32,829 bases of DNA, taken from positions 1 to 32,829 of the forward strand of contig JAHEBN010000028.1 of assembly GCA_024645245.1 (NCBI GenBank). The letters run 5' to 3'. The stretch's first letter is position 1; every line of letters starts with the position of its first letter. The notes beneath the pieces were generated by a model. It had not been told where the DNA came from and did not search any database. It worked only from the letters and a program-made list of their open reading frames with translations. Positions 1-32,829 of this stretch are shown piece by piece. This DNA comes from Jiulongibacter sp. GTDB taxonomy: Bacteria; Bacteroidota; Bacteroidia; Cytophagales; Spirosomataceae. Position numbers and translations under genes: made by a program.

Positions 1-233
1 GTGCCCTTATCTTTGGCAGGTGCCAGCATTACCGACATACTGTATTCGGTGCCCAGCGACCAGGACTTCATCTTCATCTCCCTTTTCCAGGTTGGCCTCA
101 CGATCTGAATGGTCATCTCCGATGTATTCGATTTTCCCCGCATTTTATCGTCGGCTTTGGCAATTATTTCAGCAGCACTCTGGGCAAAAAGTTTGGGTGC
201 AACCAGAAGAAAAACAAGAACTAACTTTTTCAT
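1..233 (-). CDS. LolA-like outer-membrane lipoprotein-sorting protein (partial, 3' end off window)
   Basis: Only the first 77 or so codons are in the window. The protein begins MKKLVLVFLLVAPKLFAQ, a signal peptide ending in FAQ, followed by AEIIAKADDKMRGK, a run of IVRP/W residues and an MKSWS segment with LAPAKDKGT. That arrangement is typical of the periplasmic LolA-like family annotated as outer-membrane lipoprotein-sorting protein, which folds as a lipid-binding half-barrel. The start lies 10 nt after the stop of the TetR gene, so the two are very probably co-transcribed. In Bacteroidota such genes often precede an RND/MMPL-type or MacB-like permease; here that downstream gene would lie outside the window, so a transport role is inference. 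Confidence 0.72.
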   Translation of the reverse strand, partial: MKKLVLVFLLVAPKLFAQSAAEIIAKADDKMRGKSNTSEMTIQIVRPTWKREMKMKSWSLGTEYSMSVMLAPAKDKG

Positions 234-243
234 AATGAGGTGT

Positions 244-831
244 TTATAAATTTTCAAGCTGATATTTCTTTTTAATGGCTTTTACCACTTTTTCCAAATG
301 TTCTTCGTCTTCGGTGGTGAGGTACTGCACAGCCATTCCGTCCATTGCGGCACCTATTATGTATATTTCCGTTTCTGCGTCCGGTATGCCGGCAGCGTTT
401 AGTTTCTCCAGAAAAACAGGGAGCATCTGGCCTATTTTTTCTTTGGCAATTTTCTTGATTATCGGGTGGCTTTCTTTTTGTAGTCCCAATGAAGTCATCA
501 GGATATTAAACTCCTTTTCAGTTCGTAAATATTCTACCGTAAAATCGATCATTTTAGACAACATTTTGCGGGCATCGGGTTCCATCATCAATTCCACATA
601 CAAGCCTTGCATTTCGTCTACGGTCTGTATAATTACCTTTTCCAAAAGATCATCTTTGGACTCAAAATAGTTATACATGAGCCCTTTTGAAATACCCGCC
701 TCTTTGGCTATCTGGCTAATGCTGGTATTGGCAAAACCATACGTGCCAAAAAGCTTAAGTGCTGTATTTATGATTTTTTTGCGGCTTTCGGCTCTTACTT
801 TTTCTAATTCTGTACTACTTTTTGGACTCAT
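244..831 (-). CDS. TetR/AcrR family transcriptional regulator
   Basis: Starting from MSPKSS the protein is 195 residues. The N-terminal helix-turn-helix is clear: IINTALKLFGTYGFANTSIS, then IAKEAGISKGLMYNYFESKDDLL, the standard TetR DNA-recognition region. The C-terminal 140 residues are the variable ligand-binding and dimerisation part, so the ligand cannot be read. An in-frame TTG at 861 would add ten residues, but it overlaps a palindromic operator and the -7 box of a good promoter, so the ATG at 831 is preferred. The LolA-like gene follows 10 nt downstream. The likely role is autoregulated control of that envelope/transport operon. Confidence 0.88.
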   Translation of the reverse strand: MSPKSSTELEKVRAESRKKIINTALKLFGTYGFANTSISQIAKEAGISKGLMYNYFESKDDLLEKVIIQTVDEMQGLYVELMMEPDARKMLSKMIDFTVEYLRTEKEFNILMTSLGLQKESHPIIKKIAKEKIGQMLPVFLEKLNAAGIPDAETEIYIIGAAMDGMAVQYLTTEDEEHLEKVVKAIKKKYQLENL

Positions 832-842
832 TTTTATTTTTA

Positions 843-860
843 TGACTGAACGGTCGGTCA
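843..860. promoter_or_regulatory. Probable TetR autoregulatory operator
   Basis: The 18-nt element TGACTGAACGGTCGGTCA is an imperfect palindrome: TGAC/GTCA ends, then GA/TC and CG pairs, with three asymmetric positions per half. It lies immediately downstream of the -7 box and would cover the transcription start of the TetR gene, a standard autorepressor position. Sites of the form TGAC-GACCGGTC-GTCA are common upstream of TetR genes. Confidence 0.68.
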
Positions 861-889
861 AAAGTAAAATGAAAAAGAGTATTTGTCAA
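859..889 (-). promoter_or_regulatory. Bacteroidota-type promoter of the TetR gene
   Basis: On the minus strand, TTG (887-889) is followed after 20 nt by TACTTTTG (859-866), matching the Bacteroidota -33 TTG/-7 TAnnTTTG pattern. Transcription would start at about 852, inside the palindrome, giving a leader of about 20 nt to the ATG at 831. Confidence 0.65.
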
Positions 890-953
890 GTTTTTTTTCG
901 AAAATTTTGGAATTAGTCTTGAAATGAGCTGTTTATAGCGGACTTGAAAACTG

Positions 954-1421
954 TTAATTCAACCACCAAATACTAATATTGAGTAAAGAGGCAAAGCTTA
1001 CCCAGAGTAAATAGGGGATATTCATCCATCCGGCGGGTTTATAAATTCGAGTAAAATGACGAATCATTAAAAATATGGCTACCCACATGGCTGCGATGTT
1101 GATAAATGCCAGAAGTGGATTATGGAAGTAAAAAAATAGGAAACTCCAGGTGAAGTTGAGAAGCATCTGCAAACCCCAAAGCTGAAATGCTTTCTTACGA
1201 ATCGTACCTTCGGAATGGGTCCAAACCAGATAGAGTGATATACCTAAGAGTATGTACATTGTGGTCCAAACAGGAGCAAAAAGCCAGTTTGGCGGATTAA
1301 AAAAGGGTTTGTTTAAACCTGCATACCAGGTAGGAATATTTTGCGAAGTAACATATCCAGCGATACCACCCAAGGAAAGTGGGATAAAGAGTGAAATGAG
1401 CAGTTTTACGAATTTATTCAC
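954..1421 (-). CDS. tspO: TspO/MBR (translocator protein) family membrane protein
   Basis: This 155-residue, very hydrophobic protein has five predicted membrane helices, the usual TspO length and topology. Family hallmarks are visible: a WYAGLNKPFFNPPNW segment, then FAPVWTTMYILLGISLYLVW and, later, LQMLLNFTWSFLFFYF. TspO proteins bind porphyrins and related ligands and are linked to stress and tetrapyrrole handling, though bacterial roles vary. The gene lies upstream of the TetR gene on the same strand, but that regulator has its own promoter in the 122-nt gap, so they are probably separate units. No strong TAnnTTTG promoter was found directly upstream of tspO. Confidence 0.93.
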   Translation of the reverse strand: MNKFVKLLISLFIPLSLGGIAGYVTSQNIPTWYAGLNKPFFNPPNWLFAPVWTTMYILLGISLYLVWTHSEGTIRKKAFQLWGLQMLLNFTWSFLFFYFHNPLLAFINIAAMWVAIFLMIRHFTRIYKPAGWMNIPYLLWVSFASLLNISIWWLN

Positions 1422-1466
1422 GACAAAGATGTTTTAATTAAAACCGGTTATCGCCACATTTGTTTG

Positions 1467-1985
1467 TTACGAGTAAACTATTCTCTTAATCTTTTCAATA
1501 CGGAAAGCCTCCCCGAAAAAGCTACTCACCACTAAATCTAAAACATATTCCTGGGTTTCCGGGTCGAGTGACTTCAGTTCGTCTGCCTGTACAAAAACCT
1601 GCTCTTTTTCCAATTCAATTTTCCAGTTTTCGGGATATACGAACAACGGGTCGAGGTTATTATCGTAGATTTTTAAAGGCTCGAGCAGGGTATTTGCGGG
1701 CTTGGCGTAATGCCATTCCCAATGCGGCATATTCGGGGCAACACGTACAATATCTCTTGTTTTTTGCAAAGAATCGGCATTTCGGTTGGGAGAAATGATC
1801 AGAGCGTAAGTTTTCATTTCACCAGGGGTTATTTCCCATGTGAATTTCCCAAGTTCAAGAATTTTACGGTCGAAATGTTCTTTTAACTCGGCTTGTTTCT
1901 CCGGCGAGCCTTCGCCAAGTACGCGTCGGATCAGCACATCATTTTTCAGTAACCACCTCCAAAACTTATCTACTGCCTGATCCAT
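1467..1985 (-). CDS. Conserved hypothetical protein, possibly DUF695-like
   Basis: The protein is 172 residues from the ATG at 1985. A TTG at 2012 would add nine residues and overlap the upstream stop, but the ATG has a purine-rich AAGAAAAAG just upstream. It is soluble, with no signal peptide or membrane segment. A central stretch reads ALIISPNRN, then RDIVRVAPNMPHWEWHYAKPA, followed by an acidic, Trp-containing beta-rich half ending in a basic tail. The order 'LxISxNxN - APxMPxWEWxxxKPA' resembles DUF695-type domains, but I could not search for this, so the family is a guess. It is the last gene of a leftward run, 23 nt after the CutA-like gene, and is probably co-transcribed with the efflux operon. 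Confidence 0.65.
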   Translation of the reverse strand: MDQAVDKFWRWLLKNDVLIRRVLGEGSPEKQAELKEHFDRKILELGKFTWEITPGEMKTYALIISPNRNADSLQKTRDIVRVAPNMPHWEWHYAKPANTLLEPLKIYDNNLDPLFVYPENWKIELEKEQVFVQADELKSLDPETQEYVLDLVVSSFFGEAFRIEKIKRIVYS

Positions 1986-2008
1986 AATCGCTTTTTCTTG
2001 TAAAGCTA

Positions 2009-2329
2009 TCAATTATCGGGTTGTATCAACTTATTTTTTAATAAGCTTTCTTGCGACCAGTCCATATATACGATGGGTACAGAGTAAATTTCCGGTAAAT
2101 CGGCGTGGTATTTCTCCTGAATTCCCAGGTTGATTTCATTAAAAAGTGTGGCACGGGTGATACAAGATAGTTTATGTACTTTTTCAGTCTCAATGCGGTC
2201 TTTTTTCAATCTGGAGCGGTTTCTGTTCCAATCTATTTCCAGTGAAGATGCATATTTCTGTATAAGAATCCAGTCGGCGATTTCTTTTATTCTTTCGGTA
2301 TCTGTGTCTAAAATATTCAGGAAAATCAT
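2009..2329 (-). CDS. CutA-like protein
   Basis: The 106-residue protein starts MIFLNILDTDTERIKEIADW and ends with LPEIYSVPIVYMDWSQESLL. This matches the CutA1 pattern: an opening beta strand, an early 'D...A..IA..L' helix, a middle hairpin, and a closing 'PEI..xPI...xxYLxW' strand and helix. CutA1 proteins form very stable trimers and were linked to divalent-cation tolerance; their biochemical role is unsettled. The central region (about residues 31-60) is less similar to classical CutA, so this may be a divergent subfamily. It starts 12 nt after the TolC stop, which suggests it belongs to the exporter operon. Confidence 0.55.
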   Translation of the reverse strand: MIFLNILDTDTERIKEIADWILIQKYASSLEIDWNRNRSRLKKDRIETEKVHKLSCITRATLFNEINLGIQEKYHADLPEIYSVPIVYMDWSQESLLKNKLIQPDN

Positions 2330-2341
2330 AGCTTTTTTATT

Positions 2342-3733
2342 TTAAATGTTTTCTGCGAATGCTGCAGCTGCCCATTGCTGTTTATACCAGGCTTTTATGA
2401 ATTTTATTCGTGTTTCTTGTTCTTTTTTTAGGTTATCCAGTAGTTTATTTTCACGGCTGTTGATCAGGAAAAGGCTGCTTTCACCTTGTTGAAATTTAAA
2501 TTCTTCGTTGCTCAATAGGCGTTTATAATTATCCGACATAGTACTTACTAAAATCAATTGATTTTGAAGTACTTCCAATTCCCGGATTTGGGTTCTTATT
2601 TTGTTTTCTATATCCCATTTTTTCTGATCGTATTGCCAAACAGACTCCTGTATTTTTAATTTGGCCAGATTGAATTCTCCACGTCCTTCACGCAGTGCAA
2701 GGGGGATTTTGAAATCAAATCCAAATTTATAATTATTGTTAAAAGGTTGATTAAAAGTATTTTCAAAACGATAGGCGTCTTTTCCAAGTAAGTTTAGTTT
2801 TAAGTTAGCCTTAGGTAAAAGATATTGAAACTTCAAATCCTTGTTTACTTTCAAGGCTTCTATTTTTAAGAAATATTGCTTTAAATCGGGGTGGTTTAAA
2901 ACCAGAAAATTAAGATCGGAGTCCTGAATTTTTGTTGCAATGAAATTCCGGAAAATGTCTAAGCCGGGAATGATGCCCGACTGTGGCAAAGCTGGCTTTC
3001 CGGAGTCATTCCATAGGTATCTGCCTAGGTCAACTGTTGCCAGAGCAAATGCGAGGTCGGCTTCATTTTTTTGTAGCTGAATATTTTGCAATTGTGTGTA
3101 AGCTTCCAGGGTGTCCATCATAGATCTATCGCCATTTTCAAAAGCATTTTTGATCAGCAAAAACCTTCTTTCGGCATTTTCCAGGTTATTGGAATATATG
3201 TTCTGAATGGCATAGGTGCCTGTCCACTCCCAATAAGACCCGAGAGCATCCAATACCAAATCATTCAACATACTTCTACGTACCTCATCCGACTGTTGTC
3301 TGTAAATCTCGGCTTTTCTTAACTCGGCACGTTCTTTGTCCAAAAGCAAACCCTGTAAAATCGGCATTTCGATCCCCAGATAAGTCATGCTGCCGTTTGT
3401 GAGTTCGGGATTCAGGTAATATCCGCTTGATTTTTCTATACCAGTCTTTACCGTAAGCCCTAAACGTGTCTGAATCTTCAACTCCGGGTTTAGGTGATTA
3501 AAATAGTTGACGCCATCGAATGTTTTGTTTTCATTGCTAAATTGAAATATCGGATCAAACGCCCCTTTACTGGCTAGTACAGAACTTTGAGCTTGAATTA
3601 GTTTCAAATCCGCCTGTCTAGCCATGGGATGATTTTGATATACCAAATCCAGAAAAGCATCAGGATTCAGTATATCTTGAGCCAAGGCCGGGCCCGAGAT
3701 CAAAATAGCGATATAAAATTTTAGAATTTTCAT
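2342..3733 (-). CDS. TolC family outer-membrane efflux protein
   Basis: The 463-residue protein has a signal peptide ending ALAQ (about residue 19). Two internally similar helical halves follow, rich in Leu, Gln and Asn with heptad spacing, separated by beta segments. Examples are NHPMARQADLKLIQAQSSVLASKG in the first half and LNHPDLKQYFLKIEALKVN in the second. The repeated NHPxxxQ motif at the start of each half is typical of TolC/OEP proteins. A trimer would form the outer-membrane barrel and periplasmic tunnel for the adaptor and exporter encoded just upstream. Its start overlaps the HlyD stop by 4 nt (ATGA), indicating translational coupling. Length fits the family. Confidence 0.9.
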   Translation of the reverse strand: MKILKFYIAILISGPALAQDILNPDAFLDLVYQNHPMARQADLKLIQAQSSVLASKGAFDPIFQFSNENKTFDGVNYFNHLNPELKIQTRLGLTVKTGIEKSSGYYLNPELTNGSMTYLGIEMPILQGLLLDKERAELRKAEIYRQQSDEVRRSMLNDLVLDALGSYWEWTGTYAIQNIYSNNLENAERRFLLIKNAFENGDRSMMDTLEAYTQLQNIQLQKNEADLAFALATVDLGRYLWNDSGKPALPQSGIIPGLDIFRNFIATKIQDSDLNFLVLNHPDLKQYFLKIEALKVNKDLKFQYLLPKANLKLNLLGKDAYRFENTFNQPFNNNYKFGFDFKIPLALREGRGEFNLAKLKIQESVWQYDQKKWDIENKIRTQIRELEVLQNQLILVSTMSDNYKRLLSNEEFKFQQGESSLFLINSRENKLLDNLKKEQETRIKFIKAWYKQQWAAAAFAENI

Positions 3734-5088
3734 TTTTTCTTTTCTTTGGAGGACGAAATTCCTGTACCAGCCAGGTAGTATTCCGGTGGGAAACCATTAA
3801 TATTTCGCCATAATTCATAATAAATAGGTACATCTTTCAGCAAGGCAATACCATTGGCACCACCCCCGATTCGTAGCCTTTCGGGCCATTTATCCTCGGA
3901 CGTATCTTCAGCTACCAGTATTCGGAATTTACCATTCTGACTTACTGAAGTTTCTACTGCGGACACCACTCCACCAAAGGTACCAAAACTGCCATTTGGC
4001 CAGCCGCTGAAAATAATCGCAGGAAAGCCATCGAATACAAAACGCACTTTTTGACCGGCACTTACCAATGGTAAATCCATAGGTTCGATAAACAGTTCAA
4101 CCGCTTTTCCGCTCATTTGAGGTACGATTTCTGCAATCATTTCTCCTTCTTTAATCATTTCACCTATACCGGCTTTTCGGGCTTTGGTTATTTGTCCGCT
4201 CTGAGCGGCCGTTACAAAATACAATTGCTGGCGTGCATCGTAATTAGCCAATTGATTTTCCAACTTGTACACATCGGCCTCGGTACTGGTAGAAGCCGAA
4301 ATACTGCTGAATTTATCGCCCTCAGCCTTAGCAATCTTATCGGCATATTCCTGAACGGCACCGTTTTTCTCAATTTCCAGGTTTAGGAGTTCTTGTCTGT
4401 TTTGGTTAAGTTTGTTAGAATACGTGGTTACTTTGGCTTTCCCATCCTGAAAATTCACCCTTCTTTTTTCAAATTCAGTCAGTGAAATGGCACCGTTAAC
4501 AAGCATAGTTTGGGCAGCTTCAATTTGCCGGCTATAAGCCAATAGAGCATTATTTGCCGCAGCTAAATCGGCACTGTCACTGGAAATTTTCAATCTCTGT
4601 TGGTTTATTTTATTGTCCAATGATAGTAACTTTAGTCTGCGGGAGCTTTTTAGTGCCTCTATTTGTAAATCGGCTGTCGAAGCTTTTCCTTCATAGGCAT
4701 CTATGCTTTGTTTTTTTGCCTCTATTTGTTGGCGGGTTCTTTGAAGTAATATAGGATCAAAATATTCGACTTTTACCTCGCCTAGCTGTAAAATGGTATC
4801 GCCTTCTGCTACAAAATCACCCTCTTTCACGTGCCACTTCACGACACGCCCCGGTATAACGGTAGTTATTTCCTGCGGGCGATCTTCCTGCCTCAGTGTG
4901 GTTACATATCCTTTAGCCCGGATATTTTGCGTCCAGGGTAAAAAAGCCACAACCACACTGAAAATCAGCAGGCCATAGAACCAATATTTGAGTTTGCTTT
5001 TGCGATTAATCAGGTAAATATTACCAATGGACTCGTAATTATTTTTGTCCTTTAAATCTTCTAAGGTACTGTTTAAAAATGTTTTCAT
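3730..5088 (-). CDS. HlyD family periplasmic adaptor (membrane fusion protein)
   Basis: This 452-residue protein has a short cytoplasmic N-terminus, one membrane anchor (about residues 36-52, WFYGLLIFSVVVAFLPW) and a half biotinyl-lipoyl domain (about 77-105, VIPGRVVKWHVKEGDFVAEG). A long alpha-helical hairpin rich in Lys, Gln and Glu follows (about 110-270), then the second lipoyl half (ITKARKAGIGEMIKEGEMIAEIVP) and a beta-barrel segment. This is the standard HlyD/EmrA layout bridging an inner-membrane exporter to TolC. Its ATG shares one base with the stop of the ABC gene, and it overlaps the TolC gene by 4 nt, so the three are one operon. The substrate cannot be read. Confidence 0.92.
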   Translation of the reverse strand: MKTFLNSTLEDLKDKNNYESIGNIYLINRKSKLKYWFYGLLIFSVVVAFLPWTQNIRAKGYVTTLRQEDRPQEITTVIPGRVVKWHVKEGDFVAEGDTILQLGEVKVEYFDPILLQRTRQQIEAKKQSIDAYEGKASTADLQIEALKSSRRLKLLSLDNKINQQRLKISSDSADLAAANNALLAYSRQIEAAQTMLVNGAISLTEFEKRRVNFQDGKAKVTTYSNKLNQNRQELLNLEIEKNGAVQEYADKIAKAEGDKFSSISASTSTEADVYKLENQLANYDARQQLYFVTAAQSGQITKARKAGIGEMIKEGEMIAEIVPQMSGKAVELFIEPMDLPLVSAGQKVRFVFDGFPAIIFSGWPNGSFGTFGGVVSAVETSVSQNGKFRILVAEDTSEDKWPERLRIGGGANGIALLKDVPIYYELWRNINGFPPEYYLAGTGISSSKEKKK

Positions 5089-6749
5089 CAGATTTCGTTT
5101 TTAAGTTGAAGCGTGTGATTAAAATTGACCTGTCCAATGTTTTGGCTGCCTGTGATAATTACAGTGCTTCCTTTGGCTTTGATGTAATTAAGTACATTTT
5201 CCATTTCTTCCTTATTTAGATAACGGAAAGGCTCATCCAGTAGAATAAGAGCACTTTTACCGATCAAAGCACGGCTTAACAATATGCGATGTTTGGTAGA
5301 TGCAGGTAACCTTTTACCCAATGGATCGATAGAAGTTTCTAAACCTTTTTCGCTATTTTGAATGAAAGGCAAAAGGCCGGTTACACGAGCTATTTCCAGT
5401 ATTTCACCAGGTTTAATCCCGTTCTGGTCGAGGCAGATGTTTTTTTGCAAAGTTTCTTCAAAAATGTCCTGTTGGCCCATTAGAATTCCTGTTTGATTGC
5501 GAATCCAGGTGGTATCGTAGTTTTTTAATGGTAATCCATTTATAAGAATTTGTCCACTGAAATTTCGGAAAGCTCCACTCATTAATCTCAGAATCGTAGT
5601 TTTGCCTGATCCGGATTCACCACTTATGTGCATCCAATCACCCGGATTAAGGCGGAAATTTATTTCGGGCAACAGGTTTTGCTGGGCATGTAAATAATTG
5701 TATTTCACATTTCGGAATTCCATTTCAAATGCATCTGCCGTGTACACCGGATTATGACTTCCGCTTTCTTCCAGAGCGGCATTGGCCACTTTATTTAACT
5801 TTTCTACTGCTGTCAGAGCTTCATATACCTGATCCATATTTGTTATCAATTTTTCGATGGATGAAATTATAGAAATGATCACAATGTCGGATGCGATAAA
5901 CTGTCCAATGTTTATTTGCTGATTTACCAATAAGGATACACCCAATATTAGCATGGCCGCTGTAATCAATAGTTTAAAAGCAATCAGGCTCCAATATTGA
6001 ATTTTAAGAATACGGAAATGCTCATTTCTGGCTTGAAGAAAGCCTCCCGTGAGATTATCGGTTTTTTGTAAATGAAAACTGGCATTGCGGCTGTATTTGA
6101 AAGTTTTAATACTACGGGCCATCTCCTGAAGCCAGGCTGCAATCTTATATTTATAGTCACTTGTAAGTAAGGAAGTGCTGAAACCGGCATTGGAAGTATA
6201 GCGGATGATTAAAACCACTATCAATAGTAATACAATACCAAAGGCAATAAATAAAGGATGATAAAAGGATAGTAGAATAGTACCCAGCAAAATCTGGAAG
6301 ACTGCTGCCGGAATATCAATCAGAAGCTTCCGCAAGCTTTTTTGTAAAGTACTTATATCGAAAAAGCGATTTACCAATTCCGGAAGGTAATAGGCATCCA
6401 GTTTTTCAATATTTAAACCGGGAAGCCGGCGACCAAACTCCAGAGCATACCGTACAAATAGTTTTTGCTCCACTTTTTCGATTAACTCTAATTGCCTTAC
6501 CTGAAGCAGGCCATTAAAAAAAGTACCTACCAAAACCAGTGCGATTAAAATGATAATAGAGGTAGAAATAGAAGCCGCCATCACAAAACTAATGATGCTT
6601 TGTATTCCCAATGGTAACGAAAGTGAAAGTATTCCTGCAAAAATAGAATATAGATATATGGCTGATATGTCCTTATTATCAAGCTTTAATAAGTCCAAAA
6701 TCTTGCCTAATGCCTGACCAATATTGTTTTTTTCTTTCATGTATTTCAT
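5088..6749 (-). CDS. ABC exporter (membrane + ATPase fusion) with degenerate signature and H-loop
   Basis: The 553-residue half-transporter has several membrane helices over about residues 30-310 and a nucleotide-binding domain over about 340-553. There is no N-terminal C39 peptidase domain. Walker A is intact (GESGSGKTT, 377-385), a Q-loop glutamine is at about 426 (GILMGQQDIF), and Walker B with the catalytic acid is present (LILLDEP, Asp505-Glu506). The signature LSGGQ is replaced by LPAST (481-485), the D-loop by RYLN, and the H-loop histidine by Gly/Ser (IITGSQ, about 531-536). I recall similar 'LP-S' variants in other Bacteroidota exporters paired with HlyD and TolC, so this may be a lineage trait and not decay: the frame is intact. 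Transport coupling may be altered. The substrate is unknown. Confidence 0.88.
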   Translation of the reverse strand: MKYMKEKNNIGQALGKILDLLKLDNKDISAIYLYSIFAGILSLSLPLGIQSIISFVMAASISTSIIILIALVLVGTFFNGLLQVRQLELIEKVEQKLFVRYALEFGRRLPGLNIEKLDAYYLPELVNRFFDISTLQKSLRKLLIDIPAAVFQILLGTILLSFYHPLFIAFGIVLLLIVVLIIRYTSNAGFSTSLLTSDYKYKIAAWLQEMARSIKTFKYSRNASFHLQKTDNLTGGFLQARNEHFRILKIQYWSLIAFKLLITAAMLILGVSLLVNQQINIGQFIASDIVIISIISSIEKLITNMDQVYEALTAVEKLNKVANAALEESGSHNPVYTADAFEMEFRNVKYNYLHAQQNLLPEINFRLNPGDWMHISGESGSGKTTILRLMSGAFRNFSGQILINGLPLKNYDTTWIRNQTGILMGQQDIFEETLQKNICLDQNGIKPGEILEIARVTGLLPFIQNSEKGLETSIDPLGKRLPASTKHRILLSRALIGKSALILLDEPFRYLNKEEMENVLNYIKAKGSTVIITGSQNIGQVNFNHTLQLKNEI

Positions 6750-6760
6750 TCAAACTTTCG

Positions 6761-6768
6761 CAAATATA
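6761..6768 (-). promoter_or_regulatory. Candidate -7 promoter box for the ABC-HlyD-TolC operon
   Basis: On the minus strand this is TATATTTG, a full match to TAnnTTTG, 12 nt before the ABC start codon. No good -33 element is seen at the expected distance. A short leader and weak -33 suggest either activation or a tightly repressed promoter. Confidence 0.5.
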
Positions 6769-6786
6769 TAAATACTTTTAAATATA

Positions 6787-6799
6787 ATAGTAATACTAT
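6787..6799. promoter_or_regulatory. Palindromic candidate operator in the TetR/ABC spacer
   Basis: ATAGTA-A-TACTAT is a perfect 6-bp inverted repeat around one central base. It lies just upstream of the ABC-operon -7 box (around the -33 to -45 region) and between the divergent regulator and exporter genes. It is the best candidate site for the TetR protein encoded at 6868, but the region is very AT-rich, which raises the chance of random palindromes. Confidence 0.5.
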
Positions 6800-6803
6800 C
6801 AAA

Positions 6804-6833
6804 AATATTAATAAAAATTTTATTGTTAATATT
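6804..6833. promoter_or_regulatory. Second inverted repeat in the TetR/ABC spacer
   Basis: AATATTAA (6804-6811) and TTAATATT (6826-6833) form an 8-bp inverted repeat, with further partial A/T pairing inside. The element overlaps the region just upstream of the -7 box of the TetR gene. It could be a second operator or simply AT-rich promoter DNA. A direct repeat AATACTTTTA also occurs at 6771-6780 and 6834-6843, flanking the spacer. Confidence 0.35.
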
Positions 6834-6841
6834 AATACTTT

Positions 6842-6849
6842 TACATTTG
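6842..6849 (+). promoter_or_regulatory. Candidate -7 promoter box of the second TetR gene
   Basis: TACATTTG matches TAnnTTTG and lies 18 nt upstream of the ATG at 6868, giving a leader of roughly a dozen bases. The -33 region is T-rich with no clean TTTG. Confidence 0.5.
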
Positions 6850-6867
6850 CTTAATATTTAAAATTAG

Positions 6868-7548
6868 ATGCAGTTAAATTTTAGTGTTAAGCTTAACGAG
6901 AAGCTATATTTAAGAGACCCGGAAAGGTCGGATTTGGGCAAGCAAATAATTACTGCCGGCATCAAAATGGTTTATGAAATAGGTTATGAGCAACTGACTT
7001 TCAAAAAACTGGCGGCCGCTATTCCTACCACGGAGGCGACTATTTACCGGTATTTTGAAAATAAGCACAAGCTGCTTATTTATCTGGTCGATTGGTATTG
7101 GGCTTATATATCTTTTCAAATTATATTCCATTTGAATAATCTCACCAATGCGGAAGATAAAATAAAAAAGATAATAGATCTTTTAGTCTGGGAAGATAAT
7201 GCCTCTGAATTTGCCGTTGACCTGGATCAAAAAGCACTTTATTATATAAGTATAGCCGAAGGGAATAAAACATACCTTTCTAAAGATGTAGATGAAAACA
7301 ACCGGGAAATGTTTTATAAACCCTATAAAGACCTGGTTCAGCTGATAGCCGATATTTTTAAAGAATATAATCCGGATTATAAATACCCTCGTTCTTTAGC
7401 CAGTTCATTGGTTGAAACTTCACATTTTCAGTACTATTTCATGCAGCATTTACCCCGTCTTTGCGATTTTTCCGATCAGAAAGACCCAAAGGAAATTGAG
7501 GAATTTCTGGAAAATATGGTTTTTGGAGCTTTGAATCAACAGGCCTAA
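6868..7548 (+). CDS. TetR/AcrR family transcriptional regulator (divergent from the exporter operon)
   Basis: This 226-residue protein has an N-terminal helix-turn-helix at about residues 25-70: IITAGIKMVYEIGYEQLTFK, then LAAAIPTTEATIYRYFENKHKLL. The TIYRYFENK recognition-helix signature is typical of TetR. The rest is an aromatic-rich all-helical ligand domain (VDWYWAYISFQIIFHL; HFQYYFMQHLPRLCDF). It is transcribed away from the ABC-HlyD-TolC operon across a 118-nt palindrome-bearing spacer, the classic arrangement for a local efflux repressor. The ligand is unknown. Its stop overlaps the stop end of mutS2 by 4 nt, convergently. Confidence 0.88.
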   Translation: MQLNFSVKLNEKLYLRDPERSDLGKQIITAGIKMVYEIGYEQLTFKKLAAAIPTTEATIYRYFENKHKLLIYLVDWYWAYISFQIIFHLNNLTNAEDKIKKIIDLLVWEDNASEFAVDLDQKALYYISIAEGNKTYLSKDVDENNREMFYKPYKDLVQLIADIFKEYNPDYKYPRSLASSLVETSHFQYYFMQHLPRLCDFSDQKDPKEIEEFLENMVFGALNQQA

Positions 7549-9968
7549 TTCATCTTTACAATGGTGACTCCATGCCCGCCGCGATCGGCATGTTCATCTT
7601 CCATACGGCCCACTTGTTTGTAGTTTTTGAGATGAGTTCGTACCAAATTCCTTAATATTCCATCGCCTTTTCCATGTACAATGCGTATTTCCGGATAGCC
7701 GAGCATTATGGCATCGTCGATGAGGTTATCCAGATCAATAATAGCTTCTTCTCCGCGTTTTCCTCTGATATCCAGATTAAAACTGAAATTAGCCATTTTC
7801 TCATTCATGTCGATTCCACTCATGGCTACTTTCACTGCCGACTTTTGAGCCGCTTTCATTTCTTTTTTGCTCACTGCCTCCAGCCTGTTGAGTTTGACAT
7901 TGGTTTTTAGCTGACCTATTGCCAGTTCGGCGTCTTTATCACGTAGTGCAACTACTTCCCCAATAGTTTCTTGTCCTTTTATCCGCACAAAAGAGCCAAT
8001 GCTGATGTCTTTTTCGCTTTTCTCCCATTCTTCGGGCACTTTTATTATGATCTTTTTGGGAGTTTGGGGAATTAATTCTTTTTTGTCAAATACCTCAAGC
8101 TCCTCGCGGGCTTTTTGCGTAACGGTCTTTTCAGCAGCACTTTCCTTTATCTCCCGTATGGTTTTTTCAATTTTCTTGTTGGCCTCTTTTAGCAATTCTT
8201 TTGCCTGTGATTTGGCTTCGTTTATGATTCGCTTTTGCTCCGAATCCAGAAAATCTTTCAATCCATTGTATTGCTCCATTCGCTCTTTTAGTTCCCTGGT
8301 ATTCAGGGAAAACTCACGGTTTTTTTCGCTGAAAACTTTTTTCTCAATCTCCAGCTCTTTCAGCATTTTTTCGAAATCCACTTGTTGGGTGCCGAGTTTC
8401 CGTTTTGCATTTCTGATCAGATGCTCGGGTAAACCAATCTTTTGGGCAACCTCCAAAGCGAACGAACTGCCCGGCTTTCCCATTTCTAATTCATAGAGAG
8501 GTTCAAGCTCGGCGGCGTCAAATTTCATGGCACCATTAACAAGTCCGGGGTTTTTATCAGCAAAAATTTTGAGGTTGGTATAATGCGTATTAATCACTCC
8601 GAGGGCTTTCGATTTTACCAAATGTTCCAAAATTGATTCGGCAATCGCTCCACCCAGATTGGGCTCAGTGCCTGTACCGAATTCATCGATCAGAAAAAGC
8701 GAAAAGCGATTCGCGTGATTGATGAAATAATTCATATTGGTGAGGTGGGAACTATAGGTACTCAGGTCATTTTCAATACTTTGCTCGTCACCAATGTCGA
8801 TAAATATATTTTTAAATATCCCAATTTTAGAGTCTGGTGAAACCGGAACTAAAAGGCCGCATTGGGCCATGTATTGGATCAACCCGATTGTTTTCAGCAT
8901 CACCGATTTTCCACCTGCATTGGGACCGGAAACAATGAGAATTCTTTTTTCGGAATCCAAAGTAACTTTTAATGGGATAGTAGGTTTGCCCATTTTTTCA
9001 TGTGCCAGGTACAAAATCGGGTGTTTGGCATTGTTCCATTCCAGGGTACGATCTTCTACCAAAAGAGGAGAAGTGGCTTCTATTTTCAGGGCGAAGTTTG
9101 CTTTTGCCCTAATAAAATCCATGATTCCCAACATGAAATAAGCTTTACGTAATTCGGGCACCATGGGTCTGATGGTGGATGTAAGCTTTTCCAATATTCG
9201 GATAATTTCCCTTCGTTCCCGAATTTCCAGATCCCGGATTTCGTTATTGGCTTCGAGCACCTCTCCTGGTTCTACGAATGCCATCTGCCCTGTAGCCGAC
9301 TCGTCGTGAACAAATCCTTTCAACTTTCTTTTATGCTCTGCTAATAAGGGGATTACCAGTCGACCATTTCGTACGGTAATGCTCATTTCGTCGCCTATCC
9401 AACCAGAGTTTTTAGCCATTTTGTAAATGCGATCGAGTGTACGACGAACCGCATTCTGCTCCATGGTAAGCTTTTTCCTGATTTCGGCAAGATCAGGAGA
9501 AGCATTATCGCGTACCTGCCCGCGTTCGTCGATTATACGATCAATTTGTGCGGTAAGTGAACTGATTTCTTCCACAATCTGGGCTGTTCCGGCAACTACT
9601 TCCCGTAAAAGCGGGTATTGCCAATCTTCTTTTTTCTCAAAAAAACGTACGATCTGAATGATGGTAACCAGCGAAAGTTTGAGATCAAAAAAGTCTTCCG
9701 TATCGAGATAGCTTCCCTGTATTTCGGCACGGGATAGCGACTCGCTTACATCCAGGTAATTTTGATTGGGAAATGAAGAACTGTCTGTTTGAAGAATCAG
9801 TTTAAACTCAGCAGTCTGACCTATTAGCTTTTTTACCTGATCGTAATTGTCTGAAAATCGTATTTTATCGACAAAAGCCCGACCCAGGTTACTGCTGCAG
9901 TTTTCCAACAGCAAATCCCGAATCTTATCAAAACCGACCTTTTGTTCTATGTTTTTGGGGTATAGCAT
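7545..9968 (-). CDS. mutS2: MutS2 family ATPase with C-terminal Smr domain
   Basis: The 807-residue length is normal for MutS2. A coiled core/lever region leads to the MutS-type ATPase with Walker A (GPNAGGKS, about 348-355), Walker B (FLIDEFGTGTEP) and the THYTNLK segment. A long charged coiled coil (about 510-630) and a KOW-like linker (SIGSFVRIKG) follow. The C-terminal Smr domain (about 732-807) carries LDIRGKRGEEA and IVHGKGDGILR. The N-terminal mismatch-reading domain of MutS1 is absent, as expected. MutS2 suppresses recombination in some bacteria and acts on collided ribosomes in Bacillus subtilis; which applies here is unknown. The Smr LDxRG and HGxG motifs are intact. Confidence 0.97.
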   Translation of the reverse strand: MLYPKNIEQKVGFDKIRDLLLENCSSNLGRAFVDKIRFSDNYDQVKKLIGQTAEFKLILQTDSSSFPNQNYLDVSESLSRAEIQGSYLDTEDFFDLKLSLVTIIQIVRFFEKKEDWQYPLLREVVAGTAQIVEEISSLTAQIDRIIDERGQVRDNASPDLAEIRKKLTMEQNAVRRTLDRIYKMAKNSGWIGDEMSITVRNGRLVIPLLAEHKRKLKGFVHDESATGQMAFVEPGEVLEANNEIRDLEIRERREIIRILEKLTSTIRPMVPELRKAYFMLGIMDFIRAKANFALKIEATSPLLVEDRTLEWNNAKHPILYLAHEKMGKPTIPLKVTLDSEKRILIVSGPNAGGKSVMLKTIGLIQYMAQCGLLVPVSPDSKIGIFKNIFIDIGDEQSIENDLSTYSSHLTNMNYFINHANRFSLFLIDEFGTGTEPNLGGAIAESILEHLVKSKALGVINTHYTNLKIFADKNPGLVNGAMKFDAAELEPLYELEMGKPGSSFALEVAQKIGLPEHLIRNAKRKLGTQQVDFEKMLKELEIEKKVFSEKNREFSLNTRELKERMEQYNGLKDFLDSEQKRIINEAKSQAKELLKEANKKIEKTIREIKESAAEKTVTQKAREELEVFDKKELIPQTPKKIIIKVPEEWEKSEKDISIGSFVRIKGQETIGEVVALRDKDAELAIGQLKTNVKLNRLEAVSKKEMKAAQKSAVKVAMSGIDMNEKMANFSFNLDIRGKRGEEAIIDLDNLIDDAIMLGYPEIRIVHGKGDGILRNLVRTHLKNYKQVGRMEDEHADRGGHGVTIVKMN

Positions 9969-9986
9969 TCAATCTTAAATTGGATG

Positions 9987-9994
9987 CAAATTTA
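9987..9994 (-). promoter_or_regulatory. Candidate -7 promoter box of mutS2
   Basis: On the minus strand this is TAAATTTG, matching TAnnTTTG, 18 nt before the mutS2 ATG. The -33 region shows only a TTG about 22 nt upstream, so the match rests mainly on the -7 box and its position. Confidence 0.45.
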
Positions 9995-10123
9995 GTGGAT
10001 TTTGATTGCATCGGGGCAATTAAAAATTAGAAGAGGAAATTATAGTATGACCATTTTGTTTAGTGTCTTTCATTTTTAGAAAAACCAAAACTAATTGATC
10101 ATTTATCACTTTTACTTTTTCGT

Positions 10124-10480
10124 TCAAAACTCCCCCGTTAAAAGCATCACCAAAGTACAAGCTTCGAAAGCATCCACACCTTTATCTTTGAGTTTTACCA
10201 TCAATTCCTGATTTTCGGCTCCGGGATTAAATATCACTCTTCTGGGATGTAAATTCAAAAGGAAATCTTCATATTCCACCTGATTATCGGCCCCTAAATA
10301 CATGGTAACAGTATCAATATTTTCGATTCCTTCAATGGAATTCTGTATGGAAACGCCTTCCACAGCACCTTTCTTTTTGCCAACTAAAACCAATTCATGC
10401 CCCTTTCTATTTAACCTTTGAGCAACAAAATAGGCGTATCTGCCGGGATTGGTAGAAGCTCCTAAGATAAGCGTTTTCAT
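10124..10480 (-). CDS. CoA-binding domain protein (YccU-like)
   Basis: Starting at MKTLILGAS the protein is 118 residues; an upstream in-frame ATG at 10510 would add ten residues that do not resemble the family. The Rossmann nucleotide-binding start (LILGASTNPGRYAYFVAQRL) and the later TVTMYLGADNQ, RRVIFNPGAEN and FEACTLVMLLTG segments are typical of the small CoA-binding domain family related to the succinyl-CoA synthetase alpha N-terminus. The function in the cell is not established. It lies just downstream of the AraC gene on the same strand, with 34 nt between them from the chosen start, so the two may share a transcript. Confidence 0.85.
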   Translation of the reverse strand: MKTLILGASTNPGRYAYFVAQRLNRKGHELVLVGKKKGAVEGVSIQNSIEGIENIDTVTMYLGADNQVEYEDFLLNLHPRRVIFNPGAENQELMVKLKDKGVDAFEACTLVMLLTGEF

Positions 10481-10514
10481 TTCTTTTAAAATTATACAGT
10501 GAATTAACAAAGAG

Positions 10515-11378
10515 TCAGATTAATTGGTTTAACATCTTGTTTCTAAAAGCCCCGGGACTCACCTGAAATCTTTTTATAAATTGCCTGTTAAAATTTGAAA
10601 TATTATTAAAACCACATGAATAAGCAATATCAGTTATGCTTTGTTCAGCATTCTTAAGTAAAATACATGCCTGATTAATTCTTATGTCATTCAAAAAATC
10701 TATAAATGTTTTACGTGTTCTTTGTTTAAAATATTTGCAAAAAGCATTGGGTGTCATGTTGATAAGCCTGGCTATTTCTTCCAGTTTGATACTTTCCTGA
10801 TAATGCGTCATTACATAATCAAAAACCTTATTTATTCGCTCAAAAGTTATTTCTTTCGGGTGTTTGCTGATATTTCCTGAACTTATATATTCTAAATTTT
10901 TATGTTCCGGAATTTCGCTAAGAAAAAAAAGCAATGCCACAATTTGCTTATAACCAGTTGACTTTTCGATTTGCTCAAGACATGAAATCAGATTTAAATC
11001 TTTCAGTTTTAGACACTTTTGGAATACCGAAATATAGGTAAACAAATTTGACCCTTCAGGTAAATTTCTGATACAGTTTTCAATCAGATTTTTCGTAAAA
11101 AAAATAGTTGTGGCTACACTTTTTAACTTATTCGCCTCATAATAAATGCCATCGCTACGAAATACATGAGGGATGTTTTCTCCAATTACAAAAATATCAC
11201 CGGGTTCAAAATTGGTAAATCCATCACCTGCGAAGATCGTACCCGTACCCGATACAATATAGGTTATTTGAAAGGCTGAATGAAAATGTAGGATATCGTA
11301 AAAGTGAGATTGATTTTCTTTCTGAATAAATACAGACAGTTTATCGGTTTGAGGTAATGGGAAATATTTCGGGTCCAT
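10515..11378 (-). CDS. AraC family transcriptional regulator of the hydroxyproline cluster
   Basis: The 287-residue protein has an N-terminal cupin-like sensing domain (HFHSAFQITYIVSGTGTIFA, then FEPGDIFVIGENIPHVF). Its C-terminal AraC DNA-binding domain (about 185-285) has two helix-turn-helix units: IKLEEIARLINMTPNAFCKYFKQ and ITDIAYSCGFNNISNFNRQF, followed by VSPGAFR. This is a full-length cupin-AraC regulator. It is divergent from the deaminase/mazEF/epimerase/dehydrogenase genes, so it is probably the activator of that cluster, with hydroxyproline or a pathway intermediate as ligand. Those last points are inferred from position only. Confidence 0.9.
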   Translation of the reverse strand: MDPKYFPLPQTDKLSVFIQKENQSHFYDILHFHSAFQITYIVSGTGTIFAGDGFTNFEPGDIFVIGENIPHVFRSDGIYYEANKLKSVATTIFFTKNLIENCIRNLPEGSNLFTYISVFQKCLKLKDLNLISCLEQIEKSTGYKQIVALLFFLSEIPEHKNLEYISSGNISKHPKEITFERINKVFDYVMTHYQESIKLEEIARLINMTPNAFCKYFKQRTRKTFIDFLNDIRINQACILLKNAEQSITDIAYSCGFNNISNFNRQFIKRFQVSPGAFRNKMLNQLI

Positions 11379-11406
11379 AGTTGTATTTTACTATCCTTAA
11401 AAGTAA

Positions 11407-11440
11407 GATAAAATAATATAAATGGATAATATAGTATACA
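11407..11440. promoter_or_regulatory. Tandem direct repeat, candidate AraC-regulator binding site
   Basis: Two 16-nt units, GATAAAATAATATAAA (11407-11422) and GATAATATAGTATACA (11425-11440), agree at 13 of 16 positions with an 18-nt period. AraC-family activators commonly bind direct repeats of about this period. The pair sits in the divergent spacer, about 40 nt upstream of a weak -7-like box (GAAATTTG, 11482-11489) of the deaminase gene, a suitable place for activation. AT richness makes chance similarity possible. Confidence 0.4.
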
Positions 11441-11514
11441 AAGTGATTAAGATTTAAACCTGAAATTGAAATTAGAATGATGAAATTTGCGTATCGAAAT
11501 CAAACAATAGTATT

Positions 11515-12420
11515 ATGAAACCAACCTGGGAAGGAGTTTATCCGGCAGTTACAACAAAATTTAACGATGACCAGAGTTTAAATTTGCCACTATTTCAAGA
11601 AAGTATTGCGAAACAAATAGATGCCGGAGTGCATGGGATAATAGTATGCGGCTCACTTGGCGAAAACGGTTCACTTACCAGAGCCGAAAAAATCGCCTTA
11701 TTGAATGCCGCAAAAGAAACAATTGCTGGAAAAGTGTCCTTGATCATGTGTATTGCCGAATGCATAACAGCTGAGGCAATTTCATTTGCCCGGGAATGTG
11801 AGCAAAATGGGGCAGAAGGCTTTATGATGTTACCTCCCATGCGTTACAAAGCAGATGAAAGAGAAACCTTGCATTACCTCAATAAAGTCGCCGATTCTAC
11901 AAATTTGCCGGTAATGTTATACAATAATCCGCTTGCTTATGGCAATTTTATTAGTATACCGATGTTCCGGGAATTGGCCGCAAATTCACATTTCGAAGCC
12001 ATGAAAGAAAGCACAGGCGATGTGCGATATCTTACTGATATTATCAATGAATTGGGCGATCGCTATAAGATTCTTTCAGGGGTAGATGACTTGGCGATGG
12101 AAAGCCTGGTGATGGGTGCCGATGGTTGGGTTGCCGGGCTTGTGGTGGCTTTTCCTAGTGAAACAGTCGTTATTTATGAGCTCATCAAGCAAAACCGAAT
12201 TGCCGAAGCCCGTGAAATTTACCGCTGGTTTTTTCCATTGCTGCATCTCGATATAGGAAACAAGTTTGTGCAAAATATCAAATTGGCCGAAGCACTTACC
12301 GGCATGGGCAGCGAGTTGGTACGCGAACCCAGATTAAATCTGGCTGGTGAAGAGCGGCAGAAAGTTTTGGATGTGGTGGCAAAAGCTTTAGAAAACAGGC
12401 CGGTTTTGCCTCAAATTTAA
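11515..12420 (+). CDS. DHDPS-family lyase, probable pyrroline-4-hydroxy-2-carboxylate deaminase
   Basis: The 301-residue TIM-barrel protein belongs to the DapA/NAL family. It has the GSLGEN substrate-loop motif (46-51, in place of GTTGE), the active-site tyrosine in VMLYNNP (Tyr136) and the Schiff-base lysine in EAMKEST (Lys164). In DapA the product would be dihydrodipicolinate, but the neighbours are a hydroxyproline epimerase and a D-amino-acid-type dehydrogenase. That fits the branch (LhpC type) that deaminates 1-pyrroline-4-hydroxy-2-carboxylate to alpha-ketoglutarate semialdehyde. The specificity is therefore inferred from context. It is the first gene of the cluster, divergent from the AraC regulator. 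Confidence 0.82.
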   Translation: MKPTWEGVYPAVTTKFNDDQSLNLPLFQESIAKQIDAGVHGIIVCGSLGENGSLTRAEKIALLNAAKETIAGKVSLIMCIAECITAEAISFARECEQNGAEGFMMLPPMRYKADERETLHYLNKVADSTNLPVMLYNNPLAYGNFISIPMFRELAANSHFEAMKESTGDVRYLTDIINELGDRYKILSGVDDLAMESLVMGADGWVAGLVVAFPSETVVIYELIKQNRIAEAREIYRWFFPLLHLDIGNKFVQNIKLAEALTGMGSELVREPRLNLAGEERQKVLDVVAKALENRPVLPQI

Positions 12421-12450
12421 TTTTGTTCTTTATTTTTATAATATAGAATA

Positions 12451-12481
12451 TTTCGTAGATTTCAATTTTGTGATAACTTTG
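12451..12481 (+). promoter_or_regulatory. Candidate promoter of the mazEF pair
   Basis: TAACTTTG (12474-12481) is a full TAnnTTTG match, with TTTC (12451-12454) 19 nt upstream in place of TTTG. It lies 21 nt before the antitoxin ATG, in the 82-nt gap after the deaminase gene. It would let the toxin-antitoxin pair, and the catabolic genes after it, be transcribed independently of the upstream promoter. Confidence 0.5.
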
Positions 12482-12502
12482 TAATTACATACTTAATTAA
12501 TA

Positions 12503-12748
12503 ATGGAAGTTGCAGTTGTAAAAATAGGAAACTCAAAAGGGATAAGATTGAGTAAAACATTACTGGAAAAATACGACATAAAAGGGAGTGTAAACTTAAT
12601 CTTAGAAGATGATCAGATAATAATCAAGGCCCTTTCAAAACCAAGACAAGGATGGGGAGAAGCATTTAAACAAATGAATGATAATAGAGATGATCATTTA
12701 TTGATGGATGATGTATTTGAAGATGAAAACCTCGAAGAATGGACTTAA
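12503..12748 (+). CDS. mazE: MazE-like antitoxin, AbrB/SpoVT domain
   Basis: The 81-residue protein starts with a swapped-hairpin AbrB domain (VVKIGNSKGIRLSKTLLEKY, then VNLILEDDQIIIKAL). The C-terminal tail is acidic (LMDDVFEDENLEEW) and fits the toxin-binding segment of MazE proteins, which is disordered until it wraps the toxin. The gene overlaps the toxin gene by 10 nt, the usual way to keep antitoxin ahead of toxin. The AbrB dimer, with the toxin, normally represses its own promoter. Both genes are intact. Confidence 0.9.
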   Translation: MEVAVVKIGNSKGIRLSKTLLEKYDIKGSVNLILEDDQIIIKALSKPRQGWGEAFKQMNDNRDDHLLMDDVFEDENLEEWT

Positions 12749-13062
12749 GCCAATATAATGTAATTCTGGTAAATCTGGATCCAACAATTGGTAGTGAAAT
12801 TAAAAAAACACGCCCCTGTATAATTATTTCTCCGGATGAGATGAATAAATACCTGAATACACTGGTAGTTGCACCAATGACAACCAGTTTAAAAAAATAC
12901 CCGACCCGTGTTCCAATTCTTCATAATAAAACGCAAGGATTTATCGCTCTGGATAAGATTCGAATCATTGATAAACAGCGTGTAGTGAATAGTTTTAATA
13001 AAACTTCGTCAAAAACTATTCAACAAATTAAGGCAGTTTTAAAGGAAACCTATATAGATTAA
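12739..13062 (+). CDS. mazF: MazF/PemK-type endoribonuclease toxin
   Basis: The 107-residue protein has all main MazF elements: an opening strand with NVILVNLDPTIGSEIKKTRP carrying the GSE-K-TRP motif and catalytic arginine, the CIIISPDEMN strand, and VVAPMTTSLKKYPTRV with the conserved Thr/Ser. GFIALDKIRIIDKQRV follows, then a C-terminal helix. MazF toxins cut RNA at short sequence motifs when freed from antitoxin. The frame and key residues look intact, so the toxin is probably active. Its stop is followed after 4 nt by the start of the epimerase gene, so the TA pair and the downstream catabolic genes are very likely co-transcribed. Confidence 0.93.
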   Translation: MDLSQYNVILVNLDPTIGSEIKKTRPCIIISPDEMNKYLNTLVVAPMTTSLKKYPTRVPILHNKTQGFIALDKIRIIDKQRVVNSFNKTSSKTIQQIKAVLKETYID

Positions 13063-13066
13063 TAAT

Positions 13067-14128
13067 ATGAAGGATTCAGCTGTTGAATTAGACGTTTCCG
13101 CTCTTTTTAAGGTTCAAAGATTAAAAGGTCGTCATTTTTATTGCATAGATGCCCATACCTGCGGCAATCCTGTACGTCTGGTTGCTCATGGCGGACCGGC
13201 ATTAGAAGGGGAAAACATGTCGGAAAAAAGGCAGCATTTTTTGAAAGAATACGACTGGATTCGAAAAGGGCTGATGTTTGAGCCTCGGGGGCACGATATG
13301 ATGTCGGGCAGTATTCTGTATCCAGCCCATAATCCTGAAAATGACATTGCCGTATTGTTTATTGAAACCAGCGGGTGCCTACCTATGTGTGGACACGGCA
13401 CTATTGGCACCATTACCATCGGAATTGAATATGGCTTGATAAAACCCAAAGTACCCGGTAAAGTAAGAATGGAGGCTCCTGCCGGCTTAGTGTTAATAGA
13501 CTATAAGCAAGATGAAAACGGCAAAGTGAAAAGTGTCAAACTCACCAATGTACCCTCTTTTTTGGCTGCCGAAAAGCTGGAAGTCCAATGTCCGGATATA
13601 GGTAAATTATATGTAGATGTGGCTTATGGCGGAAACTATTATGCGATTGTAGATGTACAGGAAAATTTCCCGGGCTTAGAGCTTTTTTCTGCCGGACAGT
13701 TAATTGCCTGGGCAGGTGAATTAAGAACGCGATTAAATCAAAAATATACTTTTGTTCATCCGCTCAACCCAACAATTAATGGTTTAAGCCACATTGAATG
13801 GACAGGTAAAACCACAGATCCAAATTCAACAGCTCGTAACGCCGTTTTTTACGGCGACAAAGCCATTGACAGATCACCATGCGGCACTGGCACTTCAGCA
13901 AGAATGGCCCAATGGGCGGCTCAGGGAAAATTAATAGAAGGTCAGGAGTTTGTTCATGAAAGTATTATCGGAAGCAAATTTATCGGTACAATAGAAGGTC
14001 GTACCCAAGTTGGTGAGTTTGAGGCAATAATACCCGGAATTGAGGGATGGTCAAGGATTTATGGCGAAAATCTGATTACAATTGACCCAGATGATGATCC
14101 CTATGCGGGCGGCTTTCAAGTGGTTTAA
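13067..14128 (+). CDS. 4-hydroxyproline 2-epimerase (proline racemase family)
   Basis: The 353-residue protein has the proline racemase fold. The first catalytic cysteine is Cys108 in LPMCGHGTIG and the second is Cys272 in DRSPCGTGTSARMA. Keeping both cysteines points to a racemase/epimerase and argues against the trans-3-hydroxyproline dehydratases, which carry Thr at the second site. The IDAHTCGNPVRLV start is typical. The reaction is trans-4-hydroxy-L-proline to cis-4-hydroxy-D-proline. Proline racemase activity cannot be excluded from sequence alone, but the adjacent deaminase and dehydrogenase favour hydroxyproline. The ATG is 4 nt after the mazF stop, and the dehydrogenase gene follows after 23 nt. 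Confidence 0.9.
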   Translation: MKDSAVELDVSALFKVQRLKGRHFYCIDAHTCGNPVRLVAHGGPALEGENMSEKRQHFLKEYDWIRKGLMFEPRGHDMMSGSILYPAHNPENDIAVLFIETSGCLPMCGHGTIGTITIGIEYGLIKPKVPGKVRMEAPAGLVLIDYKQDENGKVKSVKLTNVPSFLAAEKLEVQCPDIGKLYVDVAYGGNYYAIVDVQENFPGLELFSAGQLIAWAGELRTRLNQKYTFVHPLNPTINGLSHIEWTGKTTDPNSTARNAVFYGDKAIDRSPCGTGTSARMAQWAAQGKLIEGQEFVHESIIGSKFIGTIEGRTQVGEFEAIIPGIEGWSRIYGENLITIDPDDDPYAGGFQVV

Positions 14129-14151
14129 ATCGGGAAAAGAATAATGTTAAC

Positions 14152-15411
14152 ATGAAAATACACATTATAGGATCTGGTATTATAGGTTTGTTTTCAGCCT
14201 ATTACCTAAATAGTGCAGGTTTCGAAGTAATGCTAATCGACCAAACTGACGGTTCAGATGGCTGTTCTTACGGCAATGCCGGAATGATCGTTCCCAGCCA
14301 TTTTATTCCCTTGGCTGCACCGGGCATGGTTGAAAAAGGCATTCGCTGGATGTTTGATTCGCAGAGTCCTTTTTATGTAAAACCCCGACTAGATTGGGCC
14401 ATGTTTCATTGGGGACTAAAATTTTTGCAGTCGGCAAAACAGAAGAAAGTGAATCAGGCCATGCCGGTACTGCGGGATTTGGGACTTTTGAGTAAACACC
14501 TTTATCAGGAGATTTCTGCAATTAATACCCTGGATTTTGGATTTGAGCAAAACGGGCTTTTGATGCTTTGTAAAAAAGAAGAGACGCTTGAAGAGGAAGT
14601 GGAAACAGCACATTTGGCCAATGCTTTGGGAATAGAGGCCAAAGTTTTGAATAAAAAAGAAATAGATTTATTGGAACCGGAGGTTAAACCAAATGTAGTC
14701 GGCGGTGTGCTATTTACAGGAGATACCCATTGCATGCCCAATTTATTGGTCAAAAACCTGAAAGCCCATTTAAAAGCAAATGGCGTTGCATTTTTGAATA
14801 ATTGTACAGTAAAAAATGTAAAATTGGTGAATGGATTTGTTAAAAAGCTGGAAGTAATTCAAAATGAGGAAAACAAAAGTCTGGAAGTAGATCAGGTAGT
14901 TTTAGCAGCTGGCAGCTGGTCCGAAATGGTTTCCCATTTATTTCAATTGACTATTCCGGTACAAGCCGGAAAAGGCTATAGTTTTAATGTAAATCAACCG
15001 AAAGGAAAATACGTAAAAATTCCTTCCATTCTTTTGGAGGCCCGTGTGGCAGTAACACCATTTCAGGATCAGATTCGCTTTGGCGGAACTATGGAATTGG
15101 GCGGAATTAATAACCAATTAAACTTAAACCGGGTAAAAGGCATCGTAAATGCGGCAAATGAATTTTACCCCGATTACAATCTGGAAATGCCGGCCGAAGG
15201 AAAAATCTGGCAGGGACTGAGACCCTGCTCACCTGATGGCTTACCCTACATTGGCCGAAGCAGAAAAATTAAAAATTTAATAGTAGCCACTGGTCATGCG
15301 ATGATGGGAATTAGCCTCGCTCCGGCTACAGGAAAAATGGTTTCGGAAATAGCTGAGGGTCAAGTAGCCTCTGTTTCGTCGACTTTGTTAGACCCCGAAA
15401 GGTTTGATTGA
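14152..15411 (+). CDS. FAD-dependent D-amino-acid (D-hydroxyproline) dehydrogenase, DadA-like
   Basis: The 419-residue DAO-family oxidoreductase has an N-terminal FAD-binding Rossmann motif (IHIIGSGIIGLFSAYYL, GxGxxG at 7-12) followed by the acidic residue that binds ribose (VMLIDQT). The SYGNAGMIVPSH segment resembles DadA. The C-terminus has GLRPCSPDGLPYIGR and NLIVATGHAMMGISLAPATGK, the second FAD-contact region. In this context it should oxidise cis-4-hydroxy-D-proline to 1-pyrroline-4-hydroxy-2-carboxylate, passing electrons to the respiratory chain. This is the single-subunit type: no separate small subunits are seen. D-proline or D-alanine are alternative substrates. Confidence 0.87.
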   Translation: MKIHIIGSGIIGLFSAYYLNSAGFEVMLIDQTDGSDGCSYGNAGMIVPSHFIPLAAPGMVEKGIRWMFDSQSPFYVKPRLDWAMFHWGLKFLQSAKQKKVNQAMPVLRDLGLLSKHLYQEISAINTLDFGFEQNGLLMLCKKEETLEEEVETAHLANALGIEAKVLNKKEIDLLEPEVKPNVVGGVLFTGDTHCMPNLLVKNLKAHLKANGVAFLNNCTVKNVKLVNGFVKKLEVIQNEENKSLEVDQVVLAAGSWSEMVSHLFQLTIPVQAGKGYSFNVNQPKGKYVKIPSILLEARVAVTPFQDQIRFGGTMELGGINNQLNLNRVKGIVNAANEFYPDYNLEMPAEGKIWQGLRPCSPDGLPYIGRSRKIKNLIVATGHAMMGISLAPATGKMVSEIAEGQVASVSSTLLDPERFD

Positions 15412-15434
15412 GCAAACTTGTTTAGCTACATTTG
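15403..15434 (+). promoter_or_regulatory. Bacteroidota-type promoter of trkH-trkA
   Basis: TTTG (15403-15406), 20 nt, then TACATTTG (15427-15434) is a textbook TTTG-N20-TAnnTTTG pair. The -33 element lies inside the last codons of the dehydrogenase gene. Start of transcription would be near 15441, giving a leader of about 25 nt to the GTG start. Confidence 0.65.
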
Positions 15435-15465
15435 AGTTTTACTTCAAAGAGAATAAAACAATCAA

Positions 15466-17268
15466 GTGAAGCTACGCCATCATTGGGTCGATTTTATAGA
15501 CAAACTTCTGATTATCCGATCGGAGTCGGTTAAAAGACTGGAAAGGATTCTTTTTGTGCTGCTTTTTCTTGGTTTTGCACTTACCATTTATCAAATCGCT
15601 TTTCCGAAAAATGAAAGCATTCACCAGATTGTTAACAATTTTTTGCGTCAGGTACCTCGTCTAGCGATGTTTCTATATCTCGGTAAGTGGATTTTAGAGA
15701 CTTTTGTTCGTAAAAAGGTAAGGCTTTCTGATCGCCAAAACTTACCTGATTTTGTATTTTTCCTGATTTTGTTGTCATTTAATCTGTTAAAGCACAATTT
15801 TGAGTTATTTGAAAGTGAATGGTTTTTATATATAATACTTTCTGTATTTTTCATTGTGCGATTGATGCGGGAGGGGAGTAGGGTAAAACACACCATACTC
15901 AATCCGTCGCTATTATTTGCAGTAAGTTTTATATTATTGATTTTGGCAGGTACAGCTTTATTGCTAATTCCGGCTGCCACCACCGGAGAATTATCGCTTA
16001 TAGACGCCTTATTTACATCTACCAGTGCAGTATGTGTAACAGGTTTGGCAGTAGTGGATACTTCAACCAAATTTACCGGCGTAGGACGTGATATGTTGTT
16101 GTTTTTAATACAGATTGGTGGCTTGGGATTAATGACGTTTACCAATTTTTTCGCTATACTTTTTCAGGGGGGTATGTCTTTCAAAAATCATCTAATTCTC
16201 ACTAATCTAATAGAAACCGATAAGCCGAATTCCTTATTTAATACTCTCGCCAAAATAGTTGTTTACACCTTTATTCTTGAGTTTGCGGGTGCAGTATTGA
16301 TTCATTTTTCATTTCCTAATCAGCTTTTTACTGAAAGTTCAGAGGCCTGGAATTTTTCTTTTTTTCATGCCATATCCGCTTTTTGTAATGCCGGTTTTTC
16401 TACCCTACCGGATGGTCTTTTTAATATTAACTTCCGGTATAATTACATCTTTCAACTAATTATCTGCTTTTTGGTGATTCTGGGAGGTATCGGTTTTCCG
16501 GTGGTCATTGATATTTACGAAAGCCTGAAAAGTTTTTTAACCAGTTTATTCAGGACTTTGATTTTAAGGGAAAGATTTAAATTCCAGGCACGTAATTTAA
16601 ATGTGCACACCCGGCTGGTTTTCACTTCGACAGTGGTTTTACTAGTTATAGGAACCATTCTATATTACATTACCGAGTACAATAATACTTTGCTGGCACA
16701 CCCCACTCAATATGGCAAATGGGTACAGGCATTTTTTGGCTCGGTAACTCCACGTACTGCCGGCTTCAATACCGTAGATATGGGTGGACTGATGCAGGGA
16801 ACCATACTTATTTACCTCTTGCTTATGTGGATAGGAGCCTCGCCAAGTAGTACTGGTGGAGGTATAAAAACCACCACATTTACCATTGCTATTTCCAATA
16901 TTGTGGCCCTGGCCCGTGGCAAAGACCGCGTAGATTTGTTCCGACGCGAAATAGCTAATTCATCCATTCACCGGGCTTTTGCAGTGATTTTCTTGTCCTT
17001 ATTGATAATCGGTTTAGCTGTATTTTTAATCAGTATTTTTGAACCACAGCATAACCTTACAGAAATTGCGTTTGAGTGTTTTTCAGCTTATAGTACAGTT
17101 GGTTTGTCCTTAAATCTTACTTCTCAGCTTAGTAATGCAAGTAAAATTGTACTTATTATTACCATGTTTTTGGGCAGAGTGGGCATGTTTACTTTGCTGT
17201 TTGGGATTTTCCGGAAAGATGAATGCACTACTTATAGATATCCTAAAGAAAATATTCTAATTATTTGA
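15466..17268 (+). CDS. trkH: TrkH/KtrB family potassium uptake membrane subunit
   Basis: The protein is 600 residues from a GTG start. The four TrkH pore segments are recognisable: TSTSAVCVTGLAVVDTS (about 184-200), FCNAGFSTL, SVTPRTAGFNTVDMG and YSTVGLSLNL, each with the selectivity-filter glycine. It forms the K+ pathway, normally as a dimer gated by a TrkA ring. It is longer than the usual 440-490 residues because of an N-terminal part of about 145 residues with roughly four extra membrane segments (about 27-47, 62-80, 94-112, 118-134). This extension is intact and not a fusion artefact, as no start codon occurs near the TrkH core. The cognate trkA follows within 2 nt. Confidence 0.92.
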   Translation: MKLRHHWVDFIDKLLIIRSESVKRLERILFVLLFLGFALTIYQIAFPKNESIHQIVNNFLRQVPRLAMFLYLGKWILETFVRKKVRLSDRQNLPDFVFFLILLSFNLLKHNFELFESEWFLYIILSVFFIVRLMREGSRVKHTILNPSLLFAVSFILLILAGTALLLIPAATTGELSLIDALFTSTSAVCVTGLAVVDTSTKFTGVGRDMLLFLIQIGGLGLMTFTNFFAILFQGGMSFKNHLILTNLIETDKPNSLFNTLAKIVVYTFILEFAGAVLIHFSFPNQLFTESSEAWNFSFFHAISAFCNAGFSTLPDGLFNINFRYNYIFQLIICFLVILGGIGFPVVIDIYESLKSFLTSLFRTLILRERFKFQARNLNVHTRLVFTSTVVLLVIGTILYYITEYNNTLLAHPTQYGKWVQAFFGSVTPRTAGFNTVDMGGLMQGTILIYLLLMWIGASPSSTGGGIKTTTFTIAISNIVALARGKDRVDLFRREIANSSIHRAFAVIFLSLLIIGLAVFLISIFEPQHNLTEIAFECFSAYSTVGLSLNLTSQLSNASKIVLIITMFLGRVGMFTLLFGIFRKDECTTYRYPKENILII

Positions 17269-17270
17269 TT

Positions 17271-17957
17271 ATGAAATACATAGTAATTGGTTTGGGGAAT
17301 TTTGGTTCTACATTGGCTTCCAGACTTACCACTTTTGGGCACGAGGTTTTCGGTGTGGATAATAGCCTGGAGAAAGCCGAACAGTTTAAGGATCGCATCA
17401 CGCATACAATATGTTTGGATACGTCAAAACCAAACGCGATGAAAAATCTGCCTATTCGCGACACGGATATTGTAGTGGTGGCTATTGGTGAAGACGTGGG
17501 AGCATCGATTTTAACTACAGCATTGCTAAAACAAAATAATGCCAGGCAAATTATTGGAAGGGCTATAAATCCATTGCATCGCACGGTATTGGAGTCCATC
17601 GGTATAGAAACCATATTTAATCCCGAAGAACTGGCAGCGGAAATGATCGCCAAACAGCTCGAAATGCAGGGTGTTTTGGAATCTTTTGATTTGGCCGATG
17701 ACAGCACTATACTTGAAATAAAAGTACCCGAGAGGTACTTGGGAAGAAATGCAGGAGATTTGGATTTTGAAGAGACTTATGGCTTGAGACTTCTTGGAAT
17801 TAAACGTTTTGTGGAAGAAAAGCGAATATTCGGATTGGCTAAAAAGAGGTCAACTTTTGAACGCAATGTTAATGAAGAACATATTTTTGATACCAACGAT
17901 ATATTGGTAATGATGGGTGATATGAAAAATTTCCAGAAAATGATCGGGAAAGATTAA
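17271..17957 (+). CDS. trkA: TrkA/KtrA family potassium channel regulator (RCK domains)
   Basis: The 228-residue protein starts MKYIVIGLGNFGSTLASRL, an RCK_N Rossmann fold with GxGxxG that binds a nucleotide such as NAD(H) or ATP. RCK_C follows from about residue 135 (STILEIKVPERYLGRNAGDL, then FDTNDILVMMG). It has a single RCK_N/RCK_C pair like KtrA, not the doubled E. coli TrkA. A TTG two codons upstream would overlap the trkH stop, but the ATG is in the normal place for the family. It is encoded directly after trkH and assembles as a cytoplasmic gating ring on that subunit. Confidence 0.93.
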   Translation: MKYIVIGLGNFGSTLASRLTTFGHEVFGVDNSLEKAEQFKDRITHTICLDTSKPNAMKNLPIRDTDIVVVAIGEDVGASILTTALLKQNNARQIIGRAINPLHRTVLESIGIETIFNPEELAAEMIAKQLEMQGVLESFDLADDSTILEIKVPERYLGRNAGDLDFEETYGLRLLGIKRFVEEKRIFGLAKKRSTFERNVNEEHIFDTNDILVMMGDMKNFQKMIGKD

Positions 17958-18096
17958 TTCTTTTGGCATTTATATATTTTAAATTTTTCAAAAAATTCGA
18001 AGTAATACCTATTCTTAACACAATTTAACAAATCTGAAAAAACTAAAAAATCCCCAACTTCGTTTGCCATAATGTAAACTAAAACCTTCGAAAAAG

Positions 18097-19386
18097 ATGC
18101 TTAAGTATTTGTCTATTGTAGTAATGTTATTCGGGATTTACAATGCCAATGCTCAGGTTACCATTAATCCCAAAGTTGCCAAAAAATCAACCAATGACAC
18201 ATTTATTAATAAAATTGAAATCACGGACGATTATACGGTGGTTTGGATGCAGTTTGTAGCTAAGTCGAAAAACGAACAATTAAAAGAATACCTAAACAAC
18301 AATCCGAAAGAAAAAGAAAAGCTAAGTAGAATGAATCCCATGATGCGGAATATGATTTTACAGCAAATGATGGAGGGTAGTAATTTCAGCAATTCAATTA
18401 GTATTCAGCCTACTTCATTTCTCAAGGCAGGTAATGGAACAAAATTTAAGTTCGTAAAAGCCAGCAGTATACCGGTGGCTCCGGATAGAAAAGTGGTAGA
18501 GCCTGATCAGAAATATTTCTTCAAGGTATATTTTGAAAAATTGTCACCCGGAATTCAAAAAGTTGACCTGGTGGAGGGCGATTCAGACGAAAGAGATGGT
18601 TTTCAATACTGGAATTTTTACGGTGTAATTATAAATAATCCGGCTGAAGGAAAAGAAGAAAAACAAGAATCCAGGGAAGAGTTGGCCATAAATCCTTCCG
18701 AAATTACTATGAACGGGAAAGTATTTGATGCTGTAAATAATCAACCTATTCAGGCCCGAATTCTATGTAAAATTGAGAAAGATGGGGAAATATATGATTC
18801 CTTATTTACTTCACGTACAGGGTATTTCGAATTTCTTTTAAAACCGGACACCTATATTTATCAAATCGAGGCAGAAGGTTACGAGCCATCCGAAGAGTGG
18901 ATGGATCTTAATAATCTGAAAAACATCAAGTCCTTTACCCGGGATATTTTCCTCAATCCTTTTAAAAAGGAAAATGAGGAAACACAAGCGGTTGAAGTGC
19001 AGGGTACAGAAGAAAAAGTTATACTTGAAGATGTTGAAAAGGTAGATGACAAAACCTTTCGATTGAATAATGTCTATTTCCCATTGGGTGAAGCTACCAT
19101 TTTGAAAGATTCTTACAGGGAATTAGACAAAGTGCTGGGTATGATGAAAGAAAACCCAAAAATGAAAATCAGGATAGACGGCCATACCGATAACATTGGT
19201 GATAGTAAGCAAAACCTGATATTATCGATAGACCGGGCCAAAAATGTGCGTGACTACCTGATTCAAAATGGCATTTCTGCAGATAGACTAAGTTTTAAAG
19301 GCTGGGGCGATACAAAGCCTTTGGTAGATAACCATACCGATGTGAGTCGTCAGAAAAACCGCCGTGTTGAAATTGTGATTCTTTAA
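18097..19386 (+). CDS. OmpA family protein with CarboxypepD_reg-like domain
   Basis: The 429-residue protein has a signal peptide (about 1-20, ending ANAQ). An N-terminal beta domain of about 160 residues follows, then a carboxypeptidase-regulatory-like Ig domain (about 205-268: MNGKVFDAVNNQPIQARI, TGYFEFLLKPDTY, YQIEAEGYEP). The C-terminal OmpA peptidoglycan-binding domain (about 322-429) has IDGHTDNIGD, LSIDRAKNVRDYL, GWGDTKP and NRRVEIVI. It would anchor the outer membrane or an exported complex to the cell wall. A methionine-rich patch at about 79-92 is unusual. No clear promoter was recognised in the 139-nt gap upstream. The gene converges on the MscS gene with only 6 nt between stop codons. 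Confidence 0.88.
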   Translation: MLKYLSIVVMLFGIYNANAQVTINPKVAKKSTNDTFINKIEITDDYTVVWMQFVAKSKNEQLKEYLNNNPKEKEKLSRMNPMMRNMILQQMMEGSNFSNSISIQPTSFLKAGNGTKFKFVKASSIPVAPDRKVVEPDQKYFFKVYFEKLSPGIQKVDLVEGDSDERDGFQYWNFYGVIINNPAEGKEEKQESREELAINPSEITMNGKVFDAVNNQPIQARILCKIEKDGEIYDSLFTSRTGYFEFLLKPDTYIYQIEAEGYEPSEEWMDLNNLKNIKSFTRDIFLNPFKKENEETQAVEVQGTEEKVILEDVEKVDDKTFRLNNVYFPLGEATILKDSYRELDKVLGMMKENPKMKIRIDGHTDNIGDSKQNLILSIDRAKNVRDYLIQNGISADRLSFKGWGDTKPLVDNHTDVSRQKNRRVEIVIL

Positions 19387-19392
19387 GATTAG

Positions 19393-20424
19393 TTATTCAG
19401 TTTCCTTTTTTAAATATACAGTGCGAATAGGGAATGGAATCTCAATACCTTCCTTATTGTATCTTTCGTGCAGAGCTTTTATAAATTCATGTTTAATAAG
19501 GTATTGACTGGTAAAATCACCACTTCTTAGTATTACATTGAAATTGATGCTGCTATCTGCAAATTCGTTATAGCGAACAAAAGGTATGTGGCTTTTTACT
19601 GCCCCCTCTACTGTTTCCTGTATAAAAATACCCACTTCGATGGTTATTTTTTCTACTTTTTGCAGGTCTGAACCGTATGCCACACCAACGGCGATTAAAA
19701 TCGAATTTTCTGAATCGGGCAAAATGTAATTCTTTATTATACTATTTGCCATGGTGCTATTTGGAACAATAATTATGTGATTTCCTAATGCCCTTACGGT
19801 GGTGTTTCGCCAGGAAATATCCTCCACAAACCCTTCTTCACCACTTTGCAGAGAAATATAATCTCCGGGTTTTAGTTTTTTAGCGGCTAGCATTTGAATT
19901 CCCGAGAAAAGATTGCTCAGGGTATCTTGCAAGGCCAGTGCGACGGCTAATCCTCCTACACCTAAGGCTGTAAGTGCTGGTGCAATTGGTATTCCCAATA
20001 CATTCATTATAAAAATCAAACCAATTATGTATATGGTAATTTTTAAAATATTGGTAAAAATGGAAGTGTTAGTAATGACTTTACCAATACTCATGAGGTA
20101 CATTTTTAATAATTCAGAAACCAGAAATGAACCTGCCCAACAAAAAATCAGGATATTGAAAACTAAAATTCCTTGCCTGATTTCTGATTTGTATCCGGGG
20201 AAAAGATTACTGGTACGATATGCCACCCAAACACCAATTACCCAGCATAATGGAACAATTATTCTTGCAAAAGCATCCAGCAGGTAATCATCAAAGTCAT
20301 TTTCGGTTTTTTTAGAAAATTTTCTAAGAATTGGTATTAATGTACTCTTCAAGAGTTTGCCTACCAGCCAGCCAGCTGGCAACGCAATTATCCAAATTAA
20401 TATATTAATCCAATAAGTGTTCAT
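19393..20424 (-). CDS. MscS family small-conductance mechanosensitive channel
   Basis: The 343-residue protein has five hydrophobic segments over about residues 5-165. The pore-lining helix follows (ALTALGVGGLAVALALQDTLSNLFSGIQML), with the Gly/Ala pattern of MscS TM3 and the QDTLSN kink. The cytoplasmic beta domain (KLKPGDYISLQSGEEGFVEDISWRNTTVRAL, then IIVPNSTMANSIIKNY) and the C-terminal alpha/beta cage end (GIEIPFPIRTVYL) are present. It would open on hypo-osmotic shock to release solutes. The number of membrane segments exceeds E. coli MscS (three), common among MscS homologues. It is monocistronic by spacing. Confidence 0.94.
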   Translation of the reverse strand: MNTYWINILIWIIALPAGWLVGKLLKSTLIPILRKFSKKTENDFDDYLLDAFARIIVPLCWVIGVWVAYRTSNLFPGYKSEIRQGILVFNILIFCWAGSFLVSELLKMYLMSIGKVITNTSIFTNILKITIYIIGLIFIMNVLGIPIAPALTALGVGGLAVALALQDTLSNLFSGIQMLAAKKLKPGDYISLQSGEEGFVEDISWRNTTVRALGNHIIIVPNSTMANSIIKNYILPDSENSILIAVGVAYGSDLQKVEKITIEVGIFIQETVEGAVKSHIPFVRYNEFADSSINFNVILRSGDFTSQYLIKHEFIKALHERYNKEGIEIPFPIRTVYLKKETE

Positions 20425-20516
20425 AAGCTAAATTTTTTACTTATTCCTTGTCTGTGTTTAGCTTTAAACACCAAGGAACTTTGTTTAATTATTAAATATT
20501 TGAAAGGAGAAAAGTC

Positions 20517-22037
20517 TTATTTTGACTCACCCTTCCATACTATTTCGTAAAGTTCTTTTCTTCGGTCTTTCAAAATATTGACTGTTCCATGCTCATGCAA
20601 TTGGGTAATTAATGAAAGATTTACATCGGCCACCACAACAGTTTCGGTGTTTGGAGTTGCTTCCGCTTTTATGCCATTAGTCGGGAAAGAAAAATCGGAG
20701 GGTGTAAAAACAGCGGATTGGGCATATTGCAAATCCATGTTGTTTACTTTAGGTAAATTACCCACACAGCCGGCAATAGCCACATAGCACTCATTTTCTA
20801 TAGCCCGGGCTCTGGCACATTGTCTTACCCGGTTATAGGCATTTTGCGTGTCGGTCCAGAAAGGTACAAACAGAATATCCATTCCCTGATCGGCCAGATG
20901 TCGGCTCAATTCGGGAAACTCTACATCATAACATATCAGAATTCCGATTTTACCACAATCGGTATCGAGTGCCTGAATATTATTCCCGCCTTTCATTCCC
21001 CAGGAATATACTTCTGAAGGCGTAGGGTGAATTTTATAAATTTTTTCAAAAGTACCATCCCGGCGGTGTAAATGGGAAACATTATACAAGATGCCATTTT
21101 CTAAAGTCGCCATGGAGCCACCAATTATGTTCACATTATATGAGACTGCAAACTCGGTGAATTTATCCCGGATAATATCGGTGTATTTGGCAAGGCCACG
21201 TACTGCGGCAGCTTCACCCATGTGGTTAAACTCCGCCATCAGCGGTGCATTGAAAAACTCCGGGAAAAGTATAAAATCGGAGGAATAATCACTTACGGCA
21301 TCTATAAAATATTCGGCTTGAAGAAGTAGCTCCTCCACATTTTTATAGGCTCTCATTTGCCATTGCACCAGTCCAATACGTACGCTTTCTTTTACCGGAT
21401 TATGGAGCGATACATCCGGCTCGTAATAAATATTGTTCCATTCAATAAGTGTTGCGTAGCCACGTGATTCGCTGTCTTCAGGCAAGTAGTTTTTGAGTAT
21501 TTTTTTTACGTGAAAATCATTCGACATTTGAAAGGTAAGGGTAGAATCATAGATTTCTTTATCGTGCACCCTTTCTATGTACTCTCTGGGCGATAAATTG
21601 GCAGCATATTTATCGTAATTGGGAATGCGTCCACCTGCAATAATACCTTTCAGATTCAGGCTTTCGCATAGATTTTTGCGGGCATCGTATAATCTTCGTG
21701 CCAGGCGTAATCCCCTGAAATTGGGATCGATGAATACCTCAATTCCATATAAAATATCTCCCTTTCTTGTATGAGTCTTGAAAGAATAGTTGCCGGTGAT
21801 TTCGGCATAGGTATGATTGTCACCAAATTTATTATAATCCACAATCAGCGAAAGTGCTACGCCCACTACTTTTTGATCGACAGTGATGCATAATTGTCCG
21901 TCTTCAAATATATCAAGTAGCTTTTTAATTGTGCTTTTTTTCCAGGTTATTCCGCCGATTCCCGAGTAGGCCAATGCCATAGCTGCTTCGAGCTGGTCAT
22001 AATCTTCCATAGTTAGTTTTCTAACTGCAATTTCCAT
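20517..22037 (-). CDS. Bifunctional GNAT acetyltransferase / nitrilase-superfamily amidohydrolase
   Basis: The 506-residue protein has a GNAT N-acetyltransferase domain (about 1-165), with the acetyl-CoA loop in IDPNFRGLRLARRLYDARK, and a carbon-nitrogen hydrolase domain (about 217-500). The nitrilase triad is present: Glu260 in LFPEFF, Lys335 in KIHPTPSEVY and Cys369 in ILICYDVEFPE. Both halves are intact in one frame, so this is a true fusion of a kind known in several bacterial phyla. It could acetylate an amine and hydrolyse an amide in linked steps, but the substrate is unknown. It is a single gene, with no obvious pathway partner nearby. Confidence 0.93.
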   Translation of the reverse strand: MEIAVRKLTMEDYDQLEAAMALAYSGIGGITWKKSTIKKLLDIFEDGQLCITVDQKVVGVALSLIVDYNKFGDNHTYAEITGNYSFKTHTRKGDILYGIEVFIDPNFRGLRLARRLYDARKNLCESLNLKGIIAGGRIPNYDKYAANLSPREYIERVHDKEIYDSTLTFQMSNDFHVKKILKNYLPEDSESRGYATLIEWNNIYYEPDVSLHNPVKESVRIGLVQWQMRAYKNVEELLLQAEYFIDAVSDYSSDFILFPEFFNAPLMAEFNHMGEAAAVRGLAKYTDIIRDKFTEFAVSYNVNIIGGSMATLENGILYNVSHLHRRDGTFEKIYKIHPTPSEVYSWGMKGGNNIQALDTDCGKIGILICYDVEFPELSRHLADQGMDILFVPFWTDTQNAYNRVRQCARARAIENECYVAIAGCVGNLPKVNNMDLQYAQSAVFTPSDFSFPTNGIKAEATPNTETVVVADVNLSLITQLHEHGTVNILKDRRKELYEIVWKGESK

Positions 22038-22092
22038 TTACTTTTGATTTAAGGATTAAAGGATTTGATTTGATGTATTTCAGGCAAATTAC

Positions 22093-22911
22093 TCAGATTT
22101 CTGAAATGAAGAATTCTTTTTTTACCAAATCAGGATGTGATTCGATAATGCCGTGACCGGCTTTAGGCAGAAAAACGAATTTTGCTTTTCCTTTGTTTAA
22201 TTTCTTTTTGGCAAAATCCATATTTTTTATATCCGCTATTTTATCGTGACCACCAGTGAAAACCGTTACTTCAGCAGTAATTTTTGCCCAATCTTTTTCC
22301 ATTTTCCGCAGTTCACTTTCATGTGCAAATTTTTCTTCTGTTGCCATTTTTAGTTCATCGTTCAGAAAAATATTCACAAACCAGTGCCGGGCTACATAGG
22401 CATACCAAAAATATTTTTCTTTTTCCGGATCAATGGTGGGAGATACCAAAACTAGTTTTGCTACTTTTTCCGGATATTCCGCGGCAATTTTGGCTGCTAT
22501 TGGAGTGCCATATGAACGACCAACTACAATCGCTTTTTTATTCGAATAGTTAAATTTTAAGGCTTCCACTATCGAGTCCGCCTGTCGCTGAATATCGTAG
22601 CAGGTTTTTGATCTTCCTTTTCGCGATAATCCATAACCCAAGCGATCAACCACAATCACATGAAAATTTTCTTGTATAGCTTTATCTGAAAGCATGTTTT
22701 TATAAACTGAGATGTTTCCGGGGGCACCGTGAATTAGTAACAAAGCCTGATTGTTGGGATTTCCTTTTGTAATAAAATGAAGTCGAAAGTCACCCTGGTC
22801 GATGTAATAATTATTAGCATTGGTTTTATAGAGCGGTATCTCTGCCTTTCGGCAAGCTTGCTGAAAGGGAAAAAGTAAAAGCAGCACTATTATTTTTAAA
22901 AACCCCTTCAT
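22093..22911 (-). CDS. Alpha/beta hydrolase, exported
   Basis: Starting at MKGFLKIIVLLLLFPFQQAC the protein is 272 residues and has a signal sequence whose end (QQAC) could be a weak lipobox, so it may be a lipoprotein. A further upstream ATG at 22926 is less likely. Core motifs are the oxyanion region LLIHGAPGN, VVDRLGYGLS, the nucleophile elbow VVGRSYGTP (GxSxG), TGGHDKIAD carrying the acid, and KAGHGIIESHP carrying the histidine. It is a hydrolase of the esterase/haloperoxidase-like superfamily acting outside the cytoplasm; the substrate cannot be read. It lies downstream of radA on the same strand with an 80-nt gap, so co-transcription is possible. Confidence 0.87.
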   Translation of the reverse strand: MKGFLKIIVLLLLFPFQQACRKAEIPLYKTNANNYYIDQGDFRLHFITKGNPNNQALLLIHGAPGNISVYKNMLSDKAIQENFHVIVVDRLGYGLSRKGRSKTCYDIQRQADSIVEALKFNYSNKKAIVVGRSYGTPIAAKIAAEYPEKVAKLVLVSPTIDPEKEKYFWYAYVARHWFVNIFLNDELKMATEEKFAHESELRKMEKDWAKITAEVTVFTGGHDKIADIKNMDFAKKKLNKGKAKFVFLPKAGHGIIESHPDLVKKEFFISEI

Positions 22912-22991
22912 ATTCCCGTGATACATCTCAATTTACTTTATATACGGGTAAAAGCCAAAGGATGCACAAAGAATTGATCAGATTAATGGAA

Positions 22992-24368
22992 TTATCCAAA
23001 TAATTCTCCAAATACTTCTTCCAGCTTTTCTGTTGCGATGATCTTTATTTTGAATTTAGTTTGATCGAGTCCTTTGAAATTATTTTTCGAAACAAAGATC
23101 TTTTTATATCCCAATTTCTCTGCTTCAGAAATACGGCTTTCTATACGACTTACCGCACGTATTTCGCCGCCCAAACCAACCTCGGCCGCAAAACATACCG
23201 ACTGAAGAATAGCAATATCTTCGTAAGAAGAAGCTATTGCCGCACATACGGCCAGATCAATTGCCGGGTCCTCTACCTTTAGTCCGCCAGCTATATTGAG
23301 GAAAACATCCTGTGTCCCCAGCCTGAAATTTCCCCTTTTTTCTAACACAGCCAATAGCATTTGTAATCTTCGTGAATCGAAACCATTGCTTGTACGCTGT
23401 GGCATACCATAAGTGGTGGTGCTTACCAGTGATTGAATTTCTATATTTAAGGGTCGGTTGCCTTCCATCATAGCCGCTATTGCTATGCCGCTTATTTGGC
23501 TGGCTCGCTCCGAAATCAATATTTCCGACGGATTGCTTACCTGTCGCAGTCCCTCTGCATTCATTTCATAAATCCCTAGCTCAGCTGTACTTCCGAAACG
23601 GTTTTTGGTGGTACGCAAAATCCGGTACGTCATGTATCGGTCACCTTCAAATTGAAGCACCGTATCCACCATATGTTCCAGAATTTTAGGTCCTGCTATA
23701 CTTCCGTCTTTGGTAATATGGCCAATCATAATTACCGGAATATCCGATTCTTTGGCAAACTTCATCAGTTCGGCCGCACATTCTTTTATCTGTGAAACCG
23801 AACCCGCTCCCGACTCGATAAGTGGTGAAACCAGCGTTTGTATGGAGTCGATAATAACCACATCGGGTTCTGTTTGTTCTATTTGTCTGAAGATCAGATC
23901 TGTACTCGTTTCCGTCAAGATATAGCACCGATCATTTTGAAAGGATAGCCTTTCTGCCCGCATTTTTAGCTGCTGCTCACTTTCTTCACCCGATACATAA
24001 AGTACATTATAGTCTTTCAAACTAAGTGCTATCTGCAGCATCAAGGTTGATTTTCCGATACCCGGTTCTCCACCTATAAGTACGAGTGATCCTGGTACCA
24101 ATCCACCTCCCAGAACACGGTTTAGCTCTGCATCTTCAGTAATTATACGATACCTTTCTGTAGCGGTAATATCACTAATTTTCTTCGAAACAGATTTTGC
24201 TTTTGTGGCTCCGCTTCCAAACCGCCAGCTACCTTTTTCAGGCTCATCTTTGGTTACGAGCTCTTCTACCATGGTATTCCACTCATTACATGAGGGGCAT
24301 TTACCTAACCATTTGGGAGAATTATAACCACAATTCTGACAGAAATAAGCCAATTTTATTTTAGCCAT
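22992..24368 (-). CDS. radA: DNA repair protein RadA
   Basis: The 458-residue length is typical. An N-terminal C4 zinc finger (Cys10, Cys13, Cys24, Cys27 in FCQNCGY...KCPSCNEW) is followed by a RecA-like core with Walker A (GEPGIGKST, about 100-108), VIIDSIQTL as Walker B, and the RadA-specific KNRFG motif (255-259). The C-terminal Lon-protease-like domain includes DPAIDLAVCAAIASS and VGLGGEIRAVSRIE. RadA is a hexameric DnaB-like helicase that drives branch migration during recombination. All key residues are present. The gene is divergent from the PorT-type gene. Confidence 0.98.
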   Translation of the reverse strand: MAKIKLAYFCQNCGYNSPKWLGKCPSCNEWNTMVEELVTKDEPEKGSWRFGSGATKAKSVSKKISDITATERYRIITEDAELNRVLGGGLVPGSLVLIGGEPGIGKSTLMLQIALSLKDYNVLYVSGEESEQQLKMRAERLSFQNDRCYILTETSTDLIFRQIEQTEPDVVIIDSIQTLVSPLIESGAGSVSQIKECAAELMKFAKESDIPVIMIGHITKDGSIAGPKILEHMVDTVLQFEGDRYMTYRILRTTKNRFGSTAELGIYEMNAEGLRQVSNPSEILISERASQISGIAIAAMMEGNRPLNIEIQSLVSTTTYGMPQRTSNGFDSRRLQMLLAVLEKRGNFRLGTQDVFLNIAGGLKVEDPAIDLAVCAAIASSYEDIAILQSVCFAAEVGLGGEIRAVSRIESRISEAEKLGYKKIFVSKNNFKGLDQTKFKIKIIATEKLEEVFGELFG

Positions 24369-24384
24369 TACGTTAATATGCTGT

Positions 24385-24392
24385 TAACTTTG
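24385..24392 (+). promoter_or_regulatory. Candidate -7 promoter box for the PorT-type gene
   Basis: TAACTTTG matches TAnnTTTG. Transcription would begin near 24399, leaving a leader of about 84 nt to the ATG at 24483, longer than others in this window. No clean -33 TTTG is seen. Confidence 0.4.
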
Positions 24393-24482
24393 TACTAATT
24401 GAAACGCAATATACGTTTAAAAGCCAAATTCATTTTTTTACAAAGAAAAGGCTTTATACATTATCAATCTAAAACAAATTTT

Positions 24483-25106
24483 ATGAAAAAGTTATTGGCG
24501 GTATTGCTGTTGTCTATGGCTGGTTTTACAGCATTTGCTCAATCTGGGTTAGGCATAAAAGGGGGCCTTGGGCTTACCAATGTTTACACCGATGCCGGTT
24601 CATTAAAAGGAAATATCCAACAAAGTCTAGATACTAAAACCGGTTTTGTGTTCGGTGTTTGGGGTAGGCTGGGTAAGAAACTTTACCTTCAGCCCGAATT
24701 ATTGGTGGCATCCAAAGGCGGCAAAGTAGAGGTTACTCCATTGGGAATGAGCACTCCGCAGCTTGTAGATGTAAAATATACGAATCTGGATATACCAATT
24801 TTGGTAGGTTTCAAACCGCTTAATTTCTTACGAGTAATGGCGGGTCCTGTGGCTTCGGTAAAACTTTCGGAAGATAAAAAACTTAAAGATGCATTAGGTG
24901 ACTTTACAAGCAATACTGGCGATGCATTTGCCAGTTCCACCTGGGGTTACCAGTTCGGTGTTGGTGTAAAACTACTAGGAATTGAAATTGACTTACGCCG
25001 CGAAGGCGGGCTTTCAGATATTAACGTGCTTAAATTTAAAGACAATGCCAATTTCAGCCAAAGGCCAGCCGGCTGGCAGCTGACGCTTGGTTTTAAGATT
25101 ATCTGA
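24483..25106 (+). CDS. Outer-membrane beta-barrel protein (PorT/OMP_b-brl family)
   Basis: The 207-residue protein has a clean signal peptide (MKKLLAVLLLSMAGFTAFAQ). Short amphipathic strands ending in aromatic residues follow: LGIKGGLGLTNVY, TGFVFGVWGRL, YLQPELLVASKGGK, TNLDIPILVGF and FLRVMAGPVASVKL, then a final GWQLTLGFKII. This is the small 8-10-strand barrel family common in Bacteroidota (PorT-like). An in-frame ATG at 24399 would add 28 basic residues before the signal peptide and is unlikely to be used. The gene ends 46 nt before a strong terminator. Its role is unknown. Confidence 0.85.
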   Translation: MKKLLAVLLLSMAGFTAFAQSGLGIKGGLGLTNVYTDAGSLKGNIQQSLDTKTGFVFGVWGRLGKKLYLQPELLVASKGGKVEVTPLGMSTPQLVDVKYTNLDIPILVGFKPLNFLRVMAGPVASVKLSEDKKLKDALGDFTSNTGDAFASSTWGYQFGVGVKLLGIEIDLRREGGLSDINVLKFKDNANFSQRPAGWQLTLGFKII

Positions 25107-25131
25107 TAGATTTCGATCTTGCGTGAATTCT

Positions 25132-25158
25132 AAGGCTGCTTTTTAAAGCAGAAGCCTT
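25132..25158 (+). other. Alternative hairpin overlapping the terminator
   Basis: AAGGCT (25132-25137) can pair with AGCCTT (25153-25158), with an inner GCTTT/AAAGC pairing. Its 3' arm is also the 5' arm of the terminator stem that begins at 25153, so the two structures are mutually exclusive. It may be an incidental repeat of the AAGCC motif or an attenuator-like switch. Confidence 0.4.
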
Positions 25159-25191
25159 TTGGTCTGATTTTTGACCAGAGGGCTTTTTTTT
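25153..25191 (+). terminator. Rho-independent terminator after the PorT-type gene
   Basis: AGCCTTTTGGTC (25153-25164) pairs with GACCAGAGGGCT (25173-25184) over 12 bp, with two G-T wobbles, around the loop TGATTTTT. A run of eight T follows (25184-25191). This is a strong intrinsic terminator 46 nt after the stop codon at 25106. Confidence 0.85.
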
Positions 25192-25246
25192 AGCATGATT
25201 CTTGGGGATAGCTAAGCACTATTGTTAGGAAAACAGAAAAGAATCT

Positions 25247-25981
25247 ATGCTAAGACATCTACCACTATGGGCGGTTATGCCGCTCGTTGTACTATTTTGT
25301 ATATGTATCTCTGTATCAAAAGCATCAGCCTTTGTATGCAATGTTGATAATGTATTAGAAACAATAGCTTTAAATCGCGAATCTTTTAAAGATACCACCG
25401 GGCTTTATTTCTATTCATTCGGGTTGCAAAAGATAATGAAATATGGAATAAAAAAAACAGACGAAGAAATAACCATCATAAATGCCTGCCTAGGGGATGA
25501 CGTCCTTCTTTCTGCACCGGATTATGGCAACAAAGCCAGTTACGAATGGAAAGGCCCGACTGGGAGAATTAGTGAAGTAAAAGATTTGCATTTATCGGAT
25601 GTTAATAAAAGCTTAGATGGAATTTTTTCCTTGATTGTAAAATTCGAAGATCAAACTGTTTACGGTAGGGTTCGACTAAAAATTAAAGAAAAACCAAACG
25701 TTCAAGCTTCCAATACCAAGCAATTTTCCGAAAATGAATACGTTAGCTTGCAGGTTCAAAATCCAAATAATCAGGTGAATTACCAATGGCTGAATGATGA
25801 AAATGTTTTACTGAGTACCTCAACAGAAGTATTACTAAGTCAGCACCCGGTGGGTATTTACCGATACAAGCTTCAAGCTGAAAAAGATGGGTGTGTAAGT
25901 ACAAGTGAAACTAAGGTTAAAGTAGTAAGTGCCAAAAGAACTGTCCGTGGCAATAGCATTGAAACAGGTAGAGGAAGATAA
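25247..25981 (+). CDS. Hypothetical secreted protein with Ig/PKD-like repeats
   Basis: The 244-residue protein has an N-terminal hydrophobic signal segment (PLWAVMPLVVLFCICISVSKASA). Two similar beta-rich units follow, at about 78-145 (GDDVLLSAPDYGNKASYEWK, then DGIFSLIVKF) and 150-230 (EYVSLQVQNPNNQVNYQWLN, then VGIYRYKLQAEKDGC). The repeated pattern 'V-L...Y-W...G-Y/F...' resembles Ig-like/PKD repeats of Bacteroidota surface proteins. There is no cell-wall or type IX sorting signal at the C-terminus, which ends in basic Arg/Gly residues. Function is unknown. It comes after a terminator and 132 nt before the next secreted protein gene, so it may have its own promoter. Confidence 0.7.
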   Translation: MLRHLPLWAVMPLVVLFCICISVSKASAFVCNVDNVLETIALNRESFKDTTGLYFYSFGLQKIMKYGIKKTDEEITIINACLGDDVLLSAPDYGNKASYEWKGPTGRISEVKDLHLSDVNKSLDGIFSLIVKFEDQTVYGRVRLKIKEKPNVQASNTKQFSENEYVSLQVQNPNNQVNYQWLNDENVLLSTSTEVLLSQHPVGIYRYKLQAEKDGCVSTSETKVKVVSAKRTVRGNSIETGRGR

Positions 25982-26113
25982 AATTTCTATTTTTCATAAT
26001 CCTGTCTCATTTTGTAAATCAGAAAATTTACTCTCCTCAAACAACAGTTTTATCCTTACTTTGATTGTATTTTGATCTATATTCCTTAATATTCCAAATC
26101 GGTTAAATTTTGA

Positions 26114-26869
26114 ATGTCAAAACACAAAACCGGAATTCGAATAGCAATGATATTTAGAAGTCTGTTTGTTATAATTGTTTTAATCCTTTCGACGATAAGC
26201 TTTGTCACATCTGCCCAGGATATCGAGTCAGACCGTCAATTTTACAAAGAGGCGTTGGAGTCGGTAATTGGTAATTATCACGAGCAGATTAAAGACCAAT
26301 CTCCACTTTTGAACGGTACCCAATATGCAGGCTATAGATTTTCATTTCTCGAAAATGCCCATCCTTTTTTTGATACAAACACGGCAAGTACTGGATCTGT
26401 TGTATACGAAAGTATTTTATATCCCCATGTTTCTTTACTTTTCGATGAACTTTCCGAGCTTTTAATACTTAAAGATAACTCCCGCAATATTGTACTTAAT
26501 TCGGAAAAGGTATCCGGTTTTACTATCGGAGAATATCATTTTGTAAATATTCAAAATCAGAAAAATATGAAACCCGGTTTTTATCAGGTTTTGTCGATCG
26601 GGAATCAATATTTACTTAAAAGAGAACGTAAAATAATAAATGAAAAAGTAGGGGAAGATGTGAAACGTTACTTACAGGTTACCAAAGAATTTTACCTGAA
26701 GGAAAAAGAAAACTATCTTTCTTTTAATACGAAAAAAGAAGTAACTAATGCTTTGGAAGACAACAAAGTAGAAATTCAAAAATTTATTGGGAAAAACTCC
26801 CGTCTTTTCAAAAAAGACAAAGAACAATTTCTGATTTCTTTATGCAAATACTACGAAACCCTGTATTAG
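26114..26869 (+). CDS. Conserved secreted protein of unknown function, first gene of the TonB-receptor operon
   Basis: The 251-residue protein has a signal peptide ending in SAQ (about residue 34; an alternative ATG at 26147 shortens it by 11 residues). The pattern RQFYKEALESVIGNY, SPLLNGTQYAGYRF, HPFF, GSVVYESILYPHVSLLFDEL, VSGFTIGEYHFVNIQ, FYQVL and KRER recalls an uncharacterised Bacteroidota family encoded before STN-type TonB receptors. This is from memory and unsearched. The C-terminal third is a Lys/Glu-rich helical region. It is 4 nt from the receptor gene and is probably co-translated with it. It may be a periplasmic or surface partner of the receptor. Confidence 0.7.
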   Translation: MSKHKTGIRIAMIFRSLFVIIVLILSTISFVTSAQDIESDRQFYKEALESVIGNYHEQIKDQSPLLNGTQYAGYRFSFLENAHPFFDTNTASTGSVVYESILYPHVSLLFDELSELLILKDNSRNIVLNSEKVSGFTIGEYHFVNIQNQKNMKPGFYQVLSIGNQYLLKRERKIINEKVGEDVKRYLQVTKEFYLKEKENYLSFNTKKEVTNALEDNKVEIQKFIGKNSRLFKKDKEQFLISLCKYYETLY

Positions 26870-26873
26870 AAGT

Positions 26874-29609
26874 ATGAAGCATAAATACCTGATTATTTTA
26901 TTATTAGCCTTTTTTACGGCGTCATCAATTGCCCAGCAGAAAGAATACACAAAGCTTAACCTAAATCTACAAAATGCTTCGGTAGAAGAATTTGCACGTG
27001 CCATTGAATATCAGGTAAAGGTGCATTTTTATTACGATTTCAAAGAACTCGATAGCTTACGTATTAATCTCATAGTAAGCAACGAGTTGTTAGAAAATAC
27101 ACTTAAAAAAGCTCTTGCAAATTCAGGAGTTTTTTATACTATTGATGACGAAAAAAATATATTTCTAAGCAAAGGGAAAGCCCTTCAGTTTGTTTTACCT
27201 GCCGATTTTTTCAAGGGTAATTTAGTTTTAAGTCCTGATTATGATGCAGATGGAGAGCAGGCGGCTATCTGGGAAAACAAGCTTTATGAAGTTGGGAAAA
27301 ATTCGAATCCAGTTAAGAAATCCAAATATACTTTATCAGGAATAATAAAAGATGCCCAAACAGCCGAGCCTGTAATAGGTGCTGCTCTTACCGAAGATTT
27401 GTTAAAAACGGGTACCATTACTGATAAAGATGGAAATTACTCCATGGAACTACCTCCAGGTCGGCATACGCTCCTGATCAGAAGTGTGGGTATTCCAGAT
27501 ACCTATCGGCAGGTATATATACACGGCGATGGAAAGCTGAATATTGAAATCAAAGAGAATCTGGTGGCTCTGGACGATATTATAGTTATAGCCCAACGGG
27601 AAAGTAACATTAAAAACACCGCGATGGGCATGCAAAAGGTGGATATAAAGACCATCAAGCAGGTACCTGTGGTTTTTGGCGAGGCCGATATTCTGAAAGT
27701 AATCACCACATTACCAGGTGTAAAAACTGTAGGCGAGGCAAGTACCGGCCTCAATGTACGCGGAGGCTCAGCCGATCAAAACCTTATTTTGTATAACGAA
27801 TCACCTGTTTATAATCCTTCGCATTTCTTTGGAATGTTTTCTGCATTTAATCCGGAGATTGTGAAAGACGTGGAATTATTTAAAAGTAGTATACCCGCTC
27901 GCTATGGCGGGCGTTTATCGTCAGTACTTAATATCAATGCTACCGAAGGAAATCCGGAAAAAATAACCGGCTCTGCAGGTATAGGTCTGCTTACCAGCAG
28001 GTTTAATATAGAAGGCCCTTTGCGTAAAAATAAAACCACTTTTGTTTTTGGTGCCCGTACTACCTATGCCAATTGGCTGCTTAAAAAATTGCCCAGCCCT
28101 TATGATAAAAGTTCTGCTTCTTTTTACGATGTAAATCTGAATATAAATCACGAGTTTAACCCCAAAAACAGCCTTCACCTCACAACCTATTTAAGTCAGG
28201 ATAAATTTAGTCTGGGCTCCGATACGCTCTTTGGATACGGAAATAGAAACGCTTCGCTTAAATGGAAGCATTCTTTTTCAGACAAGCTTAATAGTGAACT
28301 TACCACGGGATATACATTTTACAACTATCATATAGCCAGCCAAATACAACCACAAAATGCGTATCAACTGGGTTTTGACATCGCCCAGAAATTTGCCAAA
28401 GCCCATTTTTCTTATTACCTGAGTGAGCGGCATAAGTTGGAGTTTGGTCTGAATAGCCAGCAGTATAAATTAAATCCTGGGTCTTATTTGCCTTATGGAG
28501 ACCAATCTATTGTGAAAGAAGATCGCGTGGCCACCGAGCAAGCCCTTGAAAATGCCTTATATGCAAGCGATAACATCGAAATTTCAGAAAAGCTGAGTCT
28601 GGATGCCGGCGTTCGTTTTGCCTTGTTTAGTTATCTGGGCCCCCATCTGGTAAATCAATATCCGGCCGATTTACCCAGATCAGAAAATAATTTACTGCAA
28701 AGTGTGGAAGTGTCGAAAGGCATAATTAAAAACTACGGTGCACCCGAGTTCAGGTTTTCGGCCAGGTATATTTTAAATAAAAATACTTCTATAAAAGCAG
28801 GTTTTAACTCTCAGAGGCAATACATACACGCCATTTCCAATACGGCCTCTGTTGCACCAACAGATATTTGGAAACTAAGCGATTCCAATATTAAACCGCA
28901 ACAAGGCAATCAGATCAGTCTGGGTGTTTATTCAAACTTACGGTCAAATAGCATTGAGACTTCGGTGGAGGTGTATTACAAAAACATTCAAAACTACCTC
29001 GATTACAAAAGCGGTGCTCAGTTGATCATGAATCATCACCTCGAAACCGACGTAATCGCCACGCAAGGCAAAGCTTACGGAGCAGAGTTTCTGATTAAAA
29101 AAGTTAAAGGAAAATTGAATGGATGGTTGAGTTATACGTATTCCCGCATTTTATTACGTACCAAAGACCCTATTGCAGGAGAATTGATAAATGGGGGAAA
29201 CTATTATCCTGCAAATTACGATAAACCCCATGACCTCACCCTGGTTGGGAATTACCATTTTACGCATCGCATAAGTACATCTTTAAATGTGACTTACAGC
29301 ACCGGTAGACCTATTACTTTGCCATCTGCCATTTACAATTATGCGGGTTCATTACGAACATTATACCTGGAGCGAAACGGTTACCGCATACCGGACTATT
29401 TCCGTTCTGATTTTTCATTGGGTATAGAGGGCAATCATAAAGTTTATCAGAAATTCCATAATTCCTGGTCATTTGGTGTTTATAATCTTACTGCCCGCAA
29501 AAACCCGTATTCGGTTTATTTTATATCGGAAAAAGGCCGCACGAATGGTTACCAGCTTTCGATTTTTGGATCCGCTATTCCATTCATTAATTTCAATATC
29601 CGCTTTTAA
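26874..29609 (+). CDS. TonB-dependent receptor with STN and CarboxypepD_reg domains
   Basis: The 911-residue protein has a signal peptide (1-20, ending SIAQ) and an N-terminal secretin/TonB short N-terminal (STN) domain (about 28-100: LNLNLQNASVEEFARAIEYQ). A carboxypeptidase-regulatory-like domain (about 150-230: YTLSGIIKDAQTAEPVIGAA) precedes the plug (about 240-360, with LNVRGGSADQNLILYNESPV and the VELFKSSIPARYGGRLSSVL end). A 22-strand barrel runs to the end (NFNIRF). STN domains in FecA-type receptors signal to anti-sigma factors, but no FecI/FecR gene is seen in this window. The substrate is unknown. The downstream DUF4249 and MG2-plug genes overlap in function, as they are only 4-5 nt apart. 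Confidence 0.93.
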   Translation: MKHKYLIILLLAFFTASSIAQQKEYTKLNLNLQNASVEEFARAIEYQVKVHFYYDFKELDSLRINLIVSNELLENTLKKALANSGVFYTIDDEKNIFLSKGKALQFVLPADFFKGNLVLSPDYDADGEQAAIWENKLYEVGKNSNPVKKSKYTLSGIIKDAQTAEPVIGAALTEDLLKTGTITDKDGNYSMELPPGRHTLLIRSVGIPDTYRQVYIHGDGKLNIEIKENLVALDDIIVIAQRESNIKNTAMGMQKVDIKTIKQVPVVFGEADILKVITTLPGVKTVGEASTGLNVRGGSADQNLILYNESPVYNPSHFFGMFSAFNPEIVKDVELFKSSIPARYGGRLSSVLNINATEGNPEKITGSAGIGLLTSRFNIEGPLRKNKTTFVFGARTTYANWLLKKLPSPYDKSSASFYDVNLNINHEFNPKNSLHLTTYLSQDKFSLGSDTLFGYGNRNASLKWKHSFSDKLNSELTTGYTFYNYHIASQIQPQNAYQLGFDIAQKFAKAHFSYYLSERHKLEFGLNSQQYKLNPGSYLPYGDQSIVKEDRVATEQALENALYASDNIEISEKLSLDAGVRFALFSYLGPHLVNQYPADLPRSENNLLQSVEVSKGIIKNYGAPEFRFSARYILNKNTSIKAGFNSQRQYIHAISNTASVAPTDIWKLSDSNIKPQQGNQISLGVYSNLRSNSIETSVEVYYKNIQNYLDYKSGAQLIMNHHLETDVIATQGKAYGAEFLIKKVKGKLNGWLSYTYSRILLRTKDPIAGELINGGNYYPANYDKPHDLTLVGNYHFTHRISTSLNVTYSTGRPITLPSAIYNYAGSLRTLYLERNGYRIPDYFRSDFSLGIEGNHKVYQKFHNSWSFGVYNLTARKNPYSVYFISEKGRTNGYQLSIFGSAIPFINFNIRF

Positions 29610-29613
29610 GGCT

Positions 29614-30789
29614 ATGAAAAATAAAAGCTACCTGTTGATTTTAATTATAGCAATTTTGGCTTGCAAGGAAGAATTTACGACACCTGTAGTTTCGCCCCCA
29701 ACAGGGTATTTGGTGGTAGAAGGAACTGTTAACAGCGGAAATGGGCTTACCGAAATCACCCTGAGTCGTACTTCGGCATTAGATAATCCGGAAAAATTGC
29801 CGGAAGTCGGTGCATCTGTATTAGTGGAGGGAGAAGATAATACGTCTTATTTATTAGCCGATTCGCTCAATGGGCACTATTTTATTGAAAGTATGGGTTT
29901 GCTCTCTGACCGAAAATACCGGCTTTACATTAAAACCAAGGACGGAAAAGAATACGGTACCGATTTTCTGGAAGTAAAAAATACACCCAAAATAGACAGT
30001 ATCAACTGGGAAAGAAACAGCGATGGAGTTCAGATTTATGCCAATACCCACGATAATACAGATAATACCCGCTATTATCATTGGGACTATACAGAAACGT
30101 ATGTTCACAATGCCGAATTCAAATCTTATTTAAAAATAAACGTCAATACCATAAATGCTAACCGCAGCACATATCAGGTGGTGTTTCGCGATCTTACCAA
30201 TAATCTATATTTCGATAGCAGCATGTATTTTTGCTGGCAATCGTATGTACCCACCGAGATATTGATAGGTACCACAGCCAGACTGAGTAAGGATGAAATT
30301 CATTTTCCGCTGGCATTTTTACCCAACGCATCTCCCAAATTAAATGAGCAATACAGCATTTTGGTAAAGCAATATTCCATCAGCAAAGAAGCTTATGATT
30401 ACCTGGAACTAATCAAAAAGAATACCGAGCTCACCGGATCTATTTTTGACCCGCAACCTGCTGTTTTAAAAGGTAATTTATATTGCATTACTGATGCCCC
30501 CGAACCTGTAATTGGTTATATTTCTATCAGTAATGTACAGCAAAAACGCATCTTTATCAGTAACAAGCAGGTGCCAGAGTGGGGACATTATACCAATTGT
30601 GTGGAGAAGGTTTTTTCTAATAACAGCAACATCATACGCGATCAGGTGGTAGTGAGCTATTTACCTACGGATGTGGTGCCTTTACAAGTTCCATTTCCCG
30701 GTGTTTCTACTTATTATGCCGCTCCCAGAGACTGTGTGGACTGCCGCCTTACGGGTACCAATACAAAACCTGATTTCTGGCCAAATTGA
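29614..30789 (+). CDS. DUF4249 family lipoprotein
   Basis: Starting at MKNKSYLLILIIAILAC the protein is 391 residues. The lipobox puts the lipidated cysteine at position 17. After it come a TTPVVSPPTGYLVVEGTVNSGNG start and beta-rich Ig-like segments (LTEITLSRTSALDN, VGASVLVEG, LYIKTKDGKEYGTDFL). Near the end are VPFPGVSTYYAAPRDCVDCRL and TKPDFWPN, the Cys-containing C-terminus typical of DUF4249. Such proteins are encoded next to STN/TonB receptors in many Bacteroidota and are thought to be surface-exposed partners; their function is not established. An upstream extension into the receptor gene is out of place, so the lipoprotein start is preferred. The gap to the receptor stop is 4 nt. Confidence 0.85.
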   Translation: MKNKSYLLILIIAILACKEEFTTPVVSPPTGYLVVEGTVNSGNGLTEITLSRTSALDNPEKLPEVGASVLVEGEDNTSYLLADSLNGHYFIESMGLLSDRKYRLYIKTKDGKEYGTDFLEVKNTPKIDSINWERNSDGVQIYANTHDNTDNTRYYHWDYTETYVHNAEFKSYLKINVNTINANRSTYQVVFRDLTNNLYFDSSMYFCWQSYVPTEILIGTTARLSKDEIHFPLAFLPNASPKLNEQYSILVKQYSISKEAYDYLELIKKNTELTGSIFDPQPAVLKGNLYCITDAPEPVIGYISISNVQQKRIFISNKQVPEWGHYTNCVEKVFSNNSNIIRDQVVVSYLPTDVVPLQVPFPGVSTYYAAPRDCVDCRLTGTNTKPDFWPN

Positions 30790-30794
30790 GCTTT

Positions 30795-32829
30795 ATGAAT
30801 AAAATATCAACTTTACATATTGCCCCTATTAGCCCAAAGATTTTCGAAGGAAAAATCAGCTTATTGTTGTTTTTTATTGCTCTATTCAGCACTTTTCCTT
30901 CCATTGCCCAGCACCTGGAAACAGATGATTTGACTCAGTCTTTCGTAGATTTTCAAAAGTATAATTTACAGGAAAAGGTTTACGTACATACGGATAAAGA
31001 TTTTTATCAAACAGGTGAATCCATTTGGTTTAAAATTTACCTAACCGATGCTATTTTTCATAAACCTCTAGACATCAGTAAAATAGTTTATGTAGAAATA
31101 GTGGATAATACCGGGCTTGCAATTCGGCAAGCGAAAATTGCCATGGCAAAGGGCTTTGGAAATGGTTCTTTTGAATTGGAAAATAAGATTCCTACGGGTA
31201 ACTATACTTTCCGAGCTTATACCAACTGGATGAAAAATTTTCCGTCCGAATTCTTTTTTGAAAAGCAGATTTCGATTGTAAATACGGATCGAATTGCCGA
31301 AAAAGTAGAATCTAAAGATATCTACGAATTTAACATTTTTCCGGAAGGTGGGAATTTGATAAACGGAATAGAAAGTCGTGTTGCTTTTTTAGGTCAAAAA
31401 AACGGGAAAGGAGCGGCATTTAAGGGCTTTATAATTGATAATGAATCCGATACACTTTTTACTTTTTCCAATCAAAAATTTGGAATGGGTGATTTTTATT
31501 TTAAACCGGAAATTGGCAAAAAGTACCAGGTTAGTGTTCTTTTTGATGACGATTATACTATTGAGAAAGAACTTCCCAAACCTATGAAGGCGGGATACGT
31601 TTTAAGTCTAAAAGAACAGCAAGGTAATGTTTTTAATTTAGGCATAAACTCTTCTAAAAATGACCCGGTTTTCCTGCTAATTCATACCCGGGGAATTTTG
31701 AAATCCTATCAGCTAGTAAAAATTAAAAATCAACAAGCCGATGTAAAAATCAACAAATCCACTTTAGGTGAAGGTATTTCAGTTTTGACTCTGCTCGATG
31801 CCAATAAAAATCCATTATGCGAAAGATTAGTATTCAAATACCCGGAGCAACAATTTGTCATTAACCCTGTAATAAATAAGACTGATTTTGCACAAAGAGA
31901 AAAAGTAAAATTAGAGCTCAATTCTCTTCCTGTTTCAGCAAATATGTCGCTTGCAGTTTATGAACTTGACTCTCTGCAGCGAATTGCGGGATTAAATATT
32001 CAAAATTACCTCTGGCTTTGCTCCGATTTGAAGGGTGACATAGAATCTCCTGATTATTATTTTGATAGCAGCAATAAAGGTAGGGATGAGGCACTCGACT
32101 TATTGTTACTTACCCAGGGTTGGCGTAGGTTTGAATGGCAAAATATTCATTCGAAATCAAACTTTACGTATCCACCGGAATTTCTGGGGCATTTTATAAA
32201 TGGAAAAATTGCTGACCAGAAAAATAACGAGCCAGTGGAAGCCTATTTGAGTATACCGGATAAAGGCACCCGATTTAAAGCGACGCGAAGTGATAGTACA
32301 GGTAGGGTAAGATTTGAAATGAATGATTTTTATACTAAAGGGGAGATTATTACACCGGCTACTGCTGGTAATCAATCGTATTTTCTGGAAATACAAAGCC
32401 CGTTTTCCGAACAGAAAATAAACTCAGATCTTCCCGATTTAAAACTGGCAGAAATACCGCAGGCTGACTTTTATAAGCATCATATGGGTGTACAGGTACA
32501 AGATAAATTCCAAAAAGAGGTTTCAATTATGGAAAAGGAAAGTGCCGATGTTCCGTTTTATGGTAAGCCCGACTACCAATATCAGCTGGATGATTACGTG
32601 CGATTCCCTTCCATGGAGGAGGTTTTACGGGAATATGTGGTTCCTGTTTTGGTGAGAAAAGATGCAGGGAAATTTCACCTTATTCTTACGGACGATACCA
32701 AAGGGAGTTTTTTTGAATTAGATCCCATGATTTTGCTGGATGGCCTCCCGATTTTGGATGCAGATAAAATCATGGAATACAACCCTTTACATGTCGAATA
32801 TCTGGATATTATGACGCATCAGTATCATT
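30795..32829 (+). CDS. MG2-domain protein with TonB plug-like C-terminus (partial, 3' end off window)
   Basis: The open frame from the ATG at 30795, 5 nt after the DUF4249 stop, runs to the window end for about 678 residues without a stop. A signal peptide (about 18-39, ending SIAQ) is followed by an alpha-2-macroglobulin-type MG2 segment (KVYVHTDKDFYQTGESIWFK, VYVEIVDNTG, TGNYTFRAYTNWMK). Further beta domains follow, then LLLTQGWRRFEW, a CarboxypepD_reg-like part, and at the end a plug-like segment (FPSMEEVLREYVVPVLV, DPMILLDGLPILDADKIMEY). The combination is known in Bacteroidota surface proteins encoded after STN receptors, usually somewhat longer than what is seen here. Function is unknown; it may trap or help present a substrate. 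Confidence 0.8.
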   Translation, partial: MNKISTLHIAPISPKIFEGKISLLLFFIALFSTFPSIAQHLETDDLTQSFVDFQKYNLQEKVYVHTDKDFYQTGESIWFKIYLTDAIFHKPLDISKIVYVEIVDNTGLAIRQAKIAMAKGFGNGSFELENKIPTGNYTFRAYTNWMKNFPSEFFFEKQISIVNTDRIAEKVESKDIYEFNIFPEGGNLINGIESRVAFLGQKNGKGAAFKGFIIDNESDTLFTFSNQKFGMGDFYFKPEIGKKYQVSVLFDDDYTIEKELPKPMKAGYVLSLKEQQGNVFNLGINSSKNDPVFLLIHTRGILKSYQLVKIKNQQADVKINKSTLGEGISVLTLLDANKNPLCERLVFKYPEQQFVINPVINKTDFAQREKVKLELNSLPVSANMSLAVYELDSLQRIAGLNIQNYLWLCSDLKGDIESPDYYFDSSNKGRDEALDLLLLTQGWRRFEWQNIHSKSNFTYPPEFLGHFINGKIADQKNNEPVEAYLSIPDKGTRFKATRSDSTGRVRFEMNDFYTKGEIITPATAGNQSYFLEIQSPFSEQKINSDLPDLKLAEIPQADFYKHHMGVQVQDKFQKEVSIMEKESADVPFYGKPDYQYQLDDYVRFPSMEEVLREYVVPVLVRKDAGKFHLILTDDTKGSFFELDPMILLDGLPILDADKIMEYNPLHVEYLDIMTHQYH

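Follow-up and report, generated by a model that had tools for sequence, protein, structure and literature searches.

How a primary, ATP-driven pump is converted into a secondary pump is an open question, and the locus described here raises it for a tripartite exporter: what energizes an ABC-type half-transporter whose nucleotide-binding domain (NBD) keeps only part of its catalytic machinery? The window, that is, the whole stretch of DNA analyzed (32,829 nucleotides of Jiulongibacter sp. contig JAHEBN010000028.1), contains an overlapping ABC-HlyD-TolC operon. Its first gene, P0001 (5088..6749, minus strand; defined from the ORF and its translation), encodes a half-exporter of 553 aa consisting of a transmembrane domain (TMD) and a degenerate NBD. 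The initial annotation of this frame gave no strand. The start of the gene for the HlyD-family periplasmic adaptor P0002 (3730..5088, minus strand; PF13437, 46.5 bits) overlaps the P0001 stop by 1 nt, and the gene for the TolC-family outer-membrane channel P0003 (2342..3733, minus strand; PF02321, 122.9 bits) overlaps the end of the HlyD gene by 4 nt, bearing out the tight coupling of the three genes originally proposed. The operon adjoins a divergent gene for a TetR-family regulator, P0008 (6868..7548, plus strand; PF00440, 37.4 bits), relatives of which are likewise found next to such operons in many genomes besides this one. The operon holds no excess of promoter-like sites over shuffled sequences (20 versus 18.0) and fewer terminator-like sites (2 versus 6.0).

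P0001 has the architecture of a type IV ABC exporter, a six-helix TMD followed by an NBD, as judged from Pfam matches that both exceed their cut-offs (PF00664, 34.9 bits; PF00005, 66.2 bits) and from an AlphaFold2 model (mean pLDDT 91.8, pTM 0.86). Foldseek matches to this model include PCAT1, TM287/288, HlyB and MsbA, with query-normalised TM-scores of 0.70-0.89 among the 50 matches listed. The TMD comprises residues 14-325 (5775..6710; this and all following features of P0001 lie on the minus strand), with six long helices in the model, and an identity comparison marks it as the better-conserved half of the protein. The NBD comprises residues 342-540 (5130..5726). Its motif columns were aligned to those of 12 ABC exporters with ordinary motifs, six of them from the window's own genome, and seven elements were scored: Walker A, Q-loop, signature, Walker B Asp and Glu, D-loop and H-loop. 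P0001 keeps three of the seven. Walker A (GESGSGKT, residues 377-384; 5598..5621) and Walker B (LILLDE, residues 501-506; 5232..5249) are intact, and the residue numbers first assigned to them (GESGSGKTT at 377-385, LILLDE with catalytic Glu506 at 501-506) match the translation. The columns of LSGGQ are occupied by LPAST (residues 481-485; 5295..5309), and the sequence downstream of Walker B reads PFRYLN and then VIITGSQN, with Asn512 in the column of the D-loop Asp and Ser535 (5145..5147) in that of the H-loop His. The abnormal signature, D-loop and H-loop reported by the initial annotation are thus confirmed by alignment, to which we add the Q-loop Gln, a loss missing from that list, whose column holds Gly425. 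A sequence search of the whole protein found no LSGGQ anywhere else.

Comparison with characterized systems sets P0001 apart in several respects. Its operon resembles those of type 1 secretion (HlyB, LssB, PrtD) in combining an ABC half-transporter with HlyD and TolC, HlyB is among the folds closest to the model, and TIGR03375, TIGR01842 and TIGR01846 are among its best NCBIfam matches. Unlike type 1 secretion proteins, however, P0001 falls far below the curated cut-offs (177.4 versus 693.1 bits for TIGR03375; 156.2 versus 510.15 and 145 versus 725.55 bits for the other two), lacks catalytic motifs and has no N-terminal domain ahead of the TMD; P0002 and P0003 likewise score below the curated cut-offs of TIGR01843 (75.3 versus 208.65 bits) and TIGR01844 (19.8 versus 225.15 bits). 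TM287/288 is an exporter with one degenerate site. Such exporters retain a canonical second site, whereas the operon of P0001 encodes a single half-transporter, so that a homodimer would be left with no normal site. Retention of a domain with off-consensus catalytic motifs is itself a feature shared with CFTR and TAP, as treated in a published account (PMC7756269).

Whole-genome searches covered genomes within the phylum plus control genomes. An unusual signature together with an H-loop lacking His proves to be shared across a large family, which passes the alignment check proposed in the initial annotation. A single decayed copy is ruled out: the three closest relatives found (L002-L004; 60, 58 and 56% identity) show the same absence of Q-loop Gln, signature and H-loop His, and the dN/dS of the NBD is well below 1 (0.026-0.28 in 37 of 51 close pairs, those for which it could be computed). 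The NBDs therefore remain under purifying selection and do something. None of the 158 NBD-bearing relatives (a count that includes L164, identical to L119; elsewhere in the set L053 repeats L032, and L138 is a fragment) keeps all seven catalytic elements, while ten of the 12 canonical controls keep seven and the other two keep six. Walker A Lys persists in 154 of the 158, against 5 for the Q-loop Gln, 8 for the signature SxG and 15 for the H-loop His; the Walker B Asp is also missing in many members. In the 19 deep-branching members, Walker A and the Walker B Asp are universal, and the H-loop His is present in 13. In a hand-picked close group of 16 members the catalytic Glu is kept in 15. A further hand-selected group comprises 18 NBD-bearing relatives close to the NBD-less branch described below: 12 of them keep none of the seven elements, and none keeps the Walker A Ser/Thr, the Mg ligand. 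The N-terminal extension of members of 700-840 aa (five of six scanned) gave no Pfam match.

The two halves of these proteins evolve in a manner opposite to that of canonical exporters. Mean pairwise identity among 138 family members is 0.509 in the TMD and 0.333 in the NBD, and in none of the 9453 pairs is the NBD the more similar half. In two canonical control sets of 30 and 17 sequences, whose TMD identity is about equal to that of the family, the NBD is the more similar half in 430 of 435 pairs of the first set and 127 of 136 pairs of the second, the second set deriving from 19 loci with several copies per genome; every control sequence keeps the Q-loop Gln, the Walker B DE and the H-loop His. 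Canonical exporters from the window's genome and related ones match P0001 in domain order and Pfam domains but conserve the NBD more strongly than the TMD. The TMD of the family is strongly constrained, cytosolic helix extensions included, and its helices carry conserved charges at Asp145, Lys259, Asp288 (Glu in most members), Glu299 and Lys300 in P0001 numbering. Deep members whose NBDs are closer to canonical already carry these charges, which hence were not acquired as a substitute engine.

These patterns bear on the possibility that the family is still ATP-driven, with a rewired site taking the place of Gln, LSGGQ and His and a homodimer that hydrolyzes ATP slowly. Several observations are in keeping with it, namely the intact Walker A, Asp505 and Glu506 of P0001, the catalytic Glu of its close group, purifying selection on the NBD, and the recurrence of short motifs at the signature position (FSxSF or LPxS, among others). 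Against it, no single substitute residue dominates at the Q-loop or at the third signature position of the 158 members, and Asn, the most frequent residue in the H-loop column, reaches only 76 of 158. Furthermore, the Walker A Ser/Thr and the Walker B Asp are jointly absent from 23 of the 158, conservation is lower in the NBD than in the TMD, contrary to the control sets, and one branch has no NBD at all. We consider a rewired, slowly hydrolyzing exporter unlikely.

The branch without an NBD comprises at least 81 open frames of 334-424 aa, present in at least 78 of 222 genomes (frames were picked out visually from a listing and then recounted; lengths run from stop to stop). Of these frames, 40 were added to an earlier set, and 53 sequences were analyzed. 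A sequencing or frameshift artefact is ruled out by the recurrence of the frames in at least 78 genomes and by the 13 inspected loci, in which they run directly into HlyD. Nine members scanned against Pfam match PF00664 alone (E up to 0.001). HlyD and TolC are kept in all 13 neighborhoods inspected, where the TMD and HlyD frames overlap in nine cases and lie 32-66 nt apart in four, leaving no room for an NBD between them; the widely shared ORF clusters of these neighborhoods are TMD, HlyD, TolC, TetR and several apparent antisense frames. Two quick trees, both with long outgroup branches, place these proteins. In the first and wider one, which was thinned at 72% identity from 181 rows to 103 and has very long canonical outgroup branches, the seven NBD-less rows left from 13 form one clade (99) nested in a clade (100) with degenerate NBD-bearing rows. 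In the second, with 103 rows (53 NBD-less, 38 NBD-bearing neighbors and 12 others), the 53 NBD-less rows make up one side of a single branch (SH-aLRT 100), and the 38 neighbors require two changes, hence forming no clade by themselves.

A window scan of the 53 NBD-less sequences against the 38 NBD-bearing neighbors located the most relaxed segment around coupling helix 2, where NBDs dock (residues 213-224 of P0001; 6078..6113; the helix, 214-219, lies between TM4 and TM5 in the model and is named by topology). Coupling helix 1 is not relaxed in the 53 sequences. Two of the conserved helix charges vary in these proteins, with Lys, Arg and Ser at position 259 in 35, 17 and 1 of the 53 sequences, and Glu, Asp and Asn at position 299 in 31, 21 and 1.

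Decay of the ATPase throughout the family and deletion of the NBD in some relatives suggest that this widespread pump is probably powered in another way. At somewhat better than even chances, we favor the view that P0001 is the inner-membrane component of a TetR-linked TMD-HlyD-TolC tripartite exporter whose lineage is giving up ATP hydrolysis, and which would now work independently of ATP, perhaps proton-driven like SbmA. The initial annotation had suggested an uncharacterized Bacteroidota exporter branch with changed ATP coupling; the branch is supported by our results, but changed coupling is probably too mild a description, given a branch from which the NBD has disappeared entirely. With canonical exporters as the root, the family would have passed from a canonical-like NBD to a decayed NBD and then to its loss. 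P0001 itself would still bind nucleotide, as its intact Walker A, Asp505 and Glu506 make probable, but would do so without a normal hydrolysis cycle, its NBD then serving as a structural or regulatory domain. Counting against this view, P0001 retains Walker A, the Walker B Asp and the catalytic Glu, and the Walker A Lys persists in nearly all of the 158 relatives, so that nucleotide binding or weak hydrolysis is possible; purifying selection on the NBDs counts against it as well. Less surely, a homodimer of the TMD might export by alternating access driven by an ion gradient, for which the proton motive force, as in SbmA, would be the simplest candidate, and Asp145, Lys259, Asp288, Glu299 and Lys300 are candidate coupling sites. 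The link to TetR points to efflux that is induced, with a small molecule or a peptide as substrate.

A published account (PMC13316013) describes SbmA as an NBD-less, proton-driven relative of ABC TMDs, calls its origin elusive, and puts forward that SbmA/BacA proteins (SbmA-like peptide transporters, SLiPTs) descend from a full-length ABC transporter through loss of the NBD, with a YddA-like ancestor proposed for SbmA; SLiPTs are described there as devoid of coupling helices. The NBD-less branch resembles SbmA/BacA in having an ABC-exporter-type TMD without an NBD, which is not the case for P0001 of the window. It differs in that neither the nine NBD-less members scanned nor P0001 match the SbmA/BacA Pfam families, in that the direction of transport is presumably export through HlyD and TolC, and in that relatives with decayed NBDs survive. 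The NBD-less members also retain coupling helix 1, a point that counts against the favored view, and show relaxation of helix 2. It is possible, although we rate it somewhat below an even chance, that the family represents a second and independent conversion of an ABC exporter into a gradient-driven one, within an HlyD-TolC exporter and with living intermediates whose NBD is closer to canonical, seemingly dead or absent. No account of this exporter family appeared in the titles or abstract openings of the matches listed from open-licence PMC text.

Two further readings dispense with an engine in the TMD protein. Rather than a pump, it could be a conduit with a gate, or an anchor on which HlyD and TolC sit, with the substrate moving downhill or another inner-membrane pump being served. 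TMD, HlyD and TolC do occur together without an energy module in the 13 inspected NBD-less loci, and the coupled ion site so far consists of candidate residues only; the constraint on the TMD would, however, be that expected of an alternating-access transporter, and no second pump was recognized among the widely shared clusters of the 13 neighborhoods, so that we hold a passive role to be improbable. The TMD protein could instead pair with an ABC half-transporter or free NBD encoded elsewhere, an alternative also raised by the initial annotation. Known degenerate-site exporters pair the bad site with a canonical one, as stated in PMC7756269, coupling helix 1 is conserved, the window's genome has 44 PF00005 matches, and free-standing frames of NBD size occur among the weaker matches in nine NBD-less genomes. 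The top matches to the P0001 NBD in those nine genomes nevertheless lie in frames of about 590-790 aa, matching complete exporters in length (the exception being G031's own paralogue), and a further family match that possibly carries an NBD was found in at most five of the at least 78 NBD-less genomes. Of 170 loci, 11 have another ABC ATPase-like ORF within the examined flank, without a fixed position (flanks of just 1.5 kb at 30 of the 170), and no consistent separate NBD gene accompanies the operon in these flanks or in the 13 NBD-less neighborhoods. With no consistent neighboring ATPase, no orphan family NBD among the matches listed for the first nine NBD-less genomes, and relaxation of coupling helix 2, a partner ATPase is disfavored and appears improbable.

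If an independent conversion to gradient-driven transport is indeed what this lineage represents, it would constitute a class of tripartite exporter apart from the ABC-, RND- and MFS-energized types. The family's graded series within one recurring Bacteroidota operon leaves each step open to assay. Scoring as an ATP-binding exporter may not mean that a protein uses ATP, and the presence of an ABC-type inner-membrane protein in an HlyD-TolC operon would by itself be no proof of ATP-driven export.

The ABC half-exporter of the window (P0001; one ORF of 553 aa at 5088-6749, minus strand) was aligned with 12 ABC exporters of this genome set that have ordinary motifs, six of them coming from the window's own genome. 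The initial annotation had read intact Walker motifs alongside an abnormal signature, D-loop and H-loop in this protein; the alignment bears out these readings and reveals an additional loss, with Gly425 occupying the Q-loop Gln column. Of seven elements considered (Walker A, Q-loop, signature, Walker B Asp, catalytic Glu, D-loop and H-loop), the window copy retains three: Walker A, Walker B Asp and catalytic Glu. Its Pfam matches both exceed their cut-offs (PF00664, 34.9 bits; PF00005, 66.2 bits), and a confident AlphaFold2 model (mean pLDDT 91.8, pTM 0.86) structurally matches PCAT1, TM287/288, HlyB and MsbA. By sequence and predicted structure, P0001 thus has the full fold of a type IV ABC exporter, but the chemistry of its nucleotide-binding domain (NBD) is incomplete.

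The abnormal NBD motifs are a trait of a large family. Relatives with at least 34% identity to P0001 occur in 50 of the 59 genomes comprising the window's own and the relatives searched, the remaining nine yielding weak general-ABC matches only, and the family is present in 193/222 genomes of the window's family code. In a collection of named genomes, at least 588 stretches, out of 596 taken, encode a relative; the 80 stretches kept are mostly from Bacteroidota, judged by title, and include Sediminibacterium, Ferruginibacter, Polaribacter, Chryseobacterium, Pedobacter, Maribacter and Aquirufa. None of 158 NBD-bearing members keeps all seven elements, versus 10 of the 12 canonical controls, the other two of which retain six. 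Walker A Lys is retained in 154/158, catalytic Glu in 65, Walker B Asp in 37, D-loop Asp in 32, H-loop His in 15, signature Ser and second Gly jointly in 8, and Q-loop Gln in 5. Losses are graded across the family: all 19 deep-branching members have Walker A and Walker B Asp, 13 have the His and none the Q-loop Gln; among the remaining 139, the His persists in two and the signature SxG in none. Near a branch devoid of the NBD, 12/18 NBD-bearing members have none of the seven elements, and Walker A Ser/Thr is found in 0/18. Both Mg ligands are absent in 23/158, at least one of these members (locus L095) lying outside that neighbourhood. The available portion of a review on degenerate sites (PMC7756269) covers transporters that keep a canonical second site, and that of PMC11026475 contains no H-loop data.

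Pairwise identity among 138 degenerate members averages 0.509 in the transmembrane domain (TMD) and 0.333 in the NBD, which is the more similar half in 0/9453 pairs; in the deep group (n=19) the values are 0.475 and 0.416, with the NBD higher in 58/171 pairs. Close homologues, in relatives, of two canonical exporters provide a fairer control: TMD identity is 0.522 and 0.539, NBD identity 0.723 and 0.629, and the NBD is higher in 430/435 and 127/136 pairs; 30/30 and 17/17 of these sequences have an intact Q, DE and H. In close pairs, dN/dS indicates purifying selection on both halves of the family protein (TMD 0-0.107, 43 of 58 pairs computable; NBD 0.026-0.28, 37 of 51 NBD-bearing pairs computable) and is higher for the NBD in 29/30 pairs with both computable, although synonymous sites are saturated in many pairs. 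Being under purifying selection but less conserved than the TMD, the NBD is, by these sequence measures, the relaxed half of the protein, yet not junk.

A first search returned nine TMD-only matches (open frames of 336-402 aa), and four further matches from the phylum set brought the NBD-less loci to 13. Nine NBD-less proteins were scanned against Pfam, and PF00664 was the sole match in each. In eight of the 13 loci the TMD frame runs 8 nt into the HlyD gene and in one 11 nt; in the other four, 32-66 nt separate the TMD stop from the HlyD start, leaving no room for an NBD remnant. An NBD-less profile matched 98/395 phylum genomes (95/371 among good-quality ones). Among the matches listed, 81 NBD-less frames (334-424 aa) occur in 78/222 genomes of the window's family code, at most five of these 78 having a further family match potentially with an NBD. 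In a wide tree the seven NBD-less rows kept form one clade (SH-aLRT 99), nested in a clade (100) alongside degenerate NBD-bearing rows, and in a second tree one branch (100) sets apart all 53 NBD-less rows. These topologies fit a single NBD loss, its direction depending on canonical-exporter rooting. An N-terminal extension of ~165 aa or more is present in many relatives of ~700-840 aa (for instance at L013:967-1440 (+) and L018:3100-3540 (-), and in the N-terminal parts of the L148 and L150 proteins); none of the proteins scanned gave a Pfam match for it. NBD-less proteins start near TM1 and so lack this extension in addition to the NBD, as would fit a joint loss of the two cytosolic domains. 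One genome, G031, encodes degenerate NBD-bearing and NBD-less copies together (L010 and L039), a useful case for whether the two forms pair.

Per-position diversity was compared between 53 NBD-less proteins and 38 NBD-bearing neighbours, with each set normalised to its mean diversity. Of 291 overlapping 16-residue windows, the 12 showing the greatest relaxation in NBD-less proteins fall without exception within residues 209-236 (P0001 numbering), where they form a single peak covering coupling helix 2 and the residues around it. Excess relaxation at 213-228 amounts to 0.75 (bootstrap 0.51-0.95); it is 0.70, 0.56 and 0.49 when the sets are thinned to 26/14, 17/11 and 10/7 sequences. Coupling helix 1 displays no relaxation in the same comparison. 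The stretch around and after it (aligned to P0001 residues 112-136; L031-L039) has the consensus PPELMNRFFDVLT, nearly invariant in NBD-less proteins even though these retain no NBD with which it could couple. The peak at coupling helix 2 favours NBD-less proteins having no docked NBD, a reading into which the retained coupling helix 1 does not fit readily.

The genes are tightly coupled, as initially annotated: ABC and HlyD overlap by 1 nt, HlyD and TolC by 4 nt. A TetR-family gene diverges from the operon, and the same gene set recurs around relatives. HlyD and TolC accompany 13/13 NBD-less loci and TetR 7/13; among 156 other family loci, HlyD is present at no fewer than 148, TolC at 117 and TetR at 66, all lower bounds because flanks are short at many loci. 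The AT-rich ABC-TetR gap (6750-6867, 118 bp) contains nested imperfect palindromes (6790-6844 and 6804-6833), a plausible candidate TetR operator, and, by eye, boxes resembling TAnnTTTG, the Bacteroidota -7 motif, at 6842-6849 (+) and 6768-6761 (-). Two small genes follow 3' of TolC in the same direction (1467-2329); the first product (106 aa) is weakly CutA1-like (20.5 bits versus a cut-off of 22.4), and Pfam and NCBIfam scans gave no match for the second (181 aa).

Charges conserved in predicted helices, at membrane depths inferred from helix boundaries, include 145 (Asp/Glu), 259 (Lys), 288 (Glu/Asp), 299 (Glu) and 300 (Lys), columns with mixed residues in canonical exporters. Across the 53 NBD-less proteins, positions 145, 288 and 300 are invariant, and 259 and 299 show like-charge swaps with one exception each. 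Since these charges are older than the NBD decay, they may serve substrate binding instead of energy coupling. The energised inner-membrane classes of tripartite systems named in the accessible text of a review (PMC8277102) are ABC, RND and MFS. SbmA is described, in the part of PMC13316013 available, as an ABC-type TMD that lacks an NBD and is powered by protons via conserved glutamates, its authors proposing that a YddA-like ancestor shed its NBD; in the accessible portion of PMC12003926, the ATPase domain is the main difference described between BclA and SbmA/BacA. SbmA offers a precedent for a proton-driven ABC-type TMD without an NBD. The best-supported reading of these sequences is an ABC exporter family that would have given up ATP hydrolysis stepwise and then, in one branch, the ATPase domain itself. 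ATP hydrolysis is likely not the engine in the NBD-less branch and probably not in the window copy; that the family is proton-coupled would be a guess, by analogy, with precedent.
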